Source: Sulfurimonas sp.
GTDB taxonomy: Bacteria > Campylobacterota > Campylobacteria > Campylobacterales > Sulfurimonadaceae
Assembly: GCA_002899765.1 (NCBI GenBank)
Contig: PPDH01000014.1
Location: forward strand, 18,188-67,792
Direction of reading: 5' to 3'
Length of the DNA: 49,605 nt
Part shown: in pieces, positions 1 through 49,605 of the stretch
How positions within the stretch are numbered: the first letter of the stretch is position 1
How the letters are laid out: each line of letters opens with the position of its first letter
Program-made: the position numbers and the translations under genes
The notes under the pieces: generated by a model
Told to the model about the DNA's origin: nothing
Database searches by the model: none
Seen by the model: only the letters and a program-made list of their open reading frames with translations

Positions 1-2
1 AA

Positions 3-74
3 ACTGAAAAATACATGTCAATAGATATGACAAATGCTGAGAGAATACCGCTACTACCGAATGTAACACTATAA
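3..74 (+). CDS. C-terminal tail of a gene entering from the left edge (partial)
   Basis: One plus-strand frame is open from the window edge to a TAA at 72-74, giving 23 residues that end in ...ERIPLLPNVTL. Codon choice looks like the neighbouring genes. No domain can be named from so short a tail. The next feature lies on the opposite strand with only 16 bases between them, so the two would be convergent. The opposite strand of the same bases also has an open frame, so the strand is not certain. Confidence 0.35.
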   Translation, partial: TEKYMSIDMTNAERIPLLPNVTL

Positions 75-90
75 AATTAGGTGCGAAAGC

Positions 91-426
91 TCAGTTAAAT
101 AATTTCATAGAGTTAAAACTGTCAATTAACAGACTATAGAGTTCTTCTCTTGCATGGTTTTTCTCTGTCATGTCGGTGCTGTTTGCTTTTTTCATTAAAG
201 CAAAAACTTCAGGAACGTTTATCTTAGTGCTAAAGAAGATTTCGGAGTGCGTTTTGTATGCTTTTGTAATAGTGCTGTATGTTACAGAAACCATCTCTTT
301 TTCATGTGCTAAGACCTCTTTTTTAAGGTTTTTAATCTCTTGGTCTCTCACGAAAAGAGCGAAGGCACTTAAGCCGATAAAAATAAGTAGGTATTTTATG
401 TTTTTTTTATTTTTCAAAGGCACCAT
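91..426 (-). CDS. Truncated membrane sensor N-terminus (Cache-type periplasmic sensor fragment)
   Basis: The protein has 111 residues: a short basic N-terminus, one membrane segment at about residues 11-26, then a helical region with a spaced pattern (SEIFFSTKINVPEV, later AREELYSLLIDSF). From memory, this resembles the start of the periplasmic sensing domain of many Campylobacterota histidine kinases and diguanylate cyclases, where similar helices lead into a conserved QLHFHLP-like strand. Here a TGA follows MKLFN exactly where that strand would be expected. No output domain follows in the remaining 90 bases. It is therefore probably a decayed or truncated receptor gene, although a small stand-alone membrane protein is possible. 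The start codon has only a weak ribosome binding site (AAAGA). Confidence 0.45.
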   Translation of the reverse strand: MVPLKNKKNIKYLLIFIGLSAFALFVRDQEIKNLKKEVLAHEKEMVSVTYSTITKAYKTHSEIFFSTKINVPEVFALMKKANSTDMTEKNHAREELYSLLIDSFNSMKLFN

Positions 427-573
427 TCTTTAACGTAGCTGATTTTAGTTCGCAATTATAGCTTCTATTTTTAAAGACACAATAAAGAGAAATCCCAAAA
501 CTAAAATCTTAAGTTATAGTATGAAAATCTAGTAATTGTTTTATAATTGAACGTTTTGAATAATTAAGTTTTT

Positions 574-626
574 AGATTGCCGCGTCGTTTATATATCATT
601 GCGAGGAGTTTACGACGAAGCAATCT
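574..626. repeat. REP-like palindromic hairpin
   Basis: AGATTGCCGCGTCGT (574-588) and ACGACGAAGCAATCT (612-626) are inverted arms with 13 of 15 positions pairing around a 23-base loop. The right part contains CATTGCGAGGAG...CGACGAAGCAATCT, a pattern I know as a dispersed extragenic palindrome in many bacterial genomes. It lies in the 230-base gap between two minus-strand genes, so it may form an RNA stem in that transcript or be a mobile REP-type element. The rest of this gap shows nothing I recognise. Confidence 0.7.
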
Positions 627-656
627 GTATTTAATCTAACTAATCGGAAAGCTTTT

Positions 657-1241
657 TTAAAAGTCTCCCTTAGCTGCCAAATCCATCATTTTATACATAG
701 TGTCTCTTACATGTTCAGCTTTTTTCATCATTTCAGGCGGTAAAGTGTGACCACCAAAAAGCAGAAGCTCCATAGCCATAGTCATTAGCCATCTATCACC
801 GTTGTCATCTTCAACTACAAGGATTCTACAAGGCATAAACGCACCGTAAGCTTCCGAATAGTCAATAAATGTCTTTGCAATATTTGGAGCACAATAATGT
901 AAAATTCTAATATATCTTTGTCTTTTACCGTTATGATCATGCATCTCTGCCATTCTAGAATCACCGACTTGAAGCATATTTGCTTCACCGGCTATACTGT
1001 TCATAGATTCTATAACATCATCTGTGCTAACGTTTGGATCAATTTTAACTCTTCTAACCATTGCATCGGCAGATCTTCCGGTTGTAAGCACTGCATTAAA
1101 CATATTCATATATGCACCCATTGCTTTTGGGTCTAGCTTTGAAGCTTTATCCATTTTAGTACTTAAATCATATTTTACAAATACCACTAAAATTGCAACT
1201 ATAACAATGGCACCAATAATACTTAAAATATTTTTTAACAA
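657..1241 (-). CDS. DUF302 domain protein, membrane anchored
   Basis: The protein has 194 residues with one N-terminal membrane helix (about 4-22) and a soluble domain probably exposed to the periplasm. The stretch around 108-160 (RYIRILHYCAPNIAKTFIDY, then PCRILVVEDD and W-L-M-T-M) has the layout of DUF302 proteins, which occur in sulfur-oxidising and other respiratory bacteria and have no agreed function. Cys117 and Cys138 lie in the domain. The start is TTG at 1239-1241, supported by AAGGA about 11 bases upstream. The stop lies close to the REP-like hairpin. The family assignment is from sequence pattern only. Confidence 0.7.
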   Translation of the reverse strand: MLKNILSIIGAIVIVAILVVFVKYDLSTKMDKASKLDPKAMGAYMNMFNAVLTTGRSADAMVRRVKIDPNVSTDDVIESMNSIAGEANMLQVGDSRMAEMHDHNGKRQRYIRILHYCAPNIAKTFIDYSEAYGAFMPCRILVVEDDNGDRWLMTMAMELLLFGGHTLPPEMMKKAEHVRDTMYKMMDLAAKGDF

Positions 1242-1378
1242 GTTAATTTAGATCCTTTAAAATATAATAATCACAAATAATAAGATTAATGTGATAAAAG
1301 TATTATATATAAGAAATCTTTATTTAAATATAAAAAGATGACATAATATTAACTTATCAAGCGTTATTTTGTCTTAAC

Positions 1379-1627
1379 TTATTTTTTTGGGCTCTCAAGG
1401 TATATAGTACACCAACCATCTGGGCTAATGGAACCTTCAACGACCTTGCACTCATTTGTAGCCGGTAGAAAATGGATACAATCGATACATTTTTTTCCAT
1501 CTTTTGGAGTATCTTGATATTTGAGCTTATCTTTAGCAGCTTTTGCATAAAGCGGTGTCGTACTCCACGTTATTAAACCCAGCATTGCTATATACTTTAA
1601 AAAACCTCTTCTAGTTGAATCTTTCAT
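1379..1627 (-). CDS. High-potential iron-sulfur protein (HiPIP), Tat-exported
   Basis: The protein has 82 residues. The N-terminus carries a twin-arginine motif (S-T-R-R-G-F-L-K, residues 4-11) and a hydrophobic stretch ending near PLYAKA, so it should be folded in the cytoplasm and exported through Tat. The mature part has Cys47, Cys50, Cys60 and Cys73 (CxxC-x9-C-x12-C), the spacing of HiPIPs that bind one [4Fe-4S] cluster of high redox potential. HiPIPs are soluble periplasmic electron carriers between a bc1-type complex or a sulfur oxidoreductase and a terminal acceptor. The length is normal for the family. A good AGGAG site lies just upstream of the ATG. It appears to be monocistronic. 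Confidence 0.88.
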   Translation of the reverse strand: MKDSTRRGFLKYIAMLGLITWSTTPLYAKAAKDKLKYQDTPKDGKKCIDCIHFLPATNECKVVEGSISPDGWCTIYLESPKK

Positions 1628-1754
1628 AACACTCTCCTAAATTAGAAATCAATTAATACTCTATAAATATATTCATTACTATATTAAATTATAATAAATT
1701 ATTATAAATACAATGCCGATTCAAGTTTAAATGCAAACTCTTGAGTTATATATT

Positions 1755-1781
1755 GGAAGTTTGTGAAAGTAGGAAGTTTGT
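1755..1781. repeat. Short direct repeat downstream of the tRNA-Glu gene
   Basis: GGAAGTTTGT occurs at 1755-1764 and again at 1772-1781, a period of 17 bases, just beyond the 3' side of the tRNA unit. Tandem 3'-end repeats of this kind can result from past insertion or recombination at tRNA genes, but the tRNA sequence itself is not duplicated. No attachment site can be claimed. Confidence 0.35.
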
Positions 1782-1792
1782 AGAAAAAAAGT

Positions 1793-1867
1793 TGGTGACC
1801 CCGAGGAGAATCGAACTCCTGTAACATGGATGAAAACCATGGATCCTTACCGCTAGACGACGGGGCC
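1793..1867 (-). tRNA. tRNA-Glu (anticodon TTC)
   Basis: On the minus strand the acceptor arms GGCCCCG and CGGGGTC pair with one G-U. The anticodon stem CATGG/CCATG closes the loop TTTTCAT, giving anticodon TTC. The T arm AGGAG-TTCGATT-CTCCT is intact, and the 3' CCA is encoded (1793-1795). A run of seven T's begins two bases after CCA on the transcribed strand and may end the transcript. It is the second gene of a tRNA-Lys/tRNA-Glu unit. Confidence 0.95.
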
Positions 1868-1882
1868 AACAATTTATAGAAA

Positions 1883-1958
1883 TGGTGTCCTGTGATGGAT
1901 TCGAACCATCGGCCACATCATTAAAAGTGACGTGCTCTACCAGCTGAGCTAACAAGAC
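1883..1958 (-). tRNA. tRNA-Lys (anticodon TTT)
   Basis: On the minus strand, acceptor arms GTCTTGT/ACAGGAC, D arm GCTC...GAGC, anticodon stem CGTCA/TGATG around CTTTTAA (anticodon TTT), T arm GATGG-TTCGAAT-CCATC, and an encoded CCA at 1883-1885 all fit the cloverleaf. It is followed after 15 bases by tRNA-Glu and lies directly downstream of a perfect consensus promoter. Confidence 0.95.
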
Positions 1959-1994
1959 TTGTTTATGCCTCAAACCTATTGTTTGTGGACGCGA

Positions 1995-2023
1995 ATTATA
2001 GACAAATAGAGAATGCTTGTCAA
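1995..2023 (-). promoter_or_regulatory. Perfect sigma-70 consensus promoter of the tRNA-Lys/Glu unit
   Basis: On the minus strand TTGACA (2023-2018) and TATAAT (2000-1995) are separated by exactly 17 bases. It lies 37 bases upstream of the tRNA-Lys 5' end. The leader after the -10 box begins TCGCGTCCACAAACA, a string that recurs after a second TATAAT at 49575. Confidence 0.9.
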
Positions 2024-2211
2024 GAAAAAAGAGCATAAATTTGAAAATTCTTATCTATTGAGCGCATAATGATAGATGGAATTTACTTAATAACTCGAAA
2101 TCTGTAATATAGGTAAAGAGAAGATACTTTTTTTTATAAAAATTTTCTATAAAAATAAATTATTTTTGTATATTTTGGTAAAATTGTGATAAAAAAGTCA
2201 AAAGGAGTGCT

Positions 2212-2982
2212 TTGGAAGCGGTTGTAATAGCATCAGCATCGTTTTTTGCGGCACTTTTAACCTTTTTTAGCGGATTCGGGCTTGGTACTCTTCTTATGCC
2301 GGTTGCAGCTATTTTTTTTCCACCTACAATAGCGATTGCGATAACTGCGGTAGTTCATTTTGCAAATAATGTGCTTAAGTTTTTTTTAGTAGCAAAAAGC
2401 GCAAATATAAAAGTTTTACTCTCTTTCGGTCTACCTGCCGTTGTTTTTGCTTTTTTGGGAGCCTATTTACTAGGGTTTTTGTCTGATATGGATGTGCTTT
2501 ATGCGTACAAGTTTTTTGATAAGAGCTTTTTTATTACCCCGATTAAGCTCAGCATAGGGCTTTTAATACTTTTTTTTGTGATGCTTGAGTCGTTGGCGTT
2601 TTTTTCTAAAATCGCACTGGATAAAAGATGGCTTCCTTTGGGCGGAGTGTTGAGCGGTTTTTTTGGCGGGTTATCAGGAAATCAGGGAGCATTTAGAAGT
2701 ATGTTTTTGCTCAAAGCAGGTCTTGGCAAAGAGCAGTTTGTCGCAACGGGCGTAGTGCTTGCGGTAATGGTTGATAGTGCCAGAATGATAATATACAAAG
2801 AGAGTTTTTTGCTTCATACGGAGATAGATTGGAGCATGATACTAATAGCAACGAGTGCGGCTTTCTTGGGAACGCTTGTAGGGAATAGAGTGTTAAAAAA
2901 AGTATCTATAGAGTTTATACGCATAGTTGTCTCCGTATTGCTTGTTATCATCTCTTTGGGACTTATAAGCGGTGTGATTTAG
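2212..2982 (+). CDS. TauE/SafE (TSUP) family permease
   Basis: The protein has 256 residues, nearly all hydrophobic, with about eight predicted membrane helices arranged as two halves. The N-terminal half has ASFFAALLTFFSGFGLGTLL and the second half SGFFGGLSGNQGAFRSMFLL, the repeated glycine-rich motifs of the TauE/SafE sulfite/sulfoacetate exporter family. These inner membrane proteins export small organic or inorganic sulfur anions in some bacteria, but substrates vary and cannot be read from the sequence. The start is TTG at 2212, chosen because AAAGGAG ends five bases before it. The gene stands alone between the tRNA promoter region and the Bat cluster. Confidence 0.85.
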   Translation: MEAVVIASASFFAALLTFFSGFGLGTLLMPVAAIFFPPTIAIAITAVVHFANNVLKFFLVAKSANIKVLLSFGLPAVVFAFLGAYLLGFLSDMDVLYAYKFFDKSFFITPIKLSIGLLILFFVMLESLAFFSKIALDKRWLPLGGVLSGFFGGLSGNQGAFRSMFLLKAGLGKEQFVATGVVLAVMVDSARMIIYKESFLLHTEIDWSMILIATSAAFLGTLVGNRVLKKVSIEFIRIVVSVLLVIISLGLISGVI

Positions 2983-3018
2983 TGCTTGTTTTAATAGAGA
3001 TTATGGATAAATAGCAAG

Positions 3019-3942
3019 ATGAATTACTTTAGTTTTGAATATGCCTATTTTATCCTGCTATTGCCTCCCGTTTTATACTGCATGTATAAGTGCAGGGAGC
3101 AGATGAAGTCGAAATTTTTCGTTCATCTACACTTTTTATCTGCAAAAAAGAGTTTCATAAAACTTGAGAGGCTTTTAAAGATTACTGTTTTTATACTGCT
3201 GTGCATCGCTCTTGCTTCTCCGATAGTAATCGATAAATTTAACCCACTAAACAGGCATGGAAAAGATATTGTCCTCTCAATCGACGGGAGCGGTTCTATG
3301 AACGCATCGGGTTTTGACAGCGAGAATGAGGTAAGCAAAGTAGAGAGACTTAGCCGTTTTGAGATTGCAAAGCTTATTGCAACTGAATTTATACACAAAC
3401 GTGAGAGTGACAATGTGGGAGTTGTTCTTTTTGGTGATTTTGCTTTTATCGCCTCTCCGATAACTTACGAAAAAGAGATAGTTGTTGATATGCTTAACTA
3501 CCTTTCGCACGGTATGGCAGGGCAGAATACGGCAATAGGAGAGGGCATTGCTCTGGGTGTTCGTGCGTTTAAACACTCAAAAGCAAAAAGTAAAATTATT
3601 ATCCTCTTAACAGACGGCGAACACAACAGCGGAGATATCGCGCCAAAAGATGCCATAGAGTTATCAAAAAAGCAAGATATAAAGATATATACCATCGGTA
3701 TGGGTAACAGAGGCGAAGCTGATGAGGCGCTTTTGCAAAAGATAGCGTATGAGAGCGGGGGCGAGTTTTTTTACGCAGAATCTGCAAAAAAGCTGGGAGA
3801 GGTTTACGAAAAGATAGATGAGCTTGAATCCTCAAAGATAAAGAGCAGAGAGTATCTCTTAAAAGATTACTACTACTGGACGGTCTTACTTTTAGCGCTG
3901 GCAATTTTGCTCTTTTTACTCTATAGAGAGGTGCGAAGATGA
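3019..3942 (+). CDS. batA: BatA-type VWA domain membrane protein (cluster 1)
   Basis: The protein has 307 residues. Two hydrophobic segments precede the domain (about 9-22 and 53-70), the von Willebrand A domain spans about 82-265, and a C-terminal membrane helix lies at about 283-302. The metal site (MIDAS) is complete: D89-x-S91-x-S93, T171 and D199 (LLTDGE). This is the BatA layout of the Bacteroides aerotolerance family, found with MoxR ATPases and thought to act in envelope protein assembly or metal-dependent folding. It overlaps the next gene by four bases (ATGA). The second cluster carries a clear paralogue starting at 10815. Its ribosome binding site is weak. Confidence 0.85.
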   Translation: MNYFSFEYAYFILLLPPVLYCMYKCREQMKSKFFVHLHFLSAKKSFIKLERLLKITVFILLCIALASPIVIDKFNPLNRHGKDIVLSIDGSGSMNASGFDSENEVSKVERLSRFEIAKLIATEFIHKRESDNVGVVLFGDFAFIASPITYEKEIVVDMLNYLSHGMAGQNTAIGEGIALGVRAFKHSKAKSKIIILLTDGEHNSGDIAPKDAIELSKKQDIKIYTIGMGNRGEADEALLQKIAYESGGEFFYAESAKKLGEVYEKIDELESSKIKSREYLLKDYYYWTVLLLALAILLFLLYREVRR

Positions 3943-5360
3943 CTTTGCTTTATCCGCAATATCTCTGGCTTTTGCTTCTTCTTTTGCCGCTTTTTATAAA
4001 GAAGGATTTCAGAGAGTTAAGAGTGAGTGTATACGGCTACATGTTAACCTTTCTCTTTATCGTTGCGGCACTCTCAAGACCTGTTATCGAACAAGAACCT
4101 ATTGAGTCAAAACAGATGCTAAGTGATGTTATCATCGGAGTCGATCTCTCTTTTTCCATGCAGGGAAGCGACTTGGAGCCGACAAGGCTTGGCTTTGCAA
4201 AAGAGATGCTCAAAAAACTGGTTGAAGTTGAAAAAAAGAGCAGGTTCGGCGTTCTTGGATTTACTACAAATGCGGTTGTTCTCTCTCCGCTTACCGAAGA
4301 TAAGGAGCTTCTGCTTCATCTTTTTGGCGCACTTGATGAGAAGTTTATCATCACGCAGGGAAGCTCCGTCATGTCGGCTCTTAAACTCTCAAGAAAGATG
4401 TCCGCTTCAAAAAAAGCCACGGTTGTGTTGTTTAGCGACGGCGGAGATGAACTTGGCTATGAGGCGGAAGCGCATTTCGCCAAAGAGAACTCTTTGGTTG
4501 TAAATATTTTTATGACAGCCTCTGCAATGGGTTCAACGCTAAAGCTGCAAAACGGCGAACTTTTAAAAGATGAACTGGGTGATATTGTCGTAAGCCGCCA
4601 AAATAGCGCATGTAAAGAGATTTGCGATGCTACGGGCGGAATCTATACCAAAGATTTTGACGAGCTTCTTGATGCGCTTGATGCACAAAAGAGCAAAGAT
4701 AAAGAGAGCAAAACTACCATCATGAGAAATTTGGAGCTTTTTTACTACTTTATAGCCTTGGCAATAATCACATTTTTGGTAAGCGTGACGACTCTAAAGA
4801 GGTACGTAGTGATGTTTATGCTTCTTTTTGGAGTTCATCTTAGTGCAAGCCAAAATATGGAGTTTTTCAACAAAGCGAGTGAGTTTTACAGAAGCGGCGA
4901 GTATGAAAAGGCGTTGCAAAATTTTGAGATGCTAAAGTCCGCCGATATAGAGACTAAATCCATTATCTACTACAATATAGGAAATAGTTTTGTAAGACTG
5001 CAGCAGTTTGAAAAAGCAAGAGAAGCGTACATAAAATCTCTAACGCTCATGTACTCTAAAGAGGCGGATGAAAATCTGGAGTTCATCCGCGGGGCGGGGG
5101 AGAAAAAAGAGATGAACACAGGTAAACAGCAGAGCAAAGAGAAATCGGCACTCGCCAAAAAAGAGCAGAGTAAAAAGCAAAAAGAGGGCGGCGGCTCAAA
5201 CATGCAGGTGAGTGCGCAAGCGAGCAGCGGGTCGGACGATAAGGGCAAAAAAACAAAATCTCAAAACCAGATAAATTTAGACGGCGGCAAAGCAAAACTC
5301 AGCTCAAGGCAGTATGAGCTTATAAATAAGAGGAGCGTAGATGAGAAAAAGCCTTGGTAG
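3939..5360 (+). CDS. batB: BatB-type VWA protein fused to a TPR (BatC-like) region (cluster 1)
   Basis: The protein has 473 residues: two N-terminal membrane helices (about 5-20 and 33-48), a VWA domain (about 62-250), two more hydrophobic segments (about 263-303), two to three TPR-like helical repeats (about 305-385), then a charged K/E/S/G tail. The MIDAS motif is D69-x-S71-x-S73 with D167. The usual threonine in the second loop is serine here (QGSS, S142), whereas the paralogue from 11741 keeps threonine. The C-terminus ends in KKPW, matching EKPW in the paralogue. The BatB and BatC roles are fused in one chain. It is coupled to batA by ATGA and overlaps batD by 20 bases. Confidence 0.83.
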   Translation: MTLLYPQYLWLLLLLLPLFIKKDFRELRVSVYGYMLTFLFIVAALSRPVIEQEPIESKQMLSDVIIGVDLSFSMQGSDLEPTRLGFAKEMLKKLVEVEKKSRFGVLGFTTNAVVLSPLTEDKELLLHLFGALDEKFIITQGSSVMSALKLSRKMSASKKATVVLFSDGGDELGYEAEAHFAKENSLVVNIFMTASAMGSTLKLQNGELLKDELGDIVVSRQNSACKEICDATGGIYTKDFDELLDALDAQKSKDKESKTTIMRNLELFYYFIALAIITFLVSVTTLKRYVVMFMLLFGVHLSASQNMEFFNKASEFYRSGEYEKALQNFEMLKSADIETKSIIYYNIGNSFVRLQQFEKAREAYIKSLTLMYSKEADENLEFIRGAGEKKEMNTGKQQSKEKSALAKKEQSKKQKEGGGSNMQVSAQASSGSDDKGKKTKSQNQINLDGGKAKLSSRQYELINKRSVDEKKPW

Positions 5361-6447
5361 AGTGTTTTTAACACTTTTTATATTTTTACATGTAGGGCTT
5401 TTTGCTTCGGCGTACAAATGGAGCGCGTACGCAAATAAAAAGACCGCATATCTTCATGAAGCCATCCATCTAAAATATGTGTGCAGCTTCAGTGATGCCT
5501 CAGAGCTTTATACCATTGAGTTTAATCACGCTAGAGAGTATGAAAAATTCACTCTTAAAAACCTAAGGAGCAGTGAGCAGATAGTTGATGGCAAGAGGGT
5601 AAACAGTTATGAGTTTGTAGCGTTTGCAAAAGAGGCGCTCGAGATAGAGTTTGCATTTGAAGCCATCATGAAAAAGACCACAAAAGAGTCGATTGAAGAT
5701 ACTGTTATCGGAAGAGACAATGTTCAAAAAGAGGACTTTACGAAAGAGGCTATTAAACAGAAGGTTTTAAGAGTTAATATTAAAGAGACAAACACTCCGC
5801 TTGTCGGTGATTTTGCCGTTGAGGCAAAAAAAAATGAACCAAAAGTAAAGGCGTATGAACCGTATCACATGGAGGTTTCAATCAAAGGAGTGGGAAATTT
5901 TGAAGCACTAAAACCTATAGAGTTTAACATTGAGGGCGTGAGAGTTTTTGCAGAAGAGGCCGCGCAGAACTATAAACTTAGCGAAGACGGCTTGCATGGA
6001 GAGTGGAGGCAAAAGTTTGCTTTTGTGGCAGAGAAAGATTTTCGGGTTCCTAAGATTGAGATAGAGTATTTCAGCCTTAGGGAGCAAAAATTGCAAAAGT
6101 TTGTCATAAATGCTCTGGATGTGGGCGTTGAAGCAGGTTTTAAAAAAGAGGAGCTTCTTGATGAAGAACCAAAGAGTGGTTTTGAGTTTGACTACAGTTA
6201 CTTCTACTACATGTTGGTGTTTATTGCAGGATTTTTAGCCGCAAAAATAAAGATAAAAAAAAGAGTGTTTAAGAAAAATAGTAATGAAGAGTTTATACAA
6301 AAAGTACAAGAGGCAGAATCACTCGATGAACTTATGATACTGCTTGTTTTAAAAGATGCAAAGAAATATGAGAAGATAGTTATGGATATCGAAGCAAAAA
6401 AGATAACATCGCTTAGCGGCGTAAAGAAGAAGGTGTTATATATGTAA
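5341..6447 (+). CDS. batD: BatD-type membrane protein (cluster 1)
   Basis: The protein has 368 residues with an N-terminal signal segment (about 8-24), a periplasmic beta-rich region, a membrane helix near 285-302 and a short basic cytoplasmic tail. The stretch around 175-260 (YHMEVSIKGVGNFEALKPIEF, then K-F-A-F-V-A-E-K-D-F-R-V-P) parallels the BatD protein encoded at 13587 (GEGNFEDIKSF, IAFVSDRDFTIPSF). It is about 100 residues shorter than that paralogue. The ATG lies inside the end of batB and is preceded by AGAGGAG, so translation is probably coupled. BatD proteins are membrane partners of BatA/BatB; their molecular role is not settled. Confidence 0.78.
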   Translation: MRKSLGRVFLTLFIFLHVGLFASAYKWSAYANKKTAYLHEAIHLKYVCSFSDASELYTIEFNHAREYEKFTLKNLRSSEQIVDGKRVNSYEFVAFAKEALEIEFAFEAIMKKTTKESIEDTVIGRDNVQKEDFTKEAIKQKVLRVNIKETNTPLVGDFAVEAKKNEPKVKAYEPYHMEVSIKGVGNFEALKPIEFNIEGVRVFAEEAAQNYKLSEDGLHGEWRQKFAFVAEKDFRVPKIEIEYFSLREQKLQKFVINALDVGVEAGFKKEELLDEEPKSGFEFDYSYFYYMLVFIAGFLAAKIKIKKRVFKKNSNEEFIQKVQEAESLDELMILLVLKDAKKYEKIVMDIEAKKITSLSGVKKKVLYM

Positions 6448-6522
6448 AATCCCTTATAAATAATGCTGTTAATTAAAATTCACTAAAATACCCTATAAAA
6501 GAGTGCGTAAAGTAAAAAACGG

Positions 6523-7542
6523 ATGGATAAAATCATAACTTATAAAAAATACAAAATTTTAATGCTGCTTTTGATTTTAATAATAAATAGCGGCTGTTCT
6601 CAAAAAGTAAAGATTCGCTCTCTTGAACCGGCTGAGATAGGTCGTGCTTCTACAGCGAAAAAAGTAACGGTCATGGAGTTTAAAAATGACAGAATCGGAC
6701 TCTCTGACAAAATAGAAGCAAAACTCTCAAACAAAAAAATCGATAGCAAAAGCTACTTTACGATGATAAATAGAAAAGATTTTAACAAAATTATAGAAGA
6801 GCAAAAAATCCAAAACAGCGGTCTTGTGGATGTCTCTACGGTAGTTGAGGTAGGCAATCTTATCGGTGCAGAGGCAATTATATCGGGAAATGTGGGGCGT
6901 GCTACTTCAAACGATACGCATTTTTTAGAGCCAAGAATAGCATGTGCGGATAAAAAATGTAAAACATTTAGAACTTATAATGTAAGATGTACAAAAAGAG
7001 TTGTCGGGCTCTCAGCTGAGATTCGTATGGTAGATGTGACAAAAGGGGATATAATCTACGCCGATACTATGCGCAGAACCTCAGAGTACAAACACTGTGT
7101 AGATGATTCGCGCGCTTTTCCCTCAACAGAGATAGCAGCACAAAAACTAGCAGATACGATAGCAGAGAGTTTTACAAGCAAACTAACCCCTCATTACCGC
7201 TTTTTTGAAGTGGTTTTACTTGAAAAACCCGATATAGATTACAATAAACAAGACGAGAAGCTCTTAGATGTCTCTTTAGAGTATATAAAACAGAATAGAT
7301 TTGACAAAGCCGAGAGATTTCTTATAGATTTGGTAGATGCTACGCAGCAAAAAAGCTATGTTCCCCTTTATAATCTCGGTGTTATAAAAGAGGCACAGGG
7401 AGCTTACGCAGAGGCGCAAAAATATTATAAGATGGCAGATGATTTGGCAGTTGAACCCGTAGAGGAGATTAACAGTGCTTATGTAAGGATTCAAAATCTT
7501 ATCCAAAAAAGCAATATGGCTAAAGAGCAGATAGTACGTTAA
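6523..7542 (+). CDS. CsgG-like lipoprotein with C-terminal TPR
   Basis: The protein has 339 residues. A signal peptide ends in the lipobox INSGC (Cys25), so it should be a lipoprotein. Residues about 45-130 (KKVTVMEFKNDR, NRKDFNKIIEEQ, VGNLIGAEAIISGNVG) follow the pattern of the CsgG/LpoB/GNA1162 fold, in which a helix-rich nucleotide-binding-like domain sits on the periplasmic face. Five cysteines cluster between about 145 and 195. The last 80 residues form one or two TPR units (YVPLYNLGVIKEAQGAYAEA). With the LPP20 gene nine bases downstream it resembles CsgG/LPP20 pairs. It lies between the two Bat clusters. Function unknown. Confidence 0.7.
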   Translation: MDKIITYKKYKILMLLLILIINSGCSQKVKIRSLEPAEIGRASTAKKVTVMEFKNDRIGLSDKIEAKLSNKKIDSKSYFTMINRKDFNKIIEEQKIQNSGLVDVSTVVEVGNLIGAEAIISGNVGRATSNDTHFLEPRIACADKKCKTFRTYNVRCTKRVVGLSAEIRMVDVTKGDIIYADTMRRTSEYKHCVDDSRAFPSTEIAAQKLADTIAESFTSKLTPHYRFFEVVLLEKPDIDYNKQDEKLLDVSLEYIKQNRFDKAERFLIDLVDATQQKSYVPLYNLGVIKEAQGAYAEAQKYYKMADDLAVEPVEEINSAYVRIQNLIQKSNMAKEQIVR

Positions 7543-7553
7543 AAGAGGTAATG

Positions 7554-8555
7554 ATGAGATATTTTTTTATACTGTTTTTAACAGCCGCTTCTCTTTTGTT
7601 TTTTGGCTGTGCTTCTAAAGAGGTAGAATCGGTACAAAAAAAAGAGCTTCCCTCATGGTATCTTAATCCTCCAAAAACGACACAGACTACTCTTTATGCT
7701 CTAGGAGAGGGTGAAGATACACAAGAGGCAATAAAAAATGCCCTAAATATGATGGCTTCCACACTTAGTGTTTCAATCTCATCGCAGTTTGATTCCAAAA
7801 AGGTAGTGCAGGAGGGTTTAGTAAACACTCATCAATCAACGGTTGTAAGCACTACTCAAAGTGATGTCAAAAAAATCCGTATAAGCAGTTATGAGTTGAT
7901 AGAGTCGCATAAACTCGGTTTTAAAAATTATATCGTTTTAATAAAATCGCAAAAACAGAAACTATTTGAGAGTCTAAAAAGTGAGTTAGAGCAAAAGTTT
8001 GCTCTTGTGGATTCGCATATAGCGTCACTCTCTTTACATCATGCACTTCATCGGCTTGGCGGTTATAAAAAAATAAAAGATGAGATTAAAGACGTACCTG
8101 ATACTCTTGTCGTTATGAACGTATTAAATGGCTTGTATGATGGCAGAGAGTATATTCAAAAGATACAGAGAGTAAACTCTTCATATGAGAAACTACTCTC
8201 AAGCATATCCGTTGAAATAGAGTGCGACAGTGATTCCAAAGGTTTTAAACCTCCTATAAAAGAGGGGTTTAGCACTAAAGGTGTGCGTATAAAAGACGGC
8301 AAGGGCAGCTTGCATTTTAGAGTGGTTGTAAAGTCAGATGCGCAAAAAGCCTCTTCCTATGGATTTACGCTTGCCCGCTTTGCAATAGATATAAGTGTTA
8401 AAGATTATAAAGGCTCGATAGTGGCAAGCAATAAATTAAATATTGTAGGACACTCGACGCAAGGGTATGAGGTAGCTAAAGAGGATGTTGCGATAAAGCT
8501 TGATAAGATGATAAAAAAAGAGGGAATTGAGAAAATAATCGGTCTTGATTTGTAG
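7554..8555 (+). CDS. LPP20-family lipoprotein
   Basis: The protein has about 333 residues with a signal peptide and lipobox FFGC (Cys19 from this start), hence an outer or inner membrane lipoprotein. After it come LPSWYLNPP and LYALGEGEDTQEAIKNALNMM, the features of the LPP20 family named after a Helicobacter pylori lipoprotein. There is an ATG at 7551 and another at 7554. I prefer 7554 because AGAGG then sits five bases upstream rather than two; the mature product is the same. It follows the CsgG-like gene closely and is probably cotranscribed. Molecular function is not known. Confidence 0.75.
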   Translation: MRYFFILFLTAASLLFFGCASKEVESVQKKELPSWYLNPPKTTQTTLYALGEGEDTQEAIKNALNMMASTLSVSISSQFDSKKVVQEGLVNTHQSTVVSTTQSDVKKIRISSYELIESHKLGFKNYIVLIKSQKQKLFESLKSELEQKFALVDSHIASLSLHHALHRLGGYKKIKDEIKDVPDTLVVMNVLNGLYDGREYIQKIQRVNSSYEKLLSSISVEIECDSDSKGFKPPIKEGFSTKGVRIKDGKGSLHFRVVVKSDAQKASSYGFTLARFAIDISVKDYKGSIVASNKLNIVGHSTQGYEVAKEDVAIKLDKMIKKEGIEKIIGLDL

Positions 8556-8585
8556 TCATTTAACAAACTGTTGATACCTTTTTGA

Positions 8586-8591
8586 TATAAT
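8586..8591 (+). promoter_or_regulatory. Candidate -10 box for the second Bat cluster
   Basis: TATAAT preceded by TTTTTGA lies 32 bases upstream of the moxR ATG. No good -35 hexamer lies at 16-18 bases, as is common in this phylum. It is in the only sizeable gap between 7554 and 13570. Confidence 0.5.
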
Positions 8592-8622
8592 CTGCTCAAT
8601 TTAAAAATAAGGCAAAGAACTT

Positions 8623-9570
8623 ATGATTTCTAAAATAGAGTTGATTAAAAAAGAGGTTTCTAAGGTAGTTGTAGGGCAGGAGAAGATGATTGACTCGCTT
8701 CTCATTGCTCTTTTGTGTGAAGGACATATTCTTATAGAGGGTGTTCCCGGACTTGCTAAAACTACAACGGTAAATGCGCTTGCAAAAAGTCTCGGGCTTA
8801 ATTTTAAACGTGCACAGTTTACGCCCGACCTTCTTCCCTCAGACATACTCGGTGCTGAGATATACGATCCTCAAAATAACAGTTTTAAGATAAAAAAAGG
8901 TCCGATATTTACAAATCTTCTTTTGGCGGATGAGATAAACCGCTCTCCTGCAAAAGTTCAGTCTGCTCTGCTTGAGGTTATGCAGGAGAAGCAGGTAACG
9001 CTTGGAGATACAACTTTTAAGCTAGAACCTCCGTTTTTTGTTATGGCTACGCAAAACCCCGTTGAACAAGAAGGTGTCTATCAGCTTCCAGAAGCGCAGC
9101 TGGACAGATTTATGCTCAAGCTCATTGTAGATTACAACACAAAAGAAGAAGAACTAGAGATTGCCAGACGTATATCAAGCGGCAATTTTGAGGCTATAGA
9201 GAGTGTTATAACACATGAAGATTTGAATGCGTTAAAAGCCGCGGTAAAAAACGTACATGTAGACGCTCAAGTTGAAGAGTATATGATTGAGTTGGTCAAT
9301 GCGACAAGAAATCCTCATGAGTACGGACTTGATGAGATAAAAGATTTTATACAGTTCGGTGCATCGCCGCGTGTAAGCATCGATATGTTTAAAGCAGTAA
9401 AGGCTATGGCATTTATGAGAGGCAAAGATTTTGTTACACCTGTTGATGTCGCTTACATCGCAAAAGAGCTTATGCGTCACCGTATTGTTTTAACGTACGA
9501 GGCTGAAGCTGAGGGAGTTACAACCGATGAGATTATAGAAAAAGTGCTCCAAGCCGTAGCAATACCGTAG
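8623..9570 (+). CDS. MoxR-family AAA+ ATPase
   Basis: The protein has 315 residues. Walker A is GVPGLAKT (40-47), Walker B LLLADE (99-104) and sensor 1 ATQN (142-145), with the MoxR signature LPEAQLDRF at 155-163. MoxR ATPases are cytoplasmic AAA+ chaperone-like enzymes that pair with VWA proteins and are thought to remodel them or insert metal cofactors. It heads the second Bat cluster and is followed 14 bases later by a DUF58 gene, the standard pairing. Only this cluster has a MoxR gene, so it may also serve the BatA/BatB set at 3019-6447. Confidence 0.93.
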   Translation: MISKIELIKKEVSKVVVGQEKMIDSLLIALLCEGHILIEGVPGLAKTTTVNALAKSLGLNFKRAQFTPDLLPSDILGAEIYDPQNNSFKIKKGPIFTNLLLADEINRSPAKVQSALLEVMQEKQVTLGDTTFKLEPPFFVMATQNPVEQEGVYQLPEAQLDRFMLKLIVDYNTKEEELEIARRISSGNFEAIESVITHEDLNALKAAVKNVHVDAQVEEYMIELVNATRNPHEYGLDEIKDFIQFGASPRVSIDMFKAVKAMAFMRGKDFVTPVDVAYIAKELMRHRIVLTYEAEAEGVTTDEIIEKVLQAVAIP

Positions 9571-9584
9571 ATTTGGTATAAACT

Positions 9585-10415
9585 ATGAGTAAACTCCAAA
9601 AGATATTGGTTCGCGCAAGACGTCAGGTTTTTAGCGAAATGGTCGGTAATAACCCATCTATTTTTCAGGGTGAAGGGTATGACTTTATCGAGCTAAGAGA
9701 GTATATGCCCGGCGATGATATCCGTCATATCGACTGGAATATTACCGCCAAGATGCAGCGTCCGTTTATCAAGATATTTCGCGAAGAGAGAGAGTTGAAT
9801 ATTGTAGTCGTCTCTGTTTTAAACGGAAGCGTGCATTTTGGCTCTAAAAGATTTAAGCAAGAAACAATTGCCCAAACAGCCGCACTTTTGGGATTTTCAA
9901 CGCTTAAAAACGGTGACTTGCTAAGTTCTTATATCTTTACGGATGAGATGATTTCACATTCAAAACCGAGTAAGAAACTGCATCAAATCCAAAAAAATGT
10001 CCAAGATATCTTAGAGTTTGACGCTATAAACAAAAAAGTTGATTTCAAAGTAATCGCCGATACGCTCTTTAAAAGGCTTAAAAGAAAATCGCTTATATTG
10101 ATAATCGGAGACTACTTTGAGATACCGGACTTCAGGCTTTTGGCGAGAAAACATGAGGTGCTCTGTGTCATAGTGAGAGACCATCTTGAAGAGCACCCGC
10201 CAGAGATGGGTTTTGCATCGCTTGTGGATCCTGAGAGCGGAGCGGTTTTGGAGGGCGATTTTAACGCTTCGAGTGTAAAAACATATAGCCAGAAGGTCGC
10301 CGCACATGACCATAGACTCTTTGATAGACTAAGACGTGACGGCATACGATTTACAAAAATATATACTGATGCAAATGCAAGTGTTGCATTGCGCAGACTT
10401 TTTGAGGGCAGATAA
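9585..10415 (+). CDS. DUF58 domain protein
   Basis: The protein has 276 residues and no membrane segment. The DUF58 signature lies at about 31-55 (Y-D-F-I-E-L-R-E-Y, G-D-D-I-R-H-I-D-W-N). The C-terminal two thirds resemble a degenerate VWA fold. DUF58 proteins are always found with MoxR ATPases and Bat proteins and probably act as adaptors or substrates of MoxR. The stop codon overlaps the next start by one base (TAATG), pointing to translational coupling. Confidence 0.9.
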   Translation: MSKLQKILVRARRQVFSEMVGNNPSIFQGEGYDFIELREYMPGDDIRHIDWNITAKMQRPFIKIFREERELNIVVVSVLNGSVHFGSKRFKQETIAQTAALLGFSTLKNGDLLSSYIFTDEMISHSKPSKKLHQIQKNVQDILEFDAINKKVDFKVIADTLFKRLKRKSLILIIGDYFEIPDFRLLARKHEVLCVIVRDHLEEHPPEMGFASLVDPESGAVLEGDFNASSVKTYSQKVAAHDHRLFDRLRRDGIRFTKIYTDANASVALRRLFEGR

Positions 10416-10822
10416 TGGCACAGGAACAAAGTTACGATATCCCGCTGCATGACATAAAACCCATAGTTGAGGTACAAGAGTATTCGCTCTACTACTTTTT
10501 AGGGGTTATTTTTGTACTCGCTCTTTTGATTATCGCTCTAGGTTATCTTATCTACAAGTATATTCAAAAGCGCAACGCCTTTAATCTTCGCAAAGAGCAC
10601 TGCAGACTTTTAAATTCGCTTGATTTGAAGAATACAAAAGACAGTGCTTACATGATAACCTCTTTGGGTGCTACGTTTAAAGATGACAGCCCAAGACATA
10701 AAGAGATGTATGAAAACCTCACAAACCGCCTAGAAGAGTATAAGTATAAAAAAGAGGTGGAGAGTTTTAGCGGGGAAGTTTTAGGCTATATTGCGCTTTA
10801 CAAGGAGATGATTGATGCTTGA
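10415..10822 (+). CDS. Small single-pass membrane protein of the Bat operon (DUF4381-like)
   Basis: The protein has 135 residues with one membrane helix at about 27-49 and a basic cytoplasmic tail (Y-K-Y-I-Q-K-R-N). The N-terminus IPLHDIKPIVEVQEYSLYYF resembles the start of DUF4381-type proteins, which occupy this slot between DUF58 and batA in Bat operons. The cytoplasmic part is helical and charged. There is no counterpart in the first Bat cluster. Family call by position and layout. Confidence 0.65.
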   Translation: MAQEQSYDIPLHDIKPIVEVQEYSLYYFLGVIFVLALLIIALGYLIYKYIQKRNAFNLRKEHCRLLNSLDLKNTKDSAYMITSLGATFKDDSPRHKEMYENLTNRLEEYKYKKEVESFSGEVLGYIALYKEMIDA

Positions 10823-11744
10823 TGGAGTTTATTTTGAATTTCCACAAATTGCACTCCTTATCATCTTTTTTATTTTGTGCGCTTTTCTTTGCAAAATGAG
10901 GCTCCCATCCATCTATTTTCCTCATACGGCAGAGTTTTTAAAGCATAGCGTCTCGGCATCAAAAACACTTCTTTTTTTAAAGTGGTTTGGAGTTCTCATG
11001 ATGATACTCTCCCTCATGTCGCCCGTAAAAGACGAGCCTTATGAACTTGAACCCAAAGAGGGGTATGAGATAGCTCTGATTTTGGATGCTTCAGAGTCTA
11101 TGAAAGCAGAAGGTTTTGATGCAAAAAACCAATATCTTACAAGGTTTGACGTTGTAAAAGAGATTGTCGGCGAGTTTATAAAAGATAGACAAAACGACAA
11201 CATAGGTCTGGTCGTATTTGGTGCATACTCTTTTATAGCGTCGCCTCCGACTTATGATGCGGACATCTTAAACAAAATCCTCTCGCAGCTCTCTATCGGA
11301 ATGGCGGGAAAATATACGGCACTTAATACATCTTTGGCGCAGGGTGTAAATCTCCTGAAAATGGGAAGTTCAAAGACTAAGATAGCAATCTTGCTCACGG
11401 ACGGTCACTCTACGCCTCAAATCGATAAAATCCCGCTTGACGTTGCACTTGATATGGCAAAAAAAGAGGGTGTAAAAGTTTATCCTATAGGCATAGGAAT
11501 GCCGCATGAGTACAACAGAGATGTGCTGCTCCAAATTGCAAATGAGAGCGGCGGAGTGGCATTTGGCGCTTCAAATGCAAATGAACTAAAAGAGATTTAT
11601 AAAAAAATAGATGAGTTAGAGAAGTCTGAGATAAGGGGTGAGAGTTTTACAAACACAAAATACTACTATCACTTTCCTCTTTTTCTCTCACTTATTTCGC
11701 TGATGCTCTACATCTATCTTAGAAACAAAAAAGGTTACGCATGA
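10815..11744 (+). CDS. batA: BatA-type VWA domain membrane protein (cluster 2)
   Basis: The protein has 309 residues with N-terminal membrane helices (about 8-25 and 52-70), a VWA domain (about 84-270) and a C-terminal helix (about 285-302). The MIDAS motif is D91-A-S93-E-S95, with the threonine in KYTAL and aspartate in LLTDGH. It is colinear with the protein encoded at 3019: both have SFIASP or AFIASP, GMAGxxTA, and IDELE followed by S near the end. The ATG at 10815 is preferred over the in-frame TTG at 10812 because AAGGAG then has normal spacing. It overlaps the previous gene by eight bases and batB by four. Confidence 0.88.
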   Translation: MLDGVYFEFPQIALLIIFFILCAFLCKMRLPSIYFPHTAEFLKHSVSASKTLLFLKWFGVLMMILSLMSPVKDEPYELEPKEGYEIALILDASESMKAEGFDAKNQYLTRFDVVKEIVGEFIKDRQNDNIGLVVFGAYSFIASPPTYDADILNKILSQLSIGMAGKYTALNTSLAQGVNLLKMGSSKTKIAILLTDGHSTPQIDKIPLDVALDMAKKEGVKVYPIGIGMPHEYNRDVLLQIANESGGVAFGASNANELKEIYKKIDELEKSEIRGESFTNTKYYYHFPLFLSLISLMLYIYLRNKKGYA

Positions 11745-13570
11745 CATTCCTGCACCCTGAATTTCTATACTACATGATGCCTCCGCTTTTTATTCTTTTT
11801 GCCCTGCTGCTTACTCAAAAAGAGCAGCATGCAGAGTTTTTCAGCCAAGAGGTTATGCAGAAGCTTCGTGTCAGTTCAAATACTCTCACGCAAAGAGCAA
11901 GAAATGCGCTCTTTTTTTTAATGGGGTTTTTTATGATAATCGCACTTGCCCAGCCTGCCATAAAAGAGGGTACGGCTCTAGTAAAAGCAAAAAGTGCGGA
12001 CATCATGGTTGCTCTGGATATTTCGGACTCCATGCTGGCACCGGACATCTATCCAAACAGACTAGAAGCCGCGAAACTAAAAGTACTAACTCTTTTAGAA
12101 GAAGCGCCAAATGAGCGCATAGGTATAGTCGCATTTGCAAAAAATTCCTATCTCGTATCTCCTCTTAGTTTTGACACCGCTGCAGTGGCATTTTTGCTGC
12201 GCAAGCTTGATACGTCATCTATTACAGAGCAGGGAACGGACTTTTTGTCTGTTTTGGATGTTGTAAGTAAAACTCAAAAAAATGATGGTAAAAAGTATCT
12301 TCTTATATTAAGCGACGGCGGAGATAAAGATGATTTTTCCAAAGAGATTGAAGCGGCAAAAAAACATAACATCACCGTTTTTGTACTCGGTGTTGCTACA
12401 CAAAAAGGCTCGCCTATAAAGCTTCAAGACGGAACTCTTGTTAAACACAAAGGCGAGATTATTATCTCAAAACTAAACGAGAAGATTGCGGATTTGGCAA
12501 CAAAAACAGGCGGAGTTTATATACAAAGCACGACATCCTCAGATGATATAAAAAAGATGTTTCAAGAGATAACCGGGATAAGCGAGGAGAGAGAGTTAAA
12601 AAGTGAAGAGATTCAAAAACATAAACCCCTCTTTTACTATCCGCTGGGAGTTGCACTTTTTATTCTGCTCCTTGCTACGAGTTCACTCGGCAGAATAAAA
12701 ACCGGCGCATCTATCTTTATTTTATCTTTTGTTCTTTTTAATGCTTCACATGTAGAAGCGAGAATCTTTGATTTTATGGAGTTGAAAAAGGCGAGAGAGG
12801 CGTATGAGAGCGGCAGTTACGGCGAGTCGGCAAAGTTATACGATGAGCATGCAAAAAGTTCTCAAAATTCTAGTAGTTACTACAACGCCGCAAATGCTTA
12901 CTATAAAGATAAAAAATATAATGAGGCGATAGAAGCATACAAAAAAGCGGCTTTTGAAGAGGAAAATCTTAAGGCAAAAAACCTCTCAAATCTCGGAAAT
13001 GCCTATGCAAAAAGCGGCGATTTGCAAAAGGCGGCAGAGTCTTATGAGGAGTCTTTAAAAATAAAAGACGACAAAGAGACAAAAGATAACCTCCAAGAGG
13101 TAAAAAAGCTTTTAGAAGAGCAAAAAGAAGGCGATAAAGAACAAGAGAAGCAAGAGCAAAGCGATAAAGAGCAGGACTCAAAAAAAGATGAGAACGGCGA
13201 TGAAGATAAGTCTAAAAAAGATAAAGACGGCGATAAAAATCAAGACTCAGAAGAGGATGAAAAAAAGAGTGATTCAAAAGATGAAAAGTCTGAGGATGCA
13301 AAACAAAAAGAGTCTCAAAACGAAGAGTCTAAGAGTGATGAGGGCGATGATGATAATAAAACGGAACAAAAGAGCAAAAAGAGCGATTTAGAGGAGCTTA
13401 AGAAGAGCGATGAAAACGGTTCTGCTCAAACTTCCTCAATGCCAAACGAGATGAGCGATGAAGAGCAGATGAAGTGGATAGAGCAGCTAAATTCGGGCAA
13501 TGCCACATATCTTTATAAGCTAAATGACGAAGATGCAATACGAAAAAATTTAGATGAGAAACCATGGTGA
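11741..13570 (+). CDS. batB: BatB-type VWA protein fused to TPR and a long acidic/lysine-rich tail (cluster 2)
   Basis: The protein has 609 residues: N-terminal membrane helices (about 10-25 and 55-72), a VWA domain (about 86-275) with MIDAS D93-I-S95-D-S97, Thr in the second loop (EQGTDF) and LSDGGD, then two hydrophobic segments (about 295-335). TPR repeats follow at about 340-430 (SSYYNAANAYYKDKKYNEAI, LSNLGNAYAKSGDLQKAAES). Residues about 435-565 are almost entirely D, E, K, S, Q and N, so probably disordered. The chain ends DEKPW. BatB and BatC functions are fused. It is coupled to batA by ATGA and lies 16 bases before batD. Confidence 0.88.
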   Translation: MTFLHPEFLYYMMPPLFILFALLLTQKEQHAEFFSQEVMQKLRVSSNTLTQRARNALFFLMGFFMIIALAQPAIKEGTALVKAKSADIMVALDISDSMLAPDIYPNRLEAAKLKVLTLLEEAPNERIGIVAFAKNSYLVSPLSFDTAAVAFLLRKLDTSSITEQGTDFLSVLDVVSKTQKNDGKKYLLILSDGGDKDDFSKEIEAAKKHNITVFVLGVATQKGSPIKLQDGTLVKHKGEIIISKLNEKIADLATKTGGVYIQSTTSSDDIKKMFQEITGISEERELKSEEIQKHKPLFYYPLGVALFILLLATSSLGRIKTGASIFILSFVLFNASHVEARIFDFMELKKAREAYESGSYGESAKLYDEHAKSSQNSSSYYNAANAYYKDKKYNEAIEAYKKAAFEEENLKAKNLSNLGNAYAKSGDLQKAAESYEESLKIKDDKETKDNLQEVKKLLEEQKEGDKEQEKQEQSDKEQDSKKDENGDEDKSKKDKDGDKNQDSEEDEKKSDSKDEKSEDAKQKESQNEESKSDEGDDDNKTEQKSKKSDLEELKKSDENGSAQTSSMPNEMSDEEQMKWIEQLNSGNATYLYKLNDEDAIRKNLDEKPW

Positions 13571-13586
13571 GAAACAAAGGTAAATT

Positions 13587-15011
13587 ATGAGAACTATTAC
13601 TAAACTACTATTTTTACAACTGCTGTTTTTAAATACAGCGTACGCCCAAGTTGTTGCTGCTGTAACTCCAAAAGAGGTTGAACTTGGCGAGATGGTAACA
13701 TATTCGCTCACTATCTCAGGAGAAGATATTACAAGACCCAATATACGCAGATTATGCGATAGTGATGTTATATCTACAAGCTCTCAAACAAGCATGCAGA
13801 TAACAAACGGAGCAATCAGTAAAAACTACATGTTAAGCTATAAATTTGTTCCGCAAAAAAGCTGCGTAATCAATCCTGTCGAGGTTGAAATTGACGGCAA
13901 AACAGAGTCTAGCAACTCAGTAGAGATAAAGGTAGTTCCAATCAGCGGTGCAAAAGATTTGGACTTTGTTTTAAAGCTGCAAAGCAGTAAAAAAGAGCTT
14001 TTTGTAGGAGAAGCGTTTGATTTGACGCTCACTTTTAAACAAAGAAGCGATGCCCAAGCGGTTGAGAGCGAATTTACCCCGCCTGAACTAAAAGGTTTTT
14101 GGATAAAAAACGAGTCACAGCCAAAAAGGTATCAAGACTCAAAGTATACTATTACCGAAATAGTCTACTCTATCGCACCACAAAGAGCAGGAGAGTTAAA
14201 AATCTCACAAGCACAGATGAGAATAGCTTCACGAGGTTCAAGGACAAGCAGCTGGGGAGATTGGATTCCTACCATAAAGTGGAAAACCTACTTTTCAAAT
14301 GAGTTGAGTTTTGATGTAAAACCACTTCCTTCAGGCGTTAGTTTGGTCGGAGATTTTGCCATAAAAGCTATTGTAGACAAGAGTCAAATCAAAGCAAATG
14401 AGGCGGTAAACTTAACCTTGCAAGTAGAAGGCGAGGGAAATTTTGAGGATATAAAAAGCTTCAAACCACAAATGGAAGATGTAGCCGTATTTGATGAAAA
14501 AATTGTCATTGAGGGCAAAAAACTTACTCAAAAGATAGCTTTTGTATCAGATAGGGATTTTACGATTCCATCCTTTTCTCTGCGCTATTTTGACCCACAG
14601 ACAAAAGAGGTAAAAGAAGTTTCTACAAAAGAGATAAAAGTTGATGTTATAAACGAGCAGATAAAAGAGGAATTGGTTGTTAAAAAAGAGGAGGCTGTCG
14701 CAGTACATGAAACACATGCACTACCTGCTAAAGAGTATGACATGTTTACTCTTGTGTTCATTTTCATCGGCGGAGTAGCAGCAGGTGTTTTAATTATGCT
14801 CTATAAGCCATATCTTGCTTCTGCAAAAAAATCAAAAGGCGGCTCTATAAAAGAGCCAAAAGTACTATTGGCAAAGCTTCTTGCTTTTAAAGATGACAAA
14901 GAAGTTGCTCAAATTGTGGAGATTTTGGAGAAGAACATCTACTCCGCAGATAAGATAGAGGTAGATAAAAAAGTTTTAAAAGAGCTCTTAAAAAAGTACA
15001 AGATTGACTAA
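13587..15011 (+). CDS. batD: BatD family membrane protein (cluster 2)
   Basis: The protein has 474 residues. A signal peptide (about 1-20, ending NTAYAQ) leads into VVAAVTPKEVELGEMVTYSL, the usual BatD opening. Two or more immunoglobulin-like beta domains follow, with a membrane helix at about 391-408 and a 65-residue cytoplasmic tail. It is the longer paralogue of the gene at 5341. Its last four bases overlap the end of the convergent tyrA gene, so any terminator must lie inside tyrA; a good candidate stem is at 15025-15043. It closes the second Bat operon. Confidence 0.87.
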   Translation: MRTITKLLFLQLLFLNTAYAQVVAAVTPKEVELGEMVTYSLTISGEDITRPNIRRLCDSDVISTSSQTSMQITNGAISKNYMLSYKFVPQKSCVINPVEVEIDGKTESSNSVEIKVVPISGAKDLDFVLKLQSSKKELFVGEAFDLTLTFKQRSDAQAVESEFTPPELKGFWIKNESQPKRYQDSKYTITEIVYSIAPQRAGELKISQAQMRIASRGSRTSSWGDWIPTIKWKTYFSNELSFDVKPLPSGVSLVGDFAIKAIVDKSQIKANEAVNLTLQVEGEGNFEDIKSFKPQMEDVAVFDEKIVIEGKKLTQKIAFVSDRDFTIPSFSLRYFDPQTKEVKEVSTKEIKVDVINEQIKEELVVKKEEAVAVHETHALPAKEYDMFTLVFIFIGGVAAGVLIMLYKPYLASAKKSKGGSIKEPKVLLAKLLAFKDDKEVAQIVEILEKNIYSADKIEVDKKVLKELLKKYKID

Positions 15012-15838
15012 TCTAAAATATCATGAAGCCTGTTTCCGGCTTCTATATTTTTATGCACCTCTTCCCACTCCTCGTTTTTTATATGCTCTTTTAGGATGCT
15101 TAATTCATTTTCAAAAAGTGTTATCGCTTCGAGCAGATTTTCTCTGTTTTGTCTGAAAATATCCTCCCACATGTTTGCAGAACTCTTTGCCAAACGGCTA
15201 ATGGAACGAAACCCACCCGCAGCAAGAGCTAAAATATTGTGTTTGTTCTCTTGATTCATTACTGTGTTTGCAAGAGAGTATGATATGGCATGAGGCATAT
15301 GAGAGATAAATGCGGCATGACGGTCATGACTCTTTGCCGACATGAAGTACTTTTTCATCTCAAGCGCACTAAATATCTTTTTGGCGATGTCGGCTTGAGC
15401 TTCTCCGCTGTGTTCTAAATCACATATAACGACCGCTTTGTCTGTGTAGAGATTTTCAACTGCAGCAGTTGGACCGAAATTTTCCGTTCCCGTCATCGGG
15501 TGTGCAGCTACAAAATTTTCTCTAATGCTTTGAGGTACAGAGTCGATAATCTTTGTTTTGGTACTTCCAAGGTCTATAATAGTCGTACTCTTTTTTATGT
15601 CTCTTAAGTTTTCTAGTGCAGCAATTATCCCATCTACCGGAATTGCGAGAAAAATAACATCATAATTTTTAACATCTTCAAATTCTACAATTTTATCAAC
15701 TAAGCCAAGTGTAATGGCCTCTTGCTGGTGGATTTTATTGTGATCACTTCCCACAACAGTGCTAATAAAATCAAGTTTTTTTAGACTTATGGCAAGAGAA
15801 CCACCCATAAGTCCAAGTCCTACTATCGCTATTTTCAT
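15008..15838 (-). CDS. tyrA: Prephenate dehydrogenase
   Basis: The protein has 276 residues. The N-terminal Rossmann motif is G7-L-G9-L-M-G12, and residues 113-117 are HPMTG, the conserved catalytic histidine region of TyrA. It should oxidise and decarboxylate prephenate with NAD(P)+ to give 4-hydroxyphenylpyruvate for tyrosine synthesis in the cytoplasm. No chorismate mutase or ACT domain is fused. It is divergent from bamA with a 100-base gap, and convergent with batD, sharing four bases at the 3' ends. Confidence 0.92.
   Translation of the reverse strand: MKIAIVGLGLMGGSLAISLKKLDFISTVVGSDHNKIHQQEAITLGLVDKIVEFEDVKNYDVIFLAIPVDGIIAALENLRDIKKSTTIIDLGSTKTKIIDSVPQSIRENFVAAHPMTGTENFGPTAAVENLYTDKAVVICDLEHSGEAQADIAKKIFSALEMKKYFMSAKSHDRHAAFISHMPHAISYSLANTVMNQENKHNILALAAGGFRSISRLAKSSANMWEDIFRQNRENLLEAITLFENELSILKEHIKNEEWEEVHKNIEAGNRLHDILD
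15025..15052 (+). terminator. Candidate terminator of the second Bat operon, inside the tyrA 3' end
   Basis: GAAGCC (15025-15030), loop TGTTTCC and GGCTTC (15038-15043) form a perfect six-pair stem, followed by TATATTTTT. It is 14 bases past the batD stop on the plus strand. Because batD and tyrA overlap, the stem is encoded within the last codons of tyrA. Confidence 0.6.
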
Positions 15839-15938
15839 ATCTATTCTTTATTTTAATTTCTCAAATTATACAGAGTTTACTTAATATTAACCTCATAAAA
15901 GGTAAAATCCTCTCTTATTTTATAACCTTGGAAACTTA

Positions 15939-18224
15939 ATGAGAAATATTTTAGCACTCTTTGTCATCTTACTGGCGGTAAACTCCTTCGCATATACAAT
16001 TAACTCTATTAAATATGAAGGCATGGTTAACATGTCAGAGTCCGTAGCATTAAGAATGCTAAAGTTTGAGGTCGGTGAGGTCGTTGATGATAAGATGCTT
16101 GACGCATCCATTAAGACTTACTATAAACAGGGATATTTTGAAGATATTTGGACTACCTTAGACAAAGATGGTGTTTTGACGTTTCACTTTAAGGAGAAGC
16201 CGCTTATCTCAAAAATAGAGCTTAAGGGCTGGAAAGAGAATGACACAGAAATCATTGATAGTGTCATTGGGATAAAAGTCGGCGCACTTTATGACGAGAA
16301 AAAGATAGAAGCCGCAAAAAAAAGAATTATAGAAACCATAAGCCAAGACGGCAAGATTGACAGTGTGGTAGAGGTTCAAAAAGAGCTTTTAGATAACGGA
16401 AGCTATAAAATAGTTTTTGTAGTTAACGAAGGTGAAGAGATAGTTATAGAAGAGCTTAGATACAGCGGTGTTTCAGGTTTAGACAGCGATGAATTTAACG
16501 AAATAATTGCGAATAAAGAACGAGAGTTTATGGGATGGTTTTGGGGAAGAGACGACGGTAAGATGAACGTAAACGATTTAGCTTATGACCCGCTTAGAAT
16601 ACGTGATATTTATATGCAGCACGGTTATTTGGATGTCGACGTAAAAGAGCCGTTTGCAAAAGTAAATTTTGATAACTATACGGCGGACATAAGCTATCAG
16701 ATAAAAGAGGGGGAAGTTTATACCGTTAGTGCGATTACGATAGAACAGCAAAAACAAGTTATTGACGATGAGAAGATTAAAGAGCTGATAAAACTTGAAA
16801 TAGGCAAACCTTTTAACGTTGAAACCTTCCGCAATGATTCACAAAAAATCAAAACACTCATAGCAGATTTAAGCTATGCGTTTGTTCAAGTTGTTCCTGA
16901 TTTGAAAAAAGATAAAGAGAAGAAAGAAGTTGAAGTTGTTTTTAAGATTGCGCCCGGCGATAAAGTTAAAATAAGAAATGTAGTAATCGCAGGAAACAGC
17001 AGAACCCTTGATAGAATAATAAGAAGAGAACTTTATCTAGGTCCAGGAGACATGTACTCGCTAACAGACCTTTCCGATTCTAGAAATGCACTTGGAAGAC
17101 TCGGTTTTTTTGATGGAAACACCATTGAAGAAAAAAGAATCGACAACAAGACTATGGACTTGGTAGTTAAGGTAAAAGAGGCTCCTACAGGTAACATTCA
17201 GTTAGGTGGAGGATATGGAAGCTATGGCGGACTTCTAGTAAGTATAGCTGTAGATGATAGAAACATATGGGGTTCGGGCATAAATGTAGGACTAAAAATA
17301 GAGCGCTCGGAATTGACATCTAACTACTCTTTTAGCATATCTAACCCGAGATTAAATGACAGCGATTTTAGCGGAAACTTCTCTATATATACGTCAGAGT
17401 ATGAATATGATGACTACACCATACTCACAGATGGTTTAAGCTTAGGATTGGGGCATAGATTTACAAGACATGTTAGCGGCTATCTAGGATATGGATTTTC
17501 AAGCAACAGTTATGAATTTGATGAAAACTCGACAATATATAATGAGGACGACTACTATTATGAGAATTACTCAAAAAGTTCTGTTACGGTGAGTATAAAG
17601 TATGATGATACCGATGATTTTTATCTTCCTAGAAAAGGATTTATGTTATCGCAAAGCATTGAAGGTGCAGGTCTTGGCGGTGATACGGAGTTCCTTAAAA
17701 GCAGGACAAGTTTCGGTATCTACAAAGGACTTGAGGAGTGGCTTGGATTTGATGCTATAGCAAGATATAAAGCAAAGATAAATTATGTAAAAGAGATGGG
17801 TTATCTTCCGGTTGCCGAGAGATTTTACTTAGGCGGGATAGGAAGCGTAAGAGGCTACGAATCGTACTCTTTGTCTCCGACGGTAGAAGATGCACAACAA
17901 AATGACGGGGTGAGACGTGTAGGCGGTGAATTTAGTGCATCCAATAGCTTTGAGATTAGTTTTCCTCTTGTTCCAAAAGCCAAAATGCGTTTAGTCACTT
18001 ATCTTGACTGGGGTTATGTTAGTGCCTCAGGAGATGCTCCTTTGGTGGGTAGTTCAAGTAGCTCTGCATATTTGACAAACAATATTTCTCGCGGCGGATT
18101 TGGCGCAGGTCTTGAGTGGTTTTCACCTGTTGGACCTATACAGTTGATGTTCTCAAAACCTTTAGCAGAAGAAGAGGGTGATAAAACAGCGGCGTTTGAA
18201 TTTACTATGGGGCAAAGATTTTAA
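15939..18224 (+). CDS. bamA: Outer membrane protein assembly factor BamA
   Basis: The protein has 761 residues. A signal peptide ends near residue 18 (NSFAYTIN), about five POTRA domains fill residues 20-400, and a C-terminal 16-strand beta barrel begins with GNIQLGGGYGSYGG near 423. The loop motif G-S-V-R-G-Y lies near 635, and the chain ends in phenylalanine (TMGQRF), the outer membrane targeting signature. BamA folds and inserts beta-barrel proteins in the outer membrane and is essential. Length is normal. It stands alone, with a stable hairpin directly after the stop codon. Confidence 0.96.
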   Translation: MRNILALFVILLAVNSFAYTINSIKYEGMVNMSESVALRMLKFEVGEVVDDKMLDASIKTYYKQGYFEDIWTTLDKDGVLTFHFKEKPLISKIELKGWKENDTEIIDSVIGIKVGALYDEKKIEAAKKRIIETISQDGKIDSVVEVQKELLDNGSYKIVFVVNEGEEIVIEELRYSGVSGLDSDEFNEIIANKEREFMGWFWGRDDGKMNVNDLAYDPLRIRDIYMQHGYLDVDVKEPFAKVNFDNYTADISYQIKEGEVYTVSAITIEQQKQVIDDEKIKELIKLEIGKPFNVETFRNDSQKIKTLIADLSYAFVQVVPDLKKDKEKKEVEVVFKIAPGDKVKIRNVVIAGNSRTLDRIIRRELYLGPGDMYSLTDLSDSRNALGRLGFFDGNTIEEKRIDNKTMDLVVKVKEAPTGNIQLGGGYGSYGGLLVSIAVDDRNIWGSGINVGLKIERSELTSNYSFSISNPRLNDSDFSGNFSIYTSEYEYDDYTILTDGLSLGLGHRFTRHVSGYLGYGFSSNSYEFDENSTIYNEDDYYYENYSKSSVTVSIKYDDTDDFYLPRKGFMLSQSIEGAGLGGDTEFLKSRTSFGIYKGLEEWLGFDAIARYKAKINYVKEMGYLPVAERFYLGGIGSVRGYESYSLSPTVEDAQQNDGVRRVGGEFSASNSFEISFPLVPKAKMRLVTYLDWGYVSASGDAPLVGSSSSSAYLTNNISRGGFGAGLEWFSPVGPIQLMFSKPLAEEEGDKTAAFEFTMGQRF

Positions 18225-18229
18225 CAGAG

Positions 18230-18262
18230 CTTAGTTAGGGTTTTTGCAAAACTCTAACTAAG
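18230..18262. terminator. Strong hairpin between convergent bamA and ppx
   Basis: CTTAGTTAG (18230-18238) pairs with CTAACTAAG (18254-18262), and inside it GTTTT pairs with AAAAC around the loop TGC, with a single G-T opposition between the two helices. It starts six bases after the bamA stop and overlaps the last stop codon of the ppx reading frame. There is no clear U tract on either side, so it may work as a bidirectional mRNA end or stabiliser rather than a classic terminator. Confidence 0.6.
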
Positions 18263-18691
18263 ATTATAAAATGAGATGTTTATACTGTTGTTTGTCATCA
18301 TATCTAACTTTCTAACACTCTCTTTTGCCAGATATAGACTATTTTTGGATTCGATTTTTAATTCGGAGTTCTCAAAACTAAGTGTAAAATCAATATTTTT
18401 GGGATAATGGCTCAAGAGAGTTACGGCTAATGAGAGAAGATAGCTGAGTGACTCTAATTGCTCGGAATCAGGGAGCAGAGTTTTAAACTTTTGTATATGA
18501 GACGGTGAGGGAAGTTTTCTTTTTGCATATCTACTCAGAGTCGCGATTAAAATTATCTGTTCATGAGTAAATCCAAACTCTAAAGCGTCTTTAATCAGAT
18601 TATAGCTATTTTTGTTGTGTGAATAGTAGTGTATATTGTTTCCGCTCATGCAGAGTTTTGCAGCAATTGATAGTTCATGACGATATTTTTT
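18254..18691 (-). pseudogene. C-terminal HD-like domain of ppx/gppA cut off by an in-frame stop
   Basis: This stretch is in exactly the same frame as the ppx coding region upstream and starts directly after its TAA (18692-18694). It reads K-K-Y-R-H-E-L-S-I-A-A-K-L-C-M-S-G-N and continues for about 145 codons to TAG at 18254-18256. The helical, histidine-containing pattern (KYRHELSIAAKL, HYYSHNKNSYNLI) is that of the C-terminal domain of long Ppx/GppA phosphatases. The first ATG (18647-18649) has no ribosome binding site, so separate translation is unlikely. The reading frame shows no further damage, so the event is recent, the stop is read through, or the base call is wrong. Confidence 0.7.
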
Positions 18692-19732
18692 TTAAATTTT
18701 TAACTCTTCATGCATGAGATCAAAAAGCATTTTAGATACTTTGCATAGCTGATTTGCATAAGCATGATTGTCAATATGAGAATCAAGTATATATCTGAGA
18801 GATGTGTTGTAGTTTGGAGGAAATCTATCATTTGAATTTCTAAGCAAATCAGTTAAAAAAACACCCTCTCTTACGCCTGCACCGCTTGTTAAGAGTTTTT
18901 CTATCTTAAATTTTTCAAAAACCCTCAGAAGAATAAATGCGCCGGGTTTTATAACATCCAATCTACTGTTTTTTATTCCAAGGTTTTTAAGTTCATCCTC
19001 GTCTGATTTTACTATTTTTTTTAGTAGGGATTGAAATTCGTCGTAATTTGGTTCATAAGAATGAAGCTTATCTATGGGGTATCCGCTTTTGTTTAAAATT
19101 ACATTAGATATTGCCCTGAAAGTTCCGCCTATGCCGATAATAGTAGATATGTTTGCCTCATCTAGCTGCTTTAGCTGAGAGTCTACATAAATTTTAGCAC
19201 CTTCTATATCGTCTTTGTCAAAAAAAAGTTCTTTTAATCTGACTGTTCCTAAATTTACCGAAATATTTGAGGTTATTATTTGTTTGTCTATTAAAGAGAA
19301 CTCTGTTGAACCGCCGCCTATATCAATACTTAGTGCATTTCTTTGCTGCGGCAAAAGATTGATACATGCAACTGCTCCAATATAAGCTTCTCTTTGTCCG
19401 TCTATGACTTTTATATTTAAGCCGAGATGATTTCTGACTCTGTTGATAAAATCTTTTTGATTGGGAGCGTCTCTGAGAGCGGAAGTTGCAACACAAAGGA
19501 TTTTTCTGGCTTTAAAGGATGAAATTATTGAGAGGAAATCTTTGAGAGCATCAAAGGCTCTTTGCATTGGAATCTCTTGAAGATTTCCATCGTTTTGATA
19601 AGCATTTTCAGAGATTCTTACTCTGCTTTTTGCCTCATGAAGTATGTGAAAAGCAAAACGAGACGTCTTTTCATAAACAACCATTCTAACGGAGTTAGAG
19701 CCTATGTCTATGACTGCTACTCGTTTTGCCAA
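18692..19732 (-). CDS. ppx: Exopolyphosphatase / pppGpp phosphatase, catalytic part
   Basis: The protein has 346 residues as read, ending at an in-frame TAA. The N-terminal motif VAVIDIGSNSVRMVVYE and the later LSIDIGGGSTEFSLI are the two phosphate-binding loops of the ASKHA fold of Ppx/GppA enzymes, and IGIGGTFRAIS is the adenosine-type loop. It should hydrolyse polyphosphate or pppGpp in the cytoplasm. Both actin-like lobes are complete, so the short product could still be active, as short Ppx enzymes exist. With the downstream region the chain would be about 491 residues. The start is four bases from the ferredoxin stop, so the genes are cotranscribed. Confidence 0.88.
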   Translation of the reverse strand: MAKRVAVIDIGSNSVRMVVYEKTSRFAFHILHEAKSRVRISENAYQNDGNLQEIPMQRAFDALKDFLSIISSFKARKILCVATSALRDAPNQKDFINRVRNHLGLNIKVIDGQREAYIGAVACINLLPQQRNALSIDIGGGSTEFSLIDKQIITSNISVNLGTVRLKELFFDKDDIEGAKIYVDSQLKQLDEANISTIIGIGGTFRAISNVILNKSGYPIDKLHSYEPNYDEFQSLLKKIVKSDEDELKNLGIKNSRLDVIKPGAFILLRVFEKFKIEKLLTSGAGVREGVFLTDLLRNSNDRFPPNYNTSLRYILDSHIDNHAYANQLCKVSKMLFDLMHEELKI

Positions 19733-19736
19733 ACCT

Positions 19737-19988
19737 CTACTCTTCTGCTAAAATATTTTTATATTTAAACTGAAGTTCCGCGATAGACTCAACATTGTCT
19801 TTATCAGGAATAATACAGTCAACAGGACAGACTGAAATACAAGCAGGTTCGTCATAAACACTTACGCACTCTGTACAACGATCAGGATCAATGAAGTAGA
19901 TTGGATCTCCTTCTTCAATAGCAGTAGTTGGACACTCTTCGCGACACGCATCACATGCAATACACTCATCATTTATTATCAAAGCCAT
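19737..19988 (-). CDS. 2[4Fe-4S] ferredoxin (YfhL/FdxB type)
   Basis: The protein has 83 residues with two cluster motifs: Cys9, 12, 15 and 19 (CIACDACREECP), and Cys38, 41, 50 and 54, the second with an eight-residue insert between Cys41 and Cys50, plus Cys58. This layout is typical of YfhL-like or Allochromatium-type bacterial ferredoxins that carry electrons at very low potential in the cytoplasm. In Campylobacter the equivalent gene (fdxB) lies next to cosR and the ppx homologue, matching this neighbourhood. Confidence 0.92.
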   Translation of the reverse strand: MALIINDECIACDACREECPTTAIEEGDPIYFIDPDRCTECVSVYDEPACISVCPVDCIIPDKDNVESIAELQFKYKNILAEE

Positions 19989-20100
19989 TTAAAATACCTT
20001 CTAGTTATAGTCCAAATTTAAATATACGAAAACAATATATTTTTATGTGCTCGATTTATAGCAGAATAAAGCTTTAGTATTTTTTAAATTTTATTATTTT

Positions 20101-21399
20101 TTAATTTGTAGGTAGAATACATGAAAGTTTTGAGCTTAAGTTTAAAGTAGATACAGTGCCTAAAACTCCGTCAGTTCTGTTTTTTATGCTTATTTTTGCG
20201 CCTAATGCATCCGCAGCGCTTTTGGCTAAAAAGAGCCCAAGACCTACTCCTGATTTGTTGCCTTCTCTTTTAAACGGTGCAAAAAGATCCGAGCTCTCAT
20301 CTATCCCGCATCCTTCATCAATGACTTCTATGAGCAGCCCATAATCGTTAAGCGAACTTCTTAAGATTACGTTTTTGTTTTTTGGAGTAAATTTCAGAGC
20401 ATTTTGCAAAAAGTTTTGTACTATTTGATTGAGAAGCCCGACTTGAAGTATTGCCATAAAACCGTTTGGCTCAAAATGCATGTGGAGAGTTTTGCCCTCA
20501 TTTGCAGCTAAGAGTTTAAAGTCATCCGCCTTTTGTTTTAAAACGGCTATGACATCTACTTCTTGAGGTTTATCAAGCTGCATCCCCTCTTGTCTGCCGA
20601 TATTGAGAATATTAGAGACAATGATATTCATCTCATCTATGGTTTTGTTAGTTACTTTAATAGCGTCGATATACTCTTCTGCAGAGCGTTTTTTTATAAG
20701 CGTAACTTGGTTTTTGAGTTTGATGACTGCAAGCGGTGTTTTTAGTTCATGAGCAGTTCCGATAAAGAGCTCTTTTTGGTACTTTACAAAATTTTGTATT
20801 CTTGCGATAAGATGGTTTATTGTGGCTACAAGCGGTTCAAACTCTTCGGGCAGCTCCTCTACTATGATAGGGCGCATAAGATGCTCATTCATGTTTGAGA
20901 GCTTGTTGCTTAATGTTTTAACAGGAGAGACAAGCATTTTTGAAAGAGCAATAGCATAAATAACGACAAGTAAAAAACCAGCAATATTTATAATAAAGAG
21001 ATAGTTGAGAATTTTGTCTAAAAGGTCTCTTGTGGGAGTTATGTCTTTTGTTATTTTTATATAACTTAGCTCATTTAGACTAAGCGGGTACATGAGTACT
21101 ACGTATGATTTTTTTTCTTTTGTTATTTCAAAAAAATCAATATCTAAAAGAGATTGCTTAAGATGTATAACTTCAATGCTGAGTCCCAAATATATTTCAG
21201 GAGTAGGAACTTCTTGACCATAAATTGACTGGTTGCTTGCAATATTTTTTGCATATACAAGAAGTTCTTCATGCTTTTCTTCTAAGATAGAACTTTCGAT
21301 ATAATAATATAAAATAGATGAAAATATAAGAATAAGAGAGGCTGAAGCTATGATAAGTTGGATTAAAAAACTTTGTCTGATGCTTCTTTTTGAGAACAT
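20101..21399 (-). CDS. Membrane sensor histidine kinase
   Basis: The protein has 432 residues: membrane helices at about 12-33 and 133-153 flank a periplasmic domain of about 100 residues. A HAMP-like linker (about 154-205) and the H box GTAHELKTPL with His217 follow. The ATPase part has an N box (QNFLQNALKF), a G1 box (DEGCGID) and a G2 box (GVGLGLFLAK). It should autophosphorylate His217 and pass phosphate to the response regulator encoded 136 bases upstream on the same strand. The sensor domain is not assignable. In Campylobacter and Helicobacter the orthologous regulator is an orphan, so this kinase is a notable neighbour. Confidence 0.9.
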   Translation of the reverse strand: MFSKRSIRQSFLIQLIIASASLILIFSSILYYYIESSILEEKHEELLVYAKNIASNQSIYGQEVPTPEIYLGLSIEVIHLKQSLLDIDFFEITKEKKSYVVLMYPLSLNELSYIKITKDITPTRDLLDKILNYLFIINIAGFLLVVIYAIALSKMLVSPVKTLSNKLSNMNEHLMRPIIVEELPEEFEPLVATINHLIARIQNFVKYQKELFIGTAHELKTPLAVIKLKNQVTLIKKRSAEEYIDAIKVTNKTIDEMNIIVSNILNIGRQEGMQLDKPQEVDVIAVLKQKADDFKLLAANEGKTLHMHFEPNGFMAILQVGLLNQIVQNFLQNALKFTPKNKNVILRSSLNDYGLLIEVIDEGCGIDESSDLFAPFKREGNKSGVGLGLFLAKSAADALGAKISIKNRTDGVLGTVSTLNLSSKLSCILPTN

Positions 21400-21499
21400 T
21401 TTTTACCTATAGCTATAAAAGTTTGTAATTGTAGCTTGTTTTATTTTAAAAGAGAAGCTTGAATAGTTTAACATGTGAATCTGAGCGGTAGTTTTATCA

Positions 21500-21524
21500 C
21501 GTGAAAGAGAGGGCTCTTTTCACG
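21500..21524. other. Hairpin between response regulator and kinase genes
   Basis: CGTGAAAGAG (21500-21509) can pair with CTCTTTTCACG (21514-21524) with one bulged base and a four-base loop. It sits in the 136-base gap, 12 bases past the regulator stop. On the minus strand the T run comes before the stem, so it is not a standard terminator. It may set relative expression or protect the upstream mRNA. Confidence 0.45.
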
Positions 21525-21535
21525 CAAAAAAATAG

Positions 21536-22210
21536 TTAATTTATCTCTTTTGGAAAACAGAAACGGTAACCGCGGCGTCTAACGGTTTCAATAGTCGTAA
21601 TATTTAAAGGTTTGTCCATTTTTTGTCTGATTTGGTTAATAGCAACTTCGATTACGTTTGGAGTAACGAGTTCAGGCTCTTCCCAGATAGCATCAAGCAG
21701 CTGCTCTTTTGAAACGATTTGATCACGGTGACGCGCTAAATGAGTAAGAACTTCAAAAGGTTTGCCTTTTAGCTCTATATCAATCTCTTTGTACGTGATT
21801 TTTTCTTCTTCAGGATTGATAATCAGGTCTTCAATCTCGATAATATTGCTGCCTCCAAAACGAAGACGAGCATCAAGACGAGCGACAAGAACATCAAAAT
21901 CAAAAGGTTTTCTGATATAGTCATCAGCGCCGCTTCTAAGAGCTTCAATTTCGCTCTCATTATCATCTCTTGCAGATAAAACAACTACAACAGTCTTTGG
22001 AGTTTTAGTTTTGATATCACCTATGATGTCAATGCTGTTTCCATCAGGAAGCATCCAATCCATCAATACAAGGTCATAGTTACGAATATCTAGGTAGTAC
22101 TCTCCATCTTTAAGAGTCTCAACAACATCGCTTTGGTAACCAAACTCTTTTAGCCCCTCTGCAAGCATTTTGTTTAATGTGACTTCATCTTCTATAATTA
22201 GAATGCGCAT
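21536..22210 (-). CDS. OmpR-family response regulator, HsrA/CosR-like
   Basis: The protein has 224 residues: a receiver domain (1-118) and a winged-helix DNA-binding domain (about 125-220). The DNA-binding half (KPFEVLTHLARHRDQIVSKE, VIEVAINQIRQKMDKPL, ETVRRRGYRFC) is, from memory, almost identical to HsrA (HP1043) of Helicobacter pylori and CosR of Campylobacter, essential regulators of redox and energy genes. Those have lost receiver residues and act without phosphorylation. Here the receiver is canonical: Glu7/Asp8, phosphoacceptor Asp51 (LVLMDWMLPDG), Ser79 and Lys101. A kinase gene follows on the same strand. The 101-base upstream gap is very AT rich and should hold its promoter. Confidence 0.92.
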   Translation of the reverse strand: MRILIIEDEVTLNKMLAEGLKEFGYQSDVVETLKDGEYYLDIRNYDLVLMDWMLPDGNSIDIIGDIKTKTPKTVVVVLSARDDNESEIEALRSGADDYIRKPFDFDVLVARLDARLRFGGSNIIEIEDLIINPEEEKITYKEIDIELKGKPFEVLTHLARHRDQIVSKEQLLDAIWEEPELVTPNVIEVAINQIRQKMDKPLNITTIETVRRRGYRFCFPKEIN

Positions 22211-22311
22211 AAATTTGTCCTATGAATGAATATTTTGGCGGAATGATATCATAATTTTAGGTTAATTTAAAGTAGTTTTTAATTTTTTTTTAATAAAACT
22301 TTAACTTATAA

Positions 22312-22641
22312 TTAAGATTGAGAATTGGAATAATCGCTTACACTCACCTTACAATCGGGCAAAATTGATGGTTTTGTTATCTTTAAATAGATGTTTTTTA
22401 TGGCTTTGTAATCTTTAAGTAACTTTAAATTTATCTCTTTTAAAGCATCCTCAATCAGTAAAAATTCACTTTTTATAACTGTTTTTTTTATTATTTGGAC
22501 AATATCGGCATAATTTATGAATCCGTTTGCATCATCATACTCTATGTTTGCATTGACGATGACATCTTGAGGTTTTACTCTCTCAAAATCCAAGATTCCA
22601 ATGATGCACTGAAATTTCAAATCTTCAATATGAATCGTCAT
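22312..22641 (-). CDS. folB: Dihydroneopterin aldolase-like protein
   Basis: The protein has 109 residues. The opening MTIHIEDLKFQCIIGILDFE and the later V-N-A-N-I-E-Y pattern fit the small tunnelling-fold FolB family, which converts dihydroneopterin to 6-hydroxymethyl-dihydropterin for folate synthesis in the cytoplasm. It is slightly shorter than E. coli FolB (about 120). Its start overlaps the plsY stop by four bases. FolK, the next enzyme in the route, is encoded at 41999. Confidence 0.8.
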   Translation of the reverse strand: MTIHIEDLKFQCIIGILDFERVKPQDVIVNANIEYDDANGFINYADIVQIIKKTVIKSEFLLIEDALKEINLKLLKDYKAIKNIYLKITKPSILPDCKVSVSDYSNSQS

Positions 22642-23252
22642 ACCACTCTTTTTTCTTCGCCTTTAAAAAGACGGATAATATTTGGAATATGTTTGTAAAA
22701 AAGTATAAATCCTATAATCAAAACAGGAGAGTGCGCCATGTCGGGATGAATTATAAAACTGGCAGCTATCAATGCTGCAAGTGCGGTAAGTGATGAAATG
22801 GAAGATATGCGTATAAATTTTGCCCCAAGTGCCCAAACAATAAGAGCAATAATAGTTTCTACAGGAAGCATAAACATCATGACACCCATACCAGTTGCAA
22901 CGCCTTTTCCTCCTTCAAATCCCAGGTAAGGGGAAAAACAGTGACCGATGACCGCCAAAACGGCTATTCCCCAAAGTGTTGCTTCACTTACTCCCGTAAA
23001 ATATGCAGCAAGAAGCACTAAAACACCTTTTATAGCATCAAGCGCAAGTGTTGCGGCTCCAAGCTTTTTTGCTAAAGAGGGGTTGCTCTCTTTTACGACT
23101 CGCAAAACGTTTGTAGCACCGATGCTGCCGGAACCGCTTGTTTTTATATCTACACCTGCATATTTTTTTGCCAAGAGAAGACCAAACGGGATGCCGCCTA
23201 TAAGATAAGCCGCAATAAAAAACTGAGCGTTTGTATTAAATAAAAAATCCAT
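22638..23252 (-). CDS. plsY: Glycerol-3-phosphate acyltransferase PlsY
   Basis: The protein has 204 residues with about five membrane helices. SGSGSIGATN (39-48) and GGKGVATGMG are the conserved loops that bind acyl phosphate and glycerol 3-phosphate. PlsY makes lysophosphatidic acid from acyl phosphate at the inner membrane, the first acylation in phospholipid synthesis. It is the first gene of a minus-strand pair with folB and is divergent from nadA. Confidence 0.95.
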   Translation of the reverse strand: MDFLFNTNAQFFIAAYLIGGIPFGLLLAKKYAGVDIKTSGSGSIGATNVLRVVKESNPSLAKKLGAATLALDAIKGVLVLLAAYFTGVSEATLWGIAVLAVIGHCFSPYLGFEGGKGVATGMGVMMFMLPVETIIALIVWALGAKFIRISSISSLTALAALIAASFIIHPDMAHSPVLIIGFILFYKHIPNIIRLFKGEEKRVV

Positions 23253-23337
23253 CTAAGACCTTGTGAAATATTTGTGCCATTCTACTTCATCTATGATTAC
23301 AAGCATATAAATTTTATTTGTAAAATATTATTTTTGA

Positions 23338-23343
23338 TATAAT
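23338..23343 (+). promoter_or_regulatory. Candidate extended -10 box for nadA
   Basis: TGATATAAT gives a TG-extended -10 box 30 bases upstream of the TTG start of nadA, in the 120-base divergent gap with plsY. The -35 region is AT rich without a consensus hexamer. It probably drives at least the start of the long downstream gene run. Confidence 0.55.
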
Positions 23344-23372
23344 AACGCCATTATTAAATATGAGGATTTTTT

Positions 23373-24371
23373 TTGAAACTTACAAACGAAGAGCTCAAAG
23401 AGAAAATAAACGAATATAAAAAGAAGTTAAGCGTAACTGTTGTTGCTCACTTCTACCAAAGAGATGAAGTTTTTGAGATGGGTGATATTACGGGAGACTC
23501 TCTAGAGCTTGCCATAAAAACAAAAGAGGATAATTCGGAGTACGTCGTATTTTGCGGTGTGGGATTTATGGGGCAGAGCGTAAAAGTGCTCTCTCCAAAT
23601 AAGAGAGTCGTTATGCCAAAAGCAGCATGCTGTGCTATGGCTACTATGATTGACGGCATGCAGTTTGATGCATCTGTAAAAGCGCTTAATGAAGCCGGGA
23701 TTAAAAATGAAAATATTCTTCCCATAACTTATATCAACTCTAATGCCGATGTAAAGGCAAAAGTTGCGCAGATGGGCGGCATGGTCTGTACAAGTTCAAA
23801 TGCAAAAAAAATTATCACCGCGGCACTTGAAGAGGGGAAGAAGATACTTTTTGTACCGGATAGATGTTTGGGGCAAAACATAGCAAACCAGATGGGGCTT
23901 AAATCCTGCGTAATCGGAGACGGAACCAATCCTGCTGATGCGGACATTATCTGTTTTAACGGTTTTTGTTCGGTTCATCAGCTCTTTAGCATAGACGATA
24001 TCAACTTTTACCGCAAAAAATATCCGGGTATTTTGATAGTCGTTCATCCTGAGTGTGACCCTGCAATCTGCAACGCAGCCGATTTTGTAGGTTCTACTTC
24101 GCAGATTATAAAGTATATAAAAGAGCTTCCCGAGGAGCAGAAAGTAGCCGTTGGAACCGAGTTTAACCTAGTTAACCGTTTACGTAAAAAAAATACCTAT
24201 GTTCTCTCATCTACAAAGCCTGAGTGTCCGACTATGAATGAGACAACTTTGCAGGATTTGTACGACATACTCAAATCTATTGACGAGGGTGCTCCGCTTA
24301 ATGAAATACATGTAGATGAAGAGACGCAAAAATGGGCGAAAATCGCACTAGAGAGAATGTTGGCGCTATGA
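23373..24371 (+). CDS. nadA: Quinolinate synthase
   Basis: The protein has 332 residues. It condenses iminoaspartate with dihydroxyacetone phosphate to quinolinate using a [4Fe-4S] cluster. The three cluster cysteines are visible in the contexts ACCAMA (Cys87), NGFCSVHQLF and TKPECPTMNE. AHFYQRDEVFEMGDITGDSL and HPECDPAIC are further family motifs. The start is TTG at 23373 with GAGGA upstream. It overlaps nadC by four bases (ATGA), so the two NAD enzymes are coupled. Confidence 0.95.
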   Translation: MKLTNEELKEKINEYKKKLSVTVVAHFYQRDEVFEMGDITGDSLELAIKTKEDNSEYVVFCGVGFMGQSVKVLSPNKRVVMPKAACCAMATMIDGMQFDASVKALNEAGIKNENILPITYINSNADVKAKVAQMGGMVCTSSNAKKIITAALEEGKKILFVPDRCLGQNIANQMGLKSCVIGDGTNPADADIICFNGFCSVHQLFSIDDINFYRKKYPGILIVVHPECDPAICNAADFVGSTSQIIKYIKELPEEQKVAVGTEFNLVNRLRKKNTYVLSSTKPECPTMNETTLQDLYDILKSIDEGAPLNEIHVDEETQKWAKIALERMLAL

Positions 24372-25183
24372 TGGAAGAGTTTGTAAAAGAGACATTGGCT
24401 CAAGATGTAGGTCGTGGAGATCTTTATGCTCTAGTTGAGCCTAGCGTGGCTGCCACGGCAAGGATTATTGCAAAAAGTGACGGAGTAGCAGCCGGTGTAG
24501 AGTATATAAATATTTTGGCTAAACTTGAAGATTTTGAAATCAGCTGGAATGTACATGACGGCGAGAGTTTTGTAAAAGGCGATGTATTAGCAAATATTAG
24601 CGGAAGCTCACATGTACTCTTGAAGATAGAGAGAACTCTTTTGAATATGCTTCTTCACGCAAGTTCAATTGCGACTCTGACTAAGAAATATGCAGAGATT
24701 GTAGAACCATACGGAGTCAAGCTTTTAGATACCAGAAAAACAAGACCGCTTCTGAGAGTTTTTGAAAAGTATGCCACGCGTTGCGGCGGAGCCGTAAATC
24801 ACCGCATGGGGCTTGATGATTCTTTAATGATTAAAGATACACACCTAAAAACGATTGATGATTTAAAAATATATATTAAAAAAGCAAGAAACAGAATTCC
24901 TTTTACTGCAAAAATAGAGGTAGAAGCAGAGAATTTTGAGACGGCAAAAGAGGCTTTTGAAGCCGGTGCAGATATAATCATGTGCGACAACATGACACCT
25001 GAACAGATTTGCGAGGTTGTAAAATACAGAGATGAAAACTTTGCACATGTACTGCTTGAAGCCAGCGGAAATATATCTCTGCAAACCATAGAGTCTTACG
25101 CCAAAACAGGCGTTAATGCAATCAGCAGCGGTTCGCTTATCCACCAAGCAAACTGGATTGATTTATCAATGAAAATGGATTAA
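24368..25183 (+). CDS. nadC: Quinolinate phosphoribosyltransferase
   Basis: The protein has 271 residues from the ATG at 24368, which overlaps the nadA stop. An ATG 36 bases further upstream is in frame but lies inside nadA and lacks support. Motifs LLDTRKTRPLLR, E-K-Y-A-T-R-C-G-G, NHRMGLDDSLMIKDTH and SGNISLQTIE are those of NadC, which turns quinolinate and PRPP into nicotinate mononucleotide, CO2 and pyrophosphate. No L-aspartate oxidase (nadB) gene lies in the window. It is followed by the unusual repeat region before flhB. Confidence 0.95.
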   Translation: MMEEFVKETLAQDVGRGDLYALVEPSVAATARIIAKSDGVAAGVEYINILAKLEDFEISWNVHDGESFVKGDVLANISGSSHVLLKIERTLLNMLLHASSIATLTKKYAEIVEPYGVKLLDTRKTRPLLRVFEKYATRCGGAVNHRMGLDDSLMIKDTHLKTIDDLKIYIKKARNRIPFTAKIEVEAENFETAKEAFEAGADIIMCDNMTPEQICEVVKYRDENFAHVLLEASGNISLQTIESYAKTGVNAISSGSLIHQANWIDLSMKMD

Positions 25184-25193
25184 AGCTTAACAC

Positions 25194-25222
25194 ATGGCTG
25201 ATGATCAGGAAAAAACCGAAGA
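25194..25222 (+). repeat. Upstream copy of a 29-bp duplication of the flhB 5' end
   Basis: Bases 25194-25222 are identical to 25332-25360, the first 29 bases of flhB starting with ATGGCTGATGATCAGG. The two copies are 138 bases apart, a multiple of three, so they are in the same frame. This copy has no good ribosome binding site. Confidence 0.97.
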
Positions 25223-25322
25223 TTATATCTTTTTGAACGAAAAAGGAACACGTCCCTTTTTCTACGCTGGGCGCTATACCACTAAAGAAAAATCTCTTGC
25301 GAGATTTTGTATGCTCTTCTAG
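25194..25322 (+). CDS. 42-codon ORF created by the duplicated flhB start
   Basis: Translation from the upstream flhB start copy gives ten residues beginning MADDQEKTE, then unrelated sequence (YIFLNEKGTRPFFYAGRYTT, then K-E-K-S-L-A-R-F-C-M-L-F) to a TAG at 25320-25322. It begins ten bases past the nadC stop. The non-flhB part is basic and aromatic with one cysteine. I do not recognise the family. Its ribosome binding site is poor, and two stems lie inside it, so translation is doubtful. If the TAG were read through, the frame would continue into flhB. Confidence 0.35.
   Translation: MADDQEKTEDYIFLNEKGTRPFFYAGRYTTKEKSLARFCMLF
25239..25262 (+). other. Perfect 8-bp hairpin 1 in the nadC-flhB gap
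   Basis: GAAAAAGG (25239-25246) and CCTTTTTC (25255-25262) are exact inverted arms around AACACGTC. With its U-rich 3' arm it could attenuate transcription after nadC. Confidence 0.65.
25289..25308 (+). other. Perfect 8-bp hairpin 2 in the nadC-flhB gap
   Basis: AAAATCTC (25289-25296) and GAGATTTT (25301-25308) are exact arms around the tetraloop TTGC. It ends 12 bases before the AGGAG site of flhB, so it could affect flhB translation. Confidence 0.65.
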
Positions 25323-25331
25323 GAGATATTA

Positions 25332-26384
25332 ATGGCTGATGATCAGGAAAAAACCGAAGAACCCACCGACAAGAAGATAGAAGACGCCAGAAAAGAGGGG
25401 AATGTTCCAAAGTCGCAAGATGCGTCGGGGGTTATGACTCTTTTTGTTGCTATTTTGGCTATTTTGCTTCTTTTTCCATATATGAGTTCTCATATGATTT
25501 TTCTCTCAAAATACTATTTTTCACTTTTGGGAATGCCGCTTGATAGAGCCTTAATGGTAGATATTGCTATTGTAACGATAAAAGAGTTTCTTCTTATTGT
25601 TATGCCTCTTACGATTTCGGTTGCTATTGCGGGTGTAATAGCGGCTATCGCTCAGTTTGGGTTTTTATTTACTACAAAAGCGATTATTCCCGATTTTAAA
25701 AAAATAGACCCGATAAAGGGGACAAAAAATCTTTTTTCAATGAAAAAAATCATTGAAGGCATCAAGATAACATTTAAATCTTTCACGACTTTGGGAATCG
25801 GTTTTGTTTTTTTCTTCCTTTTTATAGTAGAACTTCCGACAGTTGCACTCTTTGGGCTGGGAGATCAGATGATATGGCTTAAAGACAAAGCTATAGTTAT
25901 CGCATTTGTTATGCTTTTTATTATTTTCATATTTGCGATTATTGACATAGTAATTGTGAGAAAACAGTATTTTGACGGGCTTAAGATGAGTAAGCAAGAG
26001 ATTAAGGATGAGATGAAAAATATGGACGGAGATCCGCTTATCAAAGCAAAAATCCGCCAAATTCAGATGCAGGCATCAAGAAAGAGAATGATGTCCGAGG
26101 TTCCTCATGCAGATGTCGTTATAACAAACCCGACGCATTATGCAGTTGCCATAAAGTATGACGAGCAGAAGTCGCATGCGCCTATAGTCGTGGCAAAAGG
26201 TATGGACAATATAGCGTTGCATATTAAAAAAATAGCCAGAGAAAACAATGTTCATATTGTTCAAAATCCTCCTTTGGCAAGAAGTTTATATGCGCAGGTT
26301 GAGTTAGATAGACCTATACCGAGTGAGCTGTTTGCTGCAGTAGCAGAAGTGCTTGCGTATGTTTACAAAATGAATAAGAAGTAG
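25332..26384 (+). CDS. flhB: Flagellar type III export switch protein FlhB
   Basis: The protein has 350 residues: a charged N-terminus (MADDQEKTEEPTDKKIEDAR), four membrane helices (about 33-210) and a cytoplasmic domain with the autocleavage motif N266-P-T-H269. Cleavage between N and P switches export from rod/hook to filament substrates. Length is normal. The start has a strong AGGAG seven bases upstream, unlike the 29-bp copy at 25194, so this is the true start. It sits in a housekeeping run away from the other flagellar genes at 42484-47656. Confidence 0.96.
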   Translation: MADDQEKTEEPTDKKIEDARKEGNVPKSQDASGVMTLFVAILAILLLFPYMSSHMIFLSKYYFSLLGMPLDRALMVDIAIVTIKEFLLIVMPLTISVAIAGVIAAIAQFGFLFTTKAIIPDFKKIDPIKGTKNLFSMKKIIEGIKITFKSFTTLGIGFVFFFLFIVELPTVALFGLGDQMIWLKDKAIVIAFVMLFIIFIFAIIDIVIVRKQYFDGLKMSKQEIKDEMKNMDGDPLIKAKIRQIQMQASRKRMMSEVPHADVVITNPTHYAVAIKYDEQKSHAPIVVAKGMDNIALHIKKIARENNVHIVQNPPLARSLYAQVELDRPIPSELFAAVAEVLAYVYKMNKK

Positions 26385-26413
26385 TATACAATTCTAAAAA
26401 AAAGACATGTAAA

Positions 26414-27352
26414 TTGAATGAAATTTTACAAAAGATTCAAAAAGCCGAGCATATTGTTCTTATCTCACATGTAAATCCTGATGCAGACTCTTTGGGAAGT
26501 ACAAGTGCTATGTACACTTTCTTGCTTCAAAATCATAAAAAGGTATCTTGGTTTTGCAAGACTCATAATATAAATCAAAAGTTATCTTTTCTGCCATGGT
26601 TTGAAAAGATAAAGCCTGCGTTTCCTAACTCTGCAGATTTGGCAATTTCGCTTGATTGTGCTTCTAAAGAACGTTTAGGTGTACATGTAGAGTGTGAGTT
26701 GATTAATATTGACCACCATGTTACTAATACAAATTACGGTGATTTAAATTTTGTGCAACCGGAGTTAATAAGTACGACGGCAATGTTATATGACTTTTTC
26801 AAAGCAAACAATGCCAAGATAAATAAAAAAATGGCGACTTCTTTGTATGCGGGAATATTAGACGATTCTGATGCTTTCTTGTCTCAAAGTGTCGATGGTA
26901 TGACATTTGCTACAGTTTGTGAATTGATAGAACTAGGTGCCGATTTTCAACTTTGTAATAAAAAAGTTTTAAAAAGCGTCTCATTGGCGGCTATTAGATT
27001 AAAGTATGTCATGTTTAAAAATATGACGCTGGAACAGGATGCACGGATTGCCCTGTTTTGTGTGAGTCATGAGGATATGAGAGCAAGCGGTGCGGTTGCA
27101 GAGGATTGTAAAGCGCCTTTAGAAGAGTCTTTGTATCTCCCAAGCGTTGAAGTTGCTTTGTTGCTGAGGCAAAAAAAAGATTTTACAATCAAAGGTTCGC
27201 TGCGTTCTGGTTTTGATGTAGATGTCAGTAAAATTGCCGTAAAATTCGGCGGCGGCGGTCATGCTCGCAGAGCAGGTTTTGAAATTGATGAAGTTATCTC
27301 TTTAGATGAAGCAAAAATTAAAATATTGAATTTACTAAAAAAGGAGTTATAG
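26414..27352 (+). CDS. DHH/DHHA1 phosphoesterase (NrnA-like)
   Basis: The protein has 312 residues. The motifs HVNPDADSLGS (19-29), the SLDC aspartate motif, and DHHVTN are the metal ligands of the DHH domain, and GGGGHARRAG near 276 is the DHHA1 substrate loop. Such enzymes degrade short oligonucleotides (nanoRNase) or pAp in the cytoplasm. The only in-frame start near the beginning is TTG at 26414; ATG four bases later is out of frame. It lies 29 bases after flhB and two bases before the next gene. Confidence 0.87.
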   Translation: MNEILQKIQKAEHIVLISHVNPDADSLGSTSAMYTFLLQNHKKVSWFCKTHNINQKLSFLPWFEKIKPAFPNSADLAISLDCASKERLGVHVECELINIDHHVTNTNYGDLNFVQPELISTTAMLYDFFKANNAKINKKMATSLYAGILDDSDAFLSQSVDGMTFATVCELIELGADFQLCNKKVLKSVSLAAIRLKYVMFKNMTLEQDARIALFCVSHEDMRASGAVAEDCKAPLEESLYLPSVEVALLLRQKKDFTIKGSLRSGFDVDVSKIAVKFGGGGHARRAGFEIDEVISLDEAKIKILNLLKKEL

Positions 27353-27353
27353 T

Positions 27354-28724
27354 TTGAGAAGAGGAAGAGAAAAAGGGTCTTCAGTACTGCTGTTAAGCAT
27401 ATTTGCAGCAGTTGTAGGTATTGGTTTGTATATATATAATTCTAAAATGTTTGAGAGAGAAGCTCCAGTAATTTCGATGCAAAACAGTGGATATTGGAAT
27501 CTAAAAACCCCGCTTGATATGACTATTGATGATGTAACGGGTCTGAAGTCGTATAAAGTGACTTTGGTAACAAAATCACAAGAGAGTGTTCTTTATCATG
27601 AGCAGTTTTTAACTCCAAAGCAATCTCTTAATGTTAAAATTGAGCCTCCTAAAAGCGCATATGCCATGAGTGAAGATGAGATTAAAATAGTCGTTGAAGC
27701 AAGTGATGCAAGTAAATGGAATTTTTTAAACGGAAACAGCGCAATAAGCGAATTTAAGTTAAAGATTGATAAAAAAAGACCTCTTTTAAATACTATAGCC
27801 AATTCATACAAGATAAAAAAGGGCGGTGCGGCGCTTGTAATCTTTAATGCAGAGGATGAAAATCTAAAAGAACTTTATATTCAAACAAATTTTGATAAAA
27901 AATTTCTTGCACAGCCTTTTTATAAAAAAGGATACTATATTTCGCTTTTGGCTTGGCCTGTTACGGAATCTACATTTAAAGCGACTATCTTTGCTAAAGA
28001 TAGTGCCGATAATATTTCAAGAGTAAATGTTCCTCTTTTTTTAAAAGAGGCTAATTACAAAGTGTCAAATATAAAAATAAGCGATAATTTTCTAAAGGGA
28101 AAAATAGCCGAACTTGCAGAGGAATTTAAAGAAACTCAAGGAGTCAGCGATTCTATAAAGCAGTTTAAAATTATTAATGAAGATGTGAGAGTAAAAAATG
28201 AAGATCTTATTCATGAGATAACATCAAAAGTTTCAGATGAGATGATTGATGACTTTAAAATAAACAAAATGTATCCTCTTAAAAATGCTGCCGTTGTTGC
28301 TCATTTTGGAGATCATAGACTCTACTCTTATAATGAAGAAAAAATTAGTGAGTCATATCATTTAGGTCTTGATTTAGCTAGTAATGCAATGGCGGAGATA
28401 AAACCTCAAAATGGCGGAGATGTTGTCTTTAGCGGGTATAACGGGTTATATGGAAATATGCCTATTGTCTCACATGGATTGGGGCTTTATACTCTTTATG
28501 GGCACTGTTCAAGCGTAAGTGTTAATGTTGATGAAAAAATTAACAGAGGTTCACATATAGCAAATACTGGAAAAAGCGGTTATGCGATGGGGGATCACCT
28601 CCACTTTGGAATTTTAATTCAAGGTATAGAGGTTCGCCCTGCAGAGTGGATGGACGATACTTGGATAAAATTAAATGTAAATGACGTTATTGATAGCGCA
28701 AAGAGCATTATAGATAAAAAGTAA
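27354..28724 (+). CDS. M23 family metallopeptidase, membrane anchored
   Basis: The protein has 456 residues with one N-terminal membrane helix (about 9-26), a long beta-rich periplasmic region, and a C-terminal LytM/M23 domain (about 310-440). Zinc motifs are visible as HxxxD in H-L-G-L-D near 335 and HLHFG near 415, with G-H-C-S-S between them. Such enzymes cut peptide cross-links in peptidoglycan, and in Campylobacter and Helicobacter related ones shape the helical cell. The TTG start is supported by GGAG seven bases upstream. Confidence 0.9.
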   Translation: MRRGREKGSSVLLLSIFAAVVGIGLYIYNSKMFEREAPVISMQNSGYWNLKTPLDMTIDDVTGLKSYKVTLVTKSQESVLYHEQFLTPKQSLNVKIEPPKSAYAMSEDEIKIVVEASDASKWNFLNGNSAISEFKLKIDKKRPLLNTIANSYKIKKGGAALVIFNAEDENLKELYIQTNFDKKFLAQPFYKKGYYISLLAWPVTESTFKATIFAKDSADNISRVNVPLFLKEANYKVSNIKISDNFLKGKIAELAEEFKETQGVSDSIKQFKIINEDVRVKNEDLIHEITSKVSDEMIDDFKINKMYPLKNAAVVAHFGDHRLYSYNEEKISESYHLGLDLASNAMAEIKPQNGGDVVFSGYNGLYGNMPIVSHGLGLYTLYGHCSSVSVNVDEKINRGSHIANTGKSGYAMGDHLHFGILIQGIEVRPAEWMDDTWIKLNVNDVIDSAKSIIDKK

Positions 28725-28770
28725 AATTAGTGTACAATTTTCGCATAAAGCAAGAAGATAGGAATAAGAA

Positions 28771-29655
28771 ATGTATCAAACAACGATAAAAAAGAGTGTT
28801 GAACTTGTCGGAATAGGTCTTCATAAAGGTTCTGCAGTTAAGTTAAGGCTGGAGCCCTTGGAGTCAAACAGCGGTTTGATATTTTATCGAAGTGACGTAG
28901 ATGTAGCAATTCCTCTTATTCCCGATAATGTAGTTGATACGAAAATGGCTACCGTTATAGGTAAAGACGGATATGTTATTTCAACCATAGAGCATATGCT
29001 CTCCGCTGTTTATGCTTATGGGATTGATAATCTCAGAATAGTTGTAGATGCCGATGAAATTCCTGTTATGGACGGGAGTAGTGCTAGCTTTTGCATGCTT
29101 TTGGATGAAGCAGGTATGGTTCAGTTAGATGTTCCTAAAAAAGTAATGAGAATTAAAAAAGAGGTAATCGTTCAAGAAGGAGAGAAGTATGTAAAGCTCT
29201 CCCCTTCACCTGATTTGCAGTATGGTTTTACCATCAAATTTCCTCATCCCGTTATACAGAAGCAGGAGTATATTTTAAATTTTACCAAACAAAACTACAA
29301 AGATGAGATTGCACGTGCTAGGACATTCGGTTTTTTACATGAGGTTCAGTATCTGCGTTCAAAAGGCCTTGCTCTTGGCGGTTCTTTAGAAAATGCGGTA
29401 GTGCTGGATGAGAAAAAGGTACTAAACCCTGAAGGGCTTAGATTTCCTGATGAATTTGTAAGACATAAAATACTCGATGCTATCGGGGATATGGCACTAA
29501 TAGGCATGAACTTTGTAGGTAATTATGAGGCGATGGCAGGCAGTCATGACCTTAATCATAAATTGACTCTTGAACTTTTAAAAGATGCGCAGAATTACGA
29601 AGTCATTGAACTTGTAGGTGAAAAAACGCTGGAGTTAGAAAAAGCGTATGCATAA
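28771..29655 (+). CDS. lpxC: UDP-3-O-acyl-N-acetylglucosamine deacetylase
   Basis: The protein has 294 residues. Zinc ligands are His75 (STIEHMLSA), His232 and Asp236 ([13 protein letters not shown]), and His259 near [10 protein letters not shown] is the catalytic histidine. LpxC carries out the committed step of lipid A synthesis. Length is normal. TACAAT at 28733-28738 is a possible -10 box in the 46-base gap upstream. It overlaps the next gene by eight bases. Confidence 0.97.
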
Positions 29656-30109
29656 GAGTGTTGATTTAGTTTTTATAACTCTATGCTCTCCTATTCAAAT
29701 TGGAATATATGAAGATGCAAAACTGATAAGAACAGTTCAAAGCGATGAAAAAAGTTCTGAAATTTTGCCCGCTATTTTTAAAGACTTATCGATAGAGTAC
29801 AACATAAAAGGACTCTATTATGCAAATGGACCAGGGAGCTTTATGGCGATAAAAATTGCCTATATTTTTCTAAAATCTATGAGTATTTTGAAAAATATAC
29901 CACTTTTAGCAACAGATGCATTTTATTTCAATAAAAATCAGCCAATAAAAGCGATTGGAAAGCTATGTTTTGTTAAAATTTCATCAGAAATAAAAACTCA
30001 AAAACTAGAAATGGCACCGGAAGCCAATTTTATGCTTCCAAATATGCTTGAGTATAATGAGTTTAGCACAATTGTATCTCCATTGTACGGCATTGGAGCA
30101 GTTGGATAG
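29648..30109 (+). CDS. tsaB: TsaB-like t6A biosynthesis protein (short form)
   Basis: The protein has 153 residues, shorter than E. coli TsaB (231), as is usual in this phylum. [10 protein letters not shown] at the start and [20 protein letters not shown] near 57-76 match the ASKHA fold of TsaB/YeaZ (family motif GPGSFTGLR). TsaB is the scaffold partner of TsaD in making threonylcarbamoyl-adenosine at position 37 of tRNAs. It overlaps lpxC by eight bases and ends eight bases before thrB. Identity is likely but the sequence is divergent. Confidence 0.75.
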
Positions 30110-30116
30110 GAAAAAA

Positions 30117-30998
30117 GTGACAGTTAGTGTACCCGCAACCAGTGCAAACCTAGGACCCGGATTTGATTCTTTAGGTTTGGCAGTTAATCTACGTAATATA
30201 GTTGAATTTCATCCATCAAAATTTTTTAGTGTTAGCATAAAAGGCGAAGGAGAAAACAATCCGAAGCTAAAAGGCAACAACCTGTTTGTGAGCATTTTTA
30301 ATGAACATTACAACATACTTACCAAAAAAAGACAAAATTTTAAATTTACATTTTATAATCAGATTCCGATGTCAAGAGGCTTGGGCAGCTCCTCGGCAGT
30401 AATAGTCAGTGCGATTGCGAGTGCGCATGAAGCGGCAGGGATAAACGTCTCAAAAAGAAGAATTTTAAATCATGCTTTGGTTTATGAATCTCATCCAGAT
30501 AATATTACTCCTGCGGTTATGGGTGGTTTTAATGTCGCAACCGTGGAGAAGGGTAAGGTCTTTTCTCAAAAAAAGCATCTTCCCGATTATATAAAAGCAG
30601 TTGTGGTTATACCAAATAAACAGATGAATACCGCAAGAGCAAGGACACTTTTGCCAAAATCATACTCTAAAGAGAATGCGGTTTACAATCTCTCTCATAC
30701 GGCACTTAGCGTTGCCGCTTTTTTTAATGAGGATTGGGAGATCTTGAAACTGGCTTCTCAAGACAGGTTTCATCAAAAAGCGAGAATGAAAACTCTTCCT
30801 GAATTATTCGGAGTTCAAAAGACGGCGTATGAGAGCGGTGCGCTTATGAGCACACTCTCAGGAAGCGGTTCAACATTTTTTTCAATGGTGTATGATGAAG
30901 ACTCTGTTGCAATTGCAAATAAACTTAGTCAAAAGTTTCCGGAATTTGTCGTAAAAATATTGGATTTTGATAATGATGGACTTATTGTAGAAAAATAG
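30117..30998 (+). CDS. thrB: Homoserine kinase
   Basis: The protein has 293 residues from GTG at 30117. I chose this start because AGGA lies six bases upstream and the product then opens with [20 protein letters not shown], the normal ThrB beginning. An in-frame ATG at 30048 would overlap tsaB by 62 bases. The GHMP kinase ATP loop is [11 protein letters not shown] near 82-92, and [10 protein letters not shown] is the third motif. It phosphorylates homoserine for threonine synthesis. Confidence 0.93.
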
Positions 30999-31033
30999 GT
31001 TAGTTTATATCTTCTTACTAAATCAAGGAACTT

Positions 31034-31306
31034 TTGGATATAATGGCGAAAAAATTTACCCAACCTCTTAGGATGTGTATCTCTTGTAGGCAAAGAGATG
31101 TGCAGAACAATCTTATAAGACTTCAGTGCATAGATTCACAACTTAGTCTTTTTAGAGGGAGCGGCAGAAGTTTTTATATATGCAAAATTTGTCTTGAAGA
31201 TAACAAGAAAGTATTAAAAGCGCTGATGCGGCAATGCAAGAGCGGTGATAAAGACAAATTTGCTAAAACACTAAAGGAGATCATCACTGATGACAGAAAA
31301 AGTTAG
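31034..31306 (+). CDS. YlxR family RNA-binding protein
   Basis: The protein has 90 residues. [18 protein letters not shown] (13-30) and the GRSFYIC stretch are the YlxR/DUF448 signature, a small fold with a predicted RNA-binding cleft. ylxR is usually found just before infB, as here. The start is TTG at 31034, with AAGGA upstream; an in-frame ATG at 31043 is possible. It overlaps infB by 17 bases. Confidence 0.88.
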
Positions 31307-33944
31307 AGTACATGAAATTGCAAAAGAGCTAGGAATTGCTTCCAAAGATGTAGTTAAAAAAGCTTTGGATATGGGTGTCGACGTAAAATCGGCAAACAGC
31401 TCAGTTACAATGCAAGAAGCAGAAAGCTTAATGAATTATATTATGAGCGGTGAATCTGTAGAGGCACCAAAACCAGAGACTAAAGCAGCTGCTAAAACAA
31501 TTAGTGATACTCAAAAAAAAGAAACAACTCCTCAAAAAGAAACTCTAAAATCAGAAGATGATAAAACTGATGTTAAGCAAGAAAAAAGCACGAAAATAGA
31601 TACTATTGCTAAAAAAGATGAGAAAGTAGATAAAAAAGAAGAGCCTACAAAAACAGCAAAAGAAGAGCAAAGTACTCTTAATACCGAAGAGACAGAGCAG
31701 ATACAAAAACCCCAAGAATCAGCAGGCGGTGAAGAGCCTAAAAAGATGCAGATAAAAAGATCCGGACTTAAGATTGTAAAAAAGAAAATACAGCCTCAAG
31801 AGAGTGCGGAGACAGAGAAATACACTCATCCATCAAAACAAAAACAAGCAGTATCAACTTACGGAAAAATGAGTGCAGATGTTTTAGAAGAGCTGGCTAA
31901 AAAGAAGAAAATAAAACAAGCAGCCGGAGCTAAAAAACAGGAGCAGGGCGTAAAAATTGATATTTTCGGAGGATCACTAAGTGAAGTTTCTATGGATATG
32001 GATGATCAGGTTGTTCTTCTTGATTTAAACTCTACAGAGAGACGCGAGATTATTGCAGAAGAGCCTAGAAAACCTAAACCTCCAAAACCTATCGGAAGAA
32101 ATGCAAATAAAAAGGCTGCTCCTAAGGGTAGAAAAGTTTCTCGTGATAAGAGAAAAAAATATGCAAAAGATAAACCTGAAGACGTAATAGTAACACATGT
32201 TGAAATACCTGAAGATATTCGTGTGTATGAGTTTGCAGAAAAGATTAATCGACCAATTTCCGATGTTATAAAAGTCCTTTTCAGTCTTGGACTGATGATG
32301 ACTAAAAATGATTTCTTAGGAAGTGATGAGATTGAGATTTTATCTGAAGAATTCGGTGTCGAAGTTACTATCGTAGACCCTAAAGATGCATTTAACTATG
32401 AAGAAGATATGGCACAAGATATTGATGAAAACACTACAAAGAGACCTCCTGTTATTACAATTATGGGGCATGTTGACCACGGTAAAACTTCACTTCTTGA
32501 TGCTATTAGAAAAGCAAAAGTTACACAAGATGAGGCGGGCGGTATAACACAGCATATCGGGGCTTACACTATAGAGCAAAATGGCGAAGCGATAACATTT
32601 ATAGATACTCCGGGACATGCTGCATTTTCTCAAATGCGTCAAAGAGGTACTGATGTTACGGATATCATCGTAATTGTAGTAGCGGCTGATGACGGTGTTA
32701 AACCTCAAACAGAAGAGGTCATAAAACTGGCTAAGGAGTCTAAAGTTCCTGTAATTGTTGCACTTAACAAGATTGATAAAGAGAGTGCAAACCCTGATAT
32801 GGTAAAAGGTCAGATGGCTGAGCGTGGGTTAAATCCTGCTGATTGGGGCGGAGATATAGAGTTTGTTCCGGTATCTGCAAAAACAGGAATGGGAATAGAT
32901 GATTTGCTTGAAAATATACTTCTGACTGCCGAAGTTTTAGAGTTAAAAGCAAATGAAAATGCTATGGCAAAAGCTGCAGTTGTTGAGTCGTCTCTTGAAA
33001 AAGGACGTGGACCGGTTGCGACGGTTATTATACAAAACGGTACACTGCGAGTCGGAGATTATGTTGTATGCGGCAGTTCTTACGGGCGTGTTAAAGCTCT
33101 GATAGATGAAAATAAAAAACAGATTAAAGAGATAAAACCAAGTCATACCGCCGTTGTTGTCGGGTTAAACGAAGTTCCGTCTTCGGGTGAAGTTATGATG
33201 GCTATGAATAGCGATAAAGAGGCAAGAGAATATGCTCAAAAACGTCATGAATATGATAGACATAAAGAGCTTTCTCATAGTACAAAATCTACCTTAGAAG
33301 ACATGACGAGCATGATTGCCGAGGGAAGATTGAAGTCTCTTAAAGTTGTTCTTAAAACAGATGTTCACGGTTCTCTAGAAGCAATTAGAAGCTCATTAAA
33401 TGAACTTAGAAATGAAGAAGTTAAAATAAACATTATCTCGTCGGGCGTCGGCGGAATTACGGAAAATGACGTTGAACTTGTTGCAAACAGTGAAAACTGT
33501 GTATTGCTTGGATTTAATGTTCGTCCGACGGGCAGTGTTAAAGCGCTTGCTAAACAGAAAAATGTAGATATTAAAACATATTCGATTATTTACCAGCTTC
33601 TTGATGATATGACGGGTATGTTAACGGGCATGATGGCACCTAAGTTCTCGGAGATAAATACCGGTCAAGCAGAGGTTAGAAATACATTTAAAGCGCCTAA
33701 AGGCATGGTTGCTGGATGTGTTGTTGTTGATGGTAAACTTATTCGCGGAGGACTTGTTCGTGTTATACGCGATGGAGTTGTTATACATGAGGGTGAACTT
33801 ACATCTCTTAAACGTTTCAAAGATGATGTTGAAGAGATAGGCAACGGTTATGAGTGTGGTGTTATGATTAAAGGTTATGATGATGTTATAGTCGGAGACG
33901 TAATTGAGACATTCAAAAAAATTGAGCAAAAAGTATCTCTGTGA
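31290..33944 (+). CDS. infB: Translation initiation factor IF-2
   Basis: The protein has 884 residues. The N-terminus has an IF2-N subdomain ([20 protein letters not shown]), then a long K/E/Q-rich linker (about 55-300), a second IF2-N unit (about 306-360), and the GTPase core. G1 is GHVDHGKT near 392-399, G3 DTPGHAAF, and G4 NKID. It positions initiator tRNA and joins ribosomal subunits. Length is in the normal bacterial range. The stop TGA overlaps the GTG start of rbfA. Confidence 0.98.
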
Positions 33945-34291
33945 CAGAAGCCCAGATAAAACTCAAAAGAACGGAGTCTCTTCTTCTTGAGCTGATTCCT
34001 GAAGCTATCGGTTCATTAAACGATAAGAGACTGCATGAGCTTAATATTATAGATATAAAGTGTTCGCGAGGAAGAAGCGATGCAAAGGTCTATATCGATC
34101 CTGCATCTTTTAATGCGCAGGAGAAGAGCGATTTTTTAAAATTATTAAAAAAAGCCAGACCCATTATTGAGACCTTTTGTATGAAAGATCAAGGCTGGTT
34201 CCGCTCTCCAACCCTTACGTTTGAGTTTGATGAACAGTTGAAAAAAGTTCAAAATATTGAAGAGTTATTTAAAAAAATTGCTAAAGAGTAA
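33941..34291 (+). CDS. rbfA: Ribosome-binding factor A
   Basis: The protein has 116 residues with the RbfA layout: an N-terminal helix ([20 protein letters not shown]), the region [13 protein letters not shown], and a KH-like fold. It helps mature the 30S subunit and process 16S rRNA. The start is GTG within the GTGA overlap with infB. It is followed by rimP, the common infB-rbfA-rimP grouping. Confidence 0.88.
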
Positions 34292-34303
34292 GCGAGTGCA
34301 TTT

Positions 34304-34753
34304 ATGAGTTTAGAAAAAGATATAGAATCGTTTGTAAAATCGGTAGGATTAGAACTCTATGACATCTCTATCGTCAATGATGGTGAAGATTCGATTTATA
34401 GAGTCAGTGTTATCTCAAACGAGATAGAAAATGAAAAAAGAAAAAGTGTCTCTTTAGACGAGTGTGTTAATTTAACGCATCTTATTTCGCCTCTTTTAGA
34501 TGTGACCCCACCTGTTTCAGGGGATTATAGGCTTGAAGTAGGCAGCCCGGGAATTGAGAGAAAAATCACAACAATCAAACAATTTGGACTCTGCATAGGG
34601 GAAAAAGTTGCAATTTCGTTAAAATCAAAAGAGAAGCTCAAAGGAACCCTGCTTAAAGTTGAAGATTCTAAGATTTTTTTAGATGTTGATAATGAAGAGA
34701 TTGTAGTTGATTTTGGTGAAATTTCAAAAGCGAAAACCTACTTTGAATGGTAA
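34304..34753 (+). CDS. rimP: Ribosome maturation factor RimP
   Basis: The protein has 149 residues. The motif D-Y-R-L-E-V-G-S-P-G-I-E-R near 76-88 is the RimP signature, and the C-terminal 50 residues form the Sm-like domain (KLKGTLLKVEDSKIFLDVD). It acts in 30S assembly. The ATG is preceded only by a weak GAG. The stop overlaps the ribD start by seven bases. Confidence 0.94.
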   Translation: MSLEKDIESFVKSVGLELYDISIVNDGEDSIYRVSVISNEIENEKRKSVSLDECVNLTHLISPLLDVTPPVSGDYRLEVGSPGIERKITTIKQFGLCIGEKVAISLKSKEKLKGTLLKVEDSKIFLDVDNEEIVVDFGEISKAKTYFEW

Positions 34754-35772
34754 TAAATACGCAATTTTACATGAAGTTGGCCTTAGATGAGGCATGGAAG
34801 TATCAGGGTTTAACATACCCAAATCCTGCAGTCGGCTGCACTGTTGTATCTCAAGAGGGTGCAATTTTAGCAATCGAAGCTCATAAATGTGCGGGTGCTC
34901 CTCATGCTGAAGTCGAAGCGTTAAAATCGGCATATTTTAAACTAACAAATGATTCAAAAATCTTAGATATTTACGAATCATCTCAAATTCATACATACCT
35001 TTTGCTTCATCACAACAACTGCTTTTACGACATGACTCTCTTTACGACACTTGAACCATGTTCACATGTAGGTAAAACACCTTCTTGCGCATCTCTTATC
35101 TCTACTCTTGGAATAAAAAAGCTTTTTATAGGTTCCATTGATTCCAATATGGAAGCTTCAGGCGGAGCGGATATAGTGGCAAATGCAGGTATTAATGTGG
35201 AGAAAGATATTTTGGCAAAAGAGTGTAGCGAGCTTCTAGAACCCTTTAATATGTGGCAAAAAAATAGTTTTGTTTTTTTTAAATGGGCGCAAAGACTAAA
35301 CGGCACTATTGACGAGGGTGTCATCAGTTCAACAAACTCCAGAACAAAAGTTCATGCTATGAGAGACGTCTGTGATTTGCTAGTCATCGGAGGAAATTCG
35401 GTGAGAATCGACAGACCAAAACTCGATGCAAGAATGGTAAATGGCAAAGCCCCTGATATTTTGATTTATTCGAGAAGTAAAGAGTTTGACAAATCTATCC
35501 CGCTTTTTAGCGTTGAGGGCAGAAAAGTTATAATAAGTGATAGTTTTTTACTTTTAAAAAACTACAAAAATATAATGATTGAGGGTGGAGAGAAAATGTT
35601 TGAACTCTCAAAGGATATTGTTGATTATTATCTATGTTTTATATCACCTACCGTTGGTGGAAATAGCAATTTTACCGGCATTAACGAGAAGTTTGAGATT
35701 TTAAATATACAAAAAGATGAGCAAGATATAATTATGTGGATGAAGCAAGCAGATAACAGGGGAAACAAGTAG
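34747..35772 (+). CDS. ribD: Bifunctional riboflavin deaminase/reductase
   Basis: The protein has 341 residues. The N-terminal cytidine-deaminase-like domain has zinc ligands H53-A-E55, Cys105 (TTLEPCSH) and Cys114 (KTPSC). The interval between the HAE and PCSH motifs is about 30 residues longer than usual. The C-terminal reductase domain follows from about 172 (FFKWAQRLNGTID, IMIEGGEKMF). It performs steps two and three of riboflavin synthesis. An alternative ATG at 34771 would shorten it by eight residues. Confidence 0.92.
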   Translation: MVINTQFYMKLALDEAWKYQGLTYPNPAVGCTVVSQEGAILAIEAHKCAGAPHAEVEALKSAYFKLTNDSKILDIYESSQIHTYLLLHHNNCFYDMTLFTTLEPCSHVGKTPSCASLISTLGIKKLFIGSIDSNMEASGGADIVANAGINVEKDILAKECSELLEPFNMWQKNSFVFFKWAQRLNGTIDEGVISSTNSRTKVHAMRDVCDLLVIGGNSVRIDRPKLDARMVNGKAPDILIYSRSKEFDKSIPLFSVEGRKVIISDSFLLLKNYKNIMIEGGEKMFELSKDIVDYYLCFISPTVGGNSNFTGINEKFEILNIQKDEQDIIMWMKQADNRGNK

Positions 35773-35773
35773 A

Positions 35774-36484
35774 ATGGAAAAACAAGAAAAAATCGTATCG
35801 ATGTTTGACAATATCGCGCCGACGTATGACACGGCTAATCGCGTCATGAGTATGGGAGTAGATAAAAGCTGGAGACGAAAAGCATGTGATTTGGCTTACG
35901 GTTTTTATGCAAAAGAGTCTATCGATAAGATTGTTGACGTTGCTTGCGGAACCGGCGACATGATGGATTTTTGGAAAAAAAGATCGGAGGCCAGCCGTAT
36001 AGCGATTGGCGAGATAGTCGGAGTCGACCCCTCAAACGGTATGGTAAATGTAGCAAGAGAAAAGTTCCCTAAGTTTAATTACCATATAGCAAAAGCTACC
36101 GAAATACCGCTAAAAGATAAAGCAGCGGATATATTAAGCATCACGTACGGTATCAGAAATGTAGTTGAGAGAGAAGCAGCTCTAAGAGAGTTTAACAGGG
36201 TTTTAAAAGAGGGCGGGCTTGTAGTTATTTTAGAGTTTATGAAAAACGAAAACCCTTCATTTCTTGGGAAAATAAGAGATTTTTATATGAATAAAGTTTT
36301 ACCGAAAGTAGGTGGTTTTATATCTAAAAATCTTGAAGCGTATGAGTATCTGCCAAATTCAATAGGTGATTTCTCAACAGTTGAAAATATGCAAAAAGAG
36401 CTCATGGAAGCAGGTTTTGAGATTGTCTACACAAAGAGTTTTTCAATGGACATTTCAACCCTTTTGATAGCAAGAAAAAAATAG
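35774..36484 (+). CDS. ubiE: Demethylmenaquinone methyltransferase
   Basis: The protein has 236 residues. The UbiE/MenG signatures Y-D-x-x-N-R-V-M-S-M-G at 18-28 and V-D-V-A-C-G-T-G-D-M (SAM loop) are present, along with I-T-Y-G-I-R-N-V. It methylates demethylmenaquinone to menaquinone, the main quinone of this phylum. The futalosine-type enzyme encoded at 40190 probably feeds the same pathway. It starts one base after ribD. Confidence 0.94.
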   Translation: MEKQEKIVSMFDNIAPTYDTANRVMSMGVDKSWRRKACDLAYGFYAKESIDKIVDVACGTGDMMDFWKKRSEASRIAIGEIVGVDPSNGMVNVAREKFPKFNYHIAKATEIPLKDKAADILSITYGIRNVVEREAALREFNRVLKEGGLVVILEFMKNENPSFLGKIRDFYMNKVLPKVGGFISKNLEAYEYLPNSIGDFSTVENMQKELMEAGFEIVYTKSFSMDISTLLIARKK

Positions 36485-36492
36485 GCTAAAAG

Positions 36493-37752
36493 GTGTATAC
36501 GCTTAGCGTTTCTTCTTTAAACGAACAGATTAAAGCTCTTTTGGAGAGTACTTTTGCAAGAGTGCTTGTAGAAGGAGAACTCTCACGCGTAACCTTTCAT
36601 AACAGCGGTCATGTCTATTTTACTCTTAAGGATGAGAATTCTGCCATAAAAGCCGTCATTTTCAAGGCAAATGCCGCCAAGCTGAAGTTCCAGCTTCAAG
36701 AGGGTTTAAAGGTAGTGCTTGATGGGGCTGTGACGCTTTATAAGCCTCGCGGAGAGTATCAGATAAACTGCTTTACAATTTCGCCATCGGGTCACGGTGC
36801 TTTGGCATTGGCTTATGAACAGTTGAAAAATAAACTCTCTTCGCAGGGTTATTTTGATAGTGCAAGAAAAAAACATTTTCCCAAATTTCCAAAAAAAATA
36901 GCTCTTATTACTTCGGCTACGGGTGCTGCTTTGCAGGATATGCTCCGCGTGGCAAATAGTAGATATAGAGTAATAGAGATTGACATATACGATGTTTTGG
37001 TTCAGGGGCAAAACGCTGCTCCCTCTATTGTAAAGGCTCTAAGTTTAGCAGATGCCAGAGGGTATGATATTATAGTGATGGGGCGCGGCGGCGGAAGCAT
37101 GGAGGATTTGTGGGCATTTAATGAAGAGATAGTTGCCGATGCAATTTTTAAAGCCAAAACGCCTATAGTTTCTGCTGTCGGACATGAGATAGATTGGGTA
37201 ATAAGTGATTTTGTGGCAGATTTACGGGCTCCTACACCTAGTGCTGCCATGCAGATGATACTACCCGATACTAATGAGCTGTATCAATATATAGACTCTA
37301 TTGAATCACAATATATTCAAATAATTAAACAAAAAATTTACAACTCAAAACAGGAGTTGACGCATTTGATAAATTTATACTCAGGACACTCGATAGAGAA
37401 GAAAATAAATCAAAAAATAGAGGATGTAAAGCAGTTACAAACCTCCTATAATCAGACTATTTCATTTAAAATGCAGAGCTTTTTTAAAGAGGTTGAATCC
37501 ATAAAAATAAGATTTCCGCATGTAATGCAAAGCAGAATCAATATTGCTCAAAATCAAGTGGCAACACTGCAAAAAATGTTAGAATCCAATCATCCAAAAC
37601 TAAAGAGTAAAAAAGGTTTTGCACAGATTTCTAAAGATGCTAAAGTTATTGATATAGCCTCTTTAAAAGTTGATGATATTTTTGATTTAATGAATGATAA
37701 AGTAAAGATAAGCGCAAAAGTGCTTACAAAAAATAGATTAAAAAAGGTTTGA
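36493..37752 (+). CDS. xseA: Exodeoxyribonuclease VII large subunit
   Basis: The protein has 419 residues. An N-terminal OB fold (LSVSSLNEQIKALLESTFAR, VYFTLKDENSAIKAVIFKAN) leads into the catalytic core with R-G-G-G-S-M-E-D-L and VGHEIDW, and then a long coiled-coil region. It degrades single-stranded DNA with XseB. No xseB gene lies nearby. The start is GTG at 36493 after AAAAGG. Confidence 0.94.
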   Translation: MYTLSVSSLNEQIKALLESTFARVLVEGELSRVTFHNSGHVYFTLKDENSAIKAVIFKANAAKLKFQLQEGLKVVLDGAVTLYKPRGEYQINCFTISPSGHGALALAYEQLKNKLSSQGYFDSARKKHFPKFPKKIALITSATGAALQDMLRVANSRYRVIEIDIYDVLVQGQNAAPSIVKALSLADARGYDIIVMGRGGGSMEDLWAFNEEIVADAIFKAKTPIVSAVGHEIDWVISDFVADLRAPTPSAAMQMILPDTNELYQYIDSIESQYIQIIKQKIYNSKQELTHLINLYSGHSIEKKINQKIEDVKQLQTSYNQTISFKMQSFFKEVESIKIRFPHVMQSRINIAQNQVATLQKMLESNHPKLKSKKGFAQISKDAKVIDIASLKVDDIFDLMNDKVKISAKVLTKNRLKKV

Positions 37753-37755
37753 AAA

Positions 37756-38352
37756 ATGAAATATCCGGATTTTTTTGATAGCATAGAAACTATTAAAGTT
37801 GTTGATCCATTAGCTAAGGTTTTAGGCGCATTTGAGGATGGTGTTTATGAATTTAATTATCTTGAGATAGTAAAAGCGGCAGGTCACAGCTGTCCTACGG
37901 TCGCGGGGGCATATCTGATAACGTTAGAGGCTTTAAAAGCATTGTATCCAAATGAACAGGCTGTTAGAGGTAATATAAAAGTAGAGTTTGGTGAGCCTCT
38001 AGAAGAAGGTGTCGCAGGTGTTATAAGCAATGTCGTCTCTCAAATTACAGGTGCAACGGATAAGAGCGGTTTTAAAGGTTTGGCAGGAAAATTTGCTCGT
38101 CATTCTTTGATGTTTTTTGATGTAAATATCAACTCTTCTGCTAGATTTACAAGAGTTGATAATGGCAAAAGCGTAGATGTATATTATGACCCATCATCAA
38201 TAGGCGGCAATCCGAAAATGCAGCAGTTAATGCAAAAAATGATGGGCGGCGTGGCAAATACACAAGAGATAAAAGAGTTCGGAGAACTTTGGCAAGATAG
38301 AGTAAAAAGAATTTTTGAGAACATGTCAAGTGTTGTTAAAGTTGTTGCTTAA
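37756..38352 (+). CDS. FmdE-like protein
   Basis: The protein has 198 residues. A-G-H-S-C-P-T-V-A-G-A-Y-L near 42-54 carries a His/Cys metal-binding motif like that of the FmdE family (formylmethanofuran dehydrogenase subunit E), followed by VEFGEPLEEGVAGV and ITGATDKSGFKGL. FmdE-type proteins occur outside methanogens without known substrate. There is no other methanofuran gene here. It begins three bases after xseA and is the last gene of the long run. Family call from pattern only. Confidence 0.65.
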   Translation: MKYPDFFDSIETIKVVDPLAKVLGAFEDGVYEFNYLEIVKAAGHSCPTVAGAYLITLEALKALYPNEQAVRGNIKVEFGEPLEEGVAGVISNVVSQITGATDKSGFKGLAGKFARHSLMFFDVNINSSARFTRVDNGKSVDVYYDPSSIGGNPKMQQLMQKMMGGVANTQEIKEFGELWQDRVKRIFENMSSVVKVVA

Positions 38353-38378
38353 GAGGTGTAATTTTTCAGTAATCATAC

Positions 38379-38384
38379 TATAAT
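38379..38384 (+). promoter_or_regulatory. Candidate -10 box upstream of the gene at 38419
   Basis: TATAAT within CATACTATAATATAC lies 35 bases before the ATG at 38419, in the 66-base gap after the FmdE-like gene. No -35 hexamer is evident. Confidence 0.45.
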
Positions 38385-38418
38385 ATACTTCTTTAGTAAA
38401 AATGACACAGGAGTAGTT

Positions 38419-38832
38419 ATGGCATATTTTGATAACGTTAAAGTCGGAGACAGTGTATATGGACTAGTGTTTGGAGCTGGGGAAGTATCTCAAATCTTTG
38501 ATTATAGCCACTATAAGATTATGGTAAATTTTAAAAGTGATTATGAAGTTCCTTATACCGAGGATGGAATTCCTGGATGGGGACACTTCACAAAACAGAC
38601 ACTTTTTTATAAAAATGATATAGATTTGACCGACGTTGATTTCTCTCCCGCTTCAAAGGTACTTTCAATTAAAAAGATTATAAAATTAAAAGAGAAAAAA
38701 AAGCTTCAAGTAAGACTTCCATCCGGCATCTGGAAAAGTATAAAAAAAGCAGAGTTATCGTATGTGGAAGATTTACTTGAGAGAGAAAAGTATTACATGT
38801 TTAGAAAAAAACAACAAAAAGATGAGAAGTAA
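38419..38832 (+). CDS. Uncharacterised small basic protein
   Basis: The protein has 137 residues and no signal or membrane segment. The N-terminal part (VKVGDSVYGLVFGAGEVSQI, YKIMVNFKSDYEVPYTEDGI) looks like a small beta-barrel of the SH3/CarD-like type. The C-terminal third is lysine rich and helical. AGGAG precedes the ATG with good spacing. I do not recognise the family. It ends nine bases before ogt, suggesting cotranscription. Confidence 0.75.
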   Translation: MAYFDNVKVGDSVYGLVFGAGEVSQIFDYSHYKIMVNFKSDYEVPYTEDGIPGWGHFTKQTLFYKNDIDLTDVDFSPASKVLSIKKIIKLKEKKKLQVRLPSGIWKSIKKAELSYVEDLLEREKYYMFRKKQQKDEK

Positions 38833-38841
38833 ACACTCTCT

Positions 38842-39315
38842 ATGCAAAATCAATACTCTAGCCGTATTATTACTACTTCCATAGGTGCTATGATTGCCAT
38901 TGTGCATGAGAACGCGATTATCTCTTTTGATTTTATAGAAGATATAAAAACATATCAAACGACCAACGCTTCGCATCCTCTTCTTCTTAAGCTAGAAGAA
39001 GAGATTATTGAATATTTTAAGGGAGAGAGAAAAGAGTTTACTCTTCCACTCTCTGCGAGCGGAACTGAATTTCAAAAAGGTGTTTGGAATACGCTTCTTA
39101 GTATACCTTACGGTGCAACAATCTCATATACGCAAGAGGCTGAAATATTTGGCAATCCAAAAGCAATTAGAGCGGTAGCAAGCGCTAATGGAAAAAATCC
39201 TATCTCAATTCTCATACCATGTCATCGAGTTATTTCATCGGATGGAAGCATTGGCGGATATACAGGAGGAGTGTGGAGAAAAGAGTTTTTGCTCTCTCTT
39301 GAGAGAGCAAAATAG
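38842..39315 (+). CDS. ogt: Methylated-DNA-protein cysteine methyltransferase
   Basis: The protein has 157 residues with the active-site motif I-P-C127-H-R-V and the DNA-binding helix region YGATISYTQEAEIFGNPKAI with R110-A-V. It repairs O6-methylguanine by moving the alkyl group to Cys127 in a single-use reaction. The domain layout matches Ogt/AGT, with a short N-terminal domain. It is convergent with sppA, with five bases between the stop codons. Confidence 0.94.
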   Translation: MQNQYSSRIITTSIGAMIAIVHENAIISFDFIEDIKTYQTTNASHPLLLKLEEEIIEYFKGERKEFTLPLSASGTEFQKGVWNTLLSIPYGATISYTQEAEIFGNPKAIRAVASANGKNPISILIPCHRVISSDGSIGGYTGGVWRKEFLLSLERAK

Positions 39316-39320
39316 TATTT

Positions 39321-40190
39321 TTACTTCATTATAAGAGTCGGAAAATATGTATGAAGAGTAACTGCCGTCTGTGCTGAGAGTTTCTTCATAAATTTGTCAA
39401 ATTTGTCCTCTTTATTCCAAAGCGGCTCGTCTATTGCGCTTAACTTGGCTAGCCTGTTTTTTGCATCATACTCAACACCGATAGTGTCAACTAAACCCAC
39501 ATCTTGAGCTTGTTTGGCGGTAAAGATATGTGCATTTGCAAATGTATCTCTTTTTTTAATATCTAAACCTCTGGCATTTGCTACATCGGTAGTAAAGAGG
39601 TCGTAAGTTCCTTGTATAACTTTGTTTAATTCATTTATCTCATAATCTGTCCACTCTCTATCGGATGCACCCACTTTTTTATATTTTCCGGCTTGTACAC
39701 TTTGTGATTTGATACCTATTTTGCCCATAAGTTCGCTGACATCCGCTCCTTGCATGATGACGCCTATACTTCCAACCATTGAACCGGGGTTTGCGATTAT
39801 CTCATTTGCCCAAATACTTGCATAGTAGCTTCCGCTTGCCAAAGTTCCACTGGCATAAACAACAACGGGTTTTTTCTCTCTTGCTCTTTTTATGGCATAG
39901 GCAACTTCAATAGAAGGTGCAACTGCTCCGCCGGGAGAGTCGATATTTAGTAAAATGCCCTTTACAAACTTGTTAGAGGCGGCTTCATCTATCTGATTTA
40001 CAACTTCTGAAACTTCCATGATAGCGCCTATAAGATTTATTTGTTCAAGATTATGAGGTTTTAAATCCTCCTTGCTTTGCGGTGCAAATATTAAAAAAAG
40101 TATAAGCAAAAAGAGCATAGCTTTGAAATGCTCTTGAATAAATTTTATTGTGGCTAAAACGGGAGAAAATATTCTTTTAATAAACTGCAT
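39321..40190 (-). CDS. sppA: Signal peptide peptidase SppA (S49)
   Basis: The protein has 289 residues with one N-terminal membrane helix (about 22-40) and a periplasmic S49 domain. I-D-S-P-G-G-A-V near 87-94 and NPGSMVGSIGVIMQG with the catalytic serine are family motifs; the general-base lysine is in K-Y-K-K-V-G. It is the short SppA form that assembles as a ring, and it degrades leftover signal peptides in the membrane. It overlaps the previous gene by one base. Confidence 0.93.
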   Translation of the reverse strand: MQFIKRIFSPVLATIKFIQEHFKAMLFLLILFLIFAPQSKEDLKPHNLEQINLIGAIMEVSEVVNQIDEAASNKFVKGILLNIDSPGGAVAPSIEVAYAIKRAREKKPVVVYASGTLASGSYYASIWANEIIANPGSMVGSIGVIMQGADVSELMGKIGIKSQSVQAGKYKKVGASDREWTDYEINELNKVIQGTYDLFTTDVANARGLDIKKRDTFANAHIFTAKQAQDVGLVDTIGVEYDAKNRLAKLSAIDEPLWNKEDKFDKFMKKLSAQTAVTLHTYFPTLIMK

Positions 40191-41410
40191 TAGATACCTT
40201 TTTTTAACTTTCCGTTGATATAAACTTTTGAGATATTATATCTATGAAGTATTAAATGGATAGCTAACTCATCGCTAGGTTCACTCTCTAAATCAAGCAC
40301 TATCATATCGGCATTTTTGCCCTCTGCAATCTCGCCGCTGTTTATTCCAAGAGCATCCGCTGCATCCTTTGTTACGCTTTTTATAAGATTTTTTGCCAGC
40401 TCCAAAAGAGGCATATCTGAGTGCATAAAAAGGGCACACTTCATCTCTTCAAAGAGGTCGAGTTTATAGTTTGAACTAAGTCCGTCTGTTGCGCATATCC
40501 ATCTGATGTTATGTTTTTGCAGTTTTTTCAAATCAAGTGCACCGTTGCCCAGAAGTCTGTTTGAAATCGGGCAGTGTATAACGGTGTGTTTGTTTGATGA
40601 GAGTGTTTGTAGCTCCTCTTCGTTTGCTTTTACGACATGTGTTAAGAGTGTTTCATAGCCATTAAAATATTCCAAAAATTCGCTTGAATTACTCACTGAA
40701 CTCTTCTGTTTTAACAGATTTTCAAAAAAATCTTTAAAATCTCCCTTGTTTTTGTCAAGCCACTCTCTCTCAGCGCTGCTCTCCATGAAATGAGCGCTGA
40801 GTTTAAGATTTTCATCTTTTACGATTTGAAGTGCTTTTTTGATTAAAATAGGATGCACGGAGTAAGGCGAATGAATTGCAACTGCAGGGTAAAACCCTTC
40901 TCTTTTAATGCTTTTTGAAGCATCAAGGCGTGCTAGAAAATCTCCAAAAAGAGCGTCTGCCATCGTTGCTTGCGAGCCGATTAATTCATTGAAAAAAACA
41001 ACATTTTGCGGGGAGGAAGCGCAGACATTCAAATCCATTCCATGCGAACTTATTGCTCCAAAAGTGGTGATTCCCGACTCCAGCATTGAGTTGATTGCCT
41101 TTGCCATGCATGCATCATCACAACCGTTTATGAGCTCATCACGGTTTTCAATGACGCTGTATAGCCAAGGAACAAAGTCTCCATAAGAGAGTTTTGTTTT
41201 GTTCGCGCTAAACTCTACATGTACATGTGCATTTATAAGTCCCGGCATCAAAAGAGAGTTTTTATTGAGCCTAGTTACGGCTGCATCGCCAAACTCTTTT
41301 TTTAAATCTTCTAGCGGAGCTATTTTTTTTATTGTCGTATCAAATGCTACCGACATGTTTGAGAGTAGAACGTTTGGTGTTAGTATATAATGAGGAGTTA
41401 TTATCTGCAT
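40190..41410 (-). CDS. mqnX: Amidohydrolase, probable aminodeoxyfutalosine deaminase
   Basis: The protein has 406 residues of the metal-dependent amidohydrolase fold. Motifs include NAHVHVEFS (metal histidines), HSPYSVHP, H-F-M-E-S-S-A-E-R-E-W and a late aspartate in CATDGLSSNY. In Campylobacter and Helicobacter, which lack MqnB-type hydrolase routes, a homologous protein deaminates 6-amino-6-deoxyfutalosine in menaquinone synthesis. The wider family also includes chlorohydrolase/guanine-deaminase-like enzymes, so the substrate is inferred. It is divergent from aroQ, with an inverted repeat between them. Confidence 0.72.
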   Translation of the reverse strand: MQIITPHYILTPNVLLSNMSVAFDTTIKKIAPLEDLKKEFGDAAVTRLNKNSLLMPGLINAHVHVEFSANKTKLSYGDFVPWLYSVIENRDELINGCDDACMAKAINSMLESGITTFGAISSHGMDLNVCASSPQNVVFFNELIGSQATMADALFGDFLARLDASKSIKREGFYPAVAIHSPYSVHPILIKKALQIVKDENLKLSAHFMESSAEREWLDKNKGDFKDFFENLLKQKSSVSNSSEFLEYFNGYETLLTHVVKANEEELQTLSSNKHTVIHCPISNRLLGNGALDLKKLQKHNIRWICATDGLSSNYKLDLFEEMKCALFMHSDMPLLELAKNLIKSVTKDAADALGINSGEIAEGKNADMIVLDLESEPSDELAIHLILHRYNISKVYINGKLKKGI

Positions 41411-41424
41411 ATTTTATCTTTTTG

Positions 41425-41457
41425 TCTAAATTTAAAATAGATTATGCTTAATTTAGA
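41425..41457. promoter_or_regulatory. Inverted repeat in the mqnX/aroQ divergent gap (possible operator)
   Basis: TCTAAATT (41425-41432) and AATTTAGA (41450-41457) are perfect inverted arms separated by 17 bases. The right arm abuts TAAAAT (41458-41463), a plausible -10 box for aroQ. The spacing suits a dimeric regulator, but the AT-rich context makes chance possible. Confidence 0.4.
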
Positions 41458-41505
41458 TAAAATTGCTCCTTAAAAATACTAAGCATTTAAACAAAAAGGC
41501 AGAAA

Positions 41506-41994
41506 ATGAAAATAGTAGTGATTCAGGGACCGAACTTAAATATGTTGGGTGTAAGAGAACAACAAATTTATGGTGCAATGAAGCTAGAGCAGATACATGC
41601 TCAAATGAAAGATTTTGCAGATCAAAGCGGATTAGAGATAGAGTTCTTTCAAAGCAATCTTGAGGGTGAGATTGTAGATAAGATTCAAGAGTGCTACGGA
41701 GATGCAAACGGCATCATTATAAACCCTGCAGCATATACGCACACATCTATTGCTATCCGCGACGCTATTTCGGCTGTAAATCTTCCTACTATTGAAGTAC
41801 ATATCAGTAATATTCATCGTCGTGAAGAGTTTAGAAAACAAAATATGGTTGCTGCTGTTTGTACATCGTCTATTGTAGGATTCGGTCCTTTTGGATACCA
41901 CCTTGCAATGGTTGGCATGGTACAGATTATGAATGAGATAAAAGCAGTTCAAGAGATGCAAAAACAACAGTCTCAGGCTGCCGGGGAAAATTAA
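41506..41994 (+). CDS. aroQ: Type II 3-dehydroquinate dehydratase
   Basis: The protein has 162 residues. [31 protein letters not shown] and [14 protein letters not shown] are the AroQ motifs, including the conserved tyrosine and histidine. It dehydrates 3-dehydroquinate to 3-dehydroshikimate in the shikimate route. It is followed after four bases by folK. Confidence 0.97.
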
Positions 41995-41998
41995 TTTT

Positions 41999-42487
41999 AT
42001 GTATATAAAGCGTAAAATAAACGAGGAGTTGCAAACCTTTAAAAATTTACGCGATAGCTACAAAAATAGTCCAAATTGTTCGCACCGCTATATTGCTACC
42101 GTAGGATTAGGCGGGAATATCGGTGATGTCAAAAGAAGATTGGTTCATTTGTATAATTATCTCAAAAAAGATAAACAAGTAAGCCTTTTGCAGACATCAC
42201 TTATCTTGAAAAATCCTCCTTTTGGTTTTACTAATCAAGATGATTTTTTTAATGCGGTTATGATGATTAAAACCAGTATGCAACCTAAGTTTTTTTTAGA
42301 TTATTTAATGAGATTGGAGAAAAAATTTGCGCGCAAAAGAAGTTTTGCAAATGCTCCAAGAACATTAGATTTGGATATAATTTTTTTTGACAACAGAGTA
42401 GTGAAGACGCAAAAACTTCAAATACCGCATGCCAAGTGGTTTGAGCGAGAGAGCGTATTGATACCATTGATGGATATACAGAGATGA
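41999..42487 (+). CDS. folK: 2-amino-4-hydroxy-6-hydroxymethyldihydropteridine pyrophosphokinase
   Basis: The protein has 162 residues. G-L-G-G-N-I-G-D near 36-43 and PRTLDLDIIFFD near 117-128 are HPPK signatures, the latter with the Mg-binding aspartates. It pyrophosphorylates the pterin made by FolB. About 25 extra N-terminal residues precede the domain. It overlaps flhF by four bases (ATGA), tying a folate gene to the flagellar block. Confidence 0.93.
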   Translation: MYIKRKINEELQTFKNLRDSYKNSPNCSHRYIATVGLGGNIGDVKRRLVHLYNYLKKDKQVSLLQTSLILKNPPFGFTNQDDFFNAVMMIKTSMQPKFFLDYLMRLEKKFARKRSFANAPRTLDLDIIFFDNRVVKTQKLQIPHAKWFERESVLIPLMDIQR

Positions 42488-43758
42488 AGATTTTAACTTT
42501 TACCGGAAGAACACCTTCAGAAGCATTGAAAAAAGCCAAGATGGATGTCAACTATAGTCAAATGCTTCATATAGATACTAAAGAGATTCAGAAAAAATCA
42601 TTGGGCAGAGAACCTATTTATGAGATAGTTATGGGGATTGAGAGTGACTCTGCTGCTCATGCCACATACCAAAAAACAAAATCTTCACCAAAAGATGAGA
42701 GACCGCTTACCCAAAAAAGTGCCGATGTTTTGTATGATATCTCTTATGCTGCCAGACAGATATCCAAGATAGCAGATGTAAAAGAACCCCTCTATGAGTA
42801 TCAAGATACTAAATCTCAGGTACCTTTTGAACCTAAAGAGCTTAAAGAGATAAAGTCTGAAATAGCCAAACTTGGCGATAAGGTTAAGGTTATTCAAAAT
42901 ATGTTTTGGGATGAAAAAGCTCCCAACCTTGAGAGTCATATCCCCTCTGAATTTGCAGAAATTTATCGTCTGGCTTCTCAAAGCGGCATGAACAGAGAGC
43001 ATTTAGATTCTATTATGAGGGTGACTCTCGAACATATGCCATTTAGAATGAGAGAAAATTCGGCAACTATAAAAAGATATTTTCAGACGGTTCTTAGAAA
43101 AATGGTGCCAATAAGATTGGAGGGCACTCCTTCTGTAGGAAACAAAAAGGTTATTATGCTTGTAGGACCTACGGGCGTCGGTAAAACTACATCGGTAGCA
43201 AAATTGGCAGCAAGATACTCGTACCTCATGCAAAAGAAGTATAAAGTAGGTTTGGTCGTGCTCGATACATACCGCATAGGTGCGGTTGAACAGCTCATGC
43301 AGTACGCTAGAATGATGAAGTTAGGAATTGAAACCGTTGTTGACCCTATAGATTTTGCAAGTGCGCTCGATTCGTTAAGATATTGTGACTATATCCTTAT
43401 AGACACCATGGGTTCAAGTCCTTATGACAGAACAAAAATAGAGAAAATCTATGAGTGTCTTGACGGAAACGACGTTAAATATAACATCGATGTAGTTTTA
43501 GTTATGCCCAGCTCTATAAAATATGAAGATTTAAAAGCTACTTATGATAATTTTTCAACGCTAAACGTCGATACTCTGATGTTTACAAAGTTGGATGAAA
43601 CAAGAGGTTTCGGAAATATATTTTCTCTAGCCTATGAGACAAAAAAACCTATTAGTTACTTCTCAGTAGGGCAGGAAGTTCCTGAAGATTTAGTGTGTGC
43701 AAGCAGTGATTTTCTAGTAGAGTGTTTGTTAAACGGCTTTAACAGGAGCAAGACATGA
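42484..43758 (+). CDS. flhF: Flagellar SRP-like GTPase FlhF
   Basis: The protein has 424 residues: an N-terminal basic domain (1-140), an N domain, and a GTPase G domain with P-loop GPTGVGKT (228-235), DTYRIGAVEQ (261-270), DTMG (307-310) and TKLDE. FlhF places the flagellum at the cell pole and, in Campylobacter, acts in sigma-54 flagellar gene control. The usual DTAGR third motif reads DTMGS here, as in some other FlhF proteins. It is coupled by ATGA to both neighbours. Confidence 0.95.
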   Translation: MKILTFTGRTPSEALKKAKMDVNYSQMLHIDTKEIQKKSLGREPIYEIVMGIESDSAAHATYQKTKSSPKDERPLTQKSADVLYDISYAARQISKIADVKEPLYEYQDTKSQVPFEPKELKEIKSEIAKLGDKVKVIQNMFWDEKAPNLESHIPSEFAEIYRLASQSGMNREHLDSIMRVTLEHMPFRMRENSATIKRYFQTVLRKMVPIRLEGTPSVGNKKVIMLVGPTGVGKTTSVAKLAARYSYLMQKKYKVGLVVLDTYRIGAVEQLMQYARMMKLGIETVVDPIDFASALDSLRYCDYILIDTMGSSPYDRTKIEKIYECLDGNDVKYNIDVVLVMPSSIKYEDLKATYDNFSTLNVDTLMFTKLDETRGFGNIFSLAYETKKPISYFSVGQEVPEDLVCASSDFLVECLLNGFNRSKT

Positions 43759-44630
43759 TAGGACATCAGGCTCAAAAATTAGAGGAATTGGTTTCTTCGA
43801 CATCTGCAAAAAAATCTAAAAAAACTCGTTTTATAGCAGTTACAAGTGGAAAGGGCGGAGTAGGAAAAAGTACAATCAGCTCAAACCTCGCTTACGTTCT
43901 TTCTCAAAGCGGACTAAATGTAGGCATATTTGATGCAGATATCGGTCTTGCAAATTTGGATGTTATGTTCAATGTAAAGATTAAGAAAAACATCTTACAT
44001 GTACTTAAGGGCGAAGCAAGTGTTTCAGATATTTTGATTCCTATTACCAGAAATATGATACTGATTCCCGGAGAGAGCGGTGATGAGATTTTAAAATACT
44101 CCGATAAAGCTCTTTTTGATAGATTTATGAGCGAGGCAGAGGTTTTAGACAAACTTGATGTCATGATAATTGATACCGGGGCAGGTATAGGAGAGCATAT
44201 AAAGATGTTCTTAGATGTAGCCGATGAGGTAATTGTCGTTACTGTTCCAGATCCAGCTGCGATTACGGATGCATATGCAACGATTAAAACAGTCGCAACT
44301 TTTAGAAATGATATAAATTTAATCATGAATCAGGTAAAGAGTGAAAAAGAGGCTGTTGCCGTGTATGAAAAAATTAAAAAAGTCGCATTAGCAAATATAG
44401 GAGAGAAGTTAAATATAAAACTATTGGGTAAAATAAACAGTGATATTAAAGTCTCCTCTTCCGTAAAACAGAGAGCTCTCTTTAGTGTAATGCATGCGGG
44501 TTCGGCAGTTCACAAAGATATTCTTTTAATTGCCAACGCAATAAGTAAAAATTTGGAACGAGATGTGCTTGTCATGCCTAGTGAAAGCGGATTATCCGGG
44601 CTTTTCAAGCGGTTAGTGAAGCACTTTTAA
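43755..44630 (+). CDS. flhG: Flagellar number regulator FlhG (MinD-like ATPase)
   Basis: The protein has 291 residues. The deviant Walker A motif is SGKGGVGKST (31-40), followed by FDADIGLANLDVMF and an ATPase motif IDTGAGI. It is a ParA/MinD-type ATPase that limits flagellar number with FlhF and, in Campylobacter, affects division site choice. The basic N-terminal stretch KKSKKT is usual. It overlaps flhF by four bases. Confidence 0.95.
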   Translation: MIGHQAQKLEELVSSTSAKKSKKTRFIAVTSGKGGVGKSTISSNLAYVLSQSGLNVGIFDADIGLANLDVMFNVKIKKNILHVLKGEASVSDILIPITRNMILIPGESGDEILKYSDKALFDRFMSEAEVLDKLDVMIIDTGAGIGEHIKMFLDVADEVIVVTVPDPAAITDAYATIKTVATFRNDINLIMNQVKSEKEAVAVYEKIKKVALANIGEKLNIKLLGKINSDIKVSSSVKQRALFSVMHAGSAVHKDILLIANAISKNLERDVLVMPSESGLSGLFKRLVKHF

Positions 44631-44652
44631 ATTAAACTTGAGGCGATTATAG

Positions 44653-44985
44653 ATGTTGGGTGAAAACTTTATATACTTTTTTACTATTCAGGGTTTTTTC
44701 ATGGGAATAGTGTTTGGTATATTAAAATCGTTTGACGCAGAGGGTTTATTTGTATATACATTTTTGATAACCGCCTTTTTTTATCTGTTTTCTCACATAA
44801 TAGTCTCTCTTTACTACAGAACAACGGTCGGAAAGCTCTATTTTTTTCCAAAAGAGTCACATGAGAAGAGACTTGATGTTTTTGCAAATGAGATAAATAA
44901 AAGAGAAAAGATAATCGATTCCGCTATTAAAATCACAGATATAGCAGTTCAAACAAATAGCCAAGAAAACAGGAAAAAATCATGA
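44653..44985 (+). CDS. Small membrane protein between flhG and fliA
   Basis: The protein has 110 residues with two membrane helices (about 7-22 and 30-52) and a charged cytoplasmic tail. A gene of this kind sits at the same place in Campylobacter jejuni (between flhG and fliA), so the position is conserved, but the role is not known. GAGG lies upstream of the ATG. It overlaps fliA by four bases. Confidence 0.8.
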   Translation: MLGENFIYFFTIQGFFMGIVFGILKSFDAEGLFVYTFLITAFFYLFSHIIVSLYYRTTVGKLYFFPKESHEKRLDVFANEINKREKIIDSAIKITDIAVQTNSQENRKKS

Positions 44986-45665
44986 TTTCGGCTTATACAC
45001 AGGACCTTAAACACAAAGAAGATGAACTCGCAATACAGTATCTGCCTGCCGTAAAAGCGATGGCGTTTAGACTCAAAGAGAGACTCCCCAGTTCTATTGA
45101 TTATCTTGACCTCTCTGCTATCGGTACTGAAGAGCTTATAAAGCTTGCAAGAAGATATGATGAGAGTTTAAATTACTCTTTTTGGGGGTATGCAAAAAAA
45201 AGAGTTTATGGGGCAATGCTGGATTACCTAAGAAGTTTGGATGTACTTAGCCGTGCAAGCAGAAAACTTGTAAAAGCGATAGATTATGCCGTAGAAGAGT
45301 ATAGAGTGTCTCACAATGAAGAGCCGAGCGATGAAGAGTTGGCTGAGATTTTGGGTGAAAGTGTAGAGAAGATACACGAGGCAAGAATAGCATCGACAAT
45401 TTATGCCGTTATGCCTCTTCAAGACCAGTTGCAAGTCGGTGATGAAGGCTCTTCTATTGCTAATATTGAAATGGAAGAGTTGATAGAGAGCATTAAAACT
45501 GTTCTTGGTAAGTATAGTCAAAGGGAACAATTGATAATACAGTTTTACTATTTTGAAGAGCTGACGCTTAAGGAGATTAGTGAGATTTTGGATATTACAG
45601 AATCTAGAATTTCTCAAATCCATAAGTCGGTTATTCATAAGATTAAAGAGAGTGTAGGAGCTTAA
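44982..45665 (+). CDS. fliA: Flagellar sigma factor FliA (sigma-28)
   Basis: The protein has 227 residues with regions 2 (LPAVKAMAFRLKERLPSSID, YAKKRVYGAMLDYLR), 3 (RASRKLVKAIDYAVEEYR) and 4 (LTLKEISEILDITESRISQI, a helix-turn-helix). It directs RNA polymerase to late flagellar genes and is controlled by FlgM, which is not in the window. It overlaps the preceding gene by four bases and starts two bases before fliM. Confidence 0.96.
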   Translation: MISAYTQDLKHKEDELAIQYLPAVKAMAFRLKERLPSSIDYLDLSAIGTEELIKLARRYDESLNYSFWGYAKKRVYGAMLDYLRSLDVLSRASRKLVKAIDYAVEEYRVSHNEEPSDEELAEILGESVEKIHEARIASTIYAVMPLQDQLQVGDEGSSIANIEMEELIESIKTVLGKYSQREQLIIQFYYFEELTLKEISEILDITESRISQIHKSVIHKIKESVGA

Positions 45666-45666
45666 G

Positions 45667-46803
45667 ATGGCAGATATACTTTCACAAGAAGAAATAGATG
45701 CTCTTTTAGATGTTGTTGATGATGAAGGTGATGACGTACTTGAAGGAGGAGAAGACTCTTTAATCTCCCAAAGACAGGTAACCCTTTATGATTTTAAAAG
45801 ACCAAACAGGGTATCAAAAGAGCAGCTTCGAGCATTTCGCGGTATCCATGATAAAATGGCAAGATCTCTAGCTTCTCAGATATCTTCAATCATGCGCTCA
45901 ATTGTTGAGATTCAACTTCATTCAGTCGATCAGATGACTTACGGCGAATTTTTAATGTCTCTGCCAAATCCGACGAGCTTTAATGTTTTTTCCATGAAAC
46001 CTTTAGAGGGAAGCGGTGTTATTGAGATAAATCCTTCTATCGCTTTTCCTATGTTAGATAGATTATTGGGCGGGAAAGGTGAGCCGTTTGATGCCAGCCG
46101 TGAATTTTCAGATATAGAGCTTAGTCTTTTTGAGACGATTTTAAGGGTTATGATGGGTACCCTTAAGGAAGCTTGGGCTCCTGTTATGGATATCTTTCCA
46201 AATGTTGAGTCAAAAGAGTCTAGCCCAAATGTTGTACAGATTGTTGCACAAAATGAAATTGTCGTCATGGTTGTTATGGAGATTATTATCGGGCAGAGTT
46301 CAGGTATGATGAATATCTGTTATCCGGTTATTGCACTTGAACCGGTTTTGCCAAAACTTGCCAGCAGAGATTTGATGCTAAATGAAACTAGCACAAAAAA
46401 AAGCAGGAATACGGAATTACATGTACTCCTAGGAGGTGCAAAAGTCAGCATCGAAGCGACACTGGGAATTACTGAATTGACTTTAAGGGATGTTCTTGAA
46501 TTGCAAAGCGGTGATATTGTGAGGCTTAATAATGCTGCAGATGATATTGTTACGCTATGTGTTGATAAAAAAGATAGATTCCGCGGTAAAATAGGGCTTA
46601 GAAGATTTAGAAAATCAATACAAATTACAGAACTTATTGATACTGAAAAAGATGCAGTTAAACGTGCATTGGAGAATTTTGAAACGATTAGGCGAGAAAA
46701 GATATCAGGCGTAAAAGATATTATATTTAATGCTGATGAAGATAAAAACGAAGATGATTACGAGTATGATAAAAAAAGAAAAAGAGGGATAGAAGATGAG
46801 TGA
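45667..46803 (+). CDS. fliM: Flagellar switch protein FliM
   Basis: The protein has 378 residues. The N-terminal CheY-binding motif ILSQEEIDALL (4-14) is intact, followed by a CheC-like middle domain and a C-terminal SPOA domain (VLLGGAKVSIEATLGITELT). It forms the C ring and controls rotation sense. The last 25 residues are strongly charged. It overlaps fliY by eight bases. Confidence 0.96.
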   Translation: MADILSQEEIDALLDVVDDEGDDVLEGGEDSLISQRQVTLYDFKRPNRVSKEQLRAFRGIHDKMARSLASQISSIMRSIVEIQLHSVDQMTYGEFLMSLPNPTSFNVFSMKPLEGSGVIEINPSIAFPMLDRLLGGKGEPFDASREFSDIELSLFETILRVMMGTLKEAWAPVMDIFPNVESKESSPNVVQIVAQNEIVVMVVMEIIIGQSSGMMNICYPVIALEPVLPKLASRDLMLNETSTKKSRNTELHVLLGGAKVSIEATLGITELTLRDVLELQSGDIVRLNNAADDIVTLCVDKKDRFRGKIGLRRFRKSIQITELIDTEKDAVKRALENFETIRREKISGVKDIIFNADEDKNEDDYEYDKKRKRGIEDE

Positions 46804-47656
46804 TTTTATGAAACTATTTGAAAATGAAACAGTAGCTACTATTGAGGCATTGATAGGACAGGCTCCATCTCTTGACTTAAAAGAGGAACAAGAGTTAAGC
46901 ATTATCTCAAGTATAATTCCTCCGATAGTGCTTTTAAATATAAAAGTAAGCGGTGATGTTGATGCTTCCATAATGGTTGCACTGACGCCAAATCTTGTTA
47001 CATCTTTATCTGACATGATGATGGGTGAAGAGGGAAGTGACAGGGAAGATGTTAGCGAAGATGATTTAGATGCTGCAAAAGAGATAGTTTCAAATATATT
47101 CGGGGCAATTTCTAATACGCTCTCTGCACAAAAAGAGCTTCCGGCTCTCTCCTTTAGTATAGAAGACGTAGAGTATATTGATGAGAACAAAGAGGTCTCG
47201 TTAGAAAACTATAGCAAAATGTTTGTATATAATTTTAAAATAGAAAATTTAAAATCTCTTTTTATGTTTATAATGGATGAAAATTTACAAAATGCAATAT
47301 TTAAAACAGGCAAAACAGTTGGCGGTGATAAAAAAATTGAGTCATATGGATCTGAAGATAACTCATCACCCGTCTCTTTTAATAGCGAAGAGATGAATAA
47401 TATATCTTTGATTATGGATGTTAAACTTCCGGTTAAAGTGAGAATCGGAAAGAAAAAGATGCTTCTAAAAGATGTTTTAAATATGGATATAGGTTCTGTA
47501 ATAGAGTTAAACCAATTGGCAAACGACCCTCTTGAAATATTGGTAGACGATCATGTTATTGCAGAGGGTGAAGTTGTTATTGTTGATGGAAACTTTGGAG
47601 TTCAGATAACTACAATCGGTACAAAAAGAGAGAGATTAAATCAATTAAGATCATAA
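46796..47656 (+). CDS. fliY: Flagellar switch protein FliY
   Basis: The protein has 286 residues: a CheC-like N-terminal domain (about 10-140, with LTPNLVTSLSDMMMGEEG and AAKEIVSNIFGAISN) and a C-terminal FliN-type SPOA domain (about 200-275, KLPVKVRIGKKKMLLKDVLN). In Campylobacter and Helicobacter both FliY and FliN occur; here only FliY is in the window. It belongs to the C ring with FliM. No CheY-binding EIDALL motif is seen at its N-terminus. Confidence 0.93.
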   Translation: MSDFMKLFENETVATIEALIGQAPSLDLKEEQELSIISSIIPPIVLLNIKVSGDVDASIMVALTPNLVTSLSDMMMGEEGSDREDVSEDDLDAAKEIVSNIFGAISNTLSAQKELPALSFSIEDVEYIDENKEVSLENYSKMFVYNFKIENLKSLFMFIMDENLQNAIFKTGKTVGGDKKIESYGSEDNSSPVSFNSEEMNNISLIMDVKLPVKVRIGKKKMLLKDVLNMDIGSVIELNQLANDPLEILVDDHVIAEGEVVIVDGNFGVQITTIGTKRERLNQLRS

Positions 47657-47674
47657 AAGAAAGTAGTTTATCGT

Positions 47675-48442
47675 ATGCGTAAAAAAAAAGATGATTTAAC
47701 AAAAAAGTATATAAAAGAGATTAAATCAGCTGATGTTTGGAGCGTCTTTAAAATTGTTGCGGATTTTGTAAAAGGCTTTGATGAACTTGGAGAACTTGGA
47801 CCAACCGTTACTATGTTTGGAAGTTCTAAAGTTAATAGTGAAAACAGATACTATAAAAAGGCACAAGAATTATCTTCTATGCTTGCTCAAAGAGGCTTTA
47901 ATATTATGACAGGTGGTGGACCTGGTGTTATGGAAGCTGCCAATAGAGGAGCTTTTGGATATAAAGATGTTGAATCTATAGGTCTTAATATAGATCTTCC
48001 TTTTGAACAAATTCCAAATAAATATACTACTACCGATTTGAATTTTGACTATTTTTTCTCAAGAAAGGTTATGTTGGTCAAGTACTCAATAGGTTACGTA
48101 ATTTTTCCCGGCGGATATGGAACTCTTGATGAGCTATTTGAAGCATTGACTCTTATACAAACCAAAAAAATAACAGGTGTGAAGGTTTTTCTTGTTGGTG
48201 TAGAATATTACAAACCACTTTTTAAATTTATAGAAAGTAAGCTTTATAAGAATGGAATGATTAGCGAGGAAGATTTTAAGCAGATAAGACTCACAGATGA
48301 TTTGCAACATGTAGTGGACGAATTAGAAGCATCTATATTGGAACAGATTGAATTTCTTAAAGAGCATAAACTTGAAGATACACAGTATTATAGAATATTA
48401 GAAGAGTTCTCTAGAGATAAAAATATTAAAAAAAAAAGTTAA
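47675..48442 (+). CDS. LOG family protein (TIGR00730-like, lysine decarboxylase fold)
   Basis: The protein has 255 residues. GGGPGVMEAANRGAF near 87-101 and P-G-G-Y-G-T-L-D-E near 149-157 are the nucleotide-binding motifs of LOG-family phosphoribohydrolases, which release bases such as adenine or cytokinins from nucleotide monophosphates. Many were once labelled lysine decarboxylases. Substrate here is unknown. It lies between fliY and mnmA with short gaps, so it is likely cotranscribed. Confidence 0.85.
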   Translation: MRKKKDDLTKKYIKEIKSADVWSVFKIVADFVKGFDELGELGPTVTMFGSSKVNSENRYYKKAQELSSMLAQRGFNIMTGGGPGVMEAANRGAFGYKDVESIGLNIDLPFEQIPNKYTTTDLNFDYFFSRKVMLVKYSIGYVIFPGGYGTLDELFEALTLIQTKKITGVKVFLVGVEYYKPLFKFIESKLYKNGMISEEDFKQIRLTDDLQHVVDELEASILEQIEFLKEHKLEDTQYYRILEEFSRDKNIKKKS

Positions 48443-48449
48443 AGTAATT

Positions 48450-49490
48450 ATGAAAAAAGAGAATATAGGTAAAAAAGTTCTAGTCGGTATGAGCGGCGGT
48501 GTTGACTCTACCGTCTCAGCACTGCTTTTAAAAGAGCAAGGATATGATGTTGAGGGTCTATATATGAAACTTCATTCTAAACCGGGTTATCATGAGATTA
48601 ATCAAGCAAGAGCACAAAAGGCCGCTGACTTTGTCGGTATAAAACTTTATGTACTTGATTTACAAGATACTTTCAACAAAGAAGTTTTTCAACCTTTTAT
48701 AGATACTTATGCTGAGGGAAAAACACCAAATCCATGTGCATTATGCAATAGAAGTTTAAAGTTTGGAGAAATGGTTAAGTTTGCAGACAGTATAGGAGCC
48801 GATTATATAGCTACGGGGCATTATATAAAAACAGACGGAAAATATTTTTATGAGGCAGATGATGATACAAAGGATCAAAGCTATTTTCTCTTTTATGTAG
48901 ATAGAACTATTTTACCAAGGCTGCTGTTTCCTTTGGGAGAGAAGAAAAAAAGTGAGATTAAAGAGTTGGCTGCTTCTATAAGCGGGTTAGAATCGTTTGC
49001 ATCTCAAGGAGAATCTACTGAGATATGTTTTGTTGAGACAACTTATACAGATCTTCTTAAAGATTATGTTGAAGTAGATAAAATAGGTCAAGTGCTCGAT
49101 AGAGACGGAAATGTGGTCGGAGAACATAAAGGATATATGCATTACACAATCGGTAAAAGAAAAGGATTTTCTGTCAGAGGCGCGCATGATCCTCACTATG
49201 TTGTAAGTATTGATGCCAAAAAAAATCAGATAGTCGTCGGCAAAAAAGAGGATTTGCTCTGTAAGAGCGTAGTGCTAAATAATTTAAATCTTTATACCGA
49301 TGAAAAAGAGTTTGATACTACCGTAAAGTTAAGATACAGAACCAAGGCAGTTGTATGTCATGTAGAAGTAAAAGAGAATAAAGCATACGTAACTCTAAAA
49401 GAGAGCGTATTTGGTGTAGCAACTGGACAGGCGGCTGTTTTTTATGATGATAAAAAACTAATCGGCGGCGGCTGGATAGAGGAAAATTAA
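48450..49490 (+). CDS. mnmA: tRNA-specific 2-thiouridylase MnmA
   Basis: The protein has 346 residues. The PP-loop MSGGVDST lies at 14-21, the catalytic cysteines are Cys99 (NPCALCN) and Cys193 (STEICFV), and the C-terminal region has a beta-barrel layout (VRGAHDPHYVVSIDAKKNQI). It makes 2-thiouridine at position 34 of tRNA-Lys, -Glu and -Gln. The two tRNAs encoded at 1793-1958, Lys(UUU) and Glu(UUC), are its substrates. It is the last gene of the window. Confidence 0.96.
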   Translation: MKKENIGKKVLVGMSGGVDSTVSALLLKEQGYDVEGLYMKLHSKPGYHEINQARAQKAADFVGIKLYVLDLQDTFNKEVFQPFIDTYAEGKTPNPCALCNRSLKFGEMVKFADSIGADYIATGHYIKTDGKYFYEADDDTKDQSYFLFYVDRTILPRLLFPLGEKKKSEIKELAASISGLESFASQGESTEICFVETTYTDLLKDYVEVDKIGQVLDRDGNVVGEHKGYMHYTIGKRKGFSVRGAHDPHYVVSIDAKKNQIVVGKKEDLLCKSVVLNNLNLYTDEKEFDTTVKLRYRTKAVVCHVEVKENKAYVTLKESVFGVATGQAAVFYDDKKLIGGGWIEEN

Positions 49491-49574
49491 AGACAATTTT
49501 TCTTTTAAAACCTCCAAATAAAATTTCTTCAGAAACTCTCTTATGATTTAAGAAACTACTAAGCTAACACTCCC

Positions 49575-49600
49575 TATAATTCCCATCCACAAACAGAGAG
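49575..49600 (+). promoter_or_regulatory. Promoter -10 and leader matching the tRNA-Lys promoter (window edge)
   Basis: TATAATTCCCATCCACAAAC, followed by AG, differs from the -10 and leader of the tRNA-Lys/Glu unit (minus strand, 2000 to 1980) at only 2 of the first 21 bases. No consensus -35 is present here. The match suggests a stable-RNA gene (tRNA or rRNA) starting just right of the window on the plus strand. The 84 bases between mnmA and this box show no gene. Confidence 0.55.
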
Positions 49601-49605
49601 ACCTA

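Follow-up and report, generated by a model that had tools for sequence, protein, structure and literature searches.

In the window (the whole 49,605-nucleotide stretch of Sulfurimonas sp. DNA analysed here), the flagellar gene flhB has two copies of its start, one on either side of a member of a dispersed three-hairpin repeat, E. E, apparently a new REP-like family, recurs at some loci together with a duplicated gene start; the flhB duplication is more interesting in this genus context than as a single insertion. The insert at flhB is probably a REP-like tandem unit, the duplicated start of which would serve as a translational-coupling leader.

The 29-nt 5′ end of flhB (ATGGCTGATGATCAGGAAAAAACCGAAGA) occurs as an upstream copy A1 and a downstream copy A2 (Table 1). 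The two are identical at 29/29 positions, spaced 138 nt (46 codons) apart in the same frame with 109 nt between them, and no other repeat in the 800 nt around them exceeds 20 nt (80% identity). This bears out the original prediction of an exact, in-frame duplication. Equally borne out are an ORF of 42 codons that starts at the upstream copy and ends in TAG, here termed the relay ORF, and the presence of a good ribosome binding site at the downstream copy only. The latter is a Shine-Dalgarno (SD) sequence, AGGAG, that most insert-free genomes lack. The 10 nt spacing of A1 behind the nadC stop matches that of flhB itself in insert-free genomes. Both of the exact 8-bp hairpins that had been predicted are present, the one corresponding to stem I continuing through an A-C mismatch and an A-T pair; a degenerate middle hairpin (~25269-25279) had been overlooked.

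Table 1 Features of the nadC-flhB junction in the window
Feature	Positions	Strand	Details and evidence
nadC (quinolinate phosphoribosyltransferase), upstream of flhB	24332-25183	+	ORF; Pfam QRPTase_C/N
A1, upstream copy of the first 29 nt of flhB	25194-25222	+	10 nt past nadC stop
Relay ORF from A1, 42 codons	25194-25322	+	TAG at 25320-25322, 9 nt before flhB ATG
E, member of dispersed three-hairpin repeat	25234-25309	+	model R1, 53.4 bits, E = 1.4e-10
Stem I of E	25239-25262	+	25239-25246 with 25255-25262, then family A-C mismatch 25247/25254; 8 exact bp
Linker TACGCT of E, conserved	25263-25268	+	
Stem II of E, degenerate here	25269-25279	+	GGG CGCTAT ACC
Linker ACTAAAG of E, conserved	25281-25287	+	
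Stem III of E	25289-25308	+	25289-25296 with 25301-25308; 8 exact bp, loop TTGC
flhB Shine-Dalgarno AGGAG	25321-25325	+	overlaps relay-ORF TAG; belongs to insert
A2, copy at the real flhB start	25332-25360	+	
flhB (flagellar export switch protein), 350 aa	25332-26384	+	ORF; Pfam Bac_export_2, E = 4e-119

The region 25184-25345 folds better than dinucleotide shuffles (z = -2.4). When searched as DNA, the 167-nt stretch matched its own genome at the flhB place only, whereas the covariance model of E described below detects 11 members in this genome. A weak match to the same model on the reverse strand of the window (2353-2433, 20 bits, E = 0.015) is perhaps a decayed second copy. An assembly error at flhB is very unlikely, because the same A-E-A architecture recurs in ~30 independent assemblies, several of them single-contig.

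Parts of the flhB insert match other places in related genomes. The pattern TACGCT-N(8-16)-ACTAAAG was found in 75/100 genomes of the genus, with inner bases that change in complementary pairs. The fetched copies of E are ~76 nt long and consist of stem I with a constant A-C mismatch, the linker TACGCT(A), stem II (mostly GCC-GCTAT-GGC), the linker ACTAAAG(C) and stem III. As MAFFT plus RNAalifold misaligned the structure of 40 copies, twelve copies with the same layout were selected by hand instead; in these, 93% of cells pair (29-41% in slid versions) and 14 of 19 pairs show double changes. The covariance model R1 was built on these twelve copies, one row of which (L093) has a shortened loop; the count of 73 matches given here uses the genome sequence. 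A search with R1 returned 73 matches in 65 sources, including the window copy. In an alignment that was fitted to R1, and so leans towards it, 94% of the cells of these matches are paired as opposed to 37-48% when slid, and double changes occur in 19/19 pairs (362 cells).

Within the genus, 120/135 genomes have R1 matches, the highest count being at least 35 copies in one genome, and a sample of the class gave matches in 37/249 genomes and 12/55 genera. An exact pattern scan of named genomes located E in Sulfurimonas, Sulfuricurvum, Sulfurospirillum and other Campylobacterota. Nine in ten copies fall outside ORFs and 120/145 are placed between co-directional genes, with both orientations represented. 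A known structured RNA was rejected as the identity of E, there being no matching family in Rfam, and a literature search with most subscription journals outside its reach found no description of the repeat. E seems to be a widespread repeat family in sulphur-oxidising Campylobacterota, unrecorded so far. Another conserved palindrome (CCTTAATTTTATTTTATAAAATGAAGG) precedes many E copies, as seen at L069, L071, L078, L085 and L090, and possibly constitutes a second repeat family.

Within the stems of E, standard pairs swap between G-C and A-U, with G-U occupying only about ten of over 1,200 cells. Selection at the RNA level usually leaves G-U intermediates. As G-U is nearly absent despite hundreds of compensatory changes, we infer a role, or a correction, of the hairpins at the DNA level. 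The invariant A-C mismatch of stem I, together with compensatory changes nearly devoid of G-U, suggests selection or correction in the form of DNA hairpins.

E has the features of REP-like elements in the broad sense: many intergenic copies with compensatory hairpin changes, and tandem clusters that take in flanking DNA (arrays at L356, L357, L078, L079 and L080; 17/163 copies). Two of these loci, L356 (G120:C3:61845-62109) and L357 (G061:C12:57640-57905), each hold three nearly identical E copies in a tandem array, the periods being 94 and 96 nt. An IS or MITE was rejected: aligned E copies are without terminal inverted repeats, and there is no constant duplication (17-87 nt where present, with none at most copies). 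On the reverse strand, CGTAG is found before stem I in 149/158 copies, the other 9 having A in place of the last G. GTAG REPs are defined by an unpaired GTAG beside a palindrome; in E the last G forms the first stem-I pair and covaries with its partner (G-C in 58 and A-U in 9 of 70 sequences). Y1 transposase genes are present in 72/135 genomes of the genus. None of the 27 Y1_Tnp loci examined has E nearby, and no Y1_Tnp match was obtained in genomes G004, G020 and G031 despite their 20, 32 and 23 E copies. Mobilisation of E by a RAYT was rejected on these grounds, while descent of E from a RAYT REP is weakened only, since REPtrons can be lost. On this evidence E is REP-like, and doubtful as a RAYT REP.

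A comparison of all flhB starts found in the genus reveals a series of arrangements at this one junction. Insert-free genomes have flhB mostly 8-20 nt behind nadC and generally without a good SD. The A-E-A arrangement occurs in ~30 genomes. Others carry an extra upstream partial unit (e-A-E-A; for example G001, G025 and G036), two full A-E units (G121), the 3′ part of E plus SD only (G062, G104, G118, G126 and others) or E without the upstream A (G150). Within each of two pairs, G155 versus G062 and G015 versus G126, the only difference in sequence is a complete A-E unit. In 18 A-E-A genomes A1 begins 8-21 nt behind the nadC stop, the spacing that flhB itself has in insert-free genomes, and so occupies the old start position of flhB. 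A1 is best matched by the A2 of its own genome in 23/26 cases. On a quick flhB tree, the presence of the unit (any trace) requires 28 changes, a count that is approximate as some 'empty' genomes carry degenerate remnants (G031), with at least 19 forced by strong branches; the clustering is no greater than for shuffled labels. Distances between E copies at flhB show a weak correlation with flhB distances (Mantel r = 0.24, p = 0.006).

Compared as sequences, these loci show an array structure that gains and loses units at flhB. We read it as an old unit that recombination between A copies probably homogenises and deletes, alongside some interspecies exchange. The differing presence of the unit between close relatives argues against both a one-off insertion and an old conserved leader common to all relatives, while template switching at the hairpins, another origin put forward for the duplication, is possible.

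As expected of a coupled leader, an ORF that stays open and ends at the downstream start is found in 22/29 genomes (window copy included), where the A1 frame is open to the flhB start; the other seven relay ORFs close before the end. Sixteen of the open frames stop 9-10 nt before the ATG, five form TAATG or TAA-ATG and one ends 11 nt into flhB, such that 21/22 stop within 10 nt of the start codon. With A1 left out, the insert part is open in 23/29 genomes in the A1 frame versus 0 and 1 in the other frames, dinucleotide shuffles leading to an expectation of 2.2. Neutral substitutions, in the number observed and placed at random on the consensus, would leave 9.6 ± 2.3 of 26 open, unchanged when sites are weighted by observed variability, as compared with 20/26 observed, a test that is too sharp given that tree tips are related and not independent. 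Structural constraint on E itself may keep stops rare.

Differences in the insert part are spread evenly over the codon positions (0.27/0.25/0.23), in contrast to those in flhB (0.19/0.08/0.50). A functional relay peptide was rejected, as this bias is absent and the peptide is unconserved between species; the proposal of an upstream peptide that modulates flhB is altered accordingly. Three genomes (G001, G025 and G026) read E in another frame and arrive at the same end. Taken together, openness above expectation, the even codon-position spread and the alternate frame with the same end indicate retention of the open frame but not of the peptide. At L143, the flhB leader of G069, a 36-nt insertion lies inside E, with a possible hairpin of its own (GAATGCCATTGGTTAGCATTC) and the relay frame kept. 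An SD-sequestering hairpin was also considered and rejected, the folds being only weak and variable. The original prediction further held that the insert might uncouple flhB from nadC. The data point the other way: A1 is at the usual distance of flhB from nadC and its frame usually runs to the flhB start, so nadC-flhB coupling looks preserved via the relay ORF. A coupling role of the relay ORF at flhB is likely on this sequence evidence.

Strong direct repeats on both flanks were detected at 17/163 E copies compared with 0/314 controls. Some of the 17 are E arrays or flhB loci, and the new places are a tRNA in L340, gene tails in L045 and L072, and L057, L262 and L318; a pair at L100 with tRNA genes may reflect ordinary tRNA similarity. 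At L340, E is flanked by two tRNA-like genes of 87 nt that are identical to each other, which looks like a joint duplication of tRNA and E. The metG junction of the same genome as the window (L072 1186-1360, G000:C2) has the last 33 nt of the pre-metG gene (68 aa) on both sides of an E copy in the opposite orientation. Relatives differ at this junction, with no E in G132 and G004, A-E-A in G120, A-E-A-E in G061 and a single E with no duplication in G103.

The insert at flhB carries one copy of E. Together E and A make up a 138-nt unit, and comparison shows it growing and shrinking as (A-E)n-A, with A homogenised within species and whole units lost precisely. The upstream A copy holds the old place of flhB right behind nadC. 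We propose that ribosomes finishing nadC, or starting at A1, would translate across the E hairpins, terminate at, or close beside, the flhB SD and start codon that the 3′ side of E supplies, and reinitiate there, the relay ORF being selected for openness and not for its peptide. Any benefit of the unit would be small, because most genomes do without it. The original interpretation is partly supported, including its suggestion of a small element that carries its own ribosome-binding site: the insert holds a member of a multi-locus repeat and the SD segment comes with it. More tentatively, and with less than an even chance of being right in full, E may be an undescribed three-hairpin DNA repeat that provokes duplication of adjacent DNA and settles on gene starts and ends with the gene left intact, the extra start at flhB being kept as a nadC-to-flhB relay ORF that is turned on and off by gain or loss of the 138-nt unit.

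The same observations could be accounted for by neutral REP-like clutter, whereby E occasionally duplicates its flank, the open frame is a by-product of E sequence and shared descent, and flhB is translated from the insert SD. The scattered and often lost presence of the unit on the tree, the unconstrained peptide, the early closure of 7/29 ORFs and the fact that a good SD after E needs no coupling are all consistent with this explanation. However, the relay frame is open about twice as often as neutral substitution would predict, an excess seen in the A1 frame alone, and its openness survives both the frame change through E in three genomes and the 36-nt insertion in G069. We regard neutral clutter as a possible but rather doubtful account. 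Recurrent site-specific insertion, in which E transposes to the same flhB point in many species with a target duplication of ~29 nt each time, would explain why A copies are species-specific and mostly identical, why E-free genomes look like perfect empty sites, and why the metG site has a 33-nt duplication and empty relatives. It is nevertheless unlikely: flhB E copies have features absent elsewhere (stem I GAAAAAGG, an AT-rich stem III and the SD tail), the weak distance correlation is that expected from descent plus exchange, 146/163 E copies elsewhere are without flank duplication, and a mobiliser was looked for with none found.

A regulatory leader, with a peptide or RNA fold that senses a signal in the manner of an attenuator or riboswitch-like control of flhB, is suggested by the stable hairpins, the upstream ORF and the weak hairpin over the SD in several species. 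This appears very improbable, given a peptide that is unconserved and read in two different frames, the occurrence of E in both orientations between unrelated genes, stems almost without G-U, an SD hairpin of just 0 to -7 kcal/mol and the lack of an Rfam match. We thus retain the REP-like tandem unit with its putative coupling leader as the preferred reading. The ~100 related genomes offer a natural series in which one gene start has zero, partial, one or two units of hairpin repeat plus duplicated start. Two questions become testable with it: do repeats like E promote the tandem duplication of the DNA beside them, and can a second copy of a gene start be co-opted as a coupling leader, here for a flagellar export gene that is essential?

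E resembles REP sequences and BIMEs in being a short, dispersed intergenic palindromic element with covarying stems and short loops, mostly placed between co-directional genes and present in tens of copies. REP clusters (BIMEs) are described as reiterated in tandem along with flanking DNA, and GTAG and CGTC repeats have been reported in Sulfurovum (PMC3733652). E is unlike REP in its three hairpins, its two conserved linkers (TACGCT and ACTAAAG) and its length of ~76 nt; unlike GTAG REP (PMC3733652), one of its reverse-strand GTAG-like letters is paired and covaries with the base opposite. RAYT REPs differ further, in that no tyrosine transposase is located beside E copies and E-rich genomes exist without one. 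The relay ORF is comparable to termination-reinitiation coupling and to operon leader uORFs, as its stop lies at, or overlaps, the SD or start codon of the following gene (TAG in AGGAG, TAATG). In contrast to those leaders, its 5′ end duplicates the start of the very gene that follows, and it crosses a mobile-type repeat and encodes an unconstrained peptide. MITEs and Rickettsia palindromic elements are likewise small non-coding elements near or in coding sequence, with an open frame kept through them. Compared with these, E shows no whole-element terminal inverted repeats and no 2-10 bp target duplication, and flhB itself stays intact because its start has been duplicated.
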